NCBI RefSeq assembly: GCF_000427405.1 | Contig: NZ_KE386491.1 | Span: 1,037,001 to 1,101,000, forward strand | From: Flectobacillus major DSM 103 | GTDB taxonomy: Bacteria; Bacteroidota; Bacteroidia; Cytophagales; Spirosomataceae | Reading direction: 5' to 3' | Length of the DNA: 64,000 nt | Shown: in pieces, positions 1-64,000 of the stretch | Position numbering within the stretch: the first letter of the stretch is position 1 | Layout: each line of letters opens with the position of its first letter | Program-made: the position numbers and the translations under genes | The notes under the pieces: model-generated | What the model was told of the DNA's origin: nothing | What the model saw: only the letters and a program-made list of their open reading frames with translations | Databases searched by the model: none

Positions 1-2
1 AA

Positions 3-335
3 GACTTTGGCTTGATTAATAAATGGTTGCGAAATATTAAAGAAGTTTATGATAAGCATAATTATGAAATCAAGAATATTTCGGACGAAAAGTTGCGTTT
101 TAACCGATTGGTTGAGCTAAATGTAGAAGAACAAGTAAAAAACTTGGCTAAAACAACCATTGTACAACGTGCTTGGAAAAACTTCCAGATGCCACATTTA
201 CACGGTTGGGTATTTGATTTGCATACTGGACTTATCAAAGAAATCTTGAATATTGAAGCTTGCTCAGAAGTAGACCCTATATTCAGATACGATTTTCATA
301 CTGATGAGTTATTTACCAATAGCTCGAAAGACTAA
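3..335 (+). CDS. can: beta-carbonic anhydrase, C-terminal part (5' end outside window)
   Basis: The reading frame is open from the first bases, so the gene starts before the window; about 110 C-terminal residues are present. They match the last part of beta-class carbonic anhydrases of the Can/CynT type: the conserved LNVEEQVKNLAKT helix, the VQRAWK stretch and the LHGWVFDLHTGLI strand. These enzymes are cytoplasmic zinc enzymes that interconvert CO2 and bicarbonate. The zinc ligands lie in the missing N-terminal part and cannot be checked. It is transcribed towards the Nudix gene and its stop codon lies at the edge of a repeat-containing spacer. A DabAB bicarbonate/CO2 uptake pair lies 35 kb downstream and would act on the same substrate. 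Confidence 0.9.
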   Translation, partial: DFGLINKWLRNIKEVYDKHNYEIKNISDEKLRFNRLVELNVEEQVKNLAKTTIVQRAWKNFQMPHLHGWVFDLHTGLIKEILNIEACSEVDPIFRYDFHTDELFTNSSKD

Positions 336-580
336 CAAACATGAGTCATCCCTAATTTTGGGGTAATTTACAATAGAGACCTCTTGTTAGTATTTATTGG
401 GAGTAAGAAGGTAGGCCATCGTGCTTTTTTATCTAATAGGGTGCGGTGCAACGATAAGGTATTTATTAACTATTAATCAAACAAGGCGGTCGAAATTCGT
501 TTTTCGACCGCCTTGTTTGTTCTAAAAATTCGGAATGACTTCTGTTTTCATGTTAAATTTCAGAATCATTCATGTTTGTT
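334..580. repeat. dispersed intergenic repeat with inverted ends, copy 1
   Basis: The whole spacer between two convergent genes is built symmetrically. AACAAACATGA at 334-344 is matched in inverted orientation at 570-580. Just inside, GTCATCCCTAATTTT near 345-359 is matched in inverted form by AAAATTCGGAATGAC near 526-540. A 17-bp hairpin sits between them at 478-519. Related left-end, hairpin and right-end sequences occur at 31724-31988. This resembles a small non-autonomous element (MITE-like) or a repeated extragenic hairpin element; no transposase is present. Confidence 0.6.
478..519. terminator. strong hairpin, bidirectional terminator candidate
   Basis: A perfect 17-bp stem (arms 478-494 and 503-519, core GGCGGTCGAA/TTCGACCGCC) with an 8-base loop lies between the convergent carbonic anhydrase and Nudix genes. 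There is no strong T-run, so termination in either direction is an inference from position and stability. It is also part of the dispersed repeat. Confidence 0.6.
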
Positions 581-1055
581 ATACCACTTTGATATTTTCA
601 ATTTCTTCGGTCATATCTAACAGTACCAGATGGTTGTCATAGTTGGCATTGAAGGCAAAAGGCTTTTTATCTAAAATATATTGATAAATAAAGAAATCAG
701 TTTTGGGTGTTGGAAAGCTATTGATATTTTGAAAATTATGCCATTCCAAAATTCCTTCGTTACAATCGGGAGGCGGAATGATGTCGATAGATGCCTCATA
801 AATAAAGCTCATCCAGTTGTATTTTACAGGCGATGTCTCTACCAATGTCCCACAGAATCGCATACTATCTAGTTGAATACCAGCCTCTTCTCGTACTTCT
901 CGAATAGCTGCTTGATAGGGGTTTTCAAAAGGGTCAACTTTTCCCCCAACAGGTACGTAGGTATCTTTGTTAGGTTCATTAAATCGCTTTAATAACAAAA
1001 AATTTGAGCCGTTTCTCAATACACAAATTACAGCAACTCGTTTTAGTCCCTCCAT
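579..1055 (-). CDS. Nudix hydrolase
   Basis: The 158-residue protein has a complete Nudix box: Gly38, Glu44, Arg52-Glu53, Glu56-Glu57 and Gly59 fit GX5EX7REUXEEXGU, in the stretch GGKVDPFENPYQAAIREVRE. Nudix enzymes hydrolyse nucleoside diphosphates linked to another group, often 8-oxo-dGTP or related nucleotides; the substrate here cannot be read from the sequence. The start codon lies one base after the stop of the MFS permease gene, so the two are co-transcribed and probably translationally coupled. A 5'-nucleotidase-like gene upstream in the same run suggests a nucleotide clean-up theme. The stop codon overlaps the arm of the repeat in the downstream spacer. Confidence 0.92.
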   Translation of the reverse strand: MEGLKRVAVICVLRNGSNFLLLKRFNEPNKDTYVPVGGKVDPFENPYQAAIREVREEAGIQLDSMRFCGTLVETSPVKYNWMSFIYEASIDIIPPPDCNEGILEWHNFQNINSFPTPKTDFFIYQYILDKKPFAFNANYDNHLVLLDMTEEIENIKVV

Positions 1056-1056
1056 T

Positions 1057-2202
1057 TTATTTGATTTTTGTACTTAACAATGCCCCTAATCCTCCCAATG
1101 CCACAAGGGTTGCAAGGGCTATTTTGAGCGATGTAAATTCTGCAATATAACCAATCATAACTGGGCCAATCATGAAGCCCAAAATCCCTACCGTAGAAAT
1201 GGCTGCCAAGGCAACGCCTGCCGACATGGTTTTGGAATGTCCCGCTTCGCTATAAATTAAAGGTACAATAGTCGAGAGTCCTAAACCCGTAATGCCAAAT
1301 CCTACGATAATTAGCCAAGGTAAAGGTAATACCAACGCTAGGCTCATACCAATGACTACCAAAATACAATTGAAAAGTAAGGTTTTGCGTAAACCCCAGA
1401 AAGCAACCGTTTTGTCGCCAATAATTCTGCCTATCACCATGGTAATAGAAAAGGCCGTAAAACCTGCTGTAGCATATCCTTTTGGATTATTGAGTACTTG
1501 TTTATAATACAATACACTCCAGTCGGCCATAGCTCCTTCGCAAAGCATACCACAAAAGCAGATAATACCAAGCAACATTAGCGATTTGTCGGGCATAGCA
1601 AAAAGTGGTTGTGCTTCGTCAGATTTGTGGTCTTGTACTATTAAAAACTGATATACCAATAAGGCTACGACAATATCTAAGATTCCAACAGTGGTAAGAT
1701 GTGCAAAAGTACTAATTTGTTGTGAAGCAATAACACCTCCAAGTGCCGCCCCAATCATAAAACCAACACTAAAAACAGCATGAAAAGACGACATGATGGT
1801 TTTCTTGATGATTTTTTCGACATTAACTGCCTGTACATTCATCGAAATATTGAGCAAGTCGCCACCAAAACCAAAAGCAAAAAGAGCAATTGCCAATTGC
1901 CAAGGTGAATTGGCTAGTCCCAAAAATGGCATGGAAAACAAATAAATAATAGCCGCTAATACTGTAATACGGCGACTTCCATAGTAGTTGATTACAATAC
2001 CTGCTACTGGCAAAGCCGACAAGCTACCAATGGGCATGGCAAAAAGAACACTCCCTAAGGCGGCATCGCCCAAGGCTAGTTTTTCTTTGACATCGGGAAT
2101 GCGTGACGCCCAACTAGAAAAACTAACCCCCGAAAGAAAAAATAGTGCATTGGTAGCCAAACGTGCCAGACGAGCATAATTGGATTGTATTGATAATTCC
2201 AT
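1057..2202 (-). CDS. MFS transporter (YbjJ/FucP-like)
   Basis: The protein is 381 residues, almost entirely hydrophobic, with about twelve likely membrane spans, and reads like major facilitator permeases of the YbjJ/sugar-permease group (for example SSWASRIPDVKEKLALGDAALG near the N-terminus, typical of that group). It sits in the inner membrane and would exchange a small solute using the proton gradient; the substrate is unknown. It is the middle gene of a minus-strand run: nucleotidase, then this gene 81 bases later, then the Nudix gene one base later. YbjJ-type permeases are often next to HAD phosphatases in other genomes, which fits the upstream neighbour. Confidence 0.88.
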   Translation of the reverse strand: MELSIQSNYARLARLATNALFFLSGVSFSSWASRIPDVKEKLALGDAALGSVLFAMPIGSLSALPVAGIVINYYGSRRITVLAAIIYLFSMPFLGLANSPWQLAIALFAFGFGGDLLNISMNVQAVNVEKIIKKTIMSSFHAVFSVGFMIGAALGGVIASQQISTFAHLTTVGILDIVVALLVYQFLIVQDHKSDEAQPLFAMPDKSLMLLGIICFCGMLCEGAMADWSVLYYKQVLNNPKGYATAGFTAFSITMVIGRIIGDKTVAFWGLRKTLLFNCILVVIGMSLALVLPLPWLIIVGFGITGLGLSTIVPLIYSEAGHSKTMSAGVALAAISTVGILGFMIGPVMIGYIAEFTSLKIALATLVALGGLGALLSTKIK

Positions 2203-2283
2203 AAATTTTAGATGACATCAAGTAATAAATATCTATAAAAGTGGTTGTTGAAAAGAGATAACCGCCCTTTAATGAATAGGGGG

Positions 2284-2826
2284 CTATACATTTGTACCTT
2301 CGGGCAGTAGCAAACCTTCTACTTCTTTCCACGAATACACGCGGGTATATTCTTGAAGATGGCCATTGTGCGGTGCATCGAATAATAATCCTTTCCCTTC
2401 AAATTTTACTAAGTTTTTTTCATGGTCATCAATCAAATAATCGGCTTTAATCATGTATTTATGACCGCAAAATACCGTATGTGTCCAACCAATAAAAGGG
2501 AAATGTTCTTCTAACCATTCTAATTTTTCGGCAAGTGAGTTAGGAAACTCTGTTGCTGCCGACACAATAAAGATTTCGTATTGCTCTTGTAGCTTTTTGA
2601 CAACATCAATAGCATCATCAAATACAGGAAGGTCACGGAAAAAGCCTTTTTCCCACAAAAAATTTCTTAGTGGGTAATACTGCTGATAAAATTCTTTTGC
2701 GATTTCGGGGTTTGAGATAGCTTCTTTGGTATAAGCCGTACCTAATCTTTTGTTTGTTTCGGCTATTATTTTGAGGGTAGTATCGGCCAGTACATCGTCC
2801 ATGTCAATTGCAATGCGTTTCATCAT
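2284..2826 (-). CDS. 5'(3')-deoxyribonucleotidase-like HAD phosphatase
   Basis: The N-terminal IAIDMDDVLADT carries the HAD nucleophile Asp8 and acid/base Asp10, and the length (180 residues) with this motif fits the NT5C-type 5'(3')-deoxyribonucleotidase family. A second conserved part, IFIVSAATEFPNSLAEKLEW, contains the motif II Ser and the following helix with Lys, and YLIDDHEKN is motif IV with its Asp pair. The reaction would be removal of phosphate from a nucleoside monophosphate in the cytoplasm. Two ATG codons are adjacent (2826 and 2823), and either may be used. It heads the minus-strand run with the MFS permease and Nudix hydrolase. Confidence 0.88.
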   Translation of the reverse strand: MMKRIAIDMDDVLADTTLKIIAETNKRLGTAYTKEAISNPEIAKEFYQQYYPLRNFLWEKGFFRDLPVFDDAIDVVKKLQEQYEIFIVSAATEFPNSLAEKLEWLEEHFPFIGWTHTVFCGHKYMIKADYLIDDHEKNLVKFEGKGLLFDAPHNGHLQEYTRVYSWKEVEGLLLPEGTNV

Positions 2827-2953
2827 CGAAGGGGTTAATTAGGTTGTTACGCTGTTTCTACAAAAATAAAATTCTAGTGTGAAAAGGATATTATCCTTTG
2901 ATTAAGCTTCTACCGAAAAACCCACAATGACTTTCGGTTTATTATAAAAGCTT

Positions 2954-3343
2954 TTATGCTGTGATTTCTATTCGGTTTTTTTCATTATCCAAAACTACAC
3001 TTTCATAATACCCATCGCCTGTAGTACGAGGCTCGCCAATAATATCAAAGCCATCGGCTCGAAGTTGCTCGGTTAGGGTATCTACGGCTTCTGGGCTACC
3101 TACCGAAAATGCCAAGTGATTAAGGCCAATATGTTGGGTATATACATCGTTCTGATTGGCCGGAATATGCGGTTTTTGCATGATTTCTAGTCTTGCTCCA
3201 GTATCGAAGCTCAGGAAATATGATTCAAATAAGGTAGTAGGATTACGATATTTCTCATTAGATTTTGCTCCAAAATATTGGATATAAAAGGCTTTTGTTG
3301 CCTCCAGATCGGTAGTCCATAGGGCTAAATGTTCTATTTTCAT
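2954..3343 (-). CDS. VOC-family protein, glyoxalase I-like
   Basis: The 129-residue protein has the vicinal oxygen chelate fold pattern of two beta-alpha-beta-beta-beta modules. The likely metal ligands His5 (MKIEHLALW), Glu53 (RLEIM), His76 (GLNHLAF) and Glu126 (RIEIT) are all in place, as in glyoxalase I-type lyases, so a metal-dependent enzyme is probable. The substrate is not certain: methylglyoxal-glutathione is one option, but many small VOC proteins act on other compounds. It is transcribed alone on the minus strand, divergent from the DeoR regulator, and might be one of its targets. Confidence 0.85.
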   Translation of the reverse strand: MKIEHLALWTTDLEATKAFYIQYFGAKSNEKYRNPTTLFESYFLSFDTGARLEIMQKPHIPANQNDVYTQHIGLNHLAFSVGSPEAVDTLTEQLRADGFDIIGEPRTTGDGYYESVVLDNEKNRIEITA

Positions 3344-3410
3344 AAACCTATATTGCTAAATGTTTCATGCAATTTTCCGAATAAAAAAGCATAAATCAAA
3401 ATAAAATACA

Positions 3411-3418
3411 TAAATTTG
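3411..3418 (+). promoter_or_regulatory. -7 promoter box candidate for the DeoR gene
   Basis: TAAATTTG fits the Bacteroidota -7 consensus TAnnTTTG and lies 29 bases before the DeoR start codon. No clear -33 TTG box is seen at the usual distance. Confidence 0.35.
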
Positions 3419-3446
3419 TTGCATAAAACCGTAATAAACCGAAAGA

Positions 3447-4196
3447 ATGTTAAGGGAAGAACGACTTCAGATTATTTTGAAAATGTTAGAAACCAATCAG
3501 CGGGTATCGTCGGTGGAGTTGTCTGAAATACTCAATGTTTCGGACGATACCATCAGACGAGACTTGAACGAATTGGCTGAAAATGGTTTGCTAAGAAAGG
3601 TACATGGCGGGGCTGTACCCAAAGCTCCACATTCGTACAAACTCAAGGAACGGATTCATATTGCACACGAAGAAAAACTGGTTTTGGCACAAAAGGCACA
3701 GGTTTTTTTTGAAGATAATCAGGTGATATTGTTAGACAACGGCTCGACCAATATGGAAGTGGCCAAACTGATGTCGCCCGATTTGAAGGCTACAGTGTTT
3801 ACTAATAGCTTGTCGATAGCCCAAATTTTGTGCGAGCATCAGCATATTCAGCTTTTCTTTTTGGGTGGGCGTGTATTCAAAGATGCCCAAAATACTTATG
3901 GGGTAGAAGTGGTAGAAATGCTACAAAAAATTAGGGCTGATATTTGTATGATAGGAGTATGTGCGATTCATCATCAAATAGGCGTAACTATTCAGGATTG
4001 GGACGAAAACCAAGTGAAAAGGAAAATGGTTGAGATTTCTCAGAAAGTTGTGGCTCTGGTAACAGCCGACAAAGTGAATACTGCTGAGAATTATGTGGTT
4101 TGTCCTTTCAAAGAATTGGACGTAATGCTAACCGATAATAAAATCCCAGAAAATCAATTGCTCGATTATCAAAAACAAGGTGTTTTGATTCAATAA
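3447..4196 (+). CDS. DeoR-family transcriptional regulator
   Basis: The 249-residue protein starts with the DeoR winged helix-turn-helix (residues about 1-57: LREERLQIILKMLETNQRVS, then VSDDTIRRDLNELAENGLLR with the recognition helix). The GGAV hinge follows, and the rest is the DeoRC sugar-phosphate-sensing domain, with LLDNGSTN and FTNSLSIA matching the phosphate-binding turns of that domain. Members usually repress sugar or nucleoside catabolism and are released by a phosphorylated sugar. No obvious sugar operon adjoins it; the divergent VOC gene shares its upstream region. A hairpin terminator lies 150 bases downstream. Confidence 0.93.
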   Translation: MLREERLQIILKMLETNQRVSSVELSEILNVSDDTIRRDLNELAENGLLRKVHGGAVPKAPHSYKLKERIHIAHEEKLVLAQKAQVFFEDNQVILLDNGSTNMEVAKLMSPDLKATVFTNSLSIAQILCEHQHIQLFFLGGRVFKDAQNTYGVEVVEMLQKIRADICMIGVCAIHHQIGVTIQDWDENQVKRKMVEISQKVVALVTADKVNTAENYVVCPFKELDVMLTDNKIPENQLLDYQKQGVLIQ

Positions 4197-4726
4197 TACC
4201 CAATAATGGGTATAGAACTGTAGAAGTATTTCTACATAGATTGTGGATTTTTGTCTACTTTTTATAGCCAGACACTAGGATTAAGGACTTGGCACGAAAA
4301 TTTAACACTATTTATCAAATATAATAGTGGTTAGGTATAGTTCAGAAAGGTGAGGATAATCATTCTCACCTTTTTCTATTTTATTTAATACTAGTGCAAT
4401 ATCTTCTTGCTGTATTGACATCAACAAGCTGACTCCAAATGGAAGCTAAACCAACAGTATTACAGAAGTGGTAGGGTATTTAGGAATATAAAAGATAAGG
4501 TAAGTTCTAGAAAGGCTTGTTAGATACCTTTATTATCAATAACAAAAAAACTATGCCAGCTTAGAAAAGTTAAAATCAACTAGATAAGTGTTTAGTAATC
4601 AATGAAATAAATATAACAGAATTGTATGCGAAACTTGATGGGTGATGTTTACACTGCTGATATAAAATTTCAGTAAGTTGGTTATCGCAATATTGTTCTG
4701 CCAAATCTACTTTAACCCAATATCTC
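4197..4726. other. gene-free stretch with a terminator
   Basis: No convincing ORF was found. It contains one clear intrinsic terminator (4346-4375) and, upstream of that at 4289-4296, the octamer TTGGCACG, identical to the -24 half of a sigma-54 promoter but with a poor -12 half (TTTAA). The part from about 4380 to 4726 shows nothing recognisable. Confidence 0.6.
4346..4375 (+). terminator. intrinsic terminator
   Basis: AAAGGTGAG (4346-4354) pairs with CTCACCTTT (4365-4373) and is followed by TT, giving a 9-bp stem with a 10-base loop and a T tract on the plus strand. It would end the DeoR transcript or a short RNA made in the spacer. Confidence 0.75.
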
Positions 4727-6169
4727 TCAACTACTTATCGGTAAAAAAATAGTAAATTTACTGCCTATTCCATCTTCTGATTCTACATCGATAGAACCTT
4801 TGTGCGACTGAATAATGGTATGTGTAAACGAAAGCCCAAGACCAATTCCATTGTTTTTTGAAGTAAAATAAGGCTCAAATAAACGCCCTAAGTATTCGGG
4901 ACTAATTCCTGAGCCGTTGTCTTCAATACTAAGCATAAGGTTTCCTTCCTTTTCAGAGGTTTCTATGATCAAAATACCCTTGTAGGCTTCCATGGCTTCG
5001 ATAGCATTGATGATGATATTAAGAATAGCAATTTTGATTTTTTCTATGTCTAGCTCCAATACAGGATTGGCATGAAAACGCCTGATAAGTAGAATATTTT
5101 TAAGGTTGATTCTGTCTAATGCCTGAGCCAGGCATTCTTCTAACATTGGTATTGCTGCTATTTTCGACAACGTTACGTCCGACTGGCGATAGGAGTTGAG
5201 CAATTCCGAAATCAAATCGTTGATACGGTTGCTATTTCGGCGAATAATATCTAAAAAAATACTCAGCTCGCTGTCGTCTATGACCGACTGCATTTGTTCG
5301 ATAGATAGATTGATATTGGTTAGTGGATTTCTGACCTCGTGGGCAAGGGTACGAACCAATCTACCTGCCGTTGCCATTTTTTCGGCCGTCAAAGCTTCTT
5401 TTTCTGCTTTTCTGATAGCGGTAATATCGTGGATAATTCCTACAAAATATTCTTCTCCTTTGCTATCTATGCGTTTATGAGCATCTATCTGACACAGTTT
5501 TTTTTCTCCATTTTTGGTAAAAATATCCGTTTCATATTTATCTAAAAAACCTTGTTCATTAAGTTTTCGGGCAAATTCTTGGCGTTTTTCTGCATTTTCA
5601 AATATGGCGGGTGTTTTCATTTGTCGGAGTTCATCGCCTGAATAGCCTAACAGTTCAGATACCGCTGCATTAAAATAAATGATACGACCGTCGATGGGGC
5701 GAGTCAGTAAAATAGCTTGTCTGATTTGGGTAAAGATACTCTTGTAGTGTTCTTCACTTTCCCGAAGTTTTTTGATAGTAGAGGCTCTTTCTAAAGAATA
5801 ACGAATACAACGCTCCAGTTTTTCGGCATCAAGTTCGCTTTTTATCAAATAATCTACTGCTCCTAATCGCATGGCTTCTTCGTCTACTTTTTTGTAGCCG
5901 TTGCCTGTAAGCATTACCATAGGTATCTGAATACCTTGTTGGTTAGCTACCTTCAGCAAATCTATGCCTGTTTTGGCACCTAGTCGGAAATCAAAGAAGC
6001 AAATATCAAAAGTTTCCGATAACAAGCATTCTACGGCTCTTTGAAAAGACTCTGCCCAAGAAATACGGAAATCAACTCCTTGAATTTGTTTCAGATAATC
6101 ACTTGTTAAGAAGTAGTCATCTTCGTCGTCATCGACCAATAATATTTTGATAGGCGAAATTTGAATCAT
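4727..6169 (-). CDS. response regulator-PAS-histidine kinase hybrid
   Basis: The start is set at an internal ATG so that the protein begins MIQISPIKILLVDDDEDD, as receiver domains do; an upstream ATG would add seven residues. Domains of the 480-residue protein: receiver (about 6-128; acidic pocket DDDEDD, phosphoacceptor Asp60, Lys110), PAS (about 135-255), HisKA dimerisation domain with phosphorylatable His277 in LAHEVRNPLTN, and an ATPase domain with N, G1 (DNGSGI) and G2 (GIGLGLS) boxes. There is no membrane segment, so it is cytoplasmic. N-terminal receivers on kinases usually take phosphate from another kinase and tune the output. It is the third gene of a minus-strand run behind the NtrC-type regulator and a PAS kinase, about 100 bases after the latter. 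Confidence 0.93.
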   Translation of the reverse strand: MIQISPIKILLVDDDEDDYFLTSDYLKQIQGVDFRISWAESFQRAVECLLSETFDICFFDFRLGAKTGIDLLKVANQQGIQIPMVMLTGNGYKKVDEEAMRLGAVDYLIKSELDAEKLERCIRYSLERASTIKKLRESEEHYKSIFTQIRQAILLTRPIDGRIIYFNAAVSELLGYSGDELRQMKTPAIFENAEKRQEFARKLNEQGFLDKYETDIFTKNGEKKLCQIDAHKRIDSKGEEYFVGIIHDITAIRKAEKEALTAEKMATAGRLVRTLAHEVRNPLTNINLSIEQMQSVIDDSELSIFLDIIRRNSNRINDLISELLNSYRQSDVTLSKIAAIPMLEECLAQALDRINLKNILLIRRFHANPVLELDIEKIKIAILNIIINAIEAMEAYKGILIIETSEKEGNLMLSIEDNGSGISPEYLGRLFEPYFTSKNNGIGLGLSFTHTIIQSHKGSIDVESEDGIGSKFTIFLPISS

Positions 6170-6271
6170 TAGAAAAATAAGATTTAGCAATATTATGTTG
6201 TAAACATCGCAAGCAAAATTCTTAAAAGCTATATTTTTGAAAAGGTGTTTGGCGGTTATTGGATTTAATAT

Positions 6272-7822
6272 TTAGTTTTCAGGCAAGTAAATACTAAATA
6301 TAGCTCCTTGATTGACTTTCCCTTGGGCCTGGATAATACCTTGATGATTTTCGACAATTCGTTTACAAATAGATAAGCCCAATCCTGTACCTTCAAATGC
6401 GGTATTGCCATGAATACGTTGGAATAAACCAAAAATTTGTTCTTCAAATTCTTCTTCAAACCCAATACCATTGTCTTGTAATGTGATTTTCCAGTATACT
6501 TTTTGCGAATGAAGGTTGAGTGTAACGGCTTCTTCGAGTGGTACTTTTTGGGCTTTAATTTCAATTACAGGAATTATTGATTCTTGGGTGAATTTTAAAG
6601 AGTTGGCAATGAGATTTTGAAAAAGCTGGTGTACCGACATCACAATACCCTGAATAGTAGGCAATGCCTCAACCCGAATCATAGCCTGCTTTTGGGCAAT
6701 AACAATTTCTAAGTCGCTTAGTACATGGTTGATAACTTGATTGAGATTGACATGAGAAAAAGCCTCAATGGGTTGCCTTGAAACACGAGAATACGACAAT
6801 AGGTTGTCGATCAATAGTTTCATACGGTTGGTAGCTTCTACAATACGGTTGATATAAAATTTCCCATCGTCGTTCAGGTCGTTGGCACATCTTGCTAGTA
6901 GGCGTTCGCCAAAAGCCGTAATTTTCCGCAAAGGTTCTTGCAAATCGTGCGAAGCCGTATAAGCAAATATTTCAAGGTCTTGATTTGATTGAAAAAGGGC
7001 TTCGACCTTTTGTTGTAGCTCATTTTCGTATTTTTTTAGTTGCGTAATGTCGGCCGATGTACCTAGTACTTTCAACAAATTACCTTCACTATCGACATAG
7101 CATTTGCCTTTAACGGCAATATGCTTGAGTACCCCCTTGCCATCAATAATAGAATGCTCAAATTCGTAAAAGCTCTTTTTTTTGGCAACAGCCTCAAGCG
7201 ATAACTCAATAACTTGAGGCCGCTCGTGAAGAGGAATATGTTTTTGGTAAAACCCATATTCCATATTGTTGTTTTCAAAATCATTTTTGTCATAGCCAAA
7301 AACCTCAAAAAGCCCATCGGACCATGTAACGAACTGAGCGTCTTTTAGTAATTCCCAACTACCATATTTAAAGATTTTTTCGGCTTCAATAAGTTGATTT
7401 TTTTGCTGAATAGCCAAGTCGTTGGTTTTTTGAAGTAAGGTAATATCTTCGGCAATATTGAGTATTTCGCAAACAGTATCGGGTTTTTCGCTTTTTAGTA
7501 TCATACTTCTGTGTCTGAGCAAAACACACGTTCCATTTTTGTGCTTGAGCGACACATTAAACTCTAGCATTTGTGTCATTTCAGGAAAATGGAGAAGTTC
7601 CTCTATCTTTTCTAGCGAAAAAGACATGTCTGCCCTTTCGATAGCGAAGTCTAATGAAAAATCATTTTGAATCAAATCGTCTTTGTCGTATCCGAGAATA
7701 TCGGTAAAACGACGATTGATGAAAATGATTTTTTTAGAAGGAAATTCTTGGATATATACAAGGTCGGGGATAAGTTGTATAAATCGCTCTAGCGGAATAT
7801 GATTGCGTTGATACAAAGGCAT
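6272..7822 (-). CDS. PAS-PAS histidine kinase
   Basis: The soluble 516-residue sensor has two PAS domains (about 12-130 and 150-262, the second followed by the PAC strand LGTSADITQLKKYE), a short coiled linker, and a HisKA domain with His292 in TASHDLQEPLRK. That H-box type is shared with phytochrome-like kinases of Bacteroidota. The ATPase domain has DNGIGF and GTGLGLSICKRIV. No transmembrane helix is present, so the signal is probably cytoplasmic, perhaps redox or a small ligand. It starts 11 bases after the stop of the NtrC-type regulator, a strong sign that it is the cognate kinase. The kinase core resembles that of the CHASE3 kinase at 11262. Confidence 0.94.
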   Translation of the reverse strand: MPLYQRNHIPLERFIQLIPDLVYIQEFPSKKIIFINRRFTDILGYDKDDLIQNDFSLDFAIERADMSFSLEKIEELLHFPEMTQMLEFNVSLKHKNGTCVLLRHRSMILKSEKPDTVCEILNIAEDITLLQKTNDLAIQQKNQLIEAEKIFKYGSWELLKDAQFVTWSDGLFEVFGYDKNDFENNNMEYGFYQKHIPLHERPQVIELSLEAVAKKKSFYEFEHSIIDGKGVLKHIAVKGKCYVDSEGNLLKVLGTSADITQLKKYENELQQKVEALFQSNQDLEIFAYTASHDLQEPLRKITAFGERLLARCANDLNDDGKFYINRIVEATNRMKLLIDNLLSYSRVSRQPIEAFSHVNLNQVINHVLSDLEIVIAQKQAMIRVEALPTIQGIVMSVHQLFQNLIANSLKFTQESIIPVIEIKAQKVPLEEAVTLNLHSQKVYWKITLQDNGIGFEEEFEEQIFGLFQRIHGNTAFEGTGLGLSICKRIVENHQGIIQAQGKVNQGAIFSIYLPEN

Positions 7823-7833
7823 TGTCCAATTGA

Positions 7834-9264
7834 TTACATATTATAATTACTCATTTTATTATAAAGTGTTTTTCGGTCTATTCCTAATAAACGGGCAGCC
7901 TTACTTTTGTTGTAATTCACTTGCTTGAGTACCTGAACAATCGTTTCGTATTCGGCATCTGAGGCTACCGACTTTAGGCTGAGCGAATGCTCGGAAAGGG
8001 GAGTATTTCGGAGTATTTGTTCTGGTGGTGCTGTGTCTACAACGGACGTATTGTCAAAAATCAATAGTTTGCGATGATTCATTATTTCAAAAGGCAACGA
8101 ATGGGCTTCTATGGTATCTTTTTCAGAAAGTAGGGTAGCTCGTTTTATTACATTTCTCATTTCACGAAGATTGCCCGGCCACGAATAAGAATTAAAAACT
8201 TCTTCTACTTCTGGTGCAAATCCTTTTACCTGTTTGTCTAGTTCTTCGTTGGTTTTGGCCAAAAAGAAAAAGGCATATTCCATAATATCGGCTTTGCGGT
8301 TGCGTAAGGGAGGTACATCTATACTAAATTCGTTGAATCGGTGATATAGGTCTTCTCTAAATTTTCCTTTTTTGCAAGAATCCAAAAGCCTTTCGTTCGA
8401 TGCCACAATAATTCTTACATCGACAAGGATTTCTTTTGTTCCGCCAATTCTACGAAGTTTTCGCTCTTGAACAACCCTCAACAATGCCACCTGAACATCG
8501 TAGGGCAAGTTGGCCACTTCGTCCAAAAAAAGTGTACCACCGTTTGCCATTTCAAAATGCCCAATTTTTTGATTGATAGCTCCTGTAAAAGCCCCTTTTT
8601 CGTGGCCAAACATTTCGCTTCCTGCCAATTCCTTCGAAATAGCACCGCAGTCCATAGCGATAAAAGGCCCTTTGGCTCGTTTGCTACGCAAATGAATTTC
8701 TTGGGCAATAGATTCTTTCCCCGAGCCGCTCTCTCCATAAATAATAACACTGTAGTTGGTAGGAGCAACGAGGTCGAGCTGACGAAAAAGCGTAGCCGAT
8801 TCTATCCCATTGCCAAAGATATGCTCTTCTTTGCCAAGAGTTTTTAGGAAGGTATTTTGTTTTACCGAAACGTTATTGGGTATTTGGTTGGTAGCTAGAG
8901 GTATTTCTTTTTTAAGAGCATTTTGAATAGTTATTAAAATTTCATCAGGAAAAAGCGGTTTAGTAATATAATCAATAGCCCCCAGTTTCATTACATTAAC
9001 GGCTGTTCGGATATCTGAGTACCCCGTAATAATAATCACTGGTAAATAAGGGTATTTTTCCTTGATGCTATGCAAAATAGACTCGCCTGTCATGTCTCCC
9101 AAACGGAAGTCGGTCATAACCAAGTCAGGATTAAATTCTTCTAAAAGTGCAAGCCCTCCGTTTCCATTTTTAGCAATTGCTACTTCGTATCCATTTTTTG
9201 AGAGAAAACGCCTCAATAATAGACAAATATCTGTATCATCATCTATGACAAGAATTTTCTGCAT
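7834..9264 (-). CDS. NtrC-family sigma-54-dependent response regulator
   Basis: The 476-residue protein has the full NtrC layout. The receiver (1-120) has Asp8-Asp9 and phosphoacceptor Asp52 in VMTDFRLGD. The AAA+ domain has Walker A GESGSGKE, the sigma-54-contacting GAFTGA loop, Walker B GGTLFLDEV and the sensor region REDLYHRFNEF. The C-terminal Fis-type helix-turn-helix is NKSKAARLLGIDRKTLYNKM. It activates promoters that use RpoN. It leads an operon with two histidine kinases, and the rpoN gene lies directly upstream on the same strand across a 336-base spacer, an unusually tight grouping of activator, kinase and sigma factor. Confidence 0.96.
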   Translation of the reverse strand: MQKILVIDDDTDICLLLRRFLSKNGYEVAIAKNGNGGLALLEEFNPDLVMTDFRLGDMTGESILHSIKEKYPYLPVIIITGYSDIRTAVNVMKLGAIDYITKPLFPDEILITIQNALKKEIPLATNQIPNNVSVKQNTFLKTLGKEEHIFGNGIESATLFRQLDLVAPTNYSVIIYGESGSGKESIAQEIHLRSKRAKGPFIAMDCGAISKELAGSEMFGHEKGAFTGAINQKIGHFEMANGGTLFLDEVANLPYDVQVALLRVVQERKLRRIGGTKEILVDVRIIVASNERLLDSCKKGKFREDLYHRFNEFSIDVPPLRNRKADIMEYAFFFLAKTNEELDKQVKGFAPEVEEVFNSYSWPGNLREMRNVIKRATLLSEKDTIEAHSLPFEIMNHRKLLIFDNTSVVDTAPPEQILRNTPLSEHSLSLKSVASDAEYETIVQVLKQVNYNKSKAARLLGIDRKTLYNKMSNYNM

Positions 9265-9600
9265 TATACCTTAATTTTGATAGTGATTGATGGTTGGTCA
9301 TTGGATATTTCTTTTATAGTGATTATATATGTTGAAAAATCAAACAAGCCACAAGTTTTGGAAAGAGGCAGCTTTGTTTATCGAAAATTAATACTAATAA
9401 TGTTTTAGAACTCTATGTTATAGAATTTATAGTGAAGTTATGCAGAGAAAATGATATAAGATATACTTTGTGGCTATAAATTCATGGAATAAATAAGTGT
9501 ATTTTGGGTATATTATTATTGGAAAGCTATTTGAGATACATAAAAAGAGCTGTCTTGTTTGACAAACCAAATGCCTTGATGCAAAATCAATATATACAAA
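9265..9600. other. AT-rich spacer between rpoN and the NtrC-type gene
   Basis: No ORF, hairpin with a T-run or clear promoter match was found. It must hold the promoter of the NtrC-led operon if that operon is not read through from rpoN. Confidence 0.5.
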
Positions 9601-11016
9601 TTATAGTTTTCTACGTAGCGGTGCAGCCTGAATGGCAAGGTGGTCTCGGTATTTTGCTACGGTACGGCGTGCTATAAAAAAGCCTTTTTCAGTAAGTTTT
9701 GCTACCAATTGTGAGTCGCTCAAAGGATAGTTTTTATCTTCTTTGTCGATAAGGTGAGCGATAAATTCTTGGATTTGCTTGTTGGATACTTCATGCCCGC
9801 CATTGGTTTTGATTCCTTCAGAAAAGAGGCTTTTGAGGTGAATAATACCAAAAGGCGTTTGGATATACTTGCCACTGGTAACCCTCGATACCGTCGAAAT
9901 ATCCATATTGATACACTGGGCAATATCTTTCAATATCATCGGTTTTAACTGAGCAATATCGCCAGACATAAAATAATCCTTCTGAAATTCTACCAGAGCT
10001 TGAATCATTTTGAGCATGGTACTTTCGCGCTGTTGGATAGCCTCAATCAGCCAATTGGCCGAGGCTACTTTAGCTTGAATAAATTGCTGAGTAGATTTGT
10101 CGGTTTGTCGGGCAAAACTATCCAAATAGCTCTTATTGATTTTGAGCGGAGGTATTTTGGTGGTGTTAAGGTGGATTTCGATAGCTTCGTTTTCATAACT
10201 TAATATATAATCAGGAATAATAGTGGCTTTGGTGTCCCATATATTGGTGTCTTGGCAATGAAGCGGTTGGGTTTTTAGTGACAAAATTTGAGGAATAATA
10301 TATTTGAGTTGCGACTCGCCAATATGGCAATATTTCATAATACGTTCGTAATTATGATTGGCGAGGTCGTCTAAATGCTGGCTTACAATTTTGATTGCTA
10401 GCCGCAAGGAGTCGTCGATAAGTACTTTTTGCTGTAATTGAAAAAGTAGATAAGCTTGTAAGTTATAGCAAGCCAGTCCTTTGGGCTCTAATTGCTGCAC
10501 AATAGCGAGGCATTCTTCTACCTCTTGGGTTGTAACAAATAAGTTGTTGGCAAATGAAATATCGTCGGTGAGCTCTTCAATATTGTAAGCACAAAACCCA
10601 TTGGTATCGAGCGAGCCAATAATATATTCACTAATTACAACTTGGCGTTTACTAATACTAAGGTGCGATAACTGTTCAATAAGCCCATCGTACCAGCTAG
10701 ACTCTTGCCTAACGGGTAGGTTTGAGACAGCACAATGAGTAGGAAGATGGTCTATTTCGGTTTTATAATCAGTAATATCGTCATGCCTAAACTCATCCCA
10801 ATCCATATATTCTTTGATTGGTTCAGAGGTATTGGGGAGCGTGTCTGTAGAGGTTTCGGTAAAAGAGTCGGCAATATCGAGCAAAGGATTCTCTTCAAGC
10901 TCTTGCTGAACTTTGGCTTCGAGTTCGATAGTTGATAATTGTAAAAAATTAAGCCACTGGATTTGACTTGGCAAAATCCTGAGCGTTTGTTTAGATTGTA
11001 GTGTTAGGTTTATCAT
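9601..11016 (-). CDS. rpoN: RNA polymerase sigma-54 factor
   Basis: The start is placed at the internal ATG giving MINLTLQSKQTLRILPSQIQ, because region I of RpoN begins there; a longer frame from 11067 would add a non-conserved hydrophobic leader. The 471-residue protein shows region I (Gln-rich, WLNFLQLSTIELEAKVQQEL), the core-binding middle, the DNA-binding DISTVSRVTSGKYIQTPFG helix-turn-helix, and the RpoN box ARRTVAKYRDHL near the C-terminus, all diagnostic. It directs polymerase to -24/-12 promoters and needs an AAA+ activator, such as the one encoded next to it. It is divergent from the CHASE3 kinase gene. Confidence 0.96.
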   Translation of the reverse strand: MINLTLQSKQTLRILPSQIQWLNFLQLSTIELEAKVQQELEENPLLDIADSFTETSTDTLPNTSEPIKEYMDWDEFRHDDITDYKTEIDHLPTHCAVSNLPVRQESSWYDGLIEQLSHLSISKRQVVISEYIIGSLDTNGFCAYNIEELTDDISFANNLFVTTQEVEECLAIVQQLEPKGLACYNLQAYLLFQLQQKVLIDDSLRLAIKIVSQHLDDLANHNYERIMKYCHIGESQLKYIIPQILSLKTQPLHCQDTNIWDTKATIIPDYILSYENEAIEIHLNTTKIPPLKINKSYLDSFARQTDKSTQQFIQAKVASANWLIEAIQQRESTMLKMIQALVEFQKDYFMSGDIAQLKPMILKDIAQCINMDISTVSRVTSGKYIQTPFGIIHLKSLFSEGIKTNGGHEVSNKQIQEFIAHLIDKEDKNYPLSDSQLVAKLTEKGFFIARRTVAKYRDHLAIQAAPLRRKL

Positions 11017-11164
11017 AGATTTAGGTAGTGTTGTGTATAGCCAAAATAGTATTATCAAATAAAGCACCGTTTCTTCTTTTAGAAGAAAAAAAGTAGTATT
11101 TACACCTTGTGGTTTGTATAACTAATTGAAAATTAATGAATTCGCTAATAAGGAATAAAGCTAT

Positions 11165-11172
11165 TACTTTTG
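11165..11172 (+). promoter_or_regulatory. -7 promoter box candidate
   Basis: TACTTTTG fits TAnnTTTG and lies 90 bases before the CHASE3 kinase start in the rpoN-kinase divergent spacer. No good -33 box is visible. Confidence 0.3.
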
Positions 11173-11261
11173 TGTAGCCAATGGGTTTTAATAATGTATT
11201 TATCGGAGCATAGAAAAAAATCTACAAAGTGTAGAGAATATGCTACAATTGTTCGAGATTC

Positions 11262-12662
11262 ATGTATAAGTCACTTCGTAGTGTTGTCATATCATTTACT
11301 GTAAGTATTCTTTTATTAGGGTTACTTTCATTTTCGGCCTATCAAGAAGTAAAAGCTTCTTTAGAATATGCACAGTCTGTCGAGCAGATTCATGAGGTAT
11401 TACATACTAGTGATCGCCTGTGGGCTACCGTCAAAGATTTGGAAGCTAGCCAGCGAGGCTATTTACTAACGAAGAGTAAAACCTATTTAGCTCATTTTTT
11501 ATCGGGAAAAGAGCAACTCAACAGAAGCTTTGCGTCGCTTCCCAACATGGTTATAGATAACCCAATTCAGTTTAAACGATTGGATACACTAAAAAGGAGT
11601 ATTCGCCGCAAAATGAATTTGATGTATATTAATATTCATAAAATAGAAAAAGGAGAGGTCGTTGATTCTCTGATATTTGAGAAAGGCTATCAGCAATCTA
11701 ACTATATTTATTCGGTATTGGGGCGTTTTCAGGCTTATCAGCGGCAAGTTTTGTCGGTAAAGGCTATTAAAAAAAGCCAAACAGATAGCCAAATGAGTAA
11801 TAAAATGACGATGTTGGCTTCTTTTTCAGCAATTTTATTGATACTAAGCTTTGGTTTGGTTTTTACAGAACTCAAAAAAAGAATTTCTTTTCAAACCGAA
11901 CTAGAAAATACGATTGAAGAATTAAAGCGTTCTAACTCGGAACTAGAGCAGTTTGCCTATGTGGCCTCGCATGATATGCAAGAGCCTTTACGCAAGATAA
12001 GGGCATTTAGCGATATGCTATTGTTGCGTCAAAGAGACACATTGAACGAAGATGGAAAACAGACTTTACAAAAAATAGCTAAATCGTCGGAAAGGTTACA
12101 AAATTTAATCAACGATTTATTGGCGTTTTCTCGGCTTGTCAATACCAATACCCAACAGCAAGAACAAGTGTCATTAAACGATGTTTTGGCCGATGTATTA
12201 AAGGATTTATCGATTGTTACCTTAGAAAAAAGTGCTATTATAGAATTTGATAGATTACCTACGATAACAGGCGTGAAATTTCAATTACATCAGTTATTTT
12301 TGAACTTAATTGCTAATGCCCTAAAATTTAATAAATCTGGTATGCCCCCAAGTATATCGATTCGGTACAATATACTTTTGGGAAGTCAAATTCGTAATAT
12401 TCCAAATATAAAGTCCTTTGCACAATATCACGAAATCGCTATAGCCGATAATGGAATAGGTTTTGAACAGGAATATGCCGATAAAATATTTATGATTTTT
12501 CAAAGATTGCACACACGTACACAATTTGATGGTACAGGGATTGGCTTGGCCGTTTGTAAACGGGTAATAACCAATCATCATGGTTATATCAAAGCCGAAG
12601 GTGTACCTAATCACGGAGCAACATTTACGATATATTTGCCAACTAACCGCAACGAAGAATGA
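11262..12662 (+). CDS. CHASE3-domain membrane histidine kinase
   Basis: The 466-residue sensor has an N-terminal membrane helix (about 7-27), an extracytoplasmic helical CHASE3-like domain (about 35-178, with the typical LEASQRGYLLT motif), a second membrane helix (about 183-203), a coiled linker, and HisKA with His237 in VASHDMQEPLRKIR. The ATPase domain has DNGIGF and GTGIGLAVCKRVI. It would sense a periplasmic or membrane cue. Its last four bases overlap the start of the response regulator gene (ATGA), so the two form a translationally coupled pair. The ATPase domain closely resembles that of the kinase at 6272, suggesting related kinases built on different sensors. Confidence 0.94.
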   Translation: MYKSLRSVVISFTVSILLLGLLSFSAYQEVKASLEYAQSVEQIHEVLHTSDRLWATVKDLEASQRGYLLTKSKTYLAHFLSGKEQLNRSFASLPNMVIDNPIQFKRLDTLKRSIRRKMNLMYINIHKIEKGEVVDSLIFEKGYQQSNYIYSVLGRFQAYQRQVLSVKAIKKSQTDSQMSNKMTMLASFSAILLILSFGLVFTELKKRISFQTELENTIEELKRSNSELEQFAYVASHDMQEPLRKIRAFSDMLLLRQRDTLNEDGKQTLQKIAKSSERLQNLINDLLAFSRLVNTNTQQQEQVSLNDVLADVLKDLSIVTLEKSAIIEFDRLPTITGVKFQLHQLFLNLIANALKFNKSGMPPSISIRYNILLGSQIRNIPNIKSFAQYHEIAIADNGIGFEQEYADKIFMIFQRLHTRTQFDGTGIGLAVCKRVITNHHGYIKAEGVPNHGATFTIYLPTNRNEE

Positions 12663-13090
12663 AAAAAATACCCATCCTGATTGCCGATGACGATGAAGAT
12701 GACAGATTTTTAATTAAAGCTGCTTTTGAGGAGTGTGGAATAGAAATGCCCTTGGTATTTGTGCAAGACGGACTCGAATTGATGCAATATCTCAAAAATC
12801 AAGGTGAATATGCCAATACAATAATGTATCCATTACCATCTCTTATTTTGATGGATTTGAATATGCCCAAAAAAGACGGTCGTGAAAGTATTCATGAAAT
12901 AAGAAGTACAGCTTTTTTACGAAAAATACCCATTATTGTACTGAGTACCTCTAATGCCCCAAATGATATTAAAATTTGCTACGAATTAGGGGCTAATAGT
13001 TTTATTACAAAACCGTCGTCATTTGAGGGGCTTGTAGATACGATTAAAGGCTTGAAAAAATTCTGGTTTGAAATTGCTATTTTACCTTGA
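12659..13090 (+). CDS. Rcp1-like single-domain response regulator
   Basis: The 143-residue protein is a receiver domain only: acidic pocket DDDEDD near residue 10-15, phosphoacceptor Asp66 in ILMDLNMPKKDG, switch residues in VLSTS, and Lys in SFITKPSS. The acidic start, the MDLNMPKKDG loop and the lack of an output domain match the Rcp1/CheY-like partners of phytochrome-type kinases. It is coupled by a four-base overlap to the CHASE3 kinase and should be its direct phosphate acceptor, passing the signal to another protein by contact. A convergent hairpin terminator follows. Confidence 0.94.
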   Translation: MKKIPILIADDDEDDRFLIKAAFEECGIEMPLVFVQDGLELMQYLKNQGEYANTIMYPLPSLILMDLNMPKKDGRESIHEIRSTAFLRKIPIIVLSTSNAPNDIKICYELGANSFITKPSSFEGLVDTIKGLKKFWFEIAILP

Positions 13091-13127
13091 CAAAGGAATA
13101 GTATTTTTTTACTTTCATACCAAACAA

Positions 13128-13163
13128 ACAAAGCCCCGATATACTTGTATATTGAGGCTTTGT
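13128..13163. terminator. bidirectional terminator
   Basis: ACAAAGCC at 13128-13135 pairs with GGCTTTGT at 13156-13163. After one C-A mismatch, seven more pairs (one a G-T wobble) close on the loop CTTG. It sits between the convergent receiver gene and the YtxH-like gene. Confidence 0.75.
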
Positions 13164-13179
13164 GGTTATAAAAAGATAA

Positions 13180-13392
13180 TTATGCTTTTCTTAGTAAATC
13201 TTCTTTTACGTCTTGGTATTTATCTTTTCCAGATTTAATAGCCGATAGTAGGTCGTCGGTAAGGCTACCTGTTCCGTCTTTAATTTTCTTTCTTAAATCT
13301 TTTCCTTTTTCTGGGGCTAATAAAAGGCCAATTACAGCACCTGCGGTAGCGGCAGCCAATAGGCTTATTGCTATTTTTGTGTTTTTAGTCAT
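13180..13392 (-). CDS. YtxH-domain small protein
   Basis: The 70-residue protein has one N-terminal hydrophobic segment rich in small residues (about 7-26, AISLLAAATAGAVIGLLLAP), followed by a charged amphipathic tail (EKGKDLRKKIKDG). This arrangement, with LLAPEKG directly after the membrane segment, is typical of YtxH-like proteins, which are often stress-induced and membrane-anchored. Its exact role is unknown. It is monocistronic and convergent with the receiver gene. Confidence 0.85.
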   Translation of the reverse strand: MTKNTKIAISLLAAATAGAVIGLLLAPEKGKDLRKKIKDGTGSLTDDLLSAIKSGKDKYQDVKEDLLRKA

Positions 13393-13622
13393 AACAATTA
13401 ATAATTATAGATTTGAACAAATAATTTATACCTTAAAAACGATGTAAACAATCTTTTGTTACGTATAAATGACATAAATCACTCTAAATTGAGTATTCGG
13501 TAATTCTGAGTAGCTTTGGCGGTGCTGGCATGATTTTTTATTTCTTTAAATCAGCCAAACAATTAGTAACAAAACAAACTAAGTGTAGCACATAAAAGCC
13601 AGAATTTCTTAATCCAAATCCA

Positions 13623-13982
13623 ATGAATACGACTTGTTTAAATAAACCCTTTGCCTTAATCATAGATGATGAGCTAGACACATGCCTATTGATTAAGTTA
13701 TACCTCAATAAAAAGGGAATAGAAACCTATCAGGCTCATTCATTACGAGATGGCTTAGCACAGGCAGCATTGCTGTCGCCTCGGTGGGTTTTTTTAGACA
13801 ATAATTTGCCTGATGGGCTTGGCTTAGACAATATTTCGGCTTTTCGGGCTCTTTTACCCGAAACTCAAATTGTTATGATAACAGCTTTAGGAAAAACAAG
13901 AGACATCGCATTGGAGCTAGGAGCAAACAAGTTTATCGAAAAACCGCTTTCGTATGCCGCTATAGATGTTGTTATCAATTAG
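13623..13982 (+). CDS. stand-alone response regulator receiver
   Basis: The 119-residue receiver domain has Asp15-Asp16 in LIIDDELDT, phosphoacceptor Asp59 in VFLDNNLPDG, Thr in MITALG and Lys in FIEKPLS. It is shorter at the C-terminus than most CheY proteins and has no output domain. No kinase gene adjoins it, so it is an orphan that may serve one of the three kinases in this island. Its alpha/beta pattern and the LPDGxG loop resemble receivers of NtrC-type regulators more than the Rcp1-like protein upstream. Confidence 0.9.
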   Translation: MNTTCLNKPFALIIDDELDTCLLIKLYLNKKGIETYQAHSLRDGLAQAALLSPRWVFLDNNLPDGLGLDNISAFRALLPETQIVMITALGKTRDIALELGANKFIEKPLSYAAIDVVIN

Positions 13983-14326
13983 GAGTATTACGCATTCAGA
14001 ATTTTGAAATGATTAGCATAGAAAGCCTAAACAAAATTGATATTAATTCCTTTAATAAGGAATTGATATGCAAAGCAATAGTAACTAATAGTTGTTTTTA
14101 GCAAAATTAACCGCTTTACCTATGAAACTAAAAGATAAGCGTTCTACAAAAAGAAAATAGTGTGTTGTTTTTTCTACAAATTATGGAATTTGCTCTACAG
14201 AAATTAATATTTGACCGATAAATAACCTTTTTTTATTTGATAGGCCAAAGATATTCCCTTACCCACTAAATTTTGTTGTTCATCTAAAATAAGTACTAGT
14301 TTATCTTAGAATTAAAGATAAATATT

Positions 14327-14334
14327 TAACTTTG
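14327..14334 (+). promoter_or_regulatory. -7 promoter box candidate for the putative RNA
   Basis: TAACTTTG matches TAnnTTTG exactly. A weak TTTA lies at about 14300-14303 where a -33 box would be expected. Transcription would begin near 14341. Confidence 0.35.
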
Positions 14335-14340
14335 TTAAGT

Positions 14341-14706
14341 TAGTTAGTATTTTAGTCATAAAACGAATCTTTCAAACCGCCTCCGAATGATTCGTTGAAG
14401 TACTTCTTCTGATTTAGTTCTAAAGCTCATGAAGTAACAGTGTGCCACCCAAGAGCATAGGGTGAATCACTATCTTATTAATCAATCATATTGCGTTTGT
14501 CACAACAAAATTCATTAACCTATTAGTACGCATCTCGTTTTCTTCCCGTGCGTATATAGATACAATCTAGGGATGACAGTAGGGGAGTCTATGAAATTTT
14601 TATAGAAATTCACTATTGCTTTGAACTAGGTTGATACAGCCTCAGTAATAGATGCTACTAATAGTATTGATGGATAACGGCTTCATTCTATATGGAGCCG
14701 TTTTTT
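14341..14706 (+). ncRNA. candidate structured non-coding RNA, about 365 nt
   Basis: The interval begins just after a -7 box and ends at an intrinsic terminator, with no ORF inside. Visible stems are AACGAATC (14362-14369) with GATTCGTT (14389-14396), whose loop contains ACCGCCTCC; TACTTC (14401-14406) with GAAGTA (14431-14436); CACCC (14446-14450) with GGGTG (14460-14464); and TACGCA (14527-14532) with TGCGTA (14549-14554). It does not show the hallmark sequences of tmRNA, RNase P RNA or SRP RNA. A 6S-like or a lineage-specific regulatory RNA is possible. The 5' end is inferred. Confidence 0.4.
14676..14706 (+). terminator. intrinsic terminator
   Basis: AACGGCT (14676-14682) pairs with AGCCGTT (14696-14702), extended by two more pairs, and is followed by TTTT on the plus strand. 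No plus-strand gene ends within 690 bases, which supports a transcript starting inside the spacer. Confidence 0.75.
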
Positions 14707-14747
14707 ATAGAAAAAGCCCAAAATCTAGGATTTTAGGCTTTTTCTAT
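14707..14747 (-). terminator. terminator of the ECF sigma operon
   Basis: ATAGAAAAAGCC pairs with GGCTTTTTCTAT, and inside it AAAATC pairs with GATTTT across one mismatch, giving an 18-pair hairpin directly after the stop codon of the Spy-like gene. The A-tract in the stem supplies U residues in the minus-strand RNA. Confidence 0.78.
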
Positions 14748-14751
14748 GCTT

Positions 14752-15216
14752 TTATTCTTTGGTATGAGGAGGTTCTTTTCTTTCACCTCTTAGTCTGTTG
14801 ACCAACATTTGATTGAAAAGCTGTTCGGTTTTATAAAGTTCAGAAACCTGACGAACATTGAGTACTTTCAAAAATTTGGCTTGATATTCTTTTTCTAAAT
14901 CTACTTCTTTTTGTTTAAGATTCAGTATCTCTTTCAAATTGGTTGCAATTCTATCGTCGCTGGTAGTTAAGTTACGGCTTTCGGCAGTTATTTGTCTTAC
15001 ACTTTTACGAAGTTCGCTTCTTTTGGCATCGTAGTCGTTAAATACTGGCCAGAAACCTTTGGCTTGTTCTTCGGTAAGATTCAGGCGGTTGGTGATTAAG
15101 CCTAGCCTAGCAGCTTTTAGTTTTTCTCGGCCTTTGTGCTGAGGCTCTTCCTGAGCCATCGTAGTAAAATGGGCTACAAAAGCCAAACAGGTAAATAAAA
15201 CGATGAGTCTTTTCAT
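14752..15216 (-). CDS. Spy/CpxP-like periplasmic protein
   Basis: The 154-residue protein has a signal peptide (about 1-21, ending near TTMAQ) and a helical, highly charged mature part. The stretch LNLTEEQAKGFWPVFNDYDAK resembles the LTxxQ motif region of Spy/CpxP and periplasmic metal-sensor relatives, and the second helix pair ends with VLNVRQVSELYKTEQLF. Members bind misfolded envelope proteins or metals in the periplasm. It is the last gene of a three-gene operon with an ECF sigma factor and a membrane anti-sigma-like protein, an arrangement seen repeatedly in Bacteroidota. It is therefore probably an envelope-stress component. Function is inferred from pattern and context. Confidence 0.75.
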   Translation of the reverse strand: MKRLIVLFTCLAFVAHFTTMAQEEPQHKGREKLKAARLGLITNRLNLTEEQAKGFWPVFNDYDAKRSELRKSVRQITAESRNLTTSDDRIATNLKEILNLKQKEVDLEKEYQAKFLKVLNVRQVSELYKTEQLFNQMLVNRLRGERKEPPHTKE

Positions 15217-15255
15217 GATACTTTTCGATAAGTTTTTAAATAATCTATTTGCTGT

Positions 15256-15696
15256 TTAAATATCGTCTTTGAGGTATTCTATATCTACACTTTGAAGAAT
15301 GTCCTGATTAGATATTTTGAGGTTTTCAATCATTTCTAATTCACCAGTATCGTTCAACACCGTACTAACCTCGTCGTTGTCAACTACGTCGGTTTGGTGG
15401 ATATTTTGATGAAGCAGATAAAGCTCAATTTCCTCATTTTTCACACCAGCTAAAGACTCTTCGCCCAAGGAATCTTGTCGAGGCATCAGGGTAAAATAGG
15501 CTAAAATTACAATAGCCGAACAGGCTGCTGCAAAAGCCCAAGTACGCTGAACCGACCACGTTACCAAAGGTGTATGAACAGCCCTGGCAGAAGTTTTTGC
15601 CTGAATACGCATCGGCAACTCTTCAAAATATCCATCGGGTACTTGAAAAATGTGCTCTTTGGGGAGCTTATTTATGTCAAATTTATTCGAGTCCAT
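15256..15696 (-). CDS. single-pass membrane protein, probable anti-sigma factor
   Basis: The 146-residue protein has a short cytoplasmic N-terminal part with the FQVPDGYFEELP motif, common in proteins encoded beside ECF sigma factors in Bacteroidota. One membrane helix follows (about 72-90, WAFAAACSAIVILAYFTL), then an acidic extracytoplasmic C-terminal half. It lies 119 bases after the sigma gene and 39 bases before the Spy-like gene. By position and topology it is the likely regulator of the sigma factor, but it lacks a recognisable zinc anti-sigma motif, so this is an inference. Confidence 0.65.
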   Translation of the reverse strand: MDSNKFDINKLPKEHIFQVPDGYFEELPMRIQAKTSARAVHTPLVTWSVQRTWAFAAACSAIVILAYFTLMPRQDSLGEESLAGVKNEEIELYLLHQNIHQTDVVDNDEVSTVLNDTGELEMIENLKISNQDILQSVDIEYLKDDI

Positions 15697-15815
15697 AACG
15701 GTAGTAAATAATACAGTAATAAATATAATATCGAGGCCTCAATATCGTTTTTTACTTTTATTTGTCACTTTGACAGGCCAGCAAGTAGATGGTTTAATGA
15801 GTGTAAGAAAATGTT

Positions 15816-16370
15816 TTAAAATTGGATGATTTCGTTGTCGTGAAAATATTGTTCAATTTTTTTGACAGCCAAATGGTAAGATGCTTTTAGTGCACCCACA
15901 GAAGTGCCCGTAATATCGGCAATTTCTTCATACTTCATTTCATCAAAGTATTTCATATTAAAAACCAAACGCTGTTTGTCGGGAAGGGTTAATAAAGCTT
16001 TTTGGAGTTTGAGCTGGATATCGTCGCCCGACACTAAATTAGAATCCTCAATTTTATTGGAAAGCTCTTCGGTAATATCGTTGATGGGCAAAAAGAATCG
16101 TCTTTTTTTCTTGGCCAGAAAATTCAAGCATTCGTTGGTAGCAATGCGATAGAGCCAAGTATAAAGCTGGGAGTCACCCTTGAAGTTTTCGAGGCCTCGC
16201 CATACTTTGATAAAGGTTTCTTGAGTGAGGTCGTTGGCATCGTCGTGGTCGATAACCATTTTTCGGATATGCCAATATACTTTTTGCTGGTATTGACGTA
16301 CTAGCAAATTGAATGCATAATTTCGAGAGTCGGGATTATTAAATTTTTCTATTAACTCTTTATCATTCAT
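15816..16370 (-). CDS. ECF RNA polymerase sigma factor
   Basis: The start is set at the ATG preceded by AGAGGAG, giving MNDKELIEKF; a longer frame to 16424 exists but lacks a ribosome site and conserved residues. The 184-residue protein has region 2 (YAFNLLVRQYQQKVYWHIRK, DANDLTQETFIKVWRGLENF, YTWLYRIATNECLNF) and region 4 (LPDKQRLVFNMKYFDEMKYEEIA, with helix-turn-helix GTSVGALKASYHLAVKKI). It is a typical RpoE-like factor that directs polymerase to a stress or envelope regulon. It is the first gene of an operon with a membrane anti-sigma-like protein and a Spy-like protein. Confidence 0.95.
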   Translation of the reverse strand: MNDKELIEKFNNPDSRNYAFNLLVRQYQQKVYWHIRKMVIDHDDANDLTQETFIKVWRGLENFKGDSQLYTWLYRIATNECLNFLAKKKRRFFLPINDITEELSNKIEDSNLVSGDDIQLKLQKALLTLPDKQRLVFNMKYFDEMKYEEIADITGTSVGALKASYHLAVKKIEQYFHDNEIIQF

Positions 16371-16373
16371 AGT

Positions 16374-16380
16374 CTCCTCT
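16374..16380 (-). promoter_or_regulatory. strong Shine-Dalgarno site that fixes the sigma factor start
   Basis: AGAGGAG three bases before the ATG at 16370 is one of the clearest ribosome-binding sites in a window where most genes have weak ones. It rules in favour of the shorter reading frame. Confidence 0.65.
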
Positions 16381-16481
16381 TTAATTTCATTCTGAAAGAA
16401 TCTACTTGGTTTGTATATCGGCACTGGTGCTAATTACTAAGATAGTTTCTTTCAGAATGATAAAAAAGAGAAATATCTTAA

Positions 16482-17441
16482 TTAAGCATTTTTACGTTCA
16501 ATAGCTTTTAGGGCTTTTTCAACGATATTAGCTGCATTTAAGCCGTATTTTTCCATTAATTGAGCTGGTGTTCCTGATTCACCGAATGAATCCTGTACGC
16601 CTACGTATTCTAATGGAACATAGTGGTGTTGTACCAACACCTGAGCAATAGAGTCGCCCAAGCCGCCATTTACTTGGTGTTCTTCAGCCGAAACCGCACA
16701 ACCAGTTTTTTTCACAGACGTTAAGACAGCCTCAATATCCAAAGGTTTAATGGTGTGGATATTGATAATTTCAGCATTTACACCTTTTTCGGCAAGGATT
16801 TCGCCAGCCAAGATTGCTTCCCAAACCAAGTGGCCTGTAGCAAAGATACTTACATCTGTACCTTCGTTTACCATCCAAGCTTTACCGATTTCAAATTTTT
16901 GATCGGCTGGCGTAAATACTGGTACAACTGGACGACCAAAACGAAGATAAACTGGCCCCTCGTAGTCGGCAACGGCAATAGTAGCTGCTTTAGTTTGATT
17001 GTAGTCGCAAGGGTTGATGACAGTCATACCCGGAAGCATTTTCATCAGGCCAATATCTTCCAAAATTTGGTGAGTAGCACCATCTTCGCCCAATGTTAAA
17101 CCAGCATGTGAACAAGCAATTTTAACATTTTTGTTGGAATATGCTACCGATTGACGAATTTGGTCATATACACGACCAGTACCAAAGTTAGCAAAGGTAG
17201 TAGCAAAAGGGATTTTTCCACCAATAGTAAGCCCTGCTGCAATACCAATCATGTTGGCTTCGGCAATACCTGTTTGGAAGAAACGTTCAGGATTTTCTTT
17301 AATAAAGGCATCTAATTTTAGAGAGCCAATCAAGTCAGCACAAAGAGCCACCACATTTGGGTGAGTCTGGCCTAAAGCCTGCATACCTGCTCCGAATCCA
17401 GAGCGAGTATCTTTTTTTTCTGTGAATGTATATTTTTTCAT
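16482..17441 (-). CDS. transketolase, C-terminal subunit
   Basis: The 319-residue protein is the pyrimidine-binding and C-terminal domain half of transketolase. It shows FFQTGIAEANMIGIAAGL with the catalytic Glu of the thiamine-activating motif, the ACSHAGLTLGEDGATHQ loop, and the C-terminal regulatory-like domain (FATGHLVWEAI, VSAEEHQVNGGLGDSI). Together with the N-terminal subunit it would transfer two-carbon ketol units in the non-oxidative pentose phosphate pathway. Split transketolases are common, but the halves are normally adjacent; here 1.6 kb with an ATPase gene and a broken gene separate them. It starts 10 bases after the broken gene, so all four are probably one transcript. Confidence 0.94.
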   Translation of the reverse strand: MKKYTFTEKKDTRSGFGAGMQALGQTHPNVVALCADLIGSLKLDAFIKENPERFFQTGIAEANMIGIAAGLTIGGKIPFATTFANFGTGRVYDQIRQSVAYSNKNVKIACSHAGLTLGEDGATHQILEDIGLMKMLPGMTVINPCDYNQTKAATIAVADYEGPVYLRFGRPVVPVFTPADQKFEIGKAWMVNEGTDVSIFATGHLVWEAILAGEILAEKGVNAEIINIHTIKPLDIEAVLTSVKKTGCAVSAEEHQVNGGLGDSIAQVLVQHHYVPLEYVGVQDSFGESGTPAQLMEKYGLNAANIVEKALKAIERKNA

Positions 17442-17451
17442 TTGCTTATTT

Positions 17452-18034
17452 TTACTCGATTGCTTTTATCGAGGCACATTGCTTTAATTTTGTTAAAAAA
17501 TAATTTGCACTAGGGCAATTGGTATGATTAGCTGCATTTTGAATGGAAAAACCTGCGTTTAGCATTTTTTGAGCGAGCTTTTTCTTTTCATTCCTGCCTA
17601 CAAGTCCTCTATTAAACTTCTCCAAATATTTACTTCGGATGGTTTCAAATGGAACATCTTCATTTTCAGGGTATTCAAATGAGAAATCTCCTTGAAAAAT
17701 CATATTCATTGTAGCACAATCTGATAAAAACCAAGACTCAATCTGCTTAACAGCAACGATAATAATTTGATTTTCAGATTCAGTAATCCTCAATCGAGTT
17801 TTTGTAATACATTGGTCTTGGTCAAGGTCTGTTAAAATAAAAATAACTGAGGCACTTTTTTGAAAAGATTCTCCCTATGACTTTTAATATTGTGGGGTAA
17901 TAAGTTTCCATTTCCTTGGACATTGATTACGCCAACAGAATGAAGTCCGAGTTGATTTAGAAGAGCCTTAAAAATACTGGATTCTAAAATAAAAACTCAG
18001 TATAACCTTCACAAATAAAACCAATATTTACCAT
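17452..18034 (-). pseudogene. TOPRIM/DUF4276-like protein gene with two frameshifts
   Basis: An ATG at 18034 opens MVNIGFICEGYTEF and then hits a stop at 17986-17984. Adding one base in or beside the T run at 17991-17995 continues the frame. A second single base is missing in the A run at 17856-17861 (minus strand). With both restored the protein is about 194 residues. It carries an N-terminal EGxTE motif (Glu9) and an ILTDLDQD strand (Asp70, Asp72), the acidic residues of a TOPRIM fold, then VAVKQIESWFLSD, which is typical of DUF4276/RloB-like proteins. The ATG overlaps the stop of the ATPase gene (ATGGTAA), so the two were one translational unit. Either the gene is decaying or the sequence lost homopolymer bases. 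Confidence 0.75.
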
Positions 18035-19011
18035 GGTAGCCCACCCCCTAAGGTATTAGTCAGCCATGCTTCATCCATACTTAAACCATTAAAATCTTCT
18101 CCTTTGAACTGCTTTATTTTTGTTTCACCCTTGATTTTATTTACCGTAATTATTTCATCAGGACTAAGTTGAGACACCAATGATTGCGAATGAGTGTTGA
18201 GCCATATATAATGACCTTTTTCTTCACAAGCATTTCTGAAAAAATTAACCATCTCTTTGATCACATCAGGAGTAAGTCCATTTTCAGGTTCTTCGATGCA
18301 CAAAAACTGAGGTTCATCAGATTGAAAAACGGCTGTAAGAAGAGCGAGAATATTATATGTGCCATCAGAGATTAAATTTTTAGGAAATGGCTTTTTGATA
18401 CCTTTTTCATAAATCAATAAAGTATCGGTATTACTTAAATAACTTGAGAAAACTTCAACTCTTTCAAAACCAGGTACAAATAAATCAAGCCATTCAGATA
18501 TTTCTTCCTTTTTAGATTCATCAAGTAAAATTCTTTTTAAAACTTTTTCGAGATTGTTTCCAGAAAATGAAAGTTTGTAACTATCTGAAAAATTAATTTT
18601 TTGTTTCTCTAAGTTCTTTAAAAACAGGCGACGAAATGAGTAACGAAAGTTTCCTTCTGTTATTCCTTCTTCTTCACTTGAGTCTCTAATTAGGTCATTC
18701 AGTTTTTCCGAAGGAATTATTTCGGTATTTGGATAGAATGATGTTGATTTGCTAAAATCAAAAAACTCATGAATAATTTCAATCTGACATTCTTTATCGG
18801 ATATGTCTCTTTTATTGATTTCCTCTTTTCCCCCAAACAAATGAACCTTATCCTCTATTGGTAAAGGGATAATAAAAAACTCCAACGCTTCAAAAATATT
18901 ACTTTTCCCTGAACCATTTGGGCCAACAAATACCGTAAAAGGATTAGGTTCAATGATTTCTAAATCTGCAATAGATTTAAAATTTTTGATATGTAATTTT
19001 TTGATTTTCAA
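18028..19011 (-). CDS. AAA/SMC-like ATPase (AAA_21 type), likely defence partner
   Basis: The 327-residue protein begins MKIKKLHIKNFKSIADLEI, as RecF/OLD-type ATPases do. It has Walker A GPNGSGKS (30-37), a signature-like SDGTYN (215-220), Walker B FLCIEEPENG (from 236) and a His switch in NTHSQSL (His274). There is no TOPRIM domain in the protein itself; it is supplied in trans by the overlapping downstream gene. Such two-gene pairs are known among phage-defence systems, for example PARIS AriA/AriB and AbiL, although those families are only distantly similar and I do not assign either. It lies between the two transketolase genes in the same direction. Confidence 0.85.
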   Translation of the reverse strand: MKIKKLHIKNFKSIADLEIIEPNPFTVFVGPNGSGKSNIFEALEFFIIPLPIEDKVHLFGGKEEINKRDISDKECQIEIIHEFFDFSKSTSFYPNTEIIPSEKLNDLIRDSSEEEGITEGNFRYSFRRLFLKNLEKQKINFSDSYKLSFSGNNLEKVLKRILLDESKKEEISEWLDLFVPGFERVEVFSSYLSNTDTLLIYEKGIKKPFPKNLISDGTYNILALLTAVFQSDEPQFLCIEEPENGLTPDVIKEMVNFFRNACEEKGHYIWLNTHSQSLVSQLSPDEIITVNKIKGETKIKQFKGEDFNGLSMDEAWLTNTLGGGLPW

Positions 19012-19034
19012 AGTGATAAAAGTTTAATATTCAC

Positions 19035-19065
19035 TCATTGAGTAAATCACCCATTCACTCAATGA
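19035..19065. repeat. perfect 9-bp inverted repeat at the ATPase/transketolase junction
   Basis: TCATTGAGT (19035-19043) and ACTCAATGA (19057-19065) flank a 13-base loop and end exactly at the stop codon of the N-terminal transketolase gene. ATTCACTCA also occurs twice as a direct repeat (from 19029 and from 19053). It could be an operator, a weak terminator, or a scar of the insertion that brought the ATPase pair. Confidence 0.6.
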
Positions 19066-19923
19066 TTAATAATCACCTAATGTTTCTGGAAGTTGAGCCA
19101 AAGCAGCTTCTAATTGTTCGTTGTTTGGAGCAACCCCGTGCCATTTGTGCGAACCCATCATGAAGTCGACACCAGCCCCCATTTCGGTAGTCATCAAAAT
19201 CATAATTGGTTGTCCGTTTCCAGAAAGTTCACGAGCTTCTGTTAATACTTTTACAACATCGGCCATATCGTTACCTTGCATTTTGATAACTTTCCAACCG
19301 AAAGCTTCGTATTTGGCACCCAAATCACGGTTGTTCATTACCTTGTCTGTAGGGCCGTCGATTTGCTGACCATTGTAGTCGATAACAGCTACTAAGTTGT
19401 CAACTTTGTGGTGAGGAGCATACATAGCTGCTTCCCAAACTTGCCCTTCGTTTTGTTCGCCATCGCCCATCAAAACAAATACCAAGCTATTGTCACCATT
19501 CAATTTTTTGGCTTGAGCAGCACCAATCGCTACCGACATTCCTTGGCCCAATGAACCCGAAGCAATACGAATACCTTCTAGGTGTTCGTGTGTAGTTGGG
19601 TGTCCTTGCAAGCGTGAGTTTAATTTACGGAATGTTGCTAGTTCAGCCACAGGGAAATATCCTGAGCGAGCAAGTACTGAATAAAATACAGGTGAAATAT
19701 GACCATTCGATAAGAAGAATAGGTCTTCACCGATACCATTCATATCAAAGATTTTTTTACCTGATTCGTCAGATTTAAGTGTCATTTGGTCAAAATAAAG
19801 ACCTACTAATAAGTCTGTACAACCCAATGAACCACCTGGGTGACCAGACTGGCACGCGTGAACTTGTCTCACAATGTCGCGTCTTACTTGTGAAGCAACT
19901 TTCTGTAATTCTGAAATTTCCAT
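19066..19923 (-). CDS. transketolase, N-terminal subunit
   Basis: The 285-residue protein is the thiamine-diphosphate pyrophosphate-binding half of transketolase. It shows HPGGSLGCTDLLVGLYFDQM near the start, GHISPVFYSVLARSGYF, ASGSLGQGMSVAIGAA, and the TPP/Mg motif from GDGEQNEGQVWEA to VIDYNGQQIDG. It pairs with the C-terminal subunit encoded at 16482. The two halves should be produced in equal amounts, but the intervening ATPase and broken gene now lie between them on the presumed transcript. A -7 box lies upstream at 19977-19984. Confidence 0.94.
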   Translation of the reverse strand: MEISELQKVASQVRRDIVRQVHACQSGHPGGSLGCTDLLVGLYFDQMTLKSDESGKKIFDMNGIGEDLFFLSNGHISPVFYSVLARSGYFPVAELATFRKLNSRLQGHPTTHEHLEGIRIASGSLGQGMSVAIGAAQAKKLNGDNSLVFVLMGDGEQNEGQVWEAAMYAPHHKVDNLVAVIDYNGQQIDGPTDKVMNNRDLGAKYEAFGWKVIKMQGNDMADVVKVLTEARELSGNGQPIMILMTTEMGAGVDFMMGSHKWHGVAPNNEQLEAALAQLPETLGDY

Positions 19924-19976
19924 TATTGATTAGTTAATTAGTTATAATGCGTATAAAAATTAGGATTTATAACACA

Positions 19977-19984
19977 CAAATTTA
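19977..19984 (-). promoter_or_regulatory. -7 promoter box candidate for the transketolase transcript
   Basis: TAAATTTG on the minus strand fits TAnnTTTG and lies 54 bases before the N-terminal transketolase start, overlapping the stop of the peroxiredoxin gene. No -33 box was recognised. Confidence 0.3.
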
Positions 19985-20434
19985 TGCAGTTATTATCTGT
20001 TGTGTATGGTTTTTGGTATCTACTTTTGCAATAATATCCTGAATAATACCATGCTCATCTATAATAAAGGTGGTACGGGCAACACCCATATAAGTACGGC
20101 CATACATCGACTTTTCTACCCAAACACCATAGGCTTCTACCACTTGGTGGTCTTCGTCAGAAATAAGCGTGAAGTTTAAACCATATTTATCAATAAACTT
20201 TTTGTGTGACTTTTCGCTATCGACACTTACCCCGATAACTTCATAGCCTTTGGCCTGAAGGGCTGGTAAGTTATCGTTCAGGTTACAGGCTTGAGCTGTA
20301 CAGCCAGGGGTACTATCTTTTGGATAGAAATATAGTACTACTTTTTTTCCTCTATAGCTCGAAAGCTTTATATATTGACCATTTTGGTCTTTTTGTTCAA
20401 AATCGGGTGCTAGGTTTCCTATTGCTAATGTCAT
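19982..20434 (-). CDS. bcp: thioredoxin-dependent thiol peroxidase (Bcp/PrxQ)
   Basis: The start is set at the internal ATG giving MTLAIGNLAPDF, which fits the family; a longer frame to 20500 adds a non-conserved leader. The 150-residue protein has the PKDSTPGCTAQAC motif with peroxidatic Cys45 and resolving Cys50, spaced as in BCP/PrxQ enzymes, followed by GVSVDSEKSHKKF and the VARTTFIIDEHG strand. It reduces hydroperoxides in the cytoplasm with electrons from thioredoxin. It lies 58 bases upstream of the transketolase gene on the same strand and could be partly co-transcribed. Confidence 0.94.
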   Translation of the reverse strand: MTLAIGNLAPDFEQKDQNGQYIKLSSYRGKKVVLYFYPKDSTPGCTAQACNLNDNLPALQAKGYEVIGVSVDSEKSHKKFIDKYGLNFTLISDEDHQVVEAYGVWVEKSMYGRTYMGVARTTFIIDEHGIIQDIIAKVDTKNHTQQIITA

Positions 20435-20640
20435 GACCTGAGGAGTTTTTCTGTTATTGATAATACCACGGAACTTTTTATTAGAATTAATTTTATTCAA
20501 AACTATTCTGTAATGAGTGTCCCTGTTATTTGTATTAGTTTATCATATTGCTCCAATGATTATTGTTGTAATAAGCAGTAACATAATACAAATTTATAAA
20601 ACAATTTTTATATAGAACAGTATAGCACAGTTATTTATTT

Positions 20641-22632
20641 TTAATGTTTTTTCTTCTTAGTTTTTAAGGGGCTTTTTGGTACTGGCAAAGCTTTTTTTAT
20701 CACCTTGTGCTGTACTGGTGCAATATGCGATGTACTGTCTATTTGAGTAGAATAAATCTGGGTATTTCCTTGATTATCGGTTAGTTCTAATACCATTTTG
20801 CCGATAAAACTTTGGGTAGAGTCGCTTTTTACCGACCATACCAATGCTTTTTTATAGTCATAGTCGCATAGAATATAATTGCCGTCGATAGTTGTTCTGA
20901 AGCTTCGTATTCCTGAAAGGTTATCGGATACCTTAAAGGCGAAATAATCTTTATTTTTAGTTACCAAAGCTGCTTTTGGCGGAATACTATCGGTTAGTAA
21001 TTGATAATGCCCTAAGTTGTCGGTTTTGAAACTGATTCTGTTTCCACTCCATTTTCCTCCTAAAAATCTGCGGTCTTTATTGTTGGTATATACCGATGTT
21101 TTGTCAGGAAAAGCAACACTGGTATCAGGTTTAAAGGTAATCTGAATCGGTTTTTTTAAGGGAATACTATTTTGACCTAGTTGAAAGGTAGTGGCTTTTA
21201 CATTGGTTTCCAAATAAAGCGTATCGTACAAAGCCTCGCTATTGAAATGAGCGGTAATTTGCTTATCGCTAAATTGTATTTCTTTTTTGGGAAAAATCGC
21301 CTGCTTAATCGCCAAAGGGTAGTTCGTTGAGTCGATACTCAGCACTTGAGGAATCCCTTTGCGTAAATCCCAAAGATAGATAGCTTGGTTATTTTTGGTA
21401 TAAGCAATCGGTAACGAAACCGTATTTTGGGGTAGTTGTACCTCACAAATAGAATTAATAGTTTTGAGGTTTTTGGCTGTAATCACCAACGTATTTTCGT
21501 CGATAGCAGTACCGATTTGTACAGGTAGTTTATTGGGTGTAACCACCACCGAACTTTCAAAGGGTTGTCCTTTAATCGTAAAATGTAAGGTGCTAAGATT
21601 TTCGTTGGTGTCCCAAATTTTGATGGTTATTACATGGCTTTTGCCATCGTTGATATGGATTTTACCTTTAGATGGACTAGGTTTATACACAGGCAAAAGG
21701 GTATTACCATCGTCTTGAAAAAGCTTTTGAATTCGTTGTCCTTCTTTTTTCTGAAGTGGATAGTCAATATGAATATTAATATCGTTGGAATGTTCGTCTG
21801 GAAATTGCTCTAGGTGATAATAATACAGTTCGTTGTTATCAACCAACAACTCTACACAACTCAGGCCATTAGAATTATGGGTATCATTCATTTTATCGAC
21901 AGCCAACAGTTCAATACCAATTATACCATTGGCCAAGACCTCGCCATTGGCTATAGTAAAGCTTCCATCGGCACGTTTGGTAGGGCTGTACTTTCTTGTT
22001 CCAAATTCACCCATCACGCGTGAATCGATAGATAGGCTTTTGATGATGATTTCTTGAAAAACAGGAGGTACATTATCGATGATTTCTTTAAAGCCAAAAT
22101 TGAGGGGATTCAGAATATTATTTTTCAAATCTCTGATTTCGAAGTGCAAGTGTGGACCCGCCGAGCCACCAGTGTTGCCAGAAAGACCAATGATTTGTCC
22201 ACGAGTAACTTTAAATTCGTTGGGAGCGGGTTTGAGGGCTATTTCAAAAGTTTGTTTTTTGAGCCGTTCTTGTCGAACATACTGAGCCAGAGGCTCGGCA
22301 AAAGATTTGAGGTGTCCATACACCGTAACATAGCCATTGGGATGTGTAATAAAAACCACATTGCCATAGCCTCCAGCTTGTACACGTACATCCGAGATAT
22401 ACCCATCGGCGGCGGCGTACACAGGTAAGCCTTCACGGCCTTGCGTTTTGATATCAATACCAGCATGGAAATGGTTGCTACGCAAATCGCCCATTCCACC
22501 AGCTAAGTAATTTCTTTGATTAGGGTTTATCGGAAATAGAAAATAGCCTTTGGGATAAGGTAGTACGGTTTTTTGAGCGAAACTAGCGTTCAAAATTCCA
22601 ATCAAAAAGAGTATAAGTTGTAATCTTTTCAA
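20641..22632 (-). CDS. secreted M23-family metallopeptidase
   Basis: The 663-residue protein has a signal peptide (1-19, ending NASFA). An N-terminal LytM/M23 domain follows, with zinc ligands His56 and Asp60 in HFHAGIDIK and the HLH pair His161/His163 in GPHLHFEIRD. A long beta-rich C-terminal part has no recognised catalytic motif. M23 domains cut peptidoglycan cross-links or serve as scaffolds for other hydrolases, so the protein acts in the periplasm. All four motif residues are present, so it is probably active. The C-terminal tail is strongly basic (LKTKKKKH). Confidence 0.92.
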   Translation of the reverse strand: MKRLQLILFLIGILNASFAQKTVLPYPKGYFLFPINPNQRNYLAGGMGDLRSNHFHAGIDIKTQGREGLPVYAAADGYISDVRVQAGGYGNVVFITHPNGYVTVYGHLKSFAEPLAQYVRQERLKKQTFEIALKPAPNEFKVTRGQIIGLSGNTGGSAGPHLHFEIRDLKNNILNPLNFGFKEIIDNVPPVFQEIIIKSLSIDSRVMGEFGTRKYSPTKRADGSFTIANGEVLANGIIGIELLAVDKMNDTHNSNGLSCVELLVDNNELYYYHLEQFPDEHSNDINIHIDYPLQKKEGQRIQKLFQDDGNTLLPVYKPSPSKGKIHINDGKSHVITIKIWDTNENLSTLHFTIKGQPFESSVVVTPNKLPVQIGTAIDENTLVITAKNLKTINSICEVQLPQNTVSLPIAYTKNNQAIYLWDLRKGIPQVLSIDSTNYPLAIKQAIFPKKEIQFSDKQITAHFNSEALYDTLYLETNVKATTFQLGQNSIPLKKPIQITFKPDTSVAFPDKTSVYTNNKDRRFLGGKWSGNRISFKTDNLGHYQLLTDSIPPKAALVTKNKDYFAFKVSDNLSGIRSFRTTIDGNYILCDYDYKKALVWSVKSDSTQSFIGKMVLELTDNQGNTQIYSTQIDSTSHIAPVQHKVIKKALPVPKSPLKTKKKKH

Positions 22633-22864
22633 GGTATTGTTTACTTAATCGTCTGGCCAAGAGCAAACAGGCCATAGGTTTGAAAAATAGATTGCTGACT
22701 AAAGAGGCTCAAATTTTTAGGTAATTGCTTCAAATCAAGGTATTTTGTGCCAAGTGTAAGAAAATAAGAAATATATTCCTTGCCCAACAGCTTAATCGTG
22801 CAGCAACACGAATCATAGAAGCAAAGGCACCAATACGAGATTTGTACCTTTGCTATGTGATGAT

Positions 22865-23476
22865 TTACTTAATCTCAAATTCGAGTAACTTTTCATCTTC
22901 CAAATAAGCCGAAAGCGTATCTCCAATTTTGACAGACCCCACACCCGCAGGAGTTCCTGTAAAAATAAGGTCGCCTGTTTTGAGGGTAAAATATTTTGAT
23001 ATTTCGGCAATGATTTCGTCAAAGTTCCATAGCATCATCGACGTATTTCCTTTTTGACGAAGCTCACCATTGATTTCAAGGTGAAAGTTTAAGTTATTCA
23101 AATCATTGAATTCGCCTTTAGGAATAAAGCCCGAAATAGGGGCAGAGCCGTTAAAAGCCTTTGCTTTTTCCCAAGGTAAACCTTTTTCTTTTAGCTTACT
23201 TTGTAAATCACGTGCTGTAAAGTCGATACCGATACCTATTTCTTCATAATATTTATGAGCAAATTTAGGCTCGATATTCTTCCCCATCTTATTGATTTTC
23301 AAAACGATTTCTACCTCATGATGAATATCTTGCGAAAATTCGGGGTAATAAAAAGGCTCATTGTCACGAAGAATAGCAGTATCAGGTTTGATAAAAAGTA
23401 CGGGCTCTGAAGGACGCTCGTTGTTCAATTCGGCAATATGTTCAGCGTAATTGCGACCAATACACAAGATTTTCAT
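22865..23476 (-). CDS. fumarylacetoacetate hydrolase-family protein
   Basis: The 203-residue protein matches the short FAH-family proteins: IGRNYAEHIAELN at the N-terminus, the acidic metal ligands in HHEVEIVLKI and GIGIDFTARDLQ, the conserved KAFNGSAPISGFI loop and the closing LIFTGTPAGVGSV. Short members are acylpyruvases or oxaloacetate decarboxylases rather than true fumarylacetoacetases. The substrate here is not determined. It stands alone on the minus strand, divergent from the M48 peptidase gene. Confidence 0.92.
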   Translation of the reverse strand: MKILCIGRNYAEHIAELNNERPSEPVLFIKPDTAILRDNEPFYYPEFSQDIHHEVEIVLKINKMGKNIEPKFAHKYYEEIGIGIDFTARDLQSKLKEKGLPWEKAKAFNGSAPISGFIPKGEFNDLNNLNFHLEINGELRQKGNTSMMLWNFDEIIAEISKYFTLKTGDLIFTGTPAGVGSVKIGDTLSAYLEDEKLLEFEIK

Positions 23477-23662
23477 AATAATTCGTTAATGTTTTAAATC
23501 AATAGAGGATTGTTTTAGCGAGAATTTTGATAAAATCAACCTTCAGATTAAATTCGCTAGTGAATTTTACTACAAAACTACGGCTTATTCATAGAAATGT
23601 AGAACCTTTTTGCAACTTTTGCGTCTTAATGGTTAATTATCCTTAAATTTTATCATAAAAAC

Positions 23663-24514
23663 ATGAAGAGAGTTCTTTTATATGGCCCCTTACTAATTGC
23701 TATTTTGTGGGCTTGTGCTAGTGTACCCATTACTGGTAGAAAACAGTTTTTGCTTGTTTCTGATTCAGAGATGAATTCGATGGCTTTGACTAGCTACAAA
23801 CAATTTTTGGATACTAATAAGGTAATACCAGCGTCTTCTCAGCAATCGGCGATGGTAAAGCGTGTCGGTGACAAAATTGCTCGTGCTGCCCAGCAATACT
23901 TCGAGAAAACGGGTAATCCTAATTATCTGAATGGTTATCAGTGGCAAACAGAGTTGGTACAAAGCAACGAAGTGAATGCTTGGTGTATGCCTGGAGGTAA
24001 AATGGTAGTATATACAGGGATTTTGCCAGTTACTCAAACCGAAGCAGGGCTAGCCGTAGTAATGGGGCACGAGGTGTCGCATGCTATTGCCAAGCATGGT
24101 GCCGAAAGAATGAGCCAAGGAATGATTGCTCAGGGCTTGTTGGCTGCTGGGCAGGTAGGTCTTCAGGTTGCTATGAAAGATAAACCACAGGCTACACAAG
24201 GGCTTTGGAATACAGTATTTGGTGTGGCAGCTCCTGCGGGGGCTCAGTTGACTATCTTGGCCAATGGACGTGGACAGGAGTCGGAGGCTGACCATTTGGG
24301 GTTAATTTTTATGGCTATGGCTGGGTATAATCCTGAAGAGGCAGTGGCGTTTTGGGGAAGAATGGCTGCTTTGAACAAGGGTACAAAACCTCCGTTATTT
24401 TTATCGACTCACCCTTCCGACGAACAACGTATTGCTAACATCAAAAAAATATTGCCTGAAGCTAACCAATATTATACGGCAGGAGGGAGCGGTACAAAAT
24501 CGACCAAATACTAA
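23663..24514 (+). CDS. M48-family metallopeptidase, lipoprotein
   Basis: The 283-residue protein has a lipoprotein signal with lipobox LWAC (Cys18), a zinc motif HEVSHAIAKH (His136, Glu137, His140), and a downstream glutamate in GQESEADHLGL that completes the site. This is the BepA/LoiP-like, Oma1-related group of outer-membrane-associated periplasmic proteases, which handle misfolded outer-membrane proteins. The cell location follows from the lipobox; the substrate role is inferred from the family. It ends at a shared terminator with sucC. Confidence 0.93.
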   Translation: MKRVLLYGPLLIAILWACASVPITGRKQFLLVSDSEMNSMALTSYKQFLDTNKVIPASSQQSAMVKRVGDKIARAAQQYFEKTGNPNYLNGYQWQTELVQSNEVNAWCMPGGKMVVYTGILPVTQTEAGLAVVMGHEVSHAIAKHGAERMSQGMIAQGLLAAGQVGLQVAMKDKPQATQGLWNTVFGVAAPAGAQLTILANGRGQESEADHLGLIFMAMAGYNPEEAVAFWGRMAALNKGTKPPLFLSTHPSDEQRIANIKKILPEANQYYTAGGSGTKSTKY

Positions 24515-24655
24515 TATGAATTGTAAATGAAGAGTGATGCGGTTTTTTAGAGCAAGGGGTTGGCCTAAATGAAAGCTTTAGTCTGGATGAATTGATAATT
24601 AATAGGTTATTCTCAAAACGTAATTGCTCCCTAATTTACCATTTGTATCATCATA

Positions 24656-24694
24656 AAAAAAGCCAAGTTATCGTTTCGACAACTTGGCTTTTTT
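24656..24694. terminator. bidirectional terminator
   Basis: AAAAAAGCCAAGTT (24656-24669) pairs perfectly with AACTTGGCTTTTTT (24681-24694), and the inner TCG/CGA extends it. The A and T tracts on both sides serve the convergent M48 and sucC genes. Confidence 0.9.
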
Positions 24695-24713
24695 ATATAC
24701 TTATTAGCTGTAA

Positions 24714-25913
24714 TTAGATAGTTCCAGCCAATACTTGTTCTACTTTTTCAGCAGCTTCTTTCAATAAAACGGCAGAGAATACTTTCAAGCCAGATTCATC
24801 GATGATTTTAGCACCTTCAGCAGCGTTTGTACCTTGCAAACGCACGATGATTGGTACAGGAATGTTTCCGATAGCTTTGTAAGCTTCAACAACCCCCGTA
24901 GCGACACGGTCGCAACGAACAATACCACCAAAGATATTAATCAAGATAGCCTTAACGTTAGGGTCTTTCAAGATAATACGGAAGCCAGCTTCTACCGTTT
25001 TAGCGTTAGCTCCTCCCCCAACATCTAGGAAGTTGGCAGGCTCGCCACCCGAAAGCTTGATAATGTCCATAGTAGCCATTGCCAAACCAGCACCATTTAC
25101 CATACAACCCACGTTACCGTCAAGTTTTACATAGTTAAGGTCATTGGCCGAAGCTTCAACTTCTAAGGGGTCTTCTTCGGTAGTATCACGCAAAGCAATA
25201 AAATCTGGATGACGGAACAAAGCGTTGTCATCAAGGTTTACTTTTGCATCAACTGCCAATATTTTATTATCTGAAGTTTTCAACACAGGGTTGATTTCAA
25301 ACATCGAAGAGTCAGAAGTAACATAAGCTTTGTAAAGAGCATTGATGAATTTCACCATTTCTTTGAAAGCTTCGCCCGATAAACCTAACGCAAAAGCTAC
25401 TTTACGAGCTTGGAATTGCTGAAGGCCAACACGAGGGTCAATCCATTCTTTGATGATTTTTTCAGGAGAGTGTTCAGCTACTTCTTCAATATCCATACCA
25501 CCTTCAGTAGATGCCATGATTACATTGCTACCAGTAGCACGGTCTAATAAAATCGAAATGTAGTATTCTTTAATTTCAGAAGGGCCTGGGTAATAGACAT
25601 CCTCAGCAATTAAAACTTTATTTACTTTTTTTCCTTCTGGGCCAGTTTGGTGTGTAATCAACTGCATACCCAAAATTTGTTCCGATTTTTCACGAACTTC
25701 TTCTAAATTTTTGGCAAGTTTAACACCGCCTCCTTTACCGCGTCCACCAGCATGGATTTGAGCTTTGATAACATGCCATTGAGAGCCTGTTTTAGCTGTT
25801 AGCTCACGGGCAGCTTCAACTGCCAGTGCGGGTGTATCCACAACGATGCCTTCCTGAATACGGACACCGTAGCTTTTGAGAATGTCTTTAGCTTGATACT
25901 CGTGAATGTTCAT
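24714..25913 (-). CDS. sucC: succinate-CoA ligase, ADP-forming, beta subunit
   Basis: The 399-residue protein is a full-length SucC. It opens MNIHEYQAKDILKSYGV (ATP-grasp), contains the nucleotide-binding KAQIHAGGRGKGGGVKLAKN, SSMFEINPVLKT with metal ligands, and the C-terminal flavodoxin-like domain with NIFGGIVRCDRVATG. With SucD it makes ATP from succinyl-CoA in the citric acid cycle. No sucD gene is adjacent, so the subunits are encoded apart here. Upstream lies a 455-base divergent spacer with a perfect palindrome. Confidence 0.97.
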   Translation of the reverse strand: MNIHEYQAKDILKSYGVRIQEGIVVDTPALAVEAARELTAKTGSQWHVIKAQIHAGGRGKGGGVKLAKNLEEVREKSEQILGMQLITHQTGPEGKKVNKVLIAEDVYYPGPSEIKEYYISILLDRATGSNVIMASTEGGMDIEEVAEHSPEKIIKEWIDPRVGLQQFQARKVAFALGLSGEAFKEMVKFINALYKAYVTSDSSMFEINPVLKTSDNKILAVDAKVNLDDNALFRHPDFIALRDTTEEDPLEVEASANDLNYVKLDGNVGCMVNGAGLAMATMDIIKLSGGEPANFLDVGGGANAKTVEAGFRIILKDPNVKAILINIFGGIVRCDRVATGVVEAYKAIGNIPVPIIVRLQGTNAAEGAKIIDESGLKVFSAVLLKEAAEKVEQVLAGTI

Positions 25914-25994
25914 TTGATATACAATTATTTATGAAACTATAATGTACAAAACGGAAAATAGATTCCTCCTTAAAATTAGCTCTTCAATTACACT

Positions 25995-26014
25995 TTTATT
26001 ATTGCAATAATAAA
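25995..26014. promoter_or_regulatory. perfect 20-bp palindrome, possible operator
   Basis: TTTATTATTG followed by its exact reverse complement CAATAATAAA, with no spacer. The symmetry and place in front of sucC fit a dimeric regulator site. AT-richness lowers its significance. Confidence 0.4.
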
Positions 26015-26270
26015 TGCTTTGGAAAAGAGTATTGAAGAAATCGCTCGCTAAATTACTGACAAACTTCTAAAGTAGGCGTTTTTCTTTGCTAAATATTTAT
26101 AGCCTGCTTATTATTTTTTGAATTTTATTGATGCTAACCAGTTCATCTACATTAGATATGGTAAAAAATAAAATCTTTTTTGTAGGCTGAAATGTTATAT
26201 AATTATTAGCAAAATATAAAGCAAAATAGAGATAACTACTTAATTTTAGCGACTTTTTCGTACTAAAATG

Positions 26271-26301
26271 TTTATTTTTACTCGTGTAGGGCTTATACTT
26301 G
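26271..26301 (+). promoter_or_regulatory. promoter candidate for the SusC/SusD pair
   Basis: TATACTTG (26294-26301) is a near match to TAnnTTTG, with TTTA 19 bases upstream in the -33 position. Transcription would start near 26308, about 60 bases before the start codon. Confidence 0.4.
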
Positions 26302-26368
26302 TACACTGAACTCTACTAATTCTATTAAATTTTCATTTTTTTCATTTTTCACTAAACACATACACTTC

Positions 26369-29300
26369 ATGAAGAAGCATTTATTATTAAGCTTCCTGCT
26401 AGTGATTGGGGTACTGTTTAATTTAACAGCCCAAGATCGCAAAGTGACAGGAAAGGTAACATCGTCAGAAGATGGTTCGGGTCTTCCTAGTGTAACAGTC
26501 CAGCTAAAAGGTACTGGCAGAGGAACTCAAACTGATGCAAATGGTAACTATTCTATTAGTGTACCAAGTGGCAAATCGGTATTAGTATTTAGATTTGTGG
26601 GTTTTATTAGCCAAGAGGTAGCTGTTGGTAGCCAAACTACCGTTAATGTGGCTTTGAAAGAAGATACTAAGGCATTGGAAGAAGTACTTGTAGTAGGTTT
26701 TGGTACTCAGATTAAACGTGATGTAACTGGAAATGTGGCCAAAATTAAATCGTCAGATATTTCGGATATGCCTGTTACTACTTTCGACCAAGCTATTCAA
26801 GGTAAAGCAGCAGGGGTTGTTGTAAACTCGGGTAGTGGCAAGTTGGGGCAAGGTATCCGTATCAATGTGCGTGGACAGTCTTCTATTTCGGCCAATACTC
26901 AGCCTTTGTATGTAATAGATGGTATTCCATTGACTACTAATAACCTTTCTTTTCAGTTTGGAGCAACCAACCCTTTGGCCGATATCAACCCTCAAGATAT
27001 TGAATCAATGGAGGTATTGAAAGATGCCGCTGCCGCTGCTATCTATGGAGCTCGTGGTGCCAATGGTGTTGTGATTATTACTACTAAAAAAGGTAAAAAT
27101 GGTCAAACTCGTGTAAACTTTGGCTATCAGGTAGGGTCGAGCAAGCCTACTCGTAAGTTACAGTTTTTGAATACAGAACAATATGTAAACTTTTATCGTC
27201 AGGCAGCAGGTAATGCCGACCGCTTAGATGAAATAGACCCATCTGACCCAAGTTCATCAACGTCATATATGAATGACTTTTTTGTAACACAAGGTTTGGG
27301 TACTTTTGGTACAGCCAATCAAGCTTCAACCAATTGGGGCGATTTGGCTTATCAAGATGCTCCAATGAGCCAATATGATATGAATATTACGAGTGGTTCT
27401 GAAAAAACATCTATTTTTGTTTCAGGACAATACCTAGACCAAAAGGGTATTCTTGTAGGAAATGCTTTGACAAGAGCTACTGGACGTATGAACTTAGACC
27501 ATTCTCTTACTGATAAATTCAAAATCGGGGTGAATATGTCTTTGTCAAGAACCTTGAATAAGCGTATCTCGGGCGACCGCCAGTTTGATAACCCTATGCA
27601 AATGGTAGCTTTGCCTCCAATGACTCCTTCTATCGACCCAGCTACAGGCTTACCAGCGGGTTCATTGCCAGGCGACCCAAGTATTCCATATTACTATAAC
27701 CCACTTGTTAATATTGGTAACGCATTTTATAATACTACTGTAAATCGTACAATTGGGAGTGTTTATGGCCAACTAAAAATCACTAAAGATTTATCTTTCC
27801 GTTCTGAATATGGTGTAGATGTACTTAATCAGTTAGAAGAGCAATTCTATAACTCACTTACTGCTCGTAATACAGGTGTACCGGGTGGTTTGGGTGTGTC
27901 AAGAACTGTACGTGTAGAAAACTACAATACCAACAATTTCTTTGCTTATAGCAAAGCCTTTGGGGTACATTCATTAGATGCTACATTGGGTATGTCGTTT
28001 CAACGCTCTGAAACAAAACGTCATTATATCGAAGGTCAGGACTTCCCTTCAGACTCATACCAAACAATTTTTGCGGCGGCTCGTAAAACAGCTGGTAACT
28101 CATCTGAAACAGCTTTTAGTTTCTTGTCATATTTTGCAAGAGCCAACTATAAGTTCAACGACCGTTACTTGTTGGGGGTAAGTGCTCGTGTTGATGGTTC
28201 TTCTCGCTTTGGTACAAACCAAAGATATGGTTTCTTCCCTGCGGCTTCGTTGGGTTGGGTAGTCTCGGAAGAGGAGTTCTTGAAAAACAACAAAAGTATT
28301 AGTTTCTTGAAAGTACGTACAAGTTATGGCCGTACAGGTAATGCTGAAATTGGTGCTGATGGTAGCGGTGCTTCTACCAATACAATTAACTTCCCTCAAA
28401 GAGGTTTGTATGCTGGTGATGCTGGTTATGGTACTATTCCAGGACAAAGACCAATCCAGTTGGCAAACCCAGACTTGAGCTGGGAAACTACCGACCAATT
28501 TGATTTTGGCGTTGACTTTGGTTTCTTAAATAACCGTTTGACAGGGGAAATTGATGTTTACCAAAAAAATACATCTAATTTGTTGTTGAATGTAAACGTA
28601 CCAGGCTCGACAGGCTTTGCTACACAAACTCGTAATATTGGTAAATTGCAAAACAAGGGTATTGAATTTGTCTTAAATTCAGATAACCTTGTTGGGGCTT
28701 TCAAATGGAGAACAAGCTTTAATGCAGCTTTCAATGCCAACAAAGTTACCGACTTGCAAGGACAAATTATTGAGGGTGGTTTGAACAACATGAGCCGTGC
28801 CGTAGAAGGCCAGCCAATTGGTACATTCTTTACAGCCGAATATGCTGGTGTTGACCCTGCCAATGGTAATGCTTTGTGGTACAAAAATACAAAAAATGCT
28901 GATGGTTCTATTGACCGCTCAACAACCAGTGTATACGGACAAGCTCAACGTGTGGTGGTAGGTAAAGCTTTGCCAGATTGGACAGGCGGTATTACCAATA
29001 CATTTAGTTACAAGGGTTTTGAATTAAGCGTATTTATTAACGGTCAATTTGGTAATGATATTAACTTCTATGGCGTTGGCCGTTTCTCTTCTGCTAACGG
29101 TCGTTTTGAAGATAACCAAACTGTAGACCAGCTAAATGCTTGGACTCCAACCAACACCAATACCAATATTCCTGAAGCTCGTTTGTTCTATAACAATGGG
29201 GCTCAGGCATCAAGTCGTTTTATTCAAAATGGTTCTTTTGTTCGTTTAAGAAACGTTACATTAGGATATAATATTCCTAAAAATATCTTGAACAAAGCAA

Positions 29301-29479
29301 AAATCAATAACATGCGTGTATATGTTACGGCTCAAAACTTGGCAACTTTCACCAAATACACAGGCTGGGACCCAGAAGTAAATGCTGATGATATTGTTTC
29401 TAATATTGCTCAGGGTTATGACTTCTACACAGCTCCACAAGCTCGTACCATTACATTTGGTGTAAATCTTGGTTTTTAA
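26369..29479 (+). CDS. SusC/RagA-family TonB-linked outer-membrane transporter
   Basis: The 1036-residue protein has a signal peptide (1-21, ending NLTAQ). A carboxypeptidase-like N-terminal extension follows (about 24-95, VTGKVTSSEDGSGLPSVTVQ), then the plug domain (EEVLVVGFGTQ, SGKLGQGIRINVRGQ, PLYVIDGIPL, MEVLKDAAAAAIYGARGANG) and a large beta barrel ending in ARTITFGVNLGF. This is the classical SusC group, which imports glycans or peptides across the outer membrane using TonB energy, with a SusD-like lid. The SusD gene follows 19 bases later. No glycosidase, sensor or anti-sigma gene is linked, so the substrate is open. Confidence 0.97.
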   Translation: MKKHLLLSFLLVIGVLFNLTAQDRKVTGKVTSSEDGSGLPSVTVQLKGTGRGTQTDANGNYSISVPSGKSVLVFRFVGFISQEVAVGSQTTVNVALKEDTKALEEVLVVGFGTQIKRDVTGNVAKIKSSDISDMPVTTFDQAIQGKAAGVVVNSGSGKLGQGIRINVRGQSSISANTQPLYVIDGIPLTTNNLSFQFGATNPLADINPQDIESMEVLKDAAAAAIYGARGANGVVIITTKKGKNGQTRVNFGYQVGSSKPTRKLQFLNTEQYVNFYRQAAGNADRLDEIDPSDPSSSTSYMNDFFVTQGLGTFGTANQASTNWGDLAYQDAPMSQYDMNITSGSEKTSIFVSGQYLDQKGILVGNALTRATGRMNLDHSLTDKFKIGVNMSLSRTLNKRISGDRQFDNPMQMVALPPMTPSIDPATGLPAGSLPGDPSIPYYYNPLVNIGNAFYNTTVNRTIGSVYGQLKITKDLSFRSEYGVDVLNQLEEQFYNSLTARNTGVPGGLGVSRTVRVENYNTNNFFAYSKAFGVHSLDATLGMSFQRSETKRHYIEGQDFPSDSYQTIFAAARKTAGNSSETAFSFLSYFARANYKFNDRYLLGVSARVDGSSRFGTNQRYGFFPAASLGWVVSEEEFLKNNKSISFLKVRTSYGRTGNAEIGADGSGASTNTINFPQRGLYAGDAGYGTIPGQRPIQLANPDLSWETTDQFDFGVDFGFLNNRLTGEIDVYQKNTSNLLLNVNVPGSTGFATQTRNIGKLQNKGIEFVLNSDNLVGAFKWRTSFNAAFNANKVTDLQGQIIEGGLNNMSRAVEGQPIGTFFTAEYAGVDPANGNALWYKNTKNADGSIDRSTTSVYGQAQRVVVGKALPDWTGGITNTFSYKGFELSVFINGQFGNDINFYGVGRFSSANGRFEDNQTVDQLNAWTPTNTNTNIPEARLFYNNGAQASSRFIQNGSFVRLRNVTLGYNIPKNILNKAKINNMRVYVTAQNLATFTKYTGWDPEVNADDIVSNIAQGYDFYTAPQARTITFGVNLGF

Positions 29480-29498
29480 TCTAAATTGAATAAAGAAG

Positions 29499-30845
29499 AT
29501 GAATAAGATATTTAAAAATATATTAATGGTAAGCTTTGCGTTGAGTACGCTGACAGCTTGCGATAAACAACTCGATATTGAACCTAAGGTAAGTATCGAC
29601 GAATTAGCAGCATTGAATACTTCAAAAGACGTTCAGGTTACACTGGTGGGTGCTTACGATGGTATTAGTGATGTAAATGTGTTGGGGGGAGGTAGCCAGT
29701 ATATCAAAGAGTTGATTGTGGATGACCGTGACGTAGTTTTTGGTGGTACGTTTACTACTTTGGACGAAATCTGGAGAAAAACGATTGCTCCAACCAATGG
29801 CGATATTACCAACCTGTGGATGGATAGCTATAATGCTATTAACCGTGTCAACAACGTGCTTTCGGCACTTGAAAAAGTTGACCAAGCTGAACGTGCTTCA
29901 GTTGAAGGACAAGCTCGTTTTATCAGAGGTATTTTGTACTTTGACTTGGTGAACTTATATGGGAAGTTTTGGGGTGATGGTAACAATGCTACCAACTTGG
30001 CTGTACCATTGGTTTTGACACCAACTCGGGGTATTACTTCTGTCGATAGCAAAGAACGTGCTTCTGTGGCTCAGATTTATGCACAAGTATTAGATGATTT
30101 AACAAAAGCAGAACAATTGTTGCCCGAATCGCTTACCAATACTGGGTTTGCTACCAAAAATGCGGCATCTGCTATTTTATCTCGTGTCTATTTGGCACAA
30201 GGTAATTATGCTTTGGCTCGTGACGCTGCCAACCGTGTTATTGCTTCGGGTGTACAGCAGTTAGCGCCTTCGTTTTCTGAAGCATTCAACGATGCAACTA
30301 ATGGTTCTGAGTTGATTTTTAGAATTATTGTTACTGACCAAGACGGTACTAATGATTTGAATACGTTTTATGCTTCGACAAGAAACCAAGGTCGTGGCGA
30401 TATTCGTGTTCAAGCAAAACACTTGGCTCTTTATTCTGCAGAGGATACTCGTGGCCAGTTTTTTGAAGAGTTGAATAGAAATATGTACACACTCAAGTTT
30501 GCCGACCGATACGGCGATTTACCTATTGTACGTATTGCCGAAATGTATTTGACTCGTGCCGAATGTAACCTTCGCTTGGGAACTACTGTTGGTGCTGCTC
30601 CATTAACTGACGTTAACCTTATCAGGGCTCGTGCTGGAGCTAATATTTTGTCGTCGGTAGCATTGGCTGATATTTTGAAAGAAAGAAGATTAGAGTTTGC
30701 TTTTGAGGGCATCAACTACTTGGACGTTAAGCGTAACAAACAAGCTGTTGGGTCTTTGGTGTACAATAGCAACGCATTGGTATTGCCAGTTCCACAAAGA
30801 GAAATTGATACCAATAAGTCGTTAAAACAAAATGATGGATATTAA
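29499..30845 (+). CDS. SusD/RagB-family nutrient-binding lipoprotein
   Basis: The 448-residue protein has a lipoprotein signal with Cys21 in LTACDKQL. It shows the SusD fold: N-terminal GAYDGISDVN, WMDSYNAINRVNNVLSAL, GQARFIRGILYFDLVNLYG and tetratricopeptide-like helices. The C-terminal motif IRARAG leads to LKERRLEFAFEGINYLDVKR and the closing VLPVPQREIDTN. It covers the SusC barrel on the cell surface and binds substrate. It is co-transcribed with the SusC-like gene and followed by a terminator. Confidence 0.96.
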   Translation: MNKIFKNILMVSFALSTLTACDKQLDIEPKVSIDELAALNTSKDVQVTLVGAYDGISDVNVLGGGSQYIKELIVDDRDVVFGGTFTTLDEIWRKTIAPTNGDITNLWMDSYNAINRVNNVLSALEKVDQAERASVEGQARFIRGILYFDLVNLYGKFWGDGNNATNLAVPLVLTPTRGITSVDSKERASVAQIYAQVLDDLTKAEQLLPESLTNTGFATKNAASAILSRVYLAQGNYALARDAANRVIASGVQQLAPSFSEAFNDATNGSELIFRIIVTDQDGTNDLNTFYASTRNQGRGDIRVQAKHLALYSAEDTRGQFFEELNRNMYTLKFADRYGDLPIVRIAEMYLTRAECNLRLGTTVGAAPLTDVNLIRARAGANILSSVALADILKERRLEFAFEGINYLDVKRNKQAVGSLVYNSNALVLPVPQREIDTNKSLKQNDGY

Positions 30846-30952
30846 TTCTTGAAGAAGTTGATAATTGAAATTTGAAAATCAGTTGAATAAACAACGTATT
30901 TAGCGTTTATTAAATTGGTATTATTACTTTGACAAGTATATCCTGTATCAAT

Positions 30953-30989
30953 AAAAAAAGAGGTAGCTGTAGGGGCTATCTCTTTTTTT
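30953..30989 (+). terminator. terminator of the SusC/SusD transcript
   Basis: An A7 tract and GAGGTAGC (to 30967) pair with GCTATCTC and a T7 tract (30975-30989), with one G-T wobble and a 7-base loop. Confidence 0.85.
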
Positions 30990-31076
30990 ATGTCTACGAG
31001 TTATTTTCTTTTTCAAGAATAATGTTGTTTTTTTGCTTCTTGTCGTGAATTTTGAGGAAAAAGAAAACAGCGAATT

Positions 31077-31727
31077 ATGCTTATAGCCAAAAATATTATC
31101 AAAAATTATGCCTCTCTACAAGTATTAAAAGGCATAGATTTGCACATTGCCAAAGGTGAGGTAGTTTCGATTGTTGGAGCTTCGGGGGCAGGGAAGAGTA
31201 CTTTGTTGCAGATTTTGGGTACTTTAGATAAACCCGACCAAGGGAAAGTTATTATTGCCGACCAAGATGTTACCTTATTGGGCGAAAAGGCTTTGGCAGC
31301 TTTTAGAAACGAGAAAATTGGCTTTATTTTTCAATTCCATAATTTGTTAGGTGAATTTTCGGCTTTGGAGAATGTGGCAATGCCTGCCTTTATTCAAGGA
31401 AAAGCAGAAAAAGAAATAAAACAACGTGCCGAAGAATTGTTGGTATTGTTGGGCTTGAAGGACAGAATCAATAACCTGCCTTCGCAGATGTCGGGTGGCG
31501 AGCAGCAGCGTACCGCTGTGGCTCGGGCTTTGATGAATGCTCCTGCCATTATTTTTGCCGATGAGCCTTCTGGTAATTTGGACTCTAAAAATGCTCATGA
31601 GTTGCACGAGCTTTTCTTTACACTACGCGATACATTCCAACAAACCTTTGTAATTGTAACTCATAACGAAGATTTGGCCAATATGGCCGACCGCAAATTG
31701 ATAATGCAAGATGGTATGATTTTATAA
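31077..31727 (+). CDS. ABC transporter ATP-binding protein (LolD/MacB type)
   Basis: The 216-residue ATPase subunit has Walker [10 protein letters not shown] (34-42), Q-loop FIFQFHNLL, signature MSGGEQQR, Walker [14 protein letters not shown] and the switch His in VTHNEDLA. Sequence type and length match LolD-like ATPases, which drive lipoprotein release or MacB-type efflux. No permease gene is adjacent, so its partner is encoded elsewhere, which is common for LolD in this phylum. The spacer after it is the second copy of the dispersed repeat. Confidence 0.92.
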
Positions 31728-31988
31728 GCATGAGCCATCCTAAATTTTAGGTAATATTAAAAAACGCTATTAGTGTTTGTCAAGATTCACAAGGTCGTCA
31801 AGTGAACATTGAAGAGGCTTATCTATTGCTCAAATAATAGAAAATTAGGGACTATTCATGCAAAAGGCCTTCGAAATTAGTTTTTCAAACGCCTTTTGTA
31901 TGTTAAATATCAGTATGACACATCTTTAGCCGCAAAGCATCTTCAAAAATAATCACCATTCACTAAATTCGGGATGACTTATACTTAT
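31724..31988. repeat. dispersed intergenic repeat with inverted ends, copy 2
   Basis: The left arm 31724-31747 (ATAAGCATGAGCCATCC and seven further bases) matches the reverse complement of 31965-31988 at 19 of 24 positions. An inner imperfect hairpin (CAAAAGGC near 31861 with GCCTTTTG near 31892) and the word TTCGAAATT also occur in the copy at 334-580, as does the sequence TGTTAAAT with CAG shortly after it. The copy lies exactly between the stop codons of two convergent genes, as does copy 1. Confidence 0.6.
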
Positions 31989-32398
31989 GAGGTACGACCA
32001 GCTATGATTTTGTCGTATTCTATATCATTAGCTTCCCAAAGCTCTATCTTGTTCCCTTCAAGGTCGAGGATATGTACAAACTTTCCAAACTCTAAGACTT
32101 CTATGTCGTCGATAATTGTAACACCTTCAAGACGTAATATTTCTACTAATTCGCTAAGATTTTCGACCCGATAATTAATCATGAAATCTTTGGAGGAAGG
32201 AGCAAAATACTGACTGCTTTCAGGAAATGGACTCCATTGTGTAAATCCTTTTTGGCTTTCATCTTGGGCTTGTCGCCACTCAAAATTAGTACCATATTCA
32301 TCAGTTTGGAGACCTAAATGCCTTTCATACCAGTCTTTCATTTGCTGTGGGTCTTTGCATTTAAAAAAAACACCACCAATTCCTGTCACTCTTTTCAT
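31985..32398 (-). CDS. VOC-family (glyoxalase-like) protein
   Basis: The 137-residue protein has the glyoxalase/bleomycin-resistance fold pattern (VTGIGGVFFKCKDPQQMKDWY for the first module, VEILRLEGVTIIDDIEVLEFGKFVHILDLEGNKIELWE for the second). The N-terminal metal His seen in the other VOC protein is replaced by Gly (GIGGVFF), so a metal-dependent lyase role is less likely; binding proteins and non-metal members have this pattern. The stop codon lies within the end of the repeat. No operon partners. Confidence 0.85.
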   Translation of the reverse strand: MKRVTGIGGVFFKCKDPQQMKDWYERHLGLQTDEYGTNFEWRQAQDESQKGFTQWSPFPESSQYFAPSSKDFMINYRVENLSELVEILRLEGVTIIDDIEVLEFGKFVHILDLEGNKIELWEANDIEYDKIIAGRTS

Positions 32399-32588
32399 GG
32401 ATTATAAAGTTGTTAAAAATATAGTGTCACAAAGTATTGTAAGGGAAGGAGGGTTGCTATTTTGGGTCAAAAATAGCTTATATTCAAAAATTTGAGATAA
32501 ATATAAAGTTTTTACCTGATTTTTATAAGCAAATAAACGATTTAGTATGTTGTTGATGAGCTAATTAGTAATTTGTTCCGTTTTAAAA

Positions 32589-33689
32589 TTATGTATCCTG
32601 AAGGGTATTCTTTTTAATAGCAGTACCACATGAAGCACAATAGAGGAGGTGTGCAAAATTTTCATGACCACATTGTCCGCAAGGTTTGAACAATTCGAGG
32701 CCACAGTGTCGACAAAAATTAGTCACCAATTTAAAAGTATCGGTATCTTTGATAGTACCTGTAGGAAACTCCCATTTTTTCAAAATAAAATCTTTTCCAC
32801 ACGAAGGGCAAATATGATTGTCGAGAGCTTTTTCGGCAATGTCGCTATGTACCCTTTGGGCACGGGTTTCGGTAGAGGTTTTTAACTCAGCTCGTTTGCT
32901 TTCGAGGTATTCTTGTAGCTTTTTGATAGCATAATACCCTAAGCCAATCGACAAAAGAATCCCGACAATTGAACGTACATACCCTCCATAACTTGGCAAA
33001 TAAGGTACAAGCCCAATAAAAAAAGCGTACAGCGAAAAGAAACTAAAGCCCATAAATAGCGGCCAAAATTTATGTTTTCGGTACTTGATAAAAAAGAAAA
33101 TACCAAGAAGCAAAACAGGGCTTACAAATAATAACCGAATTAAGAATACCTTGAGTTCGTAGTGCTTGAGTGCTTCCTGATAATGCTTTTCTGAAAGCTC
33201 GGTAGCTTTGTTTATTTGAGTGTCGAGATTGACTATTTGGCGGTTTAGTTGTTCATTGCGTCCTGTCAAAATACTAATTTGTTCTCGCCAAGCTTGTTCT
33301 ACCGCATAAAACTCATCAAGGCGTTTGGCTCGCTGAATTACCTCTTGGTCTTTTGAAGGCGAACCTAGCGTTTTGCGAGTGGCTAGCCAATTTTCAAATG
33401 ATTGCTTTTCGTGGGTATAATTTTGTGTCGCCAACTCAATTGTTTTTTGAAACATATTAATCTGGTTCTGAAAATTGGCTTGTTGTTGTAGCAAAAGTGT
33501 CTTACTTTTTCTGAGTTTCTGAAGTTCGAGGGTATGCTCAAACTGTTCAAAAGCAGGAGCATTGACAGTACTGTCGAGGTCGTCAATAATTTTACTCGAA
33601 AGTAGGATAAGAAAAGAACATAATACTAGCGAGATGGTATAATAAATAACCTTCGAGGTTTTTTCTAGCTTTTTACTGTTTAGCTCCAT
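32589..33689 (-). CDS. membrane protein with coiled coil and C-terminal zinc ribbons
   Basis: The start is placed at the internal ATG giving MELNSKKLEK; a frame from 33716 would overlap more of the upstream gene. The 366-residue protein has one N-terminal membrane helix (about 12-34), a long coiled coil (about 45-180), two or three further membrane helices (about 185-265), and a cytoplasmic tail with four Cys pairs (CPSC, CRHC, CGQC, CASC) that should bind two zinc ions. I do not recognise a named family. Zinc-ribbon tails of this kind are often adaptors to nucleic acid or to other proteins. It overlaps the end of the phosphotransferase gene by 17 bases, so the two are coupled. Confidence 0.7.
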   Translation of the reverse strand: MELNSKKLEKTSKVIYYTISLVLCSFLILLSSKIIDDLDSTVNAPAFEQFEHTLELQKLRKSKTLLLQQQANFQNQINMFQKTIELATQNYTHEKQSFENWLATRKTLGSPSKDQEVIQRAKRLDEFYAVEQAWREQISILTGRNEQLNRQIVNLDTQINKATELSEKHYQEALKHYELKVFLIRLLFVSPVLLLGIFFFIKYRKHKFWPLFMGFSFFSLYAFFIGLVPYLPSYGGYVRSIVGILLSIGLGYYAIKKLQEYLESKRAELKTSTETRAQRVHSDIAEKALDNHICPSCGKDFILKKWEFPTGTIKDTDTFKLVTNFCRHCGLELFKPCGQCGHENFAHLLYCASCGTAIKKNTLQDT

Positions 33690-34677
33690 GGTCTTGTAGA
33701 TTGAATGACAAATCAAACCAGCGTTTTATTCGTAATTGGATGAGTCTTTTTAAATGAACTTCATTCAAAAAGACATTCGACCAGTTTTCGTAACGTTGGC
33801 ATTGAACACCAAGATAGAAAAAGTATATGCTTGTTGCAAATGCTTGGAGTACAGCCTTTTCTTCGGCCGAAATCTTTTGAACAGATTCATAACCTGCCAA
33901 AAAGTGCTGACATTTGCTTCTAAAAGTCTGTTCGTCGGTTTCGGTACTATAAATTTGTAAGATATAATAGCCAATATCCATACATAAATAGCCATTTCCA
34001 CAGAAGTCAAAATCAAAAATAGTGATTTGGTCTTGGGCTATATTGAGGTTATCAAACCAAATATCGAGGTGAACAATACCTCTGCGTAGTCCATGGGTAG
34101 GTAGATTGTCAAAAGTATGGAGGAGTATTTGTTGGGTAGTTCTTAAAAACTGCATTTCGTCGGTATCTTCCGACAAAAAACGTTCCGTTTGCTGGATAGA
34201 ATTAACCAATAATACTTCGCTAGAATAAGTAACACGTTCAAGCTCTAGCGATTCGGTTACCTGATGTATTTGAGCCATCGTTTCTCCGATTTTGTAATGG
34301 ATTTCTTCTGAAAATGACAAGATTTTTTCACCCTCAGCAAACGAAAACAATACCCCAAACCTGGGTCCTTCGGGGGCATTGAAGGTTTGAATATACAGCC
34401 CCTGCAAATCGGGAATAGCAAACGAAATGGGTATTTGTTTGGCATGAAGTAAGTTTAGGAGGTTTACCTCCTCATTGATTTCGGTAATGCTTCGCCAGTT
34501 ATAACTATAAATTCTGAAAATGTATTTATGCGTGCCAGTATCTACCAAATAGGTATGATTGATGCCCGCCTTGATAAGCTGACAAACGGTATTGTTATCA
34601 AGAGAATATGGTATTGGTAAAAATGTGCTTAAATAGGCTGCATCAATAATAGAGCTGCTAACAGGTACAACGTTCAT
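33673..34677 (-). CDS. aminoglycoside phosphotransferase-like kinase
   Basis: The 334-residue protein has the APH/choline kinase fold pattern: N-terminal lobe with HKYIFRIYSYN (ATP Lys region), and the catalytic loop VHLDIWFDNLNI with His203, Asp205 and Asn210. The metal-binding motif IFDFDFCG (Asp222/Asp224) follows. It is closest in style to homoserine kinase type II/HipA-like sugar or amino-alcohol kinases rather than to antibiotic resistance enzymes; the substrate is unknown. The next gene encodes a zinc-ribbon membrane protein overlapping its end. Confidence 0.85.
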   Translation of the reverse strand: MNVVPVSSSIIDAAYLSTFLPIPYSLDNNTVCQLIKAGINHTYLVDTGTHKYIFRIYSYNWRSITEINEEVNLLNLLHAKQIPISFAIPDLQGLYIQTFNAPEGPRFGVLFSFAEGEKILSFSEEIHYKIGETMAQIHQVTESLELERVTYSSEVLLVNSIQQTERFLSEDTDEMQFLRTTQQILLHTFDNLPTHGLRRGIVHLDIWFDNLNIAQDQITIFDFDFCGNGYLCMDIGYYILQIYSTETDEQTFRSKCQHFLAGYESVQKISAEEKAVLQAFATSIYFFYLGVQCQRYENWSNVFLNEVHLKRLIQLRIKRWFDLSFNLQDHGAKQ

Positions 34678-34961
34678 GGAGGATAGTTGGTTGACAAAAG
34701 ATTAGAGTAAAAAAAGCTTGCAAAGGTAAGGAATATCAAGTAAAAAAGGCTTTTCTAGTATTGTAATTTTTCTAGGTATTATGAGCTTATCAACAAAGTA
34801 TTACGCCTGCTTTTAGTCTGTTTCAAATGAAAAATTGAATTTTTATCAGGAAAATCCTATAGAAGATTAAAATTTATGATTTTTTTTAGGAATATATTAA
34901 ACTAAACGCTTACATTGTGTTCCAAGATGTCATTATTAAGCGTAATAGCCGGTATTCGGAT

Positions 34962-35315
34962 ATGTTGAAATTCCTGAAAATTTCATTTATTCTTCTTTTT
35001 GCTAGTTTGAAAGTGGCGGCTATTACGGCCGTTTCTGTAGAACACAAGCAGGGGAATCTTGTGAAGAAATTTTGGGTAAGTGCAGCAACCCACGCCCACA
35101 AAGGCTATTATGGCGAAGAATCCCTCAAAGAATCGGAGGAAACCGAAGAGGATAGCCAAGACGATGTAAAGCCTTTTTGGGGATTTACGTCTTACCCTTC
35201 GTTATTTACAATCTCTACATTAGTAGTACCTCATAACTTTGTACATCCTTGTACAAGCTCTTTATTCCTTTCTTGCAAGCAGCTTTGTGTGCTTTATCGA
35301 AATTTCAGACTATGA
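34962..35315 (+). CDS. small secreted hypothetical protein upstream of dabA
   Basis: The start at 34962 gives a good signal peptide (MLKFLKISFILLFASLKVAA); an upstream GTG at 34917 is possible but unsupported. The mature part is about 98 residues, with an acidic stretch (EESLKESEETEEDSQDD) and a hydrophobic, Cys-containing C-terminal part ending LYRNFRL. I recognise no family. It lies 237 bases before dabA on the same strand, so it may be linked to the carbon uptake genes or be independent. Confidence 0.5.
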   Translation: MLKFLKISFILLFASLKVAAITAVSVEHKQGNLVKKFWVSAATHAHKGYYGEESLKESEETEEDSQDDVKPFWGFTSYPSLFTISTLVVPHNFVHPCTSSLFLSCKQLCVLYRNFRL

Positions 35316-35552
35316 CCTGGTGTGTCCTAATAAGCGTATATAGACTTTGTCGTATACAGTAATATGGATACCTTTTTCTTGCTCAAGTATTTTCTAATAA
35401 ATACGTATTTTTTGATGAATTAGCTAGGTTATTTATAGCCTATATTGTATTGTTATATGCTTGATTATCAGTATTTTCAACTGAAAAGCCCTATTGTATT
35501 AGACCCACATCACTATTATCATTTGTAAAGCATTAGTAAACATATATTTGAG

Positions 35553-38051
35553 ATGAAAAAACAATTAGTTGTATTCGATGAACATCATGTGTTACACGAT
35601 ATCAAACATTTTTTGCCAGCACAAGCCCCTCTAAAGGATTTTGTACACCATAATACACTTCATGCTTTTCAACATTTGAAGTTTTATCAGGCCATCAGAA
35701 ATGCTTCCGAAATATTTGGTTATAAAGTATCTCTTTCTCTTGGCGAGTTCCGTACATTGTTTGAAGAAAATAGAATCAGAGAAGATATATTGGAAAATGT
35801 GCTGATAGAAAATAAAGGTATATCGCAATTAGCAAAGTGGAAAGAAAGACTACTATCAAAGACGTATAATGACCACCATTTGCCAAGAATTGGTTATGTA
35901 AGGTCGTACTGGAAAAAATCGTACCACCTTGATTTAGATTCTGTAGTTCATCCAAAATTATTTAGAATATTATGTAGTTACCTTGATCAAGGAATTGCTA
36001 TCTGGAGCTTCCCTGTTCGTAATCAAGGTTTTTTGAATGCCATTATTGAAATGGAGCGAAATAGCTTTACCAGCTTTTTCAAAACCCCCAGAGCTAAAAA
36101 ATTACTCCTAAATACCCAACCACAGATTACCGACTTGCTCAAGATTTTGATTGGCGACGAGGCTTTATTTGAACATTATTTGTACGACCAGCAGTTTGCT
36201 CATCCAGGTTGGTCGGGTATGATTTCGGCTGTAGAAACTCAGCCCGAAACCTTATTAGATACCAAACAGGTTTCGTTGCATGACCTGATTATTTTGGAGC
36301 TATTGCTTGAAATCGATGCTATAGATGCTCAGTTTGGTACAGACTGGACTCCACTTGGTAACAAAATCGGGCATAAACCCACGGCTTTGTTTGCCGAGGT
36401 AGAAGAAACCGAACTCAGCGAAGTATTAAGGCTTTGGCAAACTGCTTTTGAATGGACCTATTACGATCAAGTATTGGCGGGGCTTCAAATGGAAAAAGTA
36501 GGAGCGAAGAAGGCAGGCCCCAAAACCTTTCAGGCTATGTTTTGTATCGACGACCGTGAGTGCTCTATTCGTCGTCATTTTGAAACACAAGACCCTCATT
36601 GTGAAACTTTCGGAACGCCAGGGTTTTTTGGGGTAGAGTTTTACTATCAGCCCGAAGACGGTAAGTTCTATACAAAAGTGTGTCCTGTACCAGTAAAACC
36701 TAAGTTTTTGGTAAAAGAAATCGGCTCGACTAACAAACGCCCTAAAGATGTTCATTTTACCAAACACTCTCATTCGTTTTATGGCGGTTGGTTGATTTCA
36801 CAAACTTTGGGTTTTTGGTCGGCCATGAAGTTATTTATCAATATTTTCCGACCGTCGATGAGTCCTGCTACGGCATCGTCGTTGAAGCACATGGATAGGT
36901 TCTCAAAACTTACGATTGATTACGAACGGCTCAAAGAACAGGAAAATGGCTTGCAAGTTGGCTTTATGCTAGACGAAATGGTACAACGTGTAGAGGGTTT
37001 ACTAAAAAGTATTGGCTTGGTAAAAGACTTTGCTCCGATTGTATATGCTATTGGGCATGGCTCTAGTAGTGTCAATAATCCTCATTATGCCGCCTACGAT
37101 TGTGGTGCATGTAGTGGACGAGCGGGTTCGGTAAACGCCCGTGTGATTTCGTCGATGGCCAATAATCCTCAAGTACGAGAAGAGTTACGCAAAAGAGGAA
37201 TTGATATTCCTGATACAACACAGTTTTTGGGGGGCTTGCACGATACCACCCGCGATGATATTATTTTCTTTGACGAGGAATCGCTGTCGCCAGCCAATTT
37301 AGCTCAGCACAAAAAGAATCTTATTGCGATTGATAAGGCAACAGATTTTAATGCCAAAGAACGTTCACGACGTTTTGAGTCGATAGATACCACACAAAAT
37401 GAAGTTAAAATTCATGAGTTGATCAGACAACGTTCGGTGTCGTTATTTGAGCCACGTCCTGAACTTAATCATGCTACCAATGCTTTGTGTATTATTGGTA
37501 AAAGGGAGCTATCGAAGGGCTTATTTTTAGACAGAAGGTCGTTTTTGAACTCTTACGACTATACTATCGACCCCGACGGCAACGCTTTATTCAGTATTCT
37601 GAAAGCCGCTGCTCCTGTTTGTGGAGGTATTAATTTGGAGTATTATTTTTCAAGAGTAGATAATCAAAAATTAGGTGCAGGTACAAAACTGCCTCATAAC
37701 GTAATGGGCTTGTTTGGGGTAGCCAATGGTATTGATGGTGATTTACGCCCTGGCTTGCCAAGCCAGATGATAGAAGTACACGACCCCGTTCGGATGTTGA
37801 TTATTGTAGAACATTATAATGAAGTGGTGCTAAAAACCATTCAGAAAGCCCAAGAAACATACGAATGGTTTGAGAATGATTGGCTGAATTTGGTAACGGT
37901 ACATCCTACTACCAAAGCACTATCGGTATTCAAGAATGGTACATTTGAGCCATATACTCCTATTACCAAATCTTTAGAAACCGTCAATGATATTATGCCA
38001 TTGATAGAATCGCATCAAACTAATTTTCCTGTTTATTTAATCAACTCGTAA
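35553..38051 (+). CDS. dabA: DabA, inorganic carbon uptake subunit (DUF2309)
   Basis: The 832-residue protein is a full-length DUF2309/DabA. The beta-carbonic-anhydrase-like zinc site is intact: Cys331 and Asp333 in MFCIDDRE, His502 in AIGHGSS and Cys517 in YDCGACSG, with the same spacings (2 and 15) as the ligands described for the Halothiobacillus DabA. The family hydrates CO2 in one direction, driven by a cation gradient through the membrane partner DabB, so that bicarbonate accumulates in the cytoplasm. The dabB gene follows after 86 bases. Confidence 0.95.
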   Translation: MKKQLVVFDEHHVLHDIKHFLPAQAPLKDFVHHNTLHAFQHLKFYQAIRNASEIFGYKVSLSLGEFRTLFEENRIREDILENVLIENKGISQLAKWKERLLSKTYNDHHLPRIGYVRSYWKKSYHLDLDSVVHPKLFRILCSYLDQGIAIWSFPVRNQGFLNAIIEMERNSFTSFFKTPRAKKLLLNTQPQITDLLKILIGDEALFEHYLYDQQFAHPGWSGMISAVETQPETLLDTKQVSLHDLIILELLLEIDAIDAQFGTDWTPLGNKIGHKPTALFAEVEETELSEVLRLWQTAFEWTYYDQVLAGLQMEKVGAKKAGPKTFQAMFCIDDRECSIRRHFETQDPHCETFGTPGFFGVEFYYQPEDGKFYTKVCPVPVKPKFLVKEIGSTNKRPKDVHFTKHSHSFYGGWLISQTLGFWSAMKLFINIFRPSMSPATASSLKHMDRFSKLTIDYERLKEQENGLQVGFMLDEMVQRVEGLLKSIGLVKDFAPIVYAIGHGSSSVNNPHYAAYDCGACSGRAGSVNARVISSMANNPQVREELRKRGIDIPDTTQFLGGLHDTTRDDIIFFDEESLSPANLAQHKKNLIAIDKATDFNAKERSRRFESIDTTQNEVKIHELIRQRSVSLFEPRPELNHATNALCIIGKRELSKGLFLDRRSFLNSYDYTIDPDGNALFSILKAAAPVCGGINLEYYFSRVDNQKLGAGTKLPHNVMGLFGVANGIDGDLRPGLPSQMIEVHDPVRMLIIVEHYNEVVLKTIQKAQETYEWFENDWLNLVTVHPTTKALSVFKNGTFEPYTPITKSLETVNDIMPLIESHQTNFPVYLINS

Positions 38052-38137
38052 TAACATAGGTTGGTATATACCAGAGCCACTAATTTGGTATAATTGTTTT
38101 TGACAACTATTTTGTAATTACTGTAAGCTACCTGAAT

Positions 38138-40006
38138 ATGAATTCGTTACTTCATTTTTTTATACTATTTCCGATTTTGGGCTTTGTTGTGAGCCTATTT
38201 ATTCCAGATAAAAAGGAAACCATCATCTCTGGAGCTACTTTTGGGTTTGTGGGAGCCCACTTGTTGATTTCAATAGGTTTTTTGGGCTATTGGGTATTCA
38301 ACGGAGCCCCAACACTCAACCAAAAAGACATAGTTCTTTTCAAAACCGAAGGCTATGAGTTTTTTGTGGATTTTCTTTTTGATAGAATTACAGCCGTGTA
38401 TCTTTTTGTAGGGGCATTGCTTACGTTTTTGGTAACACTTTACAGCCGCTATTACCTTCACCGCGAGGCAGGATACAAGCGTTTTTTCAATACTATCTTG
38501 TTTTTTTATATAGGTTATAACATCGCTATTTTTTCGGGTAATTTAGAAACGCTCTTTATTGGGTGGGAAATTTTAGGAATCTCGTCTTTTCTATTAATTG
38601 CCTTTTACCGTGAGCGTTATTTGCCTGTCAAAAATGCGGTAAAAGTATTTTCAATTTATAGAATTGGCGACGTTGGGTTGATTTTGGCCATGTGGGCTAG
38701 TCATCATCTTTGGCATGAAAATATTACTTTTTTAAAACTAAGCAATTATGAGTTAGTCCACGAACACTTGCAGTCGCATAGTGTAATGGGGGTATTTATA
38801 TCGTTGATGATTTTGGTTTCGGCCGCTGCCAAATCGGCTCAGTTGCCATTTTCTTCATGGTTACCACGTGCTATGGAAGGCCCAACACCATCGTCTGCTA
38901 TTTTTTATGGGTCGCTGTCGGTACATTTGGGCGTATTTATTTTGTTAAGAACTTTTCCTTTTTGGGAACATCAGCTTTCGGTAAGAATTATTATTGGACT
39001 GTTAGGATTGGTAACGAGTGTGATTACAACTGGGATAGCAAGAGTACAGTCGTCGGTAAAAAGCCAGATTGCGTATTCGTCTATTTCGCAGATTGGATTG
39101 ATTTTTATAGAAATTGCTCTTGGTTTTGAAAACTTAGCGTTGTTCCATTTTGCAGGAAATGCTTTTTTAAGAACCTATCAATTGTTGGTGTCGCCGTCGG
39201 TGGTAAGTTATTTGATCAGAGAACAATTTTATAATTTCTCGCCACGCAAACGCTCTATCGAAGACTCTTTTCCAAGAAGGTTGGCTAATACTTTTTATAT
39301 ATTGTGTTTGAACGAGTGGAATTTAGATTCGTTGATGTACAAAGTATTGTGGAACCCATTGAAACAAATAGGAGCAAAATTAAATTTCTTGAATCTCAAT
39401 CGTGTGGTATTGTTTTTTATACCTGCGTACTTGATAGGTTTGTTGAGTTTATTGAACAAAAGCCTTATTCCTGTCAATATACAGCCCTATTTACCAATAT
39501 TATTTGCTTTATTGGGTTTAATCATGGTGCTAAAATCATTTACAGAGCGAAGAAAAACACAGATGAGCTGGGTAATGGTAGCGATGAACCACTTTTGGGT
39601 GGCTTTGTCGGTATCGTTCAACGAGCAGTACAAATTTGATGAGGTTGTATGGTATCTGAGTGGTGTTGTTATAGCCAGTGCTATTGGGTATTGGTGTTTG
39701 AGCCGTTTGAAAGGATTCGAGCAAAATATCGACCTGAATCGTTTTCATGGGCATTCGTACAAACATCCCAAAATTGCTTTTGTCTTTTTATTAGCTTGTT
39801 TGGGTGTCTCTGGATTTCCGATTTCGCCAACATTTATTGGTGAAGACCTAATATTTAGCCATATTCACGAAGACCAGATCGTGTTGGCATCATTTACAGC
39901 CCTGAGTTTGATTGTAGATGGTTTGGCTATTATTAGGATTTATGCAAGGGTATTTTTGGGCCCACACGCCAAGTCGCCGTACGAAATGGCTTACAGGTCG
40001 TCGTAG
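38138..40006 (+). CDS. dabB: DabB, NuoL-like membrane subunit of inorganic carbon uptake
   Basis: The 622-residue protein is a NADH dehydrogenase subunit 5-like membrane protein with about fourteen or more spans. Typical proton-channel residues lie in GWEILGISSFLLIAFYRER and in AAKSAQLPFSSWLPRAMEGP, the conserved Lys and Pro of antiporter-like subunits. Directly after dabA, it is the DabB partner, feeding proton or sodium flow to DabA. No other complex I genes are nearby, which argues against a respiratory role. A strong terminator follows. Confidence 0.94.
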   Translation: MNSLLHFFILFPILGFVVSLFIPDKKETIISGATFGFVGAHLLISIGFLGYWVFNGAPTLNQKDIVLFKTEGYEFFVDFLFDRITAVYLFVGALLTFLVTLYSRYYLHREAGYKRFFNTILFFYIGYNIAIFSGNLETLFIGWEILGISSFLLIAFYRERYLPVKNAVKVFSIYRIGDVGLILAMWASHHLWHENITFLKLSNYELVHEHLQSHSVMGVFISLMILVSAAAKSAQLPFSSWLPRAMEGPTPSSAIFYGSLSVHLGVFILLRTFPFWEHQLSVRIIIGLLGLVTSVITTGIARVQSSVKSQIAYSSISQIGLIFIEIALGFENLALFHFAGNAFLRTYQLLVSPSVVSYLIREQFYNFSPRKRSIEDSFPRRLANTFYILCLNEWNLDSLMYKVLWNPLKQIGAKLNFLNLNRVVLFFIPAYLIGLLSLLNKSLIPVNIQPYLPILFALLGLIMVLKSFTERRKTQMSWVMVAMNHFWVALSVSFNEQYKFDEVVWYLSGVVIASAIGYWCLSRLKGFEQNIDLNRFHGHSYKHPKIAFVFLLACLGVSGFPISPTFIGEDLIFSHIHEDQIVLASFTALSLIVDGLAIIRIYARVFLGPHAKSPYEMAYRSS

Positions 40007-40054
40007 GATAAAAATAGTAAAAATATACAGTTGGAAATGTATGATGGAATTGCT

Positions 40055-40085
40055 AAAGCTACCAAGATTTACTTGGTAGCTTTTT
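40055..40085 (+). terminator. terminator of the dabAB transcript
   Basis: AAAGCTACCAAG (40055-40066) pairs perfectly with CTTGGTAGCTTT (40072-40083) around the loop ATTTA, followed by more T residues. Confidence 0.92.
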
Positions 40086-40166
40086 GATTTTTGGATGTCC
40101 AGATACTAACTTAATAAGGCCAGAATACTAATATTGAGGCTACTTTCAGTTAAATTGCACATTCTA

Positions 40167-40199
40167 TTGTGCGATAGTGTAGTTGATTTGTTATTTTTG
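40167..40199 (+). promoter_or_regulatory. promoter candidate giving a near-leaderless polysaccharide transcript
   Basis: TATTTTTG (40192-40199) matches TAnnTTTG and is only six bases before the ATG of the polymerase-like gene; TTG at 40167-40169 lies 22 bases upstream. Transcription would start at or next to the start codon. Confidence 0.35.
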
Positions 40200-40204
40200 T
40201 AGAG

Positions 40205-41533
40205 ATGAAGCTATTTGATTTTAAATATAGTCGCCAATTTATAGGCATTTTTTTGGTATTTATGGGCACACCTTTATTGTATTTCTTTAAGGAAGTACTA
40301 GGGTTTGGGGGCTCTTCTACATTTACGGTATTAGGTTTTTTTGCGGGTTTTGCCTTGATGCTTTCCAAAGACGTCTTTAGCAAATTTTACCGGCCTAACG
40401 TTCCATTATTTAGGCTAGCCGCTATTTTTACGGGTATATCGCTTATTTATTTCTTCGCTTACAACGATGTGTATAGCGATAGCTACTTAGTAATGCGAGA
40501 TTCGGGAAATTATTTGTTTATATTCATTTTCTTTTATTTGCTCTTGACCGTTCCCAACGAGGTAAAAGACTATTTTTTGCCTATCGTAGTGGTGCTTACT
40601 TTTATAGGTAGTGTTTGTTTGATTTATTCGATTGCTACTAATCCCTATTTTATTTTAGGACAGCGTGCCACGGTGGTATTTGGCGATGGTACTACCACTA
40701 CAAGCGGCAACCCACACGTATATGCCCGAAACGCCTTTGCTGGAATATTTGCCTCTTACTTTATGTTCCAGTCGAAAAATCTCTTGTGGAAACTCTTCTG
40801 TGCGGTCAATATACTTTTATCGGCGGTGGTTTTGATTTTGGCACAAGCTCGTTCTATTTTGTTGTCATTTATGATAGCAGTGGCTCTTTTCTGCTACTAT
40901 AATATATCGGGCAAAGCCCTCAAATCGGCAATTTCGGGTTTGTTTAAGCCCAAAAACTTTTTGATTTTCATGGCTATAATTGGAGCTGTTATGTACTTCC
41001 TAAGTACACAATATAACCTTTATATGATTGTCGAAAGTTATTTTAATGCTTTTAGCGAAACCTTCGTAAAAGCATTGTTGACGGCATTTGGCTTGGCCGA
41101 TGAAAAACAAATTGACCACTCGGCATTAGGGCGTGTTGGTAATTTGGAGTATTTTAAAGAACTGATGTATTCAGAACCCTATTCGCTTATATTGGGCAAA
41201 GGGTATCGTTTTTGGTACATGGATATGCCTATAATCGAGGCTTTGCTCGATTATGGTATTATTGGCTTTTGGAGTTTCGGTATGATGAATTTACTTATTT
41301 TTAGAGAGTGCCTCCGAGCTATGAAGGCCAAAGACAATGTTTTTACGATGTTTTTAGCCTATTTCTATATTACCTATTTTGTAGGGCTTTTTACAGGAGG
41401 ACGACCCAACGATACACCTTATTGGTTTGTTTTTGCCGTAATGATTCGTTTTATGGGCATCAAATATCTTGATTTATTACCTAAATCTATTTCAACCAAA
41501 CCCGAATCTTCTAGCCCTGTAGCCGAGTCTTAG
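40205..41533 (+). CDS. O-antigen ligase/polymerase-like membrane protein
   Basis: The 442-residue protein is hydrophobic with about ten to twelve membrane spans and a larger extracytoplasmic loop in the second half. This contains VGNLEYFKELMYSEPYSLILGKGYRFW, which resembles the Wzy_C/O-antigen ligase loop. It would act at the periplasmic face of the inner membrane, polymerising repeat units or ligating glycan to lipid A. It is the first gene of a plus-strand block of six glycan genes that ends with the WecA-type gene. Sequence alone cannot tell polymerase from ligase. Confidence 0.8.
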   Translation: MKLFDFKYSRQFIGIFLVFMGTPLLYFFKEVLGFGGSSTFTVLGFFAGFALMLSKDVFSKFYRPNVPLFRLAAIFTGISLIYFFAYNDVYSDSYLVMRDSGNYLFIFIFFYLLLTVPNEVKDYFLPIVVVLTFIGSVCLIYSIATNPYFILGQRATVVFGDGTTTTSGNPHVYARNAFAGIFASYFMFQSKNLLWKLFCAVNILLSAVVLILAQARSILLSFMIAVALFCYYNISGKALKSAISGLFKPKNFLIFMAIIGAVMYFLSTQYNLYMIVESYFNAFSETFVKALLTAFGLADEKQIDHSALGRVGNLEYFKELMYSEPYSLILGKGYRFWYMDMPIIEALLDYGIIGFWSFGMMNLLIFRECLRAMKAKDNVFTMFLAYFYITYFVGLFTGGRPNDTPYWFVFAVMIRFMGIKYLDLLPKSISTKPESSSPVAES

Positions 41534-41534
41534 T

Positions 41535-42698
41535 ATGAAAGTATTAATTATTCATAATCAGCTATGGGCTCATTATAAGTCGATTATATTCGATGAATTG
41601 CAGGCGATAGCTCATCAAGATAGCAACTTTGAACTACTGGTAGTTCAGATTGCCATTATTGAAAAAAGCAGAACTGCTTTAGGCAAATTTAACACTTCGA
41701 AGATTGGATACCCCTATCTGTTAATCCATGATGGTGTTTTGGAAGAAGTATCTCTACAAAAAAAGGTTATAGGTATCCTAAAAGCGATTGCGTCATTTAA
41801 GCCCGATGTAGTGAACCTGACAGGATATTATGATATTGCTTCTTGGATTGTTTTGTTGTATTGCAAAATAAAGGGTATCAAAACGATTCTTTCCAACGAG
41901 TCGACGGCTTCTGACCATCGCCGAAAAGGAATCAAAGAGTGGATAAAGTCGGTAATAGTAAGGCAATTTGATGGCTTTTTCAATTTTGGAACACAATCGG
42001 CTCAATATATGCTACAATTGGGGGCAACTCCTGAACAGCTATTGGTTAGCAAAAATTGTGTAGATAATACAACGCTCAAAGACGCTTATCAGTCGTCGTT
42101 GCCACTTCGTGAGGTGATTCAAAAGCAATTAGGTTTGGCCGAACACAATTTTATTTTTGTAGGTCGCCTTATTGCCTTCAAAAATTTAAACCGATTTATT
42201 CAGGCATTTCAAATAGCCCAACAGCAAGTTGTCAATAGCAACCAGTGGGGCATTATTATCTTGGGCGATGGTGAAGAGAAAGAGGGGCTTTTACAATATA
42301 CTCAAGAGGTATCTTGTCGGAATGTTAATTTTTTGCCAGGGGTAGTTTGGAACAGAGTTCCCGAATATTTGGCCTTGTCGGATGTGCTGGTATTGCCGAG
42401 CTATTCCGAGCCTTGGGGCTTGGTTGTCAACGAGGCTATGGCTTGTGGCTTGCCTGTATTAGTATCTAATCAGTGTGGTTGTGCTATCGACTTGGTGCAG
42501 GATGGCAAAAATGGCTTTACATTCGACCCTTATGATTTAACAGCCTTGAGTAATCTATTAGTTAAGTTTATGACTGGTACTATCGATAATAAGGCGATGG
42601 GAAAGGTTTCTGAAGAAATTATTCAGGAATATGCCCCTTCGCAAGTGGCAATTGACATGTATAGAGGATTTAAGAAAGTAAGTAAGAAGTCAAAATAA
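41535..42698 (+). CDS. glycosyltransferase, GT4 type
   Basis: The 387-residue protein has the GT-B fold pattern. The C-terminal nucleotide-sugar domain shows NFIFVGRLIAFKNLNRFIQAF, WGIIILGDGEEKEGL and the EX7E motif in PSYSEPWGLVVNEAMACGLPVL. These transferases retain the anomeric configuration and act at the cytoplasmic face on a lipid-linked or nascent chain. The donor sugar is unknown. It starts one base after the stop of the polymerase-like gene, so both are in one operon. Confidence 0.93.
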   Translation: MKVLIIHNQLWAHYKSIIFDELQAIAHQDSNFELLVVQIAIIEKSRTALGKFNTSKIGYPYLLIHDGVLEEVSLQKKVIGILKAIASFKPDVVNLTGYYDIASWIVLLYCKIKGIKTILSNESTASDHRRKGIKEWIKSVIVRQFDGFFNFGTQSAQYMLQLGATPEQLLVSKNCVDNTTLKDAYQSSLPLREVIQKQLGLAEHNFIFVGRLIAFKNLNRFIQAFQIAQQQVVNSNQWGIIILGDGEEKEGLLQYTQEVSCRNVNFLPGVVWNRVPEYLALSDVLVLPSYSEPWGLVVNEAMACGLPVLVSNQCGCAIDLVQDGKNGFTFDPYDLTALSNLLVKFMTGTIDNKAMGKVSEEIIQEYAPSQVAIDMYRGFKKVSKKSK

Positions 42699-42878
42699 AA
42701 AATCGGATTACTGGATGTTTTTACGGTACAGAGTTCTATCAAGTATTTTCTCTGTGAAAAGCCCTATGTATAATATCACTAGAAATTGTCCAGCAATAAG
42801 AATGTACATTAGTAGGTGGTTGTATTTGATTGATAATGATGCTTTTAACTACCCAATCACTAATTTACGCAATAGGTT

Positions 42879-43937
42879 ATGTCTCAAAAGAAAATAATAA
42901 ACTCCATTCAGCTTTTAAGAGGTTTTGCAGCGTTGGTCGTGGTGATTCATCATGTAGGAGGATATGTACGTGTCAATATAGCCGAAACACTTTTTGGCGA
43001 TAAGTTTAGGATTGGTTTTGCGGGAGTCGATTTGTTTTTTGTGATAAGTGGCTTTATTATTTATTTCACAGCACAGCAATATCTTGGCCAAGCTTCGCAG
43101 TTTGGAGTATATTGGTCTAAAAGGCTTATTCGGGTATTTCCTATTTACTGGTTGGTAGCAACAGCGTTATTTTTATTACAATGGTTTTTGTCAACGTACT
43201 TGAAAGTAACCTCTTTTTCAACAGAATATGGGAGTGGTTTTTGGATCTATCTACAAACCTATTTGCTATTTCCATTGCATTTTGCCATTAATCCAGTTAC
43301 ATGGACACTTAGCTACGAACTGTTTTTTTACCTTTTGTTTTCTTTGTTAATTCTATCCAAAAGATATTGGATTATTCCTGCTATTATTCTGCTGGTTTCG
43401 TTTCATAATTTAATTTATCATCCTATTTTAGAAACCAACAAAGGGCTTTCTTATTATAATTTTGTCTTTTCTGGCTATAATTTTGAATTCTTGATGGGTT
43501 TTTTGATTTGTTATTATTTCAAGAAAATAACAATTTCATTACCTTTTTCATTTTTATTGTTGGGGGTATCCATAACTACGATATTATATTGGGGGTATGG
43601 CGTAGGCGACTACGATTATTATAAACGAGTACTTGTGTTTGGTGTGCCATCGGCGGGTATTTTGTGGAGTTTGCTGAATATTGAAGAAAAGTTATCTTTT
43701 CGAGTGCCAAGTCCATTACTTTTATTGGGCGATGCGTCTTATGTATTGTATTTAATTCATTTTCCGATGTTGTTATTGCTCAATAAGCTACCCAAAATGC
43801 TAGGTATTGTATTGAACAAACCTCAGATAGTAGCCTATAATTATGGCGTAATTGTGGTAATAATAGCCAGTGCTATTGTGATTCATAAATGGGTAGAAAA
43901 ACCCGTTACATCTTTGTTAACCAAAAGAATAAGGTGA
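42879..43937 (+). CDS. acyltransferase 3-family membrane protein
   Basis: The 352-residue protein has about ten membrane helices and the family marks: IQLLRGFAALVVVIHHVGGY with the catalytic His near residue 25, and GVDLFFVISGFIIYF. Members add acetyl or other acyl groups to surface polysaccharide or lipids from the periplasmic side. It would decorate the product of this glycan block. Its last bases overlap the start of the next glycosyltransferase gene. Confidence 0.93.
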   Translation: MSQKKIINSIQLLRGFAALVVVIHHVGGYVRVNIAETLFGDKFRIGFAGVDLFFVISGFIIYFTAQQYLGQASQFGVYWSKRLIRVFPIYWLVATALFLLQWFLSTYLKVTSFSTEYGSGFWIYLQTYLLFPLHFAINPVTWTLSYELFFYLLFSLLILSKRYWIIPAIILLVSFHNLIYHPILETNKGLSYYNFVFSGYNFEFLMGFLICYYFKKITISLPFSFLLLGVSITTILYWGYGVGDYDYYKRVLVFGVPSAGILWSLLNIEEKLSFRVPSPLLLLGDASYVLYLIHFPMLLLLNKLPKMLGIVLNKPQIVAYNYGVIVVIIASAIVIHKWVEKPVTSLLTKRIR

Positions 43938-45088
43938 GTAAAACGATTAAAATTCTTAATATTTGTGGGTATTCGTGGGATATTGGTGGCCCGCCCAAAA
44001 TTATTTATGACCATGCTGTAGTGCAGATGAGCCTAGGTGCTGAAGTAACTATTCTTACGCCTATCTCGGATGGACAAAAGCTGTATGCCATACCCGAAGG
44101 AGCAAAGGTAGTAACCTGTAAGCGTCATTGGGGGGCTAAGTTTTGGGCAGAGTTTTCGCCAGAGCTATACTTTTGGTTGAAAGAAAATGGTAATCAGTAC
44201 GATATTATTCATATTCATGGAGTATGGCATTTTGCAGGTGTTGCTCCATTTTTGTTGCCTCTCAAAGCAGCCAAATGTATTACCATTCATGGGCTTTTAG
44301 ATAAATGGACGATTAGTAAAGGTTATTGGAAAAAATGGCTTTTTGGGGTTTTGTTCCAAAAGCGTATTTTGAAAAATACCCAAATTATCCAAATCAATAA
44401 CCTCGACGAGCAAGCCGACGTAAAACGCTTCCTAGGTTTTGAGCATCCCAATGTCGTGATTATTCCGAATGGGATGAACCTTGCTAATTTTTCGAAAATG
44501 CCCGAAAAAGGACTTTTCCGTAAGCAGTGTGCTATACCAAAGAATAAAAAAATGGTGCTTTTTTTGAGTAGAATTAATCTCAAAAAAGGATTGGATTTAC
44601 TTTTGCCTGCTGTTCGTGAGGTATTGCGTCATAGAAAAGATTTTGTCTTGGTATTGGCTGGCCCCGACGATGGCTATCTCGAAACCACTCAGGCATTTAT
44701 TGCACAGCACGAATTAGCCGAGCATATCAAGCTGGTAGGAATGCTGACAGGGAATAGCAAATTGGAAGCTTTTTCGGATGCCGATATTTTTGTGTTGCCA
44801 TCGCACTCAGAGGGTTTTTCAATTGCTACGCTAGAGGCATTGATTTCGGGAGCACCTTCGTTGTTGTCGGATAGAGTGGGTTTTGGCGAGGCTATCCGTG
44901 AGGCAAAAGCCGCTCATTTGGTTGAGCTAAATGTAGATAGTATTGCGAATGGTTTGACTAAAATGCTTGATGATAAAGCATATTGTGCCATGTTGGCTCA
45001 AAATGGGCAAGCTTTGGTACGGGCCAAATATGATATAGAAATAGTGGGCAGGCAGTTGCTCGATGAATTTAAAAAAGTATTGATTTGA
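43934..45088 (+). CDS. glycosyltransferase, GT4 type
   Basis: The GTG at 43934 is chosen because it overlaps the acyltransferase stop (GTGA) and gives VSKTIKILNICGYSWDIGGPP, the normal N-terminus of the family; an ATG at 43889 would lengthen it by 15 residues. The 384-residue protein has GGPPKIIYDHAV near the start, LSRINLKKGLDLLLPAV and the EX7E motif in PSHSEGFSIATLEALISGAP. It is a retaining GT-B transferase with unknown donor, translationally coupled to the acyltransferase. Confidence 0.92.
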   Translation: MSKTIKILNICGYSWDIGGPPKIIYDHAVVQMSLGAEVTILTPISDGQKLYAIPEGAKVVTCKRHWGAKFWAEFSPELYFWLKENGNQYDIIHIHGVWHFAGVAPFLLPLKAAKCITIHGLLDKWTISKGYWKKWLFGVLFQKRILKNTQIIQINNLDEQADVKRFLGFEHPNVVIIPNGMNLANFSKMPEKGLFRKQCAIPKNKKMVLFLSRINLKKGLDLLLPAVREVLRHRKDFVLVLAGPDDGYLETTQAFIAQHELAEHIKLVGMLTGNSKLEAFSDADIFVLPSHSEGFSIATLEALISGAPSLLSDRVGFGEAIREAKAAHLVELNVDSIANGLTKMLDDKAYCAMLAQNGQALVRAKYDIEIVGRQLLDEFKKVLI

Positions 45089-45104
45089 TTAACCAAGCAA
45101 GCAA

Positions 45105-46022
45105 ATGCAACAAGATATTTCAGTTATCATATTGACATTCAATGAAGAAAAGCACATTGCTAGGTGCATCAAGTCGCTGTTAGCTTTTACCGATAAAATA
45201 TTTATTGTAGATTCGGGCTCTACCGACAAAACCGTCGAAATAGCCACTGGCTTGGGAGCTGTAGTACAATATAACCCTTGGGTGAATTATGCTCAGCAGT
45301 TTAATTTTGGCATAGAAAATAATCCTTTCAAAACCAAATGGCTGATGCGTATGGATTCGGACGAATATGTTTTGCCTGAGTTAGCCAACGAAATTAATAC
45401 AAAGTTGTTTGTATTGGCTACCGAAATTACGGGAGTTTATGTAAAACGAAGGGTAATGTTTTTTGATAAATGGATAAAAAGAGGAGCTTATTATCCGATT
45501 TGGCTGTTGCGTTTGTGGCAAAATGGAAAAGGGATTTGTGAAGAAACATGGATGGACGAACACATCAAACTTACCGAAGGTAAGCACCATAATTTTGACC
45601 ATGATATTGTAGACCACAATTTGAACAACCTTACATGGTGGACACAAAAACACAACTTGTATGCGATTCGTGAGGTGATAGATTTATTGAATATGAAATA
45701 CGATTTTCGTGAATTTGAATCAGTTGAGCCAAATTTGTTTGGTTCGCAAGAGCAAAGAACACGTTATCTGAAAATGAAGTATGCGTCATTGCCGTTGTTT
45801 ACTCGTCCGATTCTCTATTTTATTTATCGATATTTTGTTAGATTAGGCTTTCTCGATGGTGTACAAGGGCTGATGTGGCATTTTTTACAAGGATTTTGGT
45901 ACAGGTTTTTGGTAGATGCCAAAATTTATGAAGTGTATCATCGTGTTGGGAAAGATAAAAAAGCCATTATCGACTTTTTTAGAACAGAATATGGTAAAGA
46001 ATTAAACAATCTCAGAAAATAA
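45105..46022 (+). CDS. glycosyltransferase, GT2 type (WaaE/LPS-core-like)
   Basis: The 305-residue protein has the GT-A start ISVIILTFNEEKHIARCI and FIVDSGSTDKTVEIA. The metal-binding acidic motif is in RMDSDEYVLPEL. The longer tail YYPIWLLRLWQNG and KHHNFDHDIVDHN is typical of LPS-core and capsule GT2 enzymes of the WaaE/KdtX group. It transfers a sugar from a nucleotide donor at the cytoplasmic face. It is followed 7 bases later by the WcaF-like acetyltransferase gene. Confidence 0.92.
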   Translation: MQQDISVIILTFNEEKHIARCIKSLLAFTDKIFIVDSGSTDKTVEIATGLGAVVQYNPWVNYAQQFNFGIENNPFKTKWLMRMDSDEYVLPELANEINTKLFVLATEITGVYVKRRVMFFDKWIKRGAYYPIWLLRLWQNGKGICEETWMDEHIKLTEGKHHNFDHDIVDHNLNNLTWWTQKHNLYAIREVIDLLNMKYDFREFESVEPNLFGSQEQRTRYLKMKYASLPLFTRPILYFIYRYFVRLGFLDGVQGLMWHFLQGFWYRFLVDAKIYEVYHRVGKDKKAIIDFFRTEYGKELNNLRK

Positions 46023-46029
46023 AGCAATC

Positions 46030-46584
46030 ATGACACTGAAAACCGACTTATCGAAATTTAATAATTCTTGGTATTATGCAGGTAACAAAATCAAGGTAAT
46101 TGGCTGGTTTTTGGTGAGTTCTGTTACCATTAATTCGTACTTCCCGATTCCGATGTTTATCAAAAAACGAATCTTAACTTTGTTTGGGGCAAGAATTGGA
46201 CAGAATTTTGTGATAAAACCAAAAGTAAATATCAAATACCCTTGGTTTTTGGAAATAGGCAATAACGTTTGGGTTGGCGAAGATGTATGGATTGATAATT
46301 TTACAACAGTTAAGCTGTATGACAATACTTGTGTGTCGCAAGGAGCGTTATTGCTGACAGGAAATCATAATTATAAAAAGACGACTTTCGATCAAATCAT
46401 AGGCGAGATTCATATAGAAGAAGGGGCTTGGGTTGGTGCTAAATCTATTGTGTGTCCGGGTGTTAGGCTACACTCACATGCTGTTTTGGCAGTAGGCTCG
46501 GTGGCTACCAAAAATTTAACCGCTTACTCAATTTATCAAGGTAATCCAGCCGTGAAAGTACGTGAAAGGTCTATTTTAATCTAG
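46030..46584 (+). CDS. WcaF-like hexapeptide acetyltransferase
   Basis: The 184-residue protein is a left-handed beta-helix acyltransferase: repeated hexapeptide steps from RIGQNFVIKPKVNIKYP on, the catalytic His in LTGNHNYKKT, and GAWVGAKSIVCPGVRLHSHAVLAVGS. The N-terminal helix-rich part (WYYAGNKIKVIGWFLVSS) is the WcaF colanic-acid type. It would O-acetylate a sugar of the surface polysaccharide using acetyl-CoA in the cytoplasm. It belongs to the plus-strand glycan block. Confidence 0.92.
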   Translation: MTLKTDLSKFNNSWYYAGNKIKVIGWFLVSSVTINSYFPIPMFIKKRILTLFGARIGQNFVIKPKVNIKYPWFLEIGNNVWVGEDVWIDNFTTVKLYDNTCVSQGALLLTGNHNYKKTTFDQIIGEIHIEEGAWVGAKSIVCPGVRLHSHAVLAVGSVATKNLTAYSIYQGNPAVKVRERSILI

Positions 46585-46698
46585 TTAAATATTGTAGTTT
46601 TGTAGAATAGTTGTAACTTGTCTGAGGTAATTTCTCTTGATAATGGCTATTTAACAAAAATAAATCTCTTATGTTTTGGCGAGATTCGCTAGTTAAAT

Positions 46699-47877
46699 AT
46701 GAATAATTTTTTATCAAATATATATAATGACAGATTGTTTCAGATAATAGTTTCGGGCATTGTGGCAACAATTGTGTCTGTAGCGGCTATTCCTGTTATT
46801 ATCAAAATTTCGAGGTTGAAGAACTTAATGGCCGACCCTGGCGAGCGAAGCTCTCACATAAAAAAAACACCTACACTTGGAGGGGTAGCTATTTTTGCTT
46901 CTACGCTGATTAGCTATTTCTTGTGGAGTAATCCCGACGAAGAGGAGTTTGTCCATTTATCTATTTCTGCTATTGTAATTCTATTTTTCTTAGGGGTCAA
47001 AGACGATATTTTGGTTTTGTCGCCTAAGAAAAAAATGATTGTACAAATAGGTGCTTCGGCCTTGGTGGTGGTTTTTGGTAATGTTCGGCTAGAAAATCTT
47101 TTTGGTATTTTTGGGGTCGAAGAAATTCCCTATTTACTGAGCTTACCGCTTACTGTTTTTGTTTTTCTGGCTCTAATCAATGCTATCAACTTGATTGATG
47201 GGATTGATGGGTTAGCTGGTGGTATCGGAATGATTTGCGGTGGTATATTTGGACTCTGGTTTTACCTCAATGGTTATTATGCTTTGGCTTGTTTGGCGGC
47301 ATCTATGGCGGGTTCATTATTAGGTTTTTTGAGGTTTAATTATTCCATTACTTCCAAAATCTTCATGGGCGATACGGGTTCTTTGATTGTAGGCTTTTTG
47401 TTGACAATGTTTGCTATTAAATTTGTTCAATTGAATATAGCTTATCGTTTTGACCCGAATGCCTCTTTTAGTGCTCCTATATTAGCTATTGTAGTATTGA
47501 TTGTTCCTATTTTTGATACTTTGCGGGTATTTATTGTTCGTTTAAAAGATAAAAAATCACCTTTCGTGGGAGACCGAAACCACTTGCATCATATTTTGAT
47601 AGATAGTGGCTTGTCACATTTTCAGGCTAGTTCGATACTGTGGGTATTTACGTTGGTATCAACTATTGCTTTTTTGGCTATTACCAAAAACACCGAAAAT
47701 ACTATTTCGCTTTATATTTTAATTGGTTTATTTGGTATTTATATGTGGTGTTCACATTTGCTAAAACGCAGAAACCAATTACGACAAGAGCAGGCCGATT
47801 TGGCAAAAGCCAAGGCTGAGGAAGAAGAAGAACGACAGGCACTTGTAAAAGAGAAGCCTATGATGACGATAAAATAG
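46699..47877 (+). CDS. WecA/MraY-family undecaprenyl-phosphate sugar-phosphate transferase
   Basis: The 392-residue membrane protein has about eleven spans and the family motifs: MADPGERSSHIKKTPTLGGV, the acidic pair in FLGVKDDILVLSPK, NAINLIDGIDGLAGGIG, MGDTGSLIVGF and the cytoplasmic GDRNHLHHILIDSG loop. These transferases put the first sugar-1-phosphate (often GlcNAc) on undecaprenyl phosphate, which starts polysaccharide assembly. An acidic/basic C-terminal tail (about 360-392) is not part of the core fold. The stop lies in a strong terminator hairpin. Confidence 0.93.
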   Translation: MNNFLSNIYNDRLFQIIVSGIVATIVSVAAIPVIIKISRLKNLMADPGERSSHIKKTPTLGGVAIFASTLISYFLWSNPDEEEFVHLSISAIVILFFLGVKDDILVLSPKKKMIVQIGASALVVVFGNVRLENLFGIFGVEEIPYLLSLPLTVFVFLALINAINLIDGIDGLAGGIGMICGGIFGLWFYLNGYYALACLAASMAGSLLGFLRFNYSITSKIFMGDTGSLIVGFLLTMFAIKFVQLNIAYRFDPNASFSAPILAIVVLIVPIFDTLRVFIVRLKDKKSPFVGDRNHLHHILIDSGLSHFQASSILWVFTLVSTIAFLAITKNTENTISLYILIGLFGIYMWCSHLLKRRNQLRQEQADLAKAKAEEEEERQALVKEKPMMTIK

Positions 47878-47907
47878 AAAAAGCTCCGAAAGGAGCTTTT
47901 TCTATTT
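47872..47907. terminator. 16-bp perfect terminator with GAAA loop, covering the stop codon
   Basis: AAATAGAAAAAGCTCC (47872-47887) pairs perfectly with its complement at 47892-47907 around the tetraloop GAAA; the TAG stop is inside the left arm. It serves both convergent genes. Confidence 0.93.
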
Positions 47908-47914
47908 AGGAGGG

Positions 47915-48970
47915 TTATTCCATAATATTGGCATTGATTTTCATTTTTTGTTCAATTCTTTTCAGAACTCTTTCGCTATTTTTTAGTTTCTCAATAGCTT
48001 CTTTTGAGCCATTATTTACTTCTTCTTTCAGGCTATCTCTAATGGCAGTCCACTTGTCTTTTTGTTGCTCTAATAGCTGATATTGTAGTTGAGCTTGTTC
48101 TGGTGTAAGCTTTTTATGGCTAGAACCACCGCTTGTCGATGAATGGGTAGTTGCATTACTACTGGTATTTTCATCGGTTTTGGTTGGGCTAGTAAACGCA
48201 TTGGTTGCGGGTGCGGGCGTTTCGGTAGCTCCATTGTTGAGCGGAAGAGTATCTGTGGTTAGTTCTTTGGCAAGCTGTTCATTGGCCTTCGCTATTTCAG
48301 CAGAATCACTCTGAATATAATTAGGGATAGTGTTGGTATCTATCGAGTTTGGTTTCTGAGTTAGGCGATAGTTGGGATTAGTAAGCCAGTAAATTAATCC
48401 AGCAAGAGCCAAAGCTAAAAGCAGTACCGTCAAGATTAACTTGGTAGGTGATTCCTTTTTTGCTTGTGGTTTTTCAGGAGTTGTTATAACAACTGGCGTT
48501 TCGAGCTTCTTGCTATCAATAACCTCCATTACCACAATATTGTATCTGAGCTGACTATTGGTGGCGTTTACAATACTAAGCAAATTTTGAATAGCATTTT
48601 CTGGAGAACTACTTTTTTGGAGTACATCATCTATTTCACCATCAGAGAGCTGTTGACGCAGGGTATCGCTACAAATCAATAGTTTGTCATCTTCTTGGAG
48701 TGTAAAACTAATGATTTCGAGTTTGGATGGTCTTGCTAAAAACTGTAATTTTTGAGCTTTTCTACTTAGGTAACAGTGTGTGTCGCTTATCCAATTCATT
48801 AGCGAAGTATCGCCCAAATCCCACGAAACTTGCAATTCATTATCAGGGTTTGACTCTTTGGCAATTTTAGTTCCCAAATGAAAAACCTGTAAGATAGAAT
48901 CTCGCAAAGCTCGGTAGGTGGCTTCTTTATCGTCTGGCTCTTGGATATTTTCCAGCGTATTTGTATCCAT
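47915..48970 (-). CDS. membrane-anchored degenerate PP2C-like protein
   Basis: The 351-residue protein has an N-terminal part that resembles the end of a PP2C phosphatase: SDTHCYLSRKAQKLQFLARP, then DDKLLICSDTLRQQLSDGEID and NLLSIVNATNSQLRYNIVVMEV. The catalytic core is not complete: the DG and D residues of the N-terminal motifs are absent, and the last metal motif DNIT reads RYNIVV. A membrane helix (about 178-198) and a low-complexity, helical tail follow, with a coiled coil near the end. It is likely a non-catalytic signalling or scaffold protein. It stands alone beside two glycan gene blocks. Confidence 0.6.
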   Translation of the reverse strand: MDTNTLENIQEPDDKEATYRALRDSILQVFHLGTKIAKESNPDNELQVSWDLGDTSLMNWISDTHCYLSRKAQKLQFLARPSKLEIISFTLQEDDKLLICSDTLRQQLSDGEIDDVLQKSSSPENAIQNLLSIVNATNSQLRYNIVVMEVIDSKKLETPVVITTPEKPQAKKESPTKLILTVLLLALALAGLIYWLTNPNYRLTQKPNSIDTNTIPNYIQSDSAEIAKANEQLAKELTTDTLPLNNGATETPAPATNAFTSPTKTDENTSSNATTHSSTSGGSSHKKLTPEQAQLQYQLLEQQKDKWTAIRDSLKEEVNNGSKEAIEKLKNSERVLKRIEQKMKINANIME

Positions 48971-49096
48971 TGTAAGGAAAACGGTTTATTTCCTCGTTGC
49001 GGGCAATCAAGGAATGAATGACTTGTTTCTACTTAGCCTTAACAAAAAACATGCCGAAAGCAGAGAATCATTTGCCTTTGGCAGCTTTAGACATAA

Positions 49097-50347
49097 TTAG
49101 GATAATTTCTGGTAAACTTCAAGGGTTTGTTGTCCCATTTTTTCCCATGTAAACATGGTACTTCTTGCTAGCGAAGCAGCAATAAGCTGATTTCTTTGGG
49201 TATGGTTGTTGAGTAAATTCAACATAGCTCCCGAAATACCATTAATATCGGTTGGATTTACGGTAATACCTGCATCGCCTACAACTTCGGGTAACGATGT
49301 AGTATTAGATACAATAACGGGCGTACCACATTGCATGGCTTCTAAAGGAGGCAAACCAAAGCCTTCACAAAACGAGACAAATACAAAGGCAGTTGCTCCA
49401 CTATAAATACTAGCCAAATGGTGATCGGGCATATATCCTGTTACCATAATGCGCTTGCGTAAAGGTGCTGCAATATTGAGATTTTCGAAAATACCTTCAA
49501 AATCCCAGCCTTTTGTACCTACCAAAACCAAGTTGGCTTGAGTATCTTTTTGTTCCTGAATAAGTTGTACAAATGCCTTGATAGTCGACTCGATATTCTT
49601 GCGGGGTTCAAACGTAGCGAGGCTCAGAAAATAAGGTACGTCGGTGGGGATTTGGTAAGTTTGGAGTACCGACTTGATAGTTTCAGGGTTATATTCTGGA
49701 TAAAAAATATCTTTTGAGGCTGCCAAATGCGTTACAAAAACTTGCTCAGGCTTAATATTACTAAGTTCTAGTAAGTCGGCCTTGGTTGATTCTGAAATAC
49801 AAATAACGTGTGTGTCAGGATATTTTTGTAGGTCTTTGAGTACCGTGGCTACAACTTGGTCGTTGTGTGACTGAAAAAACTGAGGGTATTTTATCGGAAT
49901 TAAATCGTGAATCGTAATAACTTTCTTGATATGACCCCTCTGTTGAATAAGCTTTGGAATCGGGAAGTAGGGGCTGTGATAAATATCAAAAGTACTTAGC
50001 TGCTGAGTATCGATGGGATGATAAAAGCCCGATAGTTTATTGAAAAAATGACGCACAGCTTTTTGAAAAATAGAATTATGCTCGAACAACTGGATAATAC
50101 TATTTTGGAATTGAGCAATACGAATTGCCTTTGGCTCATGTACAAACGCAATGTCGGGTTGTAACATTTGGTCTTTTACAAAAGCCATAGCATCCCGAAG
50201 GCTTTGTTCGGCCACATAGTTTAGTGTAATATTCTCCTTTTTATTGAGGGCATAAGCCAAATGCTCGGCCACACGAAAAATACCTGTTCGGGCCTTGGCA
50301 TTATAATAGCCCATCCCTAACAGCGATGTATCAAAGATTACCTTCAT
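49097..50347 (-). CDS. glycosyltransferase, GT4 type
   Basis: The 416-residue protein has the GT-B pattern: MKVIFDTSLLGMGYYNAKARTG at the start, HVICISESTKADL, FLSLATFEPRKNIESTIKAF, and EX7E in VSFCEGFGLPPLEAMQCGTPV. The N-terminal GIFRVAEHLA and IHDLIPIKYP stretches are those of the MtfB/WbpZ-like mannosyl- or fucosyltransferase group. Donor unknown. Its ATG overlaps the stop of the upstream gene by four bases (ATGA). It is the last gene of the minus-strand glycan block. Confidence 0.93.
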   Translation of the reverse strand: MKVIFDTSLLGMGYYNAKARTGIFRVAEHLAYALNKKENITLNYVAEQSLRDAMAFVKDQMLQPDIAFVHEPKAIRIAQFQNSIIQLFEHNSIFQKAVRHFFNKLSGFYHPIDTQQLSTFDIYHSPYFPIPKLIQQRGHIKKVITIHDLIPIKYPQFFQSHNDQVVATVLKDLQKYPDTHVICISESTKADLLELSNIKPEQVFVTHLAASKDIFYPEYNPETIKSVLQTYQIPTDVPYFLSLATFEPRKNIESTIKAFVQLIQEQKDTQANLVLVGTKGWDFEGIFENLNIAAPLRKRIMVTGYMPDHHLASIYSGATAFVFVSFCEGFGLPPLEAMQCGTPVIVSNTTSLPEVVGDAGITVNPTDINGISGAMLNLLNNHTQRNQLIAASLARSTMFTWEKMGQQTLEVYQKLS

Positions 50348-51312
50348 ATTTCAAAATTTTCAATCCATTGAATCATGTTCTTACTCGATTTTTCGAGGGT
50401 TCTGACAAGCACGTTTTTCTTTTTGTAAGGTTTGTATTTACCCAAGGTTGGTACATAGTGGCTAAACCTGTCTAGTGGTTTTATCAACGAAAGATATTCT
50501 TTAAGCATTGTTTTGAGTATTCCTAGTGTAGTAGGTGCTACACCCGAAAGGTTTCGTAGAAAAGCCTGAGGGTCGTTGCTCTGAAGGTCTGTCCATTGAA
50601 TAAATACCAAAGGTGTGTGGGTATTGACCACAATACCCGCCGAGGTATTACTAAGCGAGCGTTCGGCCAAATTGAAGGCATTGACATGGAAGCCTTCGTG
50701 AAAAGTAATATGGACTGAATCTTGAAAAATCGGGATAAAGTTGAGCCAAAGCTGTTCTGCTCCAAAGCCATGACAAAAATCGAAATAACCTTTATCCTTG
50801 ACACGTGTTTGCCAATAACTTAGAAACTGTGCCGCTTGTTTGGAAGGGCGATAAGCCCAAAAACCTGCATTATACAAGCCTACATTTAGAAAAGATGCCT
50901 CGTTGATGCTGAAGCTAGGGTTGCGAGGCTTTGTAATATTGGGACTAAGAATAATAGAGTGCTGATCGAGTAGTTCAAAAATAGATTGAATAGAGCCTAA
51001 TACCCATGTTTTGCTATCCAGAAAAACCAATTTGTTAGCCAGAAAAGTTTTTTCAAAATAACTGGCAAAATAAGGTTTCAACGAGCGGTTTAGCTCGTCG
51101 ACAGTATATTTTTTCGACATTTCGCCCAAAAAAGGAAGCTGTAATTGCTCAACACTTACCAATTCGTACTCGATAGCAGGTATATTGCTAGGAATCGAGT
51201 CGGAAATACCAATAACAAATTTGAGATTGGGATGATGTTTTCGTAATGAATCACCTAGCGTAATAGCATAAGGTAATTGATTAAGAGAGCAAACTGTGAA
51301 GACTAACTGCAT
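50344..51312 (-). CDS. glycosyltransferase-like protein lacking the DxD motif
   Basis: The start is put at the internal ATG giving MQLVFTVCSLNQL, matching its paralogue at 52537; the frame could reach 51339. The 322-residue protein has the GT-A/GT8-like start (FTVCSLNQLPYAITLGDSL), LYNAGFWAYRPSK and an HGFGAEQLWLNFIP motif. The strand that carries the metal-binding DxD in the paralogue (YFDPDIIVF) reads FLDSKTWVL here, so metal-dependent transfer is doubtful. It may be a pseudo-enzyme or use another mechanism. It is coupled to the next GT4 gene. Confidence 0.8.
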   Translation of the reverse strand: MQLVFTVCSLNQLPYAITLGDSLRKHHPNLKFVIGISDSIPSNIPAIEYELVSVEQLQLPFLGEMSKKYTVDELNRSLKPYFASYFEKTFLANKLVFLDSKTWVLGSIQSIFELLDQHSIILSPNITKPRNPSFSINEASFLNVGLYNAGFWAYRPSKQAAQFLSYWQTRVKDKGYFDFCHGFGAEQLWLNFIPIFQDSVHITFHEGFHVNAFNLAERSLSNTSAGIVVNTHTPLVFIQWTDLQSNDPQAFLRNLSGVAPTTLGILKTMLKEYLSLIKPLDRFSHYVPTLGKYKPYKKKNVLVRTLEKSSKNMIQWIENFEI

Positions 51313-51396
51313 AATTATAATAAAAGTTTCTTTCACCAAGCCCGTTGCTGGTATATTGATGAAAGTGTTAGAGCCGAGCTAAAAGTGGCTAATCCA

Positions 51397-52407
51397 CTAG
51401 ATTTTTTGTTGTACTATTGTCCAAACATCGTCGAAAGATAAGCCCGAACACGGACTATCTTTTTTGGAAATAATAGTAGCATTATCTGTTTTGTACCCGC
51501 CCGAATAAGGAAGATAATTTTCAAAGTTAACAAATTTTCCAAACAGTAATAGGCCATAAGTACCTACTGCATTGGCCAAATGAGCTGGGCCACTATCGAC
51601 ACCGATAAAAAATTGGGCTCGACGAATAATCTCGGCTGTTTCTAATAATGAAAATTTTCCACAGCAATTGGTGTATCCTACAAGGTTTTGGTTGATTGAA
51701 CTTTTCAAGCCTACTTCTACTACTTGATACCCTGCTTCGTTGAGTTTGCCAATGAGGTTTTCCCAATGGTATACTTGCCAGTCTTTAGGCGAATAGTTGG
51801 AATGGCAGTGAATAGCAATAAATTTTTCGGGCAAACGAATAGTATCTACACGAGCTTTGTTGGCCGAACTGATATATACTTTGGGTGTTTCGTTGAGCAG
51901 TGGTAATTGGGCAATCTGGGCAAATACTTCTATTAAATTACCAAATTGAAAATAATTTTGTACAGTAATTCCCAAAGTTTCGGCATAAGGATTTTTTAAA
52001 AAAGTTTGGGTATATGGATAAATCCGTAGCTTGGGCATGTGAAGGTTGTACAGGTGCGAAAAGCCATTGTACCGAGCCAATAACATACTATGAAAAACGC
52101 TATATTCTACAATTGTAACATCGATATTAGGATTGCTATCGATGAGTTCTCTAAAAGGTTTTCTGACCACCCAAAATACAATACTATTAGGATGAATCTT
52201 TTTAATTTCTCGTGAAAGCGGCTCGCAGGCTACAATATCGCCAAAGTGTTCGGCCAAAATAACACCAATGAGCTTTTTTTGAGGATTAGTAATTTTGTAA
52301 AATAAGATAAGAAAACTGGTTTTTAGAAAGTACCAAAAAGATGTAGCCATATCCACGATTTTGTGAAATCGATGAATCCAAATTTCTATGAAACGGTTTA
52401 TAGTCAT
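51397..52407 (-). CDS. glycosyltransferase, GT9 (heptosyltransferase-like)
   Basis: The start is placed at the internal ATG giving MTINRFIEIWIHRF; a frame to 52461 adds 18 uncertain residues. The 336-residue protein has GVILAEHFGDIVACEPLSRE (nucleotide-fold start), AIHCHSNYSPKDWQVYHWENLI and the diagnostic FIGVDSGPAHLANAVGTYGLLLFG of family GT9. Members add heptose or related sugars to lipopolysaccharide core from ADP- or other nucleotide donors. It lies in the minus-strand block between the two paralogous GT8-like genes. Confidence 0.9.
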   Translation of the reverse strand: MTINRFIEIWIHRFHKIVDMATSFWYFLKTSFLILFYKITNPQKKLIGVILAEHFGDIVACEPLSREIKKIHPNSIVFWVVRKPFRELIDSNPNIDVTIVEYSVFHSMLLARYNGFSHLYNLHMPKLRIYPYTQTFLKNPYAETLGITVQNYFQFGNLIEVFAQIAQLPLLNETPKVYISSANKARVDTIRLPEKFIAIHCHSNYSPKDWQVYHWENLIGKLNEAGYQVVEVGLKSSINQNLVGYTNCCGKFSLLETAEIIRRAQFFIGVDSGPAHLANAVGTYGLLLFGKFVNFENYLPYSGGYKTDNATIISKKDSPCSGLSFDDVWTIVQQKI

Positions 52408-52536
52408 TGTAATTATTCTTATATCAATATTCTTGATAAGATAAAAAGAGCACCTCATCATTGGTAGTGAGTTTCCTGATGATGAACCTCTTCTGGGTTG
52501 AAAACTATTATTTAGGTTTTTATGAACTACGATTGA

Positions 52537-53517
52537 TTATTGGTTCAGCCATTCGATGGTTTTTCGGAAAGGCAATTGCAATGCTTTTCTTACACGTTTA
52601 TAGCGTTTGATTTTAATAGGTTTGATATAAAAGCAAGGGATTTGGATATAGTATTCGTTGAAATTATCTTTTAATTGTTGGGCATAGTATTGGAAAAGAG
52701 CAACAATATCGGGCCTATTGTCAAAACTTGAACGGTTTTGATATTTAGATACCTCGTTAGGTTTTTTTAGCTCATAACCACTATAATGAAAGAAAATTAG
52801 AGGTTCGCCATTGATAAAATATTTATTATTTTGTTGGCTAACTGTTCTTTCATGCAGATTCCAATAGGCCACATTATAGCCAGGGTATTTGTCTACCAAT
52901 ACATCATTGGGAAAGAATAATGGCACAAAGTTTATCCAATGTTGGTCTACAAAAAGGCCATTGCACAAATCTATTCTACAGTCTTTGGCTAGTCGGTCTT
53001 TCCACCAATCTACCATTTTGTAAGTAGCCTCACTTCTTGAAGTTGCAATGAATCCCAGATTATACAATCCTGTACTGAGGTGGTCGGTTTCTTTGGTATT
53101 GAGGTCGTCGTTGATAGGCGAGCAAATATGCGGTGTTACTACCATCGAATATTGTTCAAGCGAATGTTCTAATTTAGCCAAGCTATCAAATACAATGATG
53201 TCGGGGTCAAAATAAATAACATTTTTAATATCGGGTCTATTTTTATAGAAATAGTCGATAAAATAGGGCTTTACAGCTGTGTTTAACTCGGTAATATTAT
53301 AATTTTCGCACATTTCTTCAAAAAACTCAATATTGATTTTATCAATTTCGAGCAATTGAAATGGCGGTACTTTATCTGCTTCTAGTGTTACTTGGTCGAG
53401 TCTGTCAACTAATCCGATTACAAATTCTACAGATGGATTCTGTACTCGCAACGACTGCCCCAAGGTTTGGGCTTGGGCTAAATAATTGATAGAACAGATG
53501 GTAAAAGCTAATGTCAT
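52537..53517 (-). CDS. glycosyltransferase, GT8-like, DxD intact
   Basis: The 326-residue protein starts TLAFTICSINYLAQAQTLGQSL and has the DxD metal motif in VIYFDPDIIVFDSLAKL, then LYNLGFIATSR, LCNGLFVDQHWINFVPLFF and LIFFHYSGYEL near the end. It is a paralogue of the gene at 50344, sharing the start, the YNAGF/YNLGF strand and the QxWxNFxP stretch, but it keeps the metal site. The donor is unknown. It acts in the cytoplasm on the growing glycan. Duplication within the block is likely. Confidence 0.88.
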   Translation of the reverse strand: MTLAFTICSINYLAQAQTLGQSLRVQNPSVEFVIGLVDRLDQVTLEADKVPPFQLLEIDKINIEFFEEMCENYNITELNTAVKPYFIDYFYKNRPDIKNVIYFDPDIIVFDSLAKLEHSLEQYSMVVTPHICSPINDDLNTKETDHLSTGLYNLGFIATSRSEATYKMVDWWKDRLAKDCRIDLCNGLFVDQHWINFVPLFFPNDVLVDKYPGYNVAYWNLHERTVSQQNNKYFINGEPLIFFHYSGYELKKPNEVSKYQNRSSFDNRPDIVALFQYYAQQLKDNFNEYYIQIPCFYIKPIKIKRYKRVRKALQLPFRKTIEWLNQ

Positions 53518-53558
53518 AGTGATGATTGATATATTTAGGCAGAAGTTTTTTCCGCTAA

Positions 53559-54707
53559 TTATTGTGTTAGAATAGCCAAAAAGGTATCAAACGCATATTG
53601 TGTTTGGTGTCGTTCTAAGACTTTTTTATGGGCATTTGTGCCTTTTTCGGTACGCTCGGGAGTATTTTGTATAAGCTGCTCAATCTGTTTGGCAAACGCT
53701 TGTACGTCCAGATAATCTATCAAAAATCCTGCGTTGGTTTCTACAAAATCTTTTGCTCCGCCTGCTTGGTCAAAGCAAATAATAGGTTTGCTCAACAGTG
53801 CTGCTTCTAATACTACCAACGGATAGGGGTCTTCACGAGAAGTCAGGGCAAAAATATCGAACAAGGCCATGTAATCTAAAGGATTGGCAACAGCTTCTAC
53901 AAATTTGAGATTATCCAATTTGAGCCGCTTTTTGTCGATATTAAATAACTGAAAATCGGCTTGCTGATGCGAGCCACCAACCCAAACCAAATAGACTCCG
54001 TGTGCTTGAAGAAGGTGGCCTATTTGTAAAAATAAATCAACTCCTTTTCTTAAATCTATCGTACCCATTCCACCTACCACAAAAGCCTGTTCTGGAATAC
54101 CTAGTTGCTTCTTGATACTAGCGATTTGCGACACATCGGGCTTGTAATTCATGGCCGCTTCGGGTAGTAAAGAAGGAAGTACGTCTATCTTGTTGGGCTG
54201 AATCCCAAACTGATTGATTAAGTTTCCTTTTACAGAATCGGCACAGGCAATATACCTATGAGTACCATTAAGAGTATTTTGAATATTTTTGGCCGAGCTG
54301 TACATATTAATACCCATTTCTAGCTCGTGGATATACGAGTAAATAGGACAACCTAGCTGGGTTAGCTCAGGGAAAATATCGCCATTTGTAAAAGTATTGG
54401 AAACAATTAAATCAAATTGTTTGGCTTTGAGGGTATTCCAAAGTGGGCCAGTGTTGTTAGCCTTTCCCAGAATCTTCTGCTTTACTTTTTCCAGAAGGAT
54501 TCGTTTAAGGCTTGTCGATGGAGCTTGGTATAATACAAACGTTTCGGCAATAGCCCGATAGTCGTCAACAAGTGGGCCGCCGTATTTGAGTAGTACCGAA
54601 AATTCTATTTGTGTTTTTTCTTTTAGTAGTTTAAGAAACCTCAATAGTAGAATCTGAGCACCCGCCCGATTAGCATCATGCCCGACAAAGAGAATTTTTT
54701 GTTTCAT
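53559..54707 (-). CDS. glycosyltransferase, GT4 type
   Basis: The 382-residue protein has the GT-B start ILFVGHDANRAGAQILLLRFL, the C-terminal FVVGGMGTIDLRKGVDLFLQIG and the acidic motif in ALTSREDPYPLVVLEAALLSKP. It is a retaining transferase with unknown donor. It stands between the DxD GT8-like gene and the GT2 gene, all in the same direction with short gaps (41 and 52 bases), so the block is one transcription unit. Confidence 0.92.
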   Translation of the reverse strand: MKQKILFVGHDANRAGAQILLLRFLKLLKEKTQIEFSVLLKYGGPLVDDYRAIAETFVLYQAPSTSLKRILLEKVKQKILGKANNTGPLWNTLKAKQFDLIVSNTFTNGDIFPELTQLGCPIYSYIHELEMGINMYSSAKNIQNTLNGTHRYIACADSVKGNLINQFGIQPNKIDVLPSLLPEAAMNYKPDVSQIASIKKQLGIPEQAFVVGGMGTIDLRKGVDLFLQIGHLLQAHGVYLVWVGGSHQQADFQLFNIDKKRLKLDNLKFVEAVANPLDYMALFDIFALTSREDPYPLVVLEAALLSKPIICFDQAGGAKDFVETNAGFLIDYLDVQAFAKQIEQLIQNTPERTEKGTNAHKKVLERHQTQYAFDTFLAILTQ

Positions 54708-54759
54708 AGAAAATTAAGCCACTACTAAATTGTAGATTACAAAAATACGAAAATATTTG

Positions 54760-55587
54760 TTAGGAATTGGTTAGATTCTTGATGATAGTATTGTAATGCT
54801 GTACTGTTTTGCTCAAAATATCGGTATATTCTTGCTGATAGGCAAGGTCTATAGCCTTAAACATTTCCATGCGATTTTGAAGGAAAAACAGATTCTTAGG
54901 GGTATGAATAGTGGTCATACCACCACTATGCTTACGATAACAGCCCATCGTTTCGGGCAAATACTTGATTTTCCCGTGTCGAGCCGCTTGTATAAATATA
55001 CCTAAATCGCCACTAGCCGATTTCCACCACCAATCTGCCAGCCCGCTCTGAAATACATTTCTAAAAACAGTACTGGCTGTACCCAAAATCCATTTGTTAT
55101 CTCTCAACAAATCGCTAATGTCGGAGGTGTCGGCTTGGTCGGGGTCGTTGAAAGGATGAGCAGGCGAGTTGTCTTCATAAATCACCTCAAGCTGATGATG
55201 ACAAATACTATATTCAGGGTGATTATCAAGAAAATCAACTTGTTTTTGAAGCTTCAGTGCATCTGTCCAGTAGTCATCACCTTCGCACAAAGCGATATAC
55301 TGGCCACTGCATTGTTCAAATAAGAATGCTACGTTATTTTTTCCACCTAATTCTCTGGGCGTTGTGGGGCCAAGGTTTTGGGGGTGTAAAAAAGCTTTTA
55401 TCTGAGGAAATTGTGAAGCATATTGCTGAATAATAGCTTGTGTGCCATCGGTAGAGGCATCGTCGCCAATTATTATTTCAAATGCAAAATCAGTTTGTTG
55501 CATCAAAGCTCCTTGTATCATTTGCCCAATAAATTTGGCATGGTTAAATACAGGTACTAAAATGCTTACTTTGGGTTGTTTTTTCAT
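54760..55587 (-). CDS. glycosyltransferase, GT2 type
   Basis: The start is set at the internal ATG giving MKKQPKVSILVPVFNHAKF; a frame to 55620 has an unlikely leader. The 275-residue protein has the GT-A core: FEIIIGDDASTDGTQAII, the metal motif in ALCEGDDYWTDALKLQ, and a Trp-rich acceptor part (SGLADWWWKSASGDLG). It is the first gene of the minus-strand glycan block of six. Donor and acceptor unknown; enzymes of this type often build capsule or O-antigen. Confidence 0.92.
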   Translation of the reverse strand: MKKQPKVSILVPVFNHAKFIGQMIQGALMQQTDFAFEIIIGDDASTDGTQAIIQQYASQFPQIKAFLHPQNLGPTTPRELGGKNNVAFLFEQCSGQYIALCEGDDYWTDALKLQKQVDFLDNHPEYSICHHQLEVIYEDNSPAHPFNDPDQADTSDISDLLRDNKWILGTASTVFRNVFQSGLADWWWKSASGDLGIFIQAARHGKIKYLPETMGCYRKHSGGMTTIHTPKNLFFLQNRMEMFKAIDLAYQQEYTDILSKTVQHYNTIIKNLTNS

Positions 55588-55748
55588 GTAATTTTCAACA
55601 AGAATACTAGTAAAAAGCATTGTTAGGGCTTTTTGTTAGTATCATTAAAATTTAGAACTATAAAGTTGGGGCTAAATTTTTAGGTCACCAAGCAAATAGG
55701 GGCATATTCATCTACAGATTGTATGAAAGGTAGGTTTTGATAAATAAA

Positions 55749-55798
55749 CCTAACCAAAGCCCTGCAAGATCAAGTTGTATTGCAGGGCTTTGGTTAGG
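55749..55798. terminator. long hairpin overlapping the stop codon of the transporter gene
   Basis: A perfect 19-bp stem (55749-55767 with 55780-55798, core CCAAAGCCCTGCAA) with a 12-base loop. The stop codon at 55794-55796 is in the right arm. The minus-strand continuation is T-rich (TTTATTTAT), which favours termination in that direction. Confidence 0.85.
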
Positions 55799-56570
55799 CT
55801 TGGCCAGCTTCAGAAATAAGTTCATCCGATAACTCTTTTCCTAAATAGCCATCAATCAAATTATGGGCTAAATAGATAAGCGGTGTCATGAGAATTGCCG
55901 AGAAAAATTTGTACAAATAGTTGTTCAACGAAGTAGAAATCCATTGGTCGATAGTCCAGTTGCCAAAAACAACAAAGGCAATACCTATTACCACAAAGCT
56001 GTCGATAAGCTGTGATACCAAGGTCGAGCCAGTGGCTCGTAACCATATCTTTTTATGCCCAGTAACTTTTCTGATAGAATGAAATACATAGGCATCCAAG
56101 ATTTGGCTGATAAGAAAAGCACTCAACGAACCCGTAATAATTCCCAAGCCTTGACGAAAGATTTTGGCAAAGGCGTAGTTAATGTCAAAGTTATTATCGC
56201 CTTTGTTAACATCAATCCAAAACTGAGCAGGCGTAAGCAAGGTAGCTCCATAAATAATAACAAAGCTGTAGGCAATGAACCCTGCTGTGAGGAAAGAGAT
56301 TTTTTTTACGCCTTTTGTACCAAAATATTCATTAATAATATCGGATGTAATAAATACAAAAGGCCAGTTTAATGCTCCTGCGGTTTGGTTGATGTCCCAT
56401 GTACCAAAGAAAGTTTGGAGATGCAAAGGGCTAAAACCGAGGGTTTGCTCGACCGAGAAAATTTTAGCTCCAACAATTTCGGCTACAATGGCGTTGGTGA
56501 GGAAAATACCAAATAGGAAAACATATAGTTTGGAACGCTTAGAATTTAGTATGGAAGTATCAATACTCAT
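55794..56570 (-). CDS. yhhQ: queuosine precursor transporter (YhhQ/VUT family)
   Basis: The 258-residue membrane protein has about six spans with the family pattern: LFGIFLTNAIVAEIVGAKIFS, WPFVFITSDIINEYFGTKGVKK, QGLGIITGSLSAFLISQILDAYVFH, and WLRATGSTLVSQLIDSFVVIG with the acidic residues in membrane helices. The family imports preQ0/preQ1 or related precursors for queuosine tRNA modification. No queuosine synthesis gene or riboswitch is adjacent. A terminator from the upstream aminotransferase separates the two genes, so this one needs its own promoter. Confidence 0.92.
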   Translation of the reverse strand: MSIDTSILNSKRSKLYVFLFGIFLTNAIVAEIVGAKIFSVEQTLGFSPLHLQTFFGTWDINQTAGALNWPFVFITSDIINEYFGTKGVKKISFLTAGFIAYSFVIIYGATLLTPAQFWIDVNKGDNNFDINYAFAKIFRQGLGIITGSLSAFLISQILDAYVFHSIRKVTGHKKIWLRATGSTLVSQLIDSFVVIGIAFVVFGNWTIDQWISTSLNNYLYKFFSAILMTPLIYLAHNLIDGYLGKELSDELISEAGQA

Positions 56571-56599
56571 TTTTAAGGGATTTAGACAATGTTGGGTAT

Positions 56600-56632
56600 A
56601 AAAAAGAGTCAGATTAGTGATAATCTGACTCT
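56600..56632 (-). terminator. terminator of the aminotransferase gene
   Basis: AGAGTCAGATTA (56605-56616) pairs perfectly with TAATCTGACTCT (56621-56632) around GTGA; on the minus strand the stem runs into TTTTTT. It lies 67 bases after the aminotransferase stop. Confidence 0.93.
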
Positions 56633-56699
56633 GTATAAAATTAACTAAAAATCTGAAAAAAAGTTATGGAATAACACGCTTTCCTCTAAAAAGACCTAA

Positions 56700-57932
56700 T
56701 TATCCCGAAATTTTGGATTTCCCCTTTCTGTGATTTTCAAAATGAAGAGCAATTTTACCCAAAGCTAATTCAAGTTGTTCTAGGTGAGGAAGGAATACAA
56801 TTCGGAAGTGGTCAGGTTCTTTGAAATTGAACCCTGTGCCTGCTACTACCAAAATACGTTGTTCTTCTAAAAGACTTAACACAAAGTCGCCATCGTTTTT
56901 GAAGTCGAATTGTTTTAAATCAAATTTGGGGAACAAATACATTGCACCTTTGGGCTTTACACAGGTAACACCCGGAATAGCGATCAGTTTTTGGTGAGTT
57001 AACTCCATTTGCTTGTACAAACGCCCCGTAGGAATTACCAAATCGTTGATAGATTGATACCCACCCAAGGCTGTTTGAATACCATATTGGGTAATAACAT
57101 TGGCACACAAACGCATACTTGCCAAAAAGCTAAGCCCTTCTATATAAGATTTGGCCTTGTGTTTAGCTCCTGTAAGTACCATCCATCCGCCTCTAAAGCC
57201 TGCTGCACGGTAATTTTTGGACATACCACCCATTGTCACTACAAGGGTTTCTTCCGACATCCCTGCGGTGGTATGGTGTACCGCTCCATCATAAAGGATT
57301 TTGTCATAAATCTCATCGGCAAAAACAATCAGCTTATGTTTTTCGGCCAAACGAACAATACCTTCTACTATACTTTTTTCATATACAGCACCTGTAGGGT
57401 TGTTGGGGTTAATCAATACAATACCACGTGTTTTCTTTGTGATTTTGGCCTCAATATCTTTTAAATCAGGATTCCAGTCGGCGGCTTCATCACATACATA
57501 ATGTACAGGTGTACCACCAGCTAGGCCAACCGAGGTAGTCCAAAGGGGATAGTCGGGTGAAGGAATCAAAATTTCATCACCAGTATTCAATAAGGCAGTC
57601 ATTACCAAAGATATAAGCTCACTTACGCCATTGCCGATGAATACATCTTCAATTTCGATATTTCTTACGCCACGACTTTGATAATACTGCATTACGGCCT
57701 TGCGGGCGGCAAACAACCCACGAGAATCGGCATAACCTTGAGCGTTGCGAATATTCATGATGATGTCATGAATAATTTCGTCAGGAGTCTCAAAGCCAAA
57801 TGCCGCTGGGTTGCCGATATTCAAAGAGGTGATTTTATAGCCCTCACGTTGTAATTGGAGAGCCTTATCATAAACTGGACCACGAATATCGTAGCGGAGC
57901 GAATCAAGGCGACTACTTTTTAAGATTTCCAT
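56700..57932 (-). CDS. pyridoxal-phosphate aminotransferase (AlaA/alanine type)
   Basis: The 410-residue protein is a class I fold aminotransferase: INIGNPAAFGFETPDEI at the start, YADSRGLFAARKAVMQYY, LINPNNPTGAVYEK, VFADEIYDKILYDG, and the PLP-binding Lys in MGGMSKNYRAAGFRGGWMV. The C-terminal FRIVFLPHLEQLELAL is typical. The sequence style is that of the AlaA/YfbQ-like alanine-glutamate transaminases. It would exchange the amino group between alanine and 2-oxoglutarate. It is monocistronic and ends at a clear terminator. Confidence 0.93.
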   Translation of the reverse strand: MEILKSSRLDSLRYDIRGPVYDKALQLQREGYKITSLNIGNPAAFGFETPDEIIHDIIMNIRNAQGYADSRGLFAARKAVMQYYQSRGVRNIEIEDVFIGNGVSELISLVMTALLNTGDEILIPSPDYPLWTTSVGLAGGTPVHYVCDEAADWNPDLKDIEAKITKKTRGIVLINPNNPTGAVYEKSIVEGIVRLAEKHKLIVFADEIYDKILYDGAVHHTTAGMSEETLVVTMGGMSKNYRAAGFRGGWMVLTGAKHKAKSYIEGLSFLASMRLCANVITQYGIQTALGGYQSINDLVIPTGRLYKQMELTHQKLIAIPGVTCVKPKGAMYLFPKFDLKQFDFKNDGDFVLSLLEEQRILVVAGTGFNFKEPDHFRIVFLPHLEQLELALGKIALHFENHRKGKSKISG

Positions 57933-58368
57933 GCAATTGTTGTTTGTAATGCTTATTCAAGCAATAAGCACGAGCAGTGGCTGTCAGAAGGGTGTTGTCA
58001 AGGAATTGTTGGTTTTATTGATTGTTGTTGGTATGAGCAAAACAATGAAAAGAACATCATAATATGGTGGTTTTCAAATCAAAAATATCAAACAATGCTT
58101 TTAAACATCTTTTTAAGAATTTTTCTGATGGCTAATGGCTACGAGTTATTGGTTAAATAGTTTTGTTTCAAATAAATAATGGCGGCAAAGTTCAGAAAAA
58201 AAAGTGAATCCTAGTATTTTACTAGAGATAATTTTCAAGATAACATGAGTATTTATGGCTATTGGGCATTTTTGTGGAAGAAGAGGGATAAAAAAATATC
58301 TCCACGAGCCTATAAAAGGCCCGAGGAGACTGCTTTCATCCATATTTTACGTATTACCAATACTTATG
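57933..58368. other. gene-free spacer with a minus-strand terminator
   Basis: No credible ORF occurs in 436 bases. It contains the terminator of the GH109-like gene at 58289-58329 and presumably the promoter of the aminotransferase gene near 57950-58100, where no clear box was recognised. Confidence 0.55.
58289..58329 (-). terminator. terminator of the GH109-like gene
   Basis: Read on the minus strand, TCTCC (58329-58325), CG and GCC pair with GGC, CG and GGAGA (to 58299) with small mismatches, followed by ATATTTTTTT. It lies 40 bases after the stop codon. Confidence 0.75.
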
Positions 58369-59730
58369 CTAAACTTCCAATCCAAAGATTGGTTTTCGGG
58401 TTTTCCACTTACCACGTGTAAAATCGGGGATTGCTACTGGGGCCGATCCCTTGGCAATCGACATTTCAGAAAGTGGACTGATGGCCGACCACGCTGCTGC
58501 ATCGTAGACATCGATAGGAGGGGTGGTTTTGTTTTTGACAGCATTAATAAAATCACGGATAACAAAATAATCCATACCTCCATGACCTGCCCCAACGGCC
58601 TCTTGTTCTAATTTTTTCCAAACGGCATGGTCATATTTTTTCATATAGGCTTCATCCGATTCCCAAACATCGTTTTTTGCCGATACTTTTTCTACATAAA
58701 TCTGGTTGCCTTCGTCCATCCACAAGCCACTTGCACCTTGTACCCTAAAGCCCAACGAATAAGGACGAGGCGAATTGGTGTCGTGTGTAATTAAAATAGT
58801 TTCGCCATTGGCACACTTAATCATGGTTTGTACAACGTCTCCCAATTTGAATTTTACCTTTGCATTTGGGTGATTTTCGCCCCCATTGTCTACGATATAT
58901 TTGTGTAAAGCAACGCCTTTTGATGCCATCGACGTTAGGTACAAAAACTGATTACCACGGTTGATATTAATCATTTCGGCTACAGGCCCCAAGCCGTGTG
59001 TTGGATAAAGGTCGCCGTTTCTATCAACCGAATGCTGGGTTCTCCATTTGGCTTCACTGAAGGCATTTGCCCCAAATTCGACACCACCACCGTAGGCTTG
59101 TTTGCCATTGTTGAATTTTACATGCCGCAAATCGTGTTCGTAACCACATTCTAAATGAGTGATTTCACCAAAAAGATTGTCACGAACCATATTCAATACA
59201 GCCATAACATCGCGACGGTAGCATACATTCTCGAGCAGCATGCAGTGCGAGCCTGTTTTTTCGAAGGTATTCACCAAATCCCATGATTCTTGCAATTTTA
59301 CGGTAGCCGAAACCTCCAATCCTGCATATTTTCCTGCTTTCATGGCGGCTAGTGCCATCGGTACGTGCCATTCCCATGGTGTGGCTATAATGATACCGTC
59401 GATATCGTCGCGCTTTACCATGTTTTCAAAATCTAGGTCGTTTTTACCATAAACAGCAGCCTCTTTTCTCCCTGACTCTTTCAAAATCTTCTGAGCGGCT
59501 GCAATAGCCTGTGGGTCAATATCACAAATACAAGTAATCTCTACCTCTGGAAAAGCCGTAGCATTTTTTACGTGGTTTCGACCTCGTAAACCTACACCAA
59601 TAAAGCCTAGACGTACTTTTCGGTCATCTTTCTTGGCTAAAACACTATTGGGCAGTACCAACCCTGCTGCAAGGGCGATACCTCCTTTTTGTATAAAATC
59701 GCGTCGTTGTAATGTCTTTTTCATACTCAA
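58369..59730 (-). CDS. Gfo/Idh/MocA-family protein, GH109-like, Tat-exported
   Basis: The 453-residue protein has a twin-arginine signal (LQRRDFIQKGGIALAAGLVLPN). A Rossmann fold follows (VRLGFIGVGLRGRNHV, CDIDPQAI, with ATPWEWHVPMALAAMKAGKYAGLEV), then a C-terminal domain with YPTHGLGPVAEMININRG and the LECGYEHDL, HGGMDYFVIRDFI marks. The pattern, including the GDLYPTHGLGPV stretch, is that of family GH109 alpha-N-acetylgalactosaminidases, which use bound NAD. It would act in the periplasm on N-acetylgalactosamine-type glycans or be a related oxidoreductase. It follows a nucleotidyltransferase and a GHMP kinase in the same direction. Confidence 0.88.
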   Translation of the reverse strand: MSMKKTLQRRDFIQKGGIALAAGLVLPNSVLAKKDDRKVRLGFIGVGLRGRNHVKNATAFPEVEITCICDIDPQAIAAAQKILKESGRKEAAVYGKNDLDFENMVKRDDIDGIIIATPWEWHVPMALAAMKAGKYAGLEVSATVKLQESWDLVNTFEKTGSHCMLLENVCYRRDVMAVLNMVRDNLFGEITHLECGYEHDLRHVKFNNGKQAYGGGVEFGANAFSEAKWRTQHSVDRNGDLYPTHGLGPVAEMININRGNQFLYLTSMASKGVALHKYIVDNGGENHPNAKVKFKLGDVVQTMIKCANGETILITHDTNSPRPYSLGFRVQGASGLWMDEGNQIYVEKVSAKNDVWESDEAYMKKYDHAVWKKLEQEAVGAGHGGMDYFVIRDFINAVKNKTTPPIDVYDAAAWSAISPLSEMSIAKGSAPVAIPDFTRGKWKTRKPIFGLEV

Positions 59731-59943
59731 AATATTAGATAAGTTATGCGTTAGAAAGTGCTGTTTAATTTGTCAATGAGTAAATATCTGATTGTACCAC
59801 AGAAAAGTTTTTATGGATATAAAACCAATATTCTTCTTGTAAAATAATCGGAGGAATCTTTTTAAAATACTAACAGCCATTTGACAATACAAAATGAGTG
59901 AAGCGTTCATTTATTATCAGAGCTTTAATGGATTTGAATATCA

Positions 59944-60807
59944 TTAAAAAGAGTATGTTTCCTCCAAATATGCTTTCACTGTTTCTATATCATGTTTACT
60001 GGTAAGGTCGGGTACATTTTCGGCCAAAGGGATACAGTATATTTTTTTATGAAATACCTCGTTCATCATCGAAAGACTAGTGGGTAATTCTTTTTCGTTA
60101 CGCTCGGGATGAAAAGGTGTTTGTACCAAAGCTGGTAGTATATCTTCGGCTTCCAATACAAAGGCATTCATACTTACGCCAATTCGTCCATATTTTTGTA
60201 GTACTTCTTCAGCTTGCTGTTCGCTAGGTTTTTCTATGATTTTATGAAGAAAACCTTGTTCGTCTGGCTCTATAATGGCAAATGCTTTGATTCTTTCAAG
60301 AGGAAAATCTAGGCTATCTCTATCATAACTAACCAGTGCGTTGGTATGCGGGCAGTTCCAGAGTACCTCCAAAGCCTTTACAGAGTACAGGTTGTCGCTA
60401 TTACAAACAATGGTACGTCCTTTTTGCCATTGAGGATGTTGTTGTAAAGCTTGCCAAACGGCATCGGCTGTACCCGCAGGCTTGATTCGGTCTTGACTAA
60501 TTGTTTGTCGTGCAAAAAAGAAAGTAAGTCCCCAATGCTTGCCTGTTTGCACTAAGTTTTCATAATAAGGTTGAGTAAAGCTGTCGTTTGGATGTAATAA
60601 TAATAAAACTTCTTCAACGCCAGCCACACTTGCATTGTACAATTGATAGTCAATCAGCGATTTACCTTCTTTTCCTAGTCCAATCATGCCTTTGGTAAGA
60701 GTATTAGCTTGGTCGATAAGTTCTTTTTCGATGTGTTGAATATCTTGTGCGTCTTTTTTCATTCTGGAAGCTACACCGCCTGCCAAAATAAGGATTCTTT
60801 TTTTCAT
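59944..60807 (-). CDS. sugar nucleotidyltransferase-like protein
   Basis: The 287-residue protein has the GT-A-like nucleotidyltransferase start ILILAGGVASRMKKDA (altered G-x-G-x-R loop), LSMMNEVFHKK later, and TIVCNSDNLYSVKAL with the conserved Asp of the activated sugar site. The loop is GGVASRM rather than GGxGTRL, so the substrate may differ from RmlA-type enzymes. It would couple a sugar-1-phosphate to a nucleotide. It lies 58 bases after the GHMP kinase gene, which could make that sugar-1-phosphate, so the pair may be a sugar activation route. Confidence 0.83.
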   Translation of the reverse strand: MKKRILILAGGVASRMKKDAQDIQHIEKELIDQANTLTKGMIGLGKEGKSLIDYQLYNASVAGVEEVLLLLHPNDSFTQPYYENLVQTGKHWGLTFFFARQTISQDRIKPAGTADAVWQALQQHPQWQKGRTIVCNSDNLYSVKALEVLWNCPHTNALVSYDRDSLDFPLERIKAFAIIEPDEQGFLHKIIEKPSEQQAEEVLQKYGRIGVSMNAFVLEAEDILPALVQTPFHPERNEKELPTSLSMMNEVFHKKIYCIPLAENVPDLTSKHDIETVKAYLEETYSF

Positions 60808-60865
60808 AGAAAATTGAGTGTATTACTCAATAGCTCGCCGATTGAGGGGGGCTACTGTGTTATAG

Positions 60866-61948
60866 TTAATTGAGGGTAAAGTCTGTGCTGCCTTCGGCAA
60901 TATCAATAATATAAGCCTTTCCGCCTACTTTCTCGATAGCTTCTACTACTGCTTCGGGGTTGTTGGGGGTATAGGCAAACATACAGCCACCACCTCCCGA
61001 GCCATTGATTTTGCCACCTAATGCTCCTGCATTATTGGCTACATGAATCATGCGGTTGATTTTGTCGGTCGACACCCGCTTGGCATCTCTGAGGTTGTCT
61101 TGATGTTGGTTGAGCAATGTTCCAAAATACACATTGTCAAGTTCTTGGTTTTCAAACATATTTTGGGCTTTTCTCAAAATATCTCTGTCTGAAAGATTGC
61201 TATGAAACAGAATAAACTCATCTGTATTCAGAATAGAGCGGTAATCATGAGCAGACTCAATAGGAGCAGTGCTTAAATCAAAGTTTGGATTATAATTTTT
61301 GATTTTTTGGAGTGCTTCTAGCATCCCAAACTTTACATGTTTGAGTACCTTGAGGGTATCTTTTGGTTCGAGCGAATCGCCCAAAACAAATGAGCCAAAT
61401 GCTGGATTATAGGCTTTTACCTGAATTTTGGGGCTCGACTCCAAATACATGATATGCCCAATTGCCGTAGCGTATTGGTCCATGCGTCCTCCTGGTTCTC
61501 CAAACTCTTCTACTTCTGCCAAATAGGCCAGTTCGCCTACCTCGATAGGGTCGATGGGCTGTCCGGCCATTTTGAGTAAAAAATGTGTCCATGCTACCAC
61601 TAATGCCGACGAACTCGACGTTCCCGAATTAATTGGAATATTGCCCTGTACTGTTATGTCGAAGCCTTCGGGAAAAGTAATTCCTTTTTTTCGTTCTAAG
61701 ATATTGAATACACTTCTGAAATAATCTCGGTCTTTTTGGTAAGACCGAATGCTTTGAAGCTCAAAGGATTCTTCAGTATTAATATCGGGCAAATGGATTT
61801 GAACATTACTCGAATGTTGTGTGCTTCCAGCAATCTCTATCCTTTTTGAAATAGCTGCCGCAATAACAGGCAAGCCTAAATAATCTTGATGCTCGCCAAA
61901 TAAACAAATACGCCCTGGCGTGGATACTTTTATGCTTTTATAATTCAT
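60866..61948 (-). CDS. GHMP-family sugar kinase
   Basis: The 360-residue protein has the family motifs: TPGRICLFGEHQDYLGLPVIAAAIS (galactokinase-type substrate motif), INSGTSSSSALVVAWTHFLL (ATP-binding P-x3-G-x-SSS-A) and the C-terminal GGKINGSGGGGCMFAYTP. The combination of GEHQDY and the glycine-rich motif 3 fits galactokinase, or a D-glycero-D-manno-heptose or arabinose kinase, but the sugar cannot be fixed. It is the first gene of a minus-strand run with a nucleotidyltransferase and a GH109-like gene, and is divergent from a LacI regulator. Confidence 0.9.
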   Translation of the reverse strand: MNYKSIKVSTPGRICLFGEHQDYLGLPVIAAAISKRIEIAGSTQHSSNVQIHLPDINTEESFELQSIRSYQKDRDYFRSVFNILERKKGITFPEGFDITVQGNIPINSGTSSSSALVVAWTHFLLKMAGQPIDPIEVGELAYLAEVEEFGEPGGRMDQYATAIGHIMYLESSPKIQVKAYNPAFGSFVLGDSLEPKDTLKVLKHVKFGMLEALQKIKNYNPNFDLSTAPIESAHDYRSILNTDEFILFHSNLSDRDILRKAQNMFENQELDNVYFGTLLNQHQDNLRDAKRVSTDKINRMIHVANNAGALGGKINGSGGGGCMFAYTPNNPEAVVEAIEKVGGKAYIIDIAEGSTDFTLN

Positions 61949-62050
61949 AGTTTATAGTTACAAAGCGATAAGTTGATAAACAAAAATAGGCATTTGTTGG
62001 CTAGTTGGGTAGCTTAATTGGTGCGGTTTGTAAGAAGAATATCTGTACAA

Positions 62051-62084
62051 CCGATTGTGCAACATTGTGCAACCGATTGTGCAA
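62051..62084. promoter_or_regulatory. tandem ATTGTGCAA repeats, likely operator
   Basis: ATTGTGCAA occurs at 62054-62062, 62064-62072 and 62076-62084, that is three copies 10 and 12 bases apart, on one face of the helix. The longer unit CCGATTGTGCAA occurs twice, 22 bases apart. They lie between the divergent GHMP kinase and LacI genes, just upstream of a -7 box, where a repressor would act. Confidence 0.6.
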
Positions 62085-62103
62085 ATTTTGGTGAATATAG
62101 TAT

Positions 62104-62111
62104 TAGCTTTG
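62104..62111 (+). promoter_or_regulatory. -7 promoter box candidate for the LacI gene
   Basis: TAGCTTTG matches TAnnTTTG exactly, 78 bases before the LacI start and 20 bases after the last operator copy, so binding there would cover the -33 region. Confidence 0.45.
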
Positions 62112-62188
62112 TAACAGAATAGCGATGTGGTTTTGGAGAGAAACAAGAAGGGCTATTTCCTGAAAAATGACACTTTATTATTGACCCA

Positions 62189-63202
62189 ATGGCACAGAAT
62201 CAAACTACCATGAAAGAATTAGCCAAACGCCTAGGAACGTCTGTTTCTACGGTTTCGAGGGCTTTGCAGAATCACCCGCGTATTGGTATTAGGATGAAAG
62301 AACAGGTACTAAAACTGGCTCAGGAGTTGAATTATGTGCCCAATTCAACGGCTATTAACCTGAAAAAACAACAGACGTTTCATGTTGGGGTAGTTTTACC
62401 ATTTTTGACAGAACAGTTTTTTTCACTGGCAATTACAGGAATAGAAGACATCCTCTTTGAAAAAGGCTTTAGAGTAATACTTCAGCAGTCAAGAAATAGT
62501 TTTGAAAGGGAAAATTTGGCGATTAAATCGTTGGTCAAGCATGGGGTTGATGGTATCATTGTATCGGTTACGTCTGAAACGTATCGTACCGAACATTTCT
62601 TGGATGTCAACAAACACGGTATACCTATTGTTTTTTTTGATAGGGTTATTCGTAATTTGCCCAATAGTTGTGTGTATTCCGATATTATGGTTGGAGCTTT
62701 TGAAGCGGTAGAGTTTTTGTTATCAAAGGGGCTTAGTAAAATAGCGTTGCTCAATGGCCCCAATACTTTATATGCTACCGACGAGCGTTTTCAGGGATAT
62801 GTGGAGGCTTTGAGGAAGCACCAAATTCCTATTTTGCCACAGTATATCAAAGGGGGCGACCTAACCAAGGAAGATACTGTCTTGAAAATGCAAGAATTGT
62901 TGAATCTGCCCGAGCCTCCGCAGGCGGTATTGGCCTTTCACGATTATGTTGCTATGGATGCTATGCAGGTATGCCGACAAAATGGCCTGACGATTAACCA
63001 AGATATTTATTTTGTGAGTTTTTCTAATCTTACTTTTTGTAATTATTTAGAGCAACCTCCTATTGCTAGTATTGAACAGTTTCCGTATGAAATGGGAGCA
63101 AAGGCTGCCCAATTATTGATGGCGGCTATGAAAGCTCCCCAAACTTATATCCGTGAGGAGGTAATTATCAAATCAAAGCTTATTGTGAGAGGGGGAGGTT
63201 AG
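62189..63202 (+). CDS. LacI-family transcriptional regulator
   Basis: The 337-residue protein has the LacI helix-turn-helix at its start (TMKELAKRLGTSVSTVSRAL, hinge LNYVPNSTAINL) and a periplasmic-binding-protein-like effector domain from about residue 63 (VGVVLPFLTEQFFSLAITGI, VFFDRVIRNLP, VYSDIMVGAFEAVEFLLSKG, RFQGYVEALRKH). The effector would be a sugar or sugar phosphate. The divergent GHMP kinase/nucleotidyltransferase/GH109-like genes are the natural targets, and tandem repeats sit in the shared spacer. A long hairpin closes the gene downstream. Confidence 0.95.
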   Translation: MAQNQTTMKELAKRLGTSVSTVSRALQNHPRIGIRMKEQVLKLAQELNYVPNSTAINLKKQQTFHVGVVLPFLTEQFFSLAITGIEDILFEKGFRVILQQSRNSFERENLAIKSLVKHGVDGIIVSVTSETYRTEHFLDVNKHGIPIVFFDRVIRNLPNSCVYSDIMVGAFEAVEFLLSKGLSKIALLNGPNTLYATDERFQGYVEALRKHQIPILPQYIKGGDLTKEDTVLKMQELLNLPEPPQAVLAFHDYVAMDAMQVCRQNGLTINQDIYFVSFSNLTFCNYLEQPPIASIEQFPYEMGAKAAQLLMAAMKAPQTYIREEVIIKSKLIVRGGG

Positions 63203-63290
63203 CTGTATTTGAAAGGATTAATTATTTGATAGTGAGTTGTTTGTGTGTGTTTTTGGGTTGTAATAAGTTATGAGTTTAATGATTGGGTTA

Positions 63291-63334
63291 TTTTCCTATT
63301 AGCGGGCTAATTTATTCTTCAACTAATAGGAAAA
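63291..63334. terminator. perfect 12-bp inverted repeat, terminator candidate
   Basis: TTTTCCTATTAG (63291-63302) pairs with CTAATAGGAAAA (63323-63334), with a 20-base loop, between the convergent LacI gene and the hypothetical gene at the window end. The loop is long for an intrinsic terminator. Confidence 0.55.
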
Positions 63335-63462
63335 TGTATATCTCAAACGACAAGCCCGAAGAGCTTACCACCCTAAAATCAGTCGCACCAGTTTCAAAAA
63401 AGGAAAGGTAATTATTAGGTGTAACATCTTAATCAGTTCTCAATGAATGAAATCACTAAATA

Positions 63463-63987
63463 TTACTCGCCATGTTGTTCAAACAAAAACGTAATCTCAT
63501 TATTAGGGAGTTTGTAGACCAACTGCACATATTTAGCATTTTTGAATATTGGCACAAACACATCGCCACGCAAAGAAGTATGTGCTGATAAGGTATTGCT
63601 ATTAAAGCCTTGTTCCGACCACGTTCGGCGTTCATTGTGAAGCCTATCCATATTGCTGTAATAGTTTTCGTGGTCGATAATTCTTTTTACGCTAGCAAAT
63701 TGCACCATAGCATTGCCCAGTTCCATACCTGTTGAATATCGATCATGACGAGACGACCTGCCACTCGACGAGGCCATAGCTACAATACCCCCAATAAATA
63801 ACACAGTATTCAGTACTTTGGCTTGTTTGAGTTTTTTGTCTTGTAGTGCCATCTGATAATTGGTATCATTCATTTTTTCTCGTGGTTCTACTCCCTCCAG
63901 CACAATAGGACTAATGCTATCGGCCATAATAGGACTCATATTTTCGTTGAGTGGGATAAGTTGAAAATGAGTGGGAGATGTAAACAT
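63463..63987 (-). CDS. hypothetical protein, possibly truncated at the window end
   Basis: 174 codons are visible from the ATG at 63987, but the frame stays open to the window end, so the true start may be outside. The visible part has one hydrophobic segment (about 57-72, VLNTVLFIGGIVAMASS), a Ser/Arg-rich link, and a C-terminal part with THTSLRG-like and NAKYVQLVYKLPNNEITFLFEQ beta strands. I recognise no family. The pattern, with a membrane segment and a beta-rich end, may be a small envelope protein. Confidence 0.55.
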   Translation of the reverse strand: MFTSPTHFQLIPLNENMSPIMADSISPIVLEGVEPREKMNDTNYQMALQDKKLKQAKVLNTVLFIGGIVAMASSSGRSSRHDRYSTGMELGNAMVQFASVKRIIDHENYYSNMDRLHNERRTWSEQGFNSNTLSAHTSLRGDVFVPIFKNAKYVQLVYKLPNNEITFLFEQHGE

Positions 63988-64000
63988 ATCTTTGCTCGAA

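Follow-up and report, generated by a model that had tools for sequence, protein, structure and literature searches.

Function and site of the transketolase-embedded gene pair

What is the function of the ATPase and TOPRIM-like genes that lie between the N- and C-terminal transketolase subunit genes (TkN and TkC) of Flectobacillus major DSM 103, and how is such a pair maintained in a central-metabolism operon? The locus is part of a 64,000-nucleotide stretch of DNA, hereafter the window, and an initial sequence-only reading described it as a possible defence pair of an undescribed family. Open reading frames and Pfam searches place all four genes, in the order TkN, ATPase, TOPRIM-like, TkC, at the positions first reported, and the spacings of 54 bases (TkN to ATPase) and 10 bases (TOPRIM-like gene to TkC) are correct. 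The features are as follows:

19066..19923, minus strand: TkN, transketolase N-terminal subunit gene, upstream neighbour (Transketolase_N, 3.9e-46)
19035..19065, minus strand: hairpin lying after the TkN stop codon and before the ATPase start (inverted repeat I6; 13-nt arms, 5 nt between, 92% complementary)
18028..19011, minus strand: ATPase gene, HEC-01A-like, 327 aa, TTG start (PADLOC HEC-01A PDLC04176, 3.8e-95)
18877..19011, minus strand: ATPase residues 1-45, a conserved arm whose end is the Walker A helix (GPNGSGKSNIFEALEF), from entropy
18562..18876, minus strand: ATPase residues 46-150, hypervariable segment that undergoes exchange and is proposed as the sensor lobe, from entropy and pair identities
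18028..18561, minus strand: ATPase residues 151-327, the other conserved part, containing Walker B (LCIEEPENGL) and a C-terminal PW
17452..18034, minus strand: TOPRIM/DUF4276-like gene, HEC-01B-like, broken by two frame changes (open remainder 17452-17793)
16482..17441, minus strand: TkC, transketolase C-terminal subunit gene, downstream neighbour (Transket_pyr, 1.1e-39; Transketolase_C, 7.7e-27)

As proposed in the sequence-only reading, this layout would permit read-through from TkN, and the pair may be transcribed from the transketolase promoter. Predicted promoters between 16400 and 20600 numbered 11 (13.5 expected) and terminators 4 (2.9 expected), both near chance. The 57-nt gap between TkN and the ATPase gene (TkN stop codon included) has a fold z of -4.9. 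Among 45 gaps measuring 30-200 nt (very short gaps and Uma2 carriers with long gaps excluded), 33 have a strong hairpin ahead of the ATPase gene; in the control set of 15 empty gaps, 30-250 nt long, 6 have hairpins as well.

Family assignment

Profile searches against defence collections matched both proteins to HEC-01. The F. major ATPase, which contains AAA_21 (5.3e-24) and AAA_15 (1.1e-21) Pfam matches, aligns with HEC-01A in two stretches, best at residues 128-327 (317 bits), and the 113-aa remainder of its partner matches HEC-01B (3.2e-26). The F. longus TOPRIM-like protein matches HEC-01B over residues 1-187 of 194, and HEC-01B PDLC04191 is matched by all 49 TOPRIM-like relatives scanned (E ≤ 1e-5). 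The possibly undescribed family is thus already listed in PADLOC-DB 2023 as the candidate HEC-01, where HEC stands for hma-embedded candidate. The genes are adjacent and in the same order as in HEC-01; in F. major the adjacent partner is frame-broken. No paper on HEC-01 function was found, and literature searches on DUF4276, on MADS, and on transketolase with phage defence yielded nothing useful. A fixed transketolase site, cassette exchange, and an upstream hairpin were not found described for HEC-01 in the literature searched. Within the F. major genome itself, the ATPase retrieves one full match and one weak match (26%, E 1e-8).

The TOPRIM-like protein and its broken copy in F. major

In the TOPRIM fold, a glutamate follows strand 1 and a DxD motif follows strand 3. 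The structure model of the TOPRIM-like protein (pLDDT 94) has strands at residues 2-8, 31-38, 64-70, and 90-95, and in this model the protein carries both elements at the expected places. Glu9 and Asp70 are conserved in 68 of 68 sequences, and position 72 is Asp in 59 and Glu in 9. A Foldseek comparison of the model with the PDB gave no match at E ≤ 0.001, a PDB sequence search with the alignment gave nothing useful, and Pfam OLD-like_TOPRIM reached 0.011, below its cut-off. DUF4276 (PF14103; cut-off 30.2 bits) scored 28.4, 29.5, and 31.4 bits in three full-length members, one of which passes, and 21.8 bits in the F. major fragment. Since there is no PDB match and only one of three members passes the DUF4276 cut-off, the putative nuclease action rests on the motif and strand order.

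The sequence-only reading had assumed an open TOPRIM-like gene overlapping the ATPase stop codon; in F. major this gene is not open, as two frame changes split its reading frame. Translation beginning at the expected start (18034) loses its frame once past EGYTE, a second frame carries the middle, and DLDQD..QIESWF sits in a third; the open piece is the C-terminal part of 113 aa (17452-17793). Among the relatives listed, the gene is mostly a single frame of 178-208 aa. Where the gene is in view in the family (71 copies), 67 are full-length, the exceptions being broken copies in F. major (G000) and G197 and altered tails in G027 and G179; its 7-base overlap with the ATPase gene recurs in 69 of 72. 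With its effector broken, the HEC-01-like module of F. major is probably inactive, barring errors in the sequence itself. Such errors, whether of sequencing or assembly, would account for the frame changes, would leave the pair intact in the living strain and would be compatible with any of the functional readings below. They are conceivable but rather doubtful: short homopolymer runs lie near both frame changes and the adjoining ATPase residues 151-327 have a dN/dS of 0.08 against F. longus, yet the assembly completeness is given as 99.99 and, of the 11 among 16 compared F. longus ORFs that have a window match above 60% identity, the 10 others match in one frame each and only the TOPRIM-like gene is split.

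Distribution of the pair

At E ≤ 1e-60, the ATPase is present in 71 of 222 genomes of the host family (72 copies) and has no match in the remaining 151. Flanking genes, read from the sequence around each locus, include an adjoining transketolase gene in 72 of 72 copies, and none of the 72 ATPase genes contains an internal stop (3 are cut by contig ends). Among 30 TkN loci compared, TkN is followed directly by TkC in 21, the pair is carried by 8 (F. major included), and one ends before TkC. Uninterrupted versions extend to the same genus, as the congener G002 has 114 bases between TkN and TkC (TkN stop codon included), and G007 retains an ATPase deletion scar at this locus. The pair is therefore an insertion relative to many relatives, as was first supposed, and the order is not shared by all of them; on the other hand, the four-gene order is itself common in the family and not particular to this strain.

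Outside this site, relatives of the pair are located in hut, ileS-dksA, and BREX operons. For instance, 11 E. coli plasmids were listed with a relative beside pglX of BREX-1, and in the one that was read it lies between pglX and pglZ. Among 80 named loci, transketolase genes stand beside the pair in 51 and are absent from the flanking sequence covered in 29. Phage and plasmid collections, which hold few records of this bacterial group, contained no close relative (best 31.6% identity), and matches of 29-31% identity occurred in 5 viral contigs. A locus labelled Flavobacterium sp. SUN052 (L181) was considered as a cross-order transfer; its neighbouring genes repeat the window order, which makes a wrong label probable, and it was not counted as another order.

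Exchange of the ATPase middle segment

Between near-identical loci, residues ~46-150 of the ATPase are replaced wholesale. In one pair of genomes (G199 and G200, matched by coordinates to Runella sp. MFBS21 and Runella zeae DSM 19591) the transketolases are 100% identical and the rest of the ATPase and the TOPRIM-like protein 95-98% identical, while this segment is only 18% identical; across five otherwise near-identical locus pairs it is 16-31% identical. Mean entropy is 0.12 bits at residues 21-40, whereas ten-residue blocks within 46-150 have means as high as 3.7 bits. When 78 pairs with transketolase identity of at least 93% are compared over six ATPase/TOPRIM segments, the lowest similarity falls on residues 46-150 in 73, and eight clean swaps of the middle involve 13 genomes. 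In six pairs chosen for their differing middles, DNA identity drops to about 40% immediately beyond nt 120-135 and rises again somewhere from nt 480 to nt 720. Some exchanges reach past 46-150: residues 151-250 also differ (73%) between G001 and G003, which correspond to F. longus LYT7W and Flectobacillus sp. BAB-3569 and diverge from residue 46 to about 240. At 40% identity, the 72 copies form 57 clusters for the middle, while the three remaining ATPase segments yield a single cluster apiece; these segments diversify at stricter cut-offs, with 55 clusters for residues 151-250 and 47 for 251-327 at 90%.

Point hypermutation was rejected as the main cause of this variation, because dN/dS of the middles is 0.13-0.32 in the six pairs, of seven, that gave a value, which points to purifying selection. 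No silent cassettes were found in the F. major genome when it was searched with the whole ATPase, and the F. longus variable segment alone matched no Pfam family at E ≤ 0.1. Confidence in the ATPase structure model falls to about 50 at residues 91-110.

Trees were compared for 59 of the 72 copies, namely those with both transketolase genes and a TOPRIM-like protein of at least 175 aa (F. major was left out). The transketolase tree follows genus exactly, with 13 genus changes, the minimum; the ATPase middle scarcely follows genus, with 28, the TOPRIM-like protein requires 23-25, and shuffled trees about 35. The TOPRIM-like gene also appears from sequence comparison to be swapped separately: in 7 of 8 pairs with middles at least 50% identical and both TOPRIM-like proteins aligned, residues 1-90 of the latter are less than 45% identical. 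The ATPase tail correlates only moderately (0.35) with TOPRIM residues 1-90. The ATPase cassette exchange, the separate TOPRIM exchange, the hairpin, and the other operons as sites all go beyond the sequence-only reading.

Proposed mechanism and alternatives

We favor, as the probable explanation, a PARIS-like, HEC-01-type defence module made up of a sensor and an effector, with a fixed home in the transketolase operon and a sensor cassette that recombination reshuffles. The HEC-01A/B profiles and the BREX-1 relatives on E. coli plasmids argue that its role is probably defence. According to this proposal, the Rad50/OLD-type ATPase would keep the small TOPRIM-like nuclease inactive until a phage product binds the lobe of residues ~46-150, which would determine what is sensed. 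The resulting change of state in the ATPase would free or activate the nuclease and stop the infected cell, as proposed by analogy with AriA/AriB of PARIS (PMC11455837, PMC12409363). Homologous recombination could import an unrelated segment from another strain between two conserved arms, one being the Walker A end and the second comprising the ATPase C-terminal half, the TOPRIM-like gene, and TkC; the TOPRIM-like gene could be exchanged independently. Against the sensor role, the ATPase middle could instead tune the effector or an oligomer; against a defence role, HEC-01 is only a candidate system, defence modules fixed at one site are unusual, and the F. major copy is broken.

A bolder form of the proposal, for and against which the chances seem about even, is a bacterial innate-immune receptor locus operating by cartridge exchange. 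Here a fixed framework in a housekeeping operon would draw on a cross-species pool of unrelated sensor cartridges and effectors that recombine independently. With the flanking housekeeping genes serving as homologous arms common to all strains, specificity could be swapped without a mobile element.

The same anatomy, in which an ATPase restrains a toxic nuclease and strains exchange alleles, would be expected if the pair served self/non-self recognition, exclusion of mobile elements, or addiction, in which case the segment would distinguish strains, plasmids, or the cognate partner and the TOPRIM-like protein would be a toxin; PARIS itself has been classed among toxin-antitoxin systems (PMC11455837). 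We consider this unlikely: mobile elements are the usual setting of addiction pairs, yet all family copies sit beside transketolase genes, nothing close was found in the phage and plasmid collections, few as their records of this group are, and the relative inside a BREX-1 operon is in a phage-defence setting. The fixed site and the hairpin next to TkN would also suit a regulatory or repair partner of transketolase in pentose-phosphate metabolism, kept in the operon for that purpose. However, a partner of this kind is scarcely credible: 151 of 222 family genomes have no match at E ≤ 1e-60, hut, ileS-dksA, and BREX operons harbor relatives, G007 bears a deletion scar, and cassettes are exchanged.

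Broken or altered TOPRIM-like genes in four genomes and the ATPase scar in G007 might instead mark a fast-evolving insertion of minor function, on its way out, with the segment as a tolerant surface. This is very improbable, as the ATPase is free of stops in all 72 copies, dN/dS is well below 1 in middles and arms (several pairs being near saturation), and a segment of 40% identity flanked by closely similar DNA is not what drift would produce.

To our knowledge, the sensing part is unknown in many ATPase-nuclease defence pairs; here, natural allele pairs differ almost solely in a stretch of 80-110 residues, are in some cases carried by named cultured strains, and would make that part directly testable. 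The site further suggests that immune diversification may proceed by plain homologous recombination without integrases, and that housekeeping operons are places where defence-island scans could miss defence genes.

Comparison with known systems

Like PARIS, the pair combines an ABC-type ATPase with a separate TOPRIM protein, and by analogy the sensor likely holds the effector. As the sequence-only reading judged, the proteins are nonetheless not close members of PARIS or AbiL: the ATPase scores far better on HEC-01A (3.8e-95) than on AriA (5.1e-26) or AbiLi (4.8e-26), and by profile the effector is not DUF4435/AriB in the F. major fragment, three full-length members, or 49 relatives. The description of PARIS drew on a P4-like satellite hotspot (PMC9122126), in contrast to the metabolic operon here. 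AbiL (AbiLi/AbiLii) and MADS (mad3/mad4) likewise join an ATPase to a small partner; their ATPase scores are weaker (4.3e-23 for mad3), mad4 is matched by one of 49 TOPRIM-like members, and AbiLii is absent among the families listed for the F. major fragment and the 49 relatives. In OLD and Gabija GajA, ATPase and TOPRIM form one chain, whereas here they are separate genes. Septu/retron PtuA and Rad50 head the PDB list as the nearest solved folds to the ATPase, and their partners differ, being the HNH nuclease PtuB and Mre11, respectively.

TOPRIM-linked OLD-ABC pairs are presented as backup effectors within BREX operons in PMC12839542, and the E. coli relative found here is of that kind; the host operon there is itself defensive, in contrast to central metabolism in the family. 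Variable recognition parts in a conserved frame are also reported in type I restriction specificity subunits (PMC3077401) and in retroelement-diversified putative antigen sensors (PMC10907252). HsdS, the type I subunit, binds DNA. The antigen sensors arise through point changes by reverse transcription, whereas whole segments are replaced in the HEC-01-like ATPase.

The locus and its catalogued relatives

The four-gene block of the window, with the gaps of 54 and 10 bases given by the sequence-only reading, was confirmed. An ATPase gene and a gene for a TOPRIM-like protein (together, the pair) lie between the genes for the N-terminal (TkN) and C-terminal (TkC) transketolase subunits:

16482-17441, minus strand, TkC gene
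17452 to ~18034, minus strand, remains of the TOPRIM/DUF4276-like gene
18028-19011, minus strand, ATPase gene (327 aa)
19035-19065, hairpin between TkN and the ATPase
19066-19923, minus strand, TkN gene

The TOPRIM gene had been read as open, with motifs that were in fact joined across different frames. It starts in the ATPase stop region and loses its frame after EGYTE; the next part lies in a second frame, and DLDQD and QIESWF in a third. The nearest named locus is that of F. longus LYT7W (ATPase identity 92%); the window matches 11 of 16 F. longus ORFs at >60% identity, and the TOPRIM gene is the only split one. With its effector broken, the module is therefore likely silent in this strain, or else the two breaks in frame are assembly errors.

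The family had been proposed as undescribed. Because the window ATPase matches HEC-01A (3.8e–95) and the TOPRIM remainder HEC-01B (3.2e–26), the ATPase and partner models of a candidate system in PADLOC-DB, the pair is an already catalogued candidate defence pair; HEC-01B is also matched by 49/49 TOPRIM relatives scanned. In contrast, the window ATPase scores 5.1e–26 with AriA of PARIS and 4.8e–26 with AbiLi of AbiL. Pfam DUF4276 is borderline in three TOPRIM members (28.4, 29.5, and 31.4 bits vs. 30.2). A literature search with most subscription journals outside its coverage found no paper on HEC-01 function, and an excerpt of one article names HEC-01 among the systems detected in one strain (PMC12724379). 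The pair, as a HEC-01 candidate, belongs to a kind already known; for its site and mode of evolution, literature listings on defence-system components that are hypervariable or swapped held no matching description.

The transketolase site

The ATPase is found at E ≤ 1e–60 in 71 of 222 Spirosomataceae genomes (72 copies; 64 of the 181 high-quality genomes). Among 390 genomes sampled across the order Cytophagales, 27 match at E ≤ 1e–45, 26 of them from the family; in the remaining match (genome G052) the gene is fragmented and its contig small. All 72 copies, in every stretch fetched, have TkN and/or TkC directly adjoining the pair (TkN detected at 69, TkC at 66, the missing sides being contig ends). 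The TOPRIM gene follows 3' of the ATPase in 71 copies, the other lying at a contig end, and the overlap between the two genes is exactly 7 bases in 69/72. It is full-length in 67 of the 71 copies in view, broken in the window and in G197, and altered in its tail in G027 and G179. Relatives with an uninterrupted transketolase pair, which the sequence-only reading had proposed looking for, were found at 21/30 TkN loci, one of them in the window's genus. G007 carries only the first 45–59 ATPase codons between its transketolase genes, a deletion scar.

TkN-ATPase gaps of 30–200 nt fold at z < –2 in 33/45 cases (median –4.8), as against 6/15 empty transketolase gaps (median –1.8), and two gaps hold >40 consecutive pairs. 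The hairpin sequences vary from lineage to lineage. Counting either strand, these gaps (10,191 nt) contain the word GTAGAGACG 17 times, and the rest of the same named loci (566,181 nt) contains it 14 times; since the latter DNA is mostly coding, the enrichment over intergenic DNA is smaller. Possible roles of the hairpin are protection or termination of the TkN transcript, or control of how much of the pair is made.

A Uma2-family gene (PF05685, 8.2e–33 for locus L143) separates TkN from the ATPase in 13/72 copies (G004, G010, G034, G097, G117, G133, G141, G151, G191, G192, G194, G199, and G200; e.g., L117:2255-2836), and stands alone between the transketolase genes in G143 and G149. Within this gene, G199 and G200 differ ~300–420 nt upstream of the ATPase start (63–72% DNA identity). 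Two TkN matches at E ≤ 1e–65 occur in 13/222 genomes (e.g., G097 C6, G237 C1:6042553, G240 C3), of which 12 carry the pair, an association confounded by kinship (9/13 from one genus). The three second copies read (L114–L116) are uninterrupted. The TkC match in the pair-holding copy of G237 (L095:4028-4974) is in two pieces of differing identity, and its second transketolase pair (L114) has unbroken matches.

Replacement of the ATPase middle

Mean entropy over 72 ATPases is 0.12 bits at residues 21–40 and 3.7 bits at 91–100, but it is the pattern of variability, rather than variability as such, that matters. G199 and G200 have 100% identical transketolases, yet residues 46–150 of their ATPases (the middle) are 18% identical, against 98% for residues 1–45, 95–97% for 151–327, and 96–97% for TOPRIM. 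In G001/G003 the middle is 22% identical, residues 1–45, 251–327, and TOPRIM 99–100%, and residues 151–250 73%; middle identity is 31% in G206/G226, 16% in G100/G102, and 19% in G133/G141. Across six pairs drawn, DNA identity falls to ~40% just past nt 120–135, where the Walker A helix ends, and rises again at nt 480–720; the flanks are mostly 90–100% identical in four and mostly 75–97% in G141/G133 and G213/G227.

In 73 of the 78 pairs whose transketolases are ≥93% identical, none of the six segments compared is less similar than the middle, and eight of the 78 (13 genomes) are clean swaps (middle <35%, other ATPase segments ≥85%). At 40% identity the 72 middles form 57 clusters, and each of the three other ATPase segments forms one; since these split into 7, 55, and 47 clusters at 90%, they evolve too, far less than the middle. 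Each middle, as a cartridge, is itself under purifying selection, since dN/dS is 0.13–0.32 in the six of seven pairs that yielded a value, several of them near silent-site saturation. A Pfam search with the F. longus middle by itself gave no family at E ≤ 0.1. At L109 and L111 (G180, G184) the middle is much longer (ATPase totals 413 and 418 aa).

The modules also assort separately. Middles are ≥50% identical in 13 pairs, with both TOPRIM genes aligned in eight; identity between the N-terminal halves of TOPRIM is <45% in seven of the eight. The clearest case is G100/G102b (identical middles, TOPRIM 39%), although G102 is a draft bin whose two copies lie on different contigs. With transketolase identity controlled, the middle shows almost no correlation with the other segments (partial rank coefficients –0.12 to 0.17), compared with 0.35 for ATPase 251–327 vs. 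TOPRIM 1–90 and 0.50 for the TOPRIM halves. Mapping genus onto trees built from 59 copies takes 13 changes (the minimum) for transketolase, 20 for the ATPase arms, 23 for its tail, 25 and 23 for TOPRIM, 28 for the middle, and ~35 for shuffled labels; because the alignments are short and poorly resolved branches add changes, the ranking counts above the exact numbers.

Predicted structures

The ATPase model (pLDDT 85.6; ~50 at residues 91–110, inside the exchanged lobe) resembles PtuA of Septu/retrons and Rad50 (TM by query length 0.49–0.63 among the best 50 matches), and its best solved relative by sequence is the OLD protein 6p74 (6.8e–10). In the TOPRIM model (pLDDT 94.4) the strands run in the order expected, and E9 and D70 each sit where a strand ends; as Foldseek returned no solved structure at E ≤ 0.001, the fold call rests on motifs. 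AriA of PARIS restrains AriB as long as no phage protein is bound (PMC11455837; PMC12409363, in excerpt); by analogy, the exchanged lobe would be the sensor.

Other operons

Named loci found with an ATPase alignment number 80, 51 with transketolase genes and 29 with none seen, several on short contigs. Neighbours of the latter were grouped by BLAST clusters, with one or two members per group named with NCBIfam. An FtcD-like gene lies downstream of the pair in 10/29 and a HutI-like gene directly upstream in four of these 10, which places the pair within the histidine-degradation operon. Elsewhere it lies 3' of ileS and a dksA-like gene (three loci), 3' of lysA (two), 3' of a lycopene cyclase gene (two), or 5' of rmuC (two). 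Nearest neighbours share its strand upstream in 21/25, downstream in 22/26, and on both sides in 15/22 (counts without a chance control). A relative with 31.6% identity along the full length is listed adjoining pglX on 11 E. coli plasmids. On the one read (NZ_CP010234.1), the pair (HEC-01A 3.2e–182, HEC-01B 1.4e–99) is flanked by pglX and pglZ of a BREX-1 operon, sharing one base with each, again with the 7-base mutual overlap. TOPRIM-linked OLD-ABC pairs are described as backup effectors inside BREX operons (PMC12839542, in excerpt). From the histidine-degradation, other-operon, and BREX-1 loci, the pair seems habitually to reside inside other operons. The label of L181, Flavobacterium sp. 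SUN052, is probably wrong, its gene order being that of the window's family.
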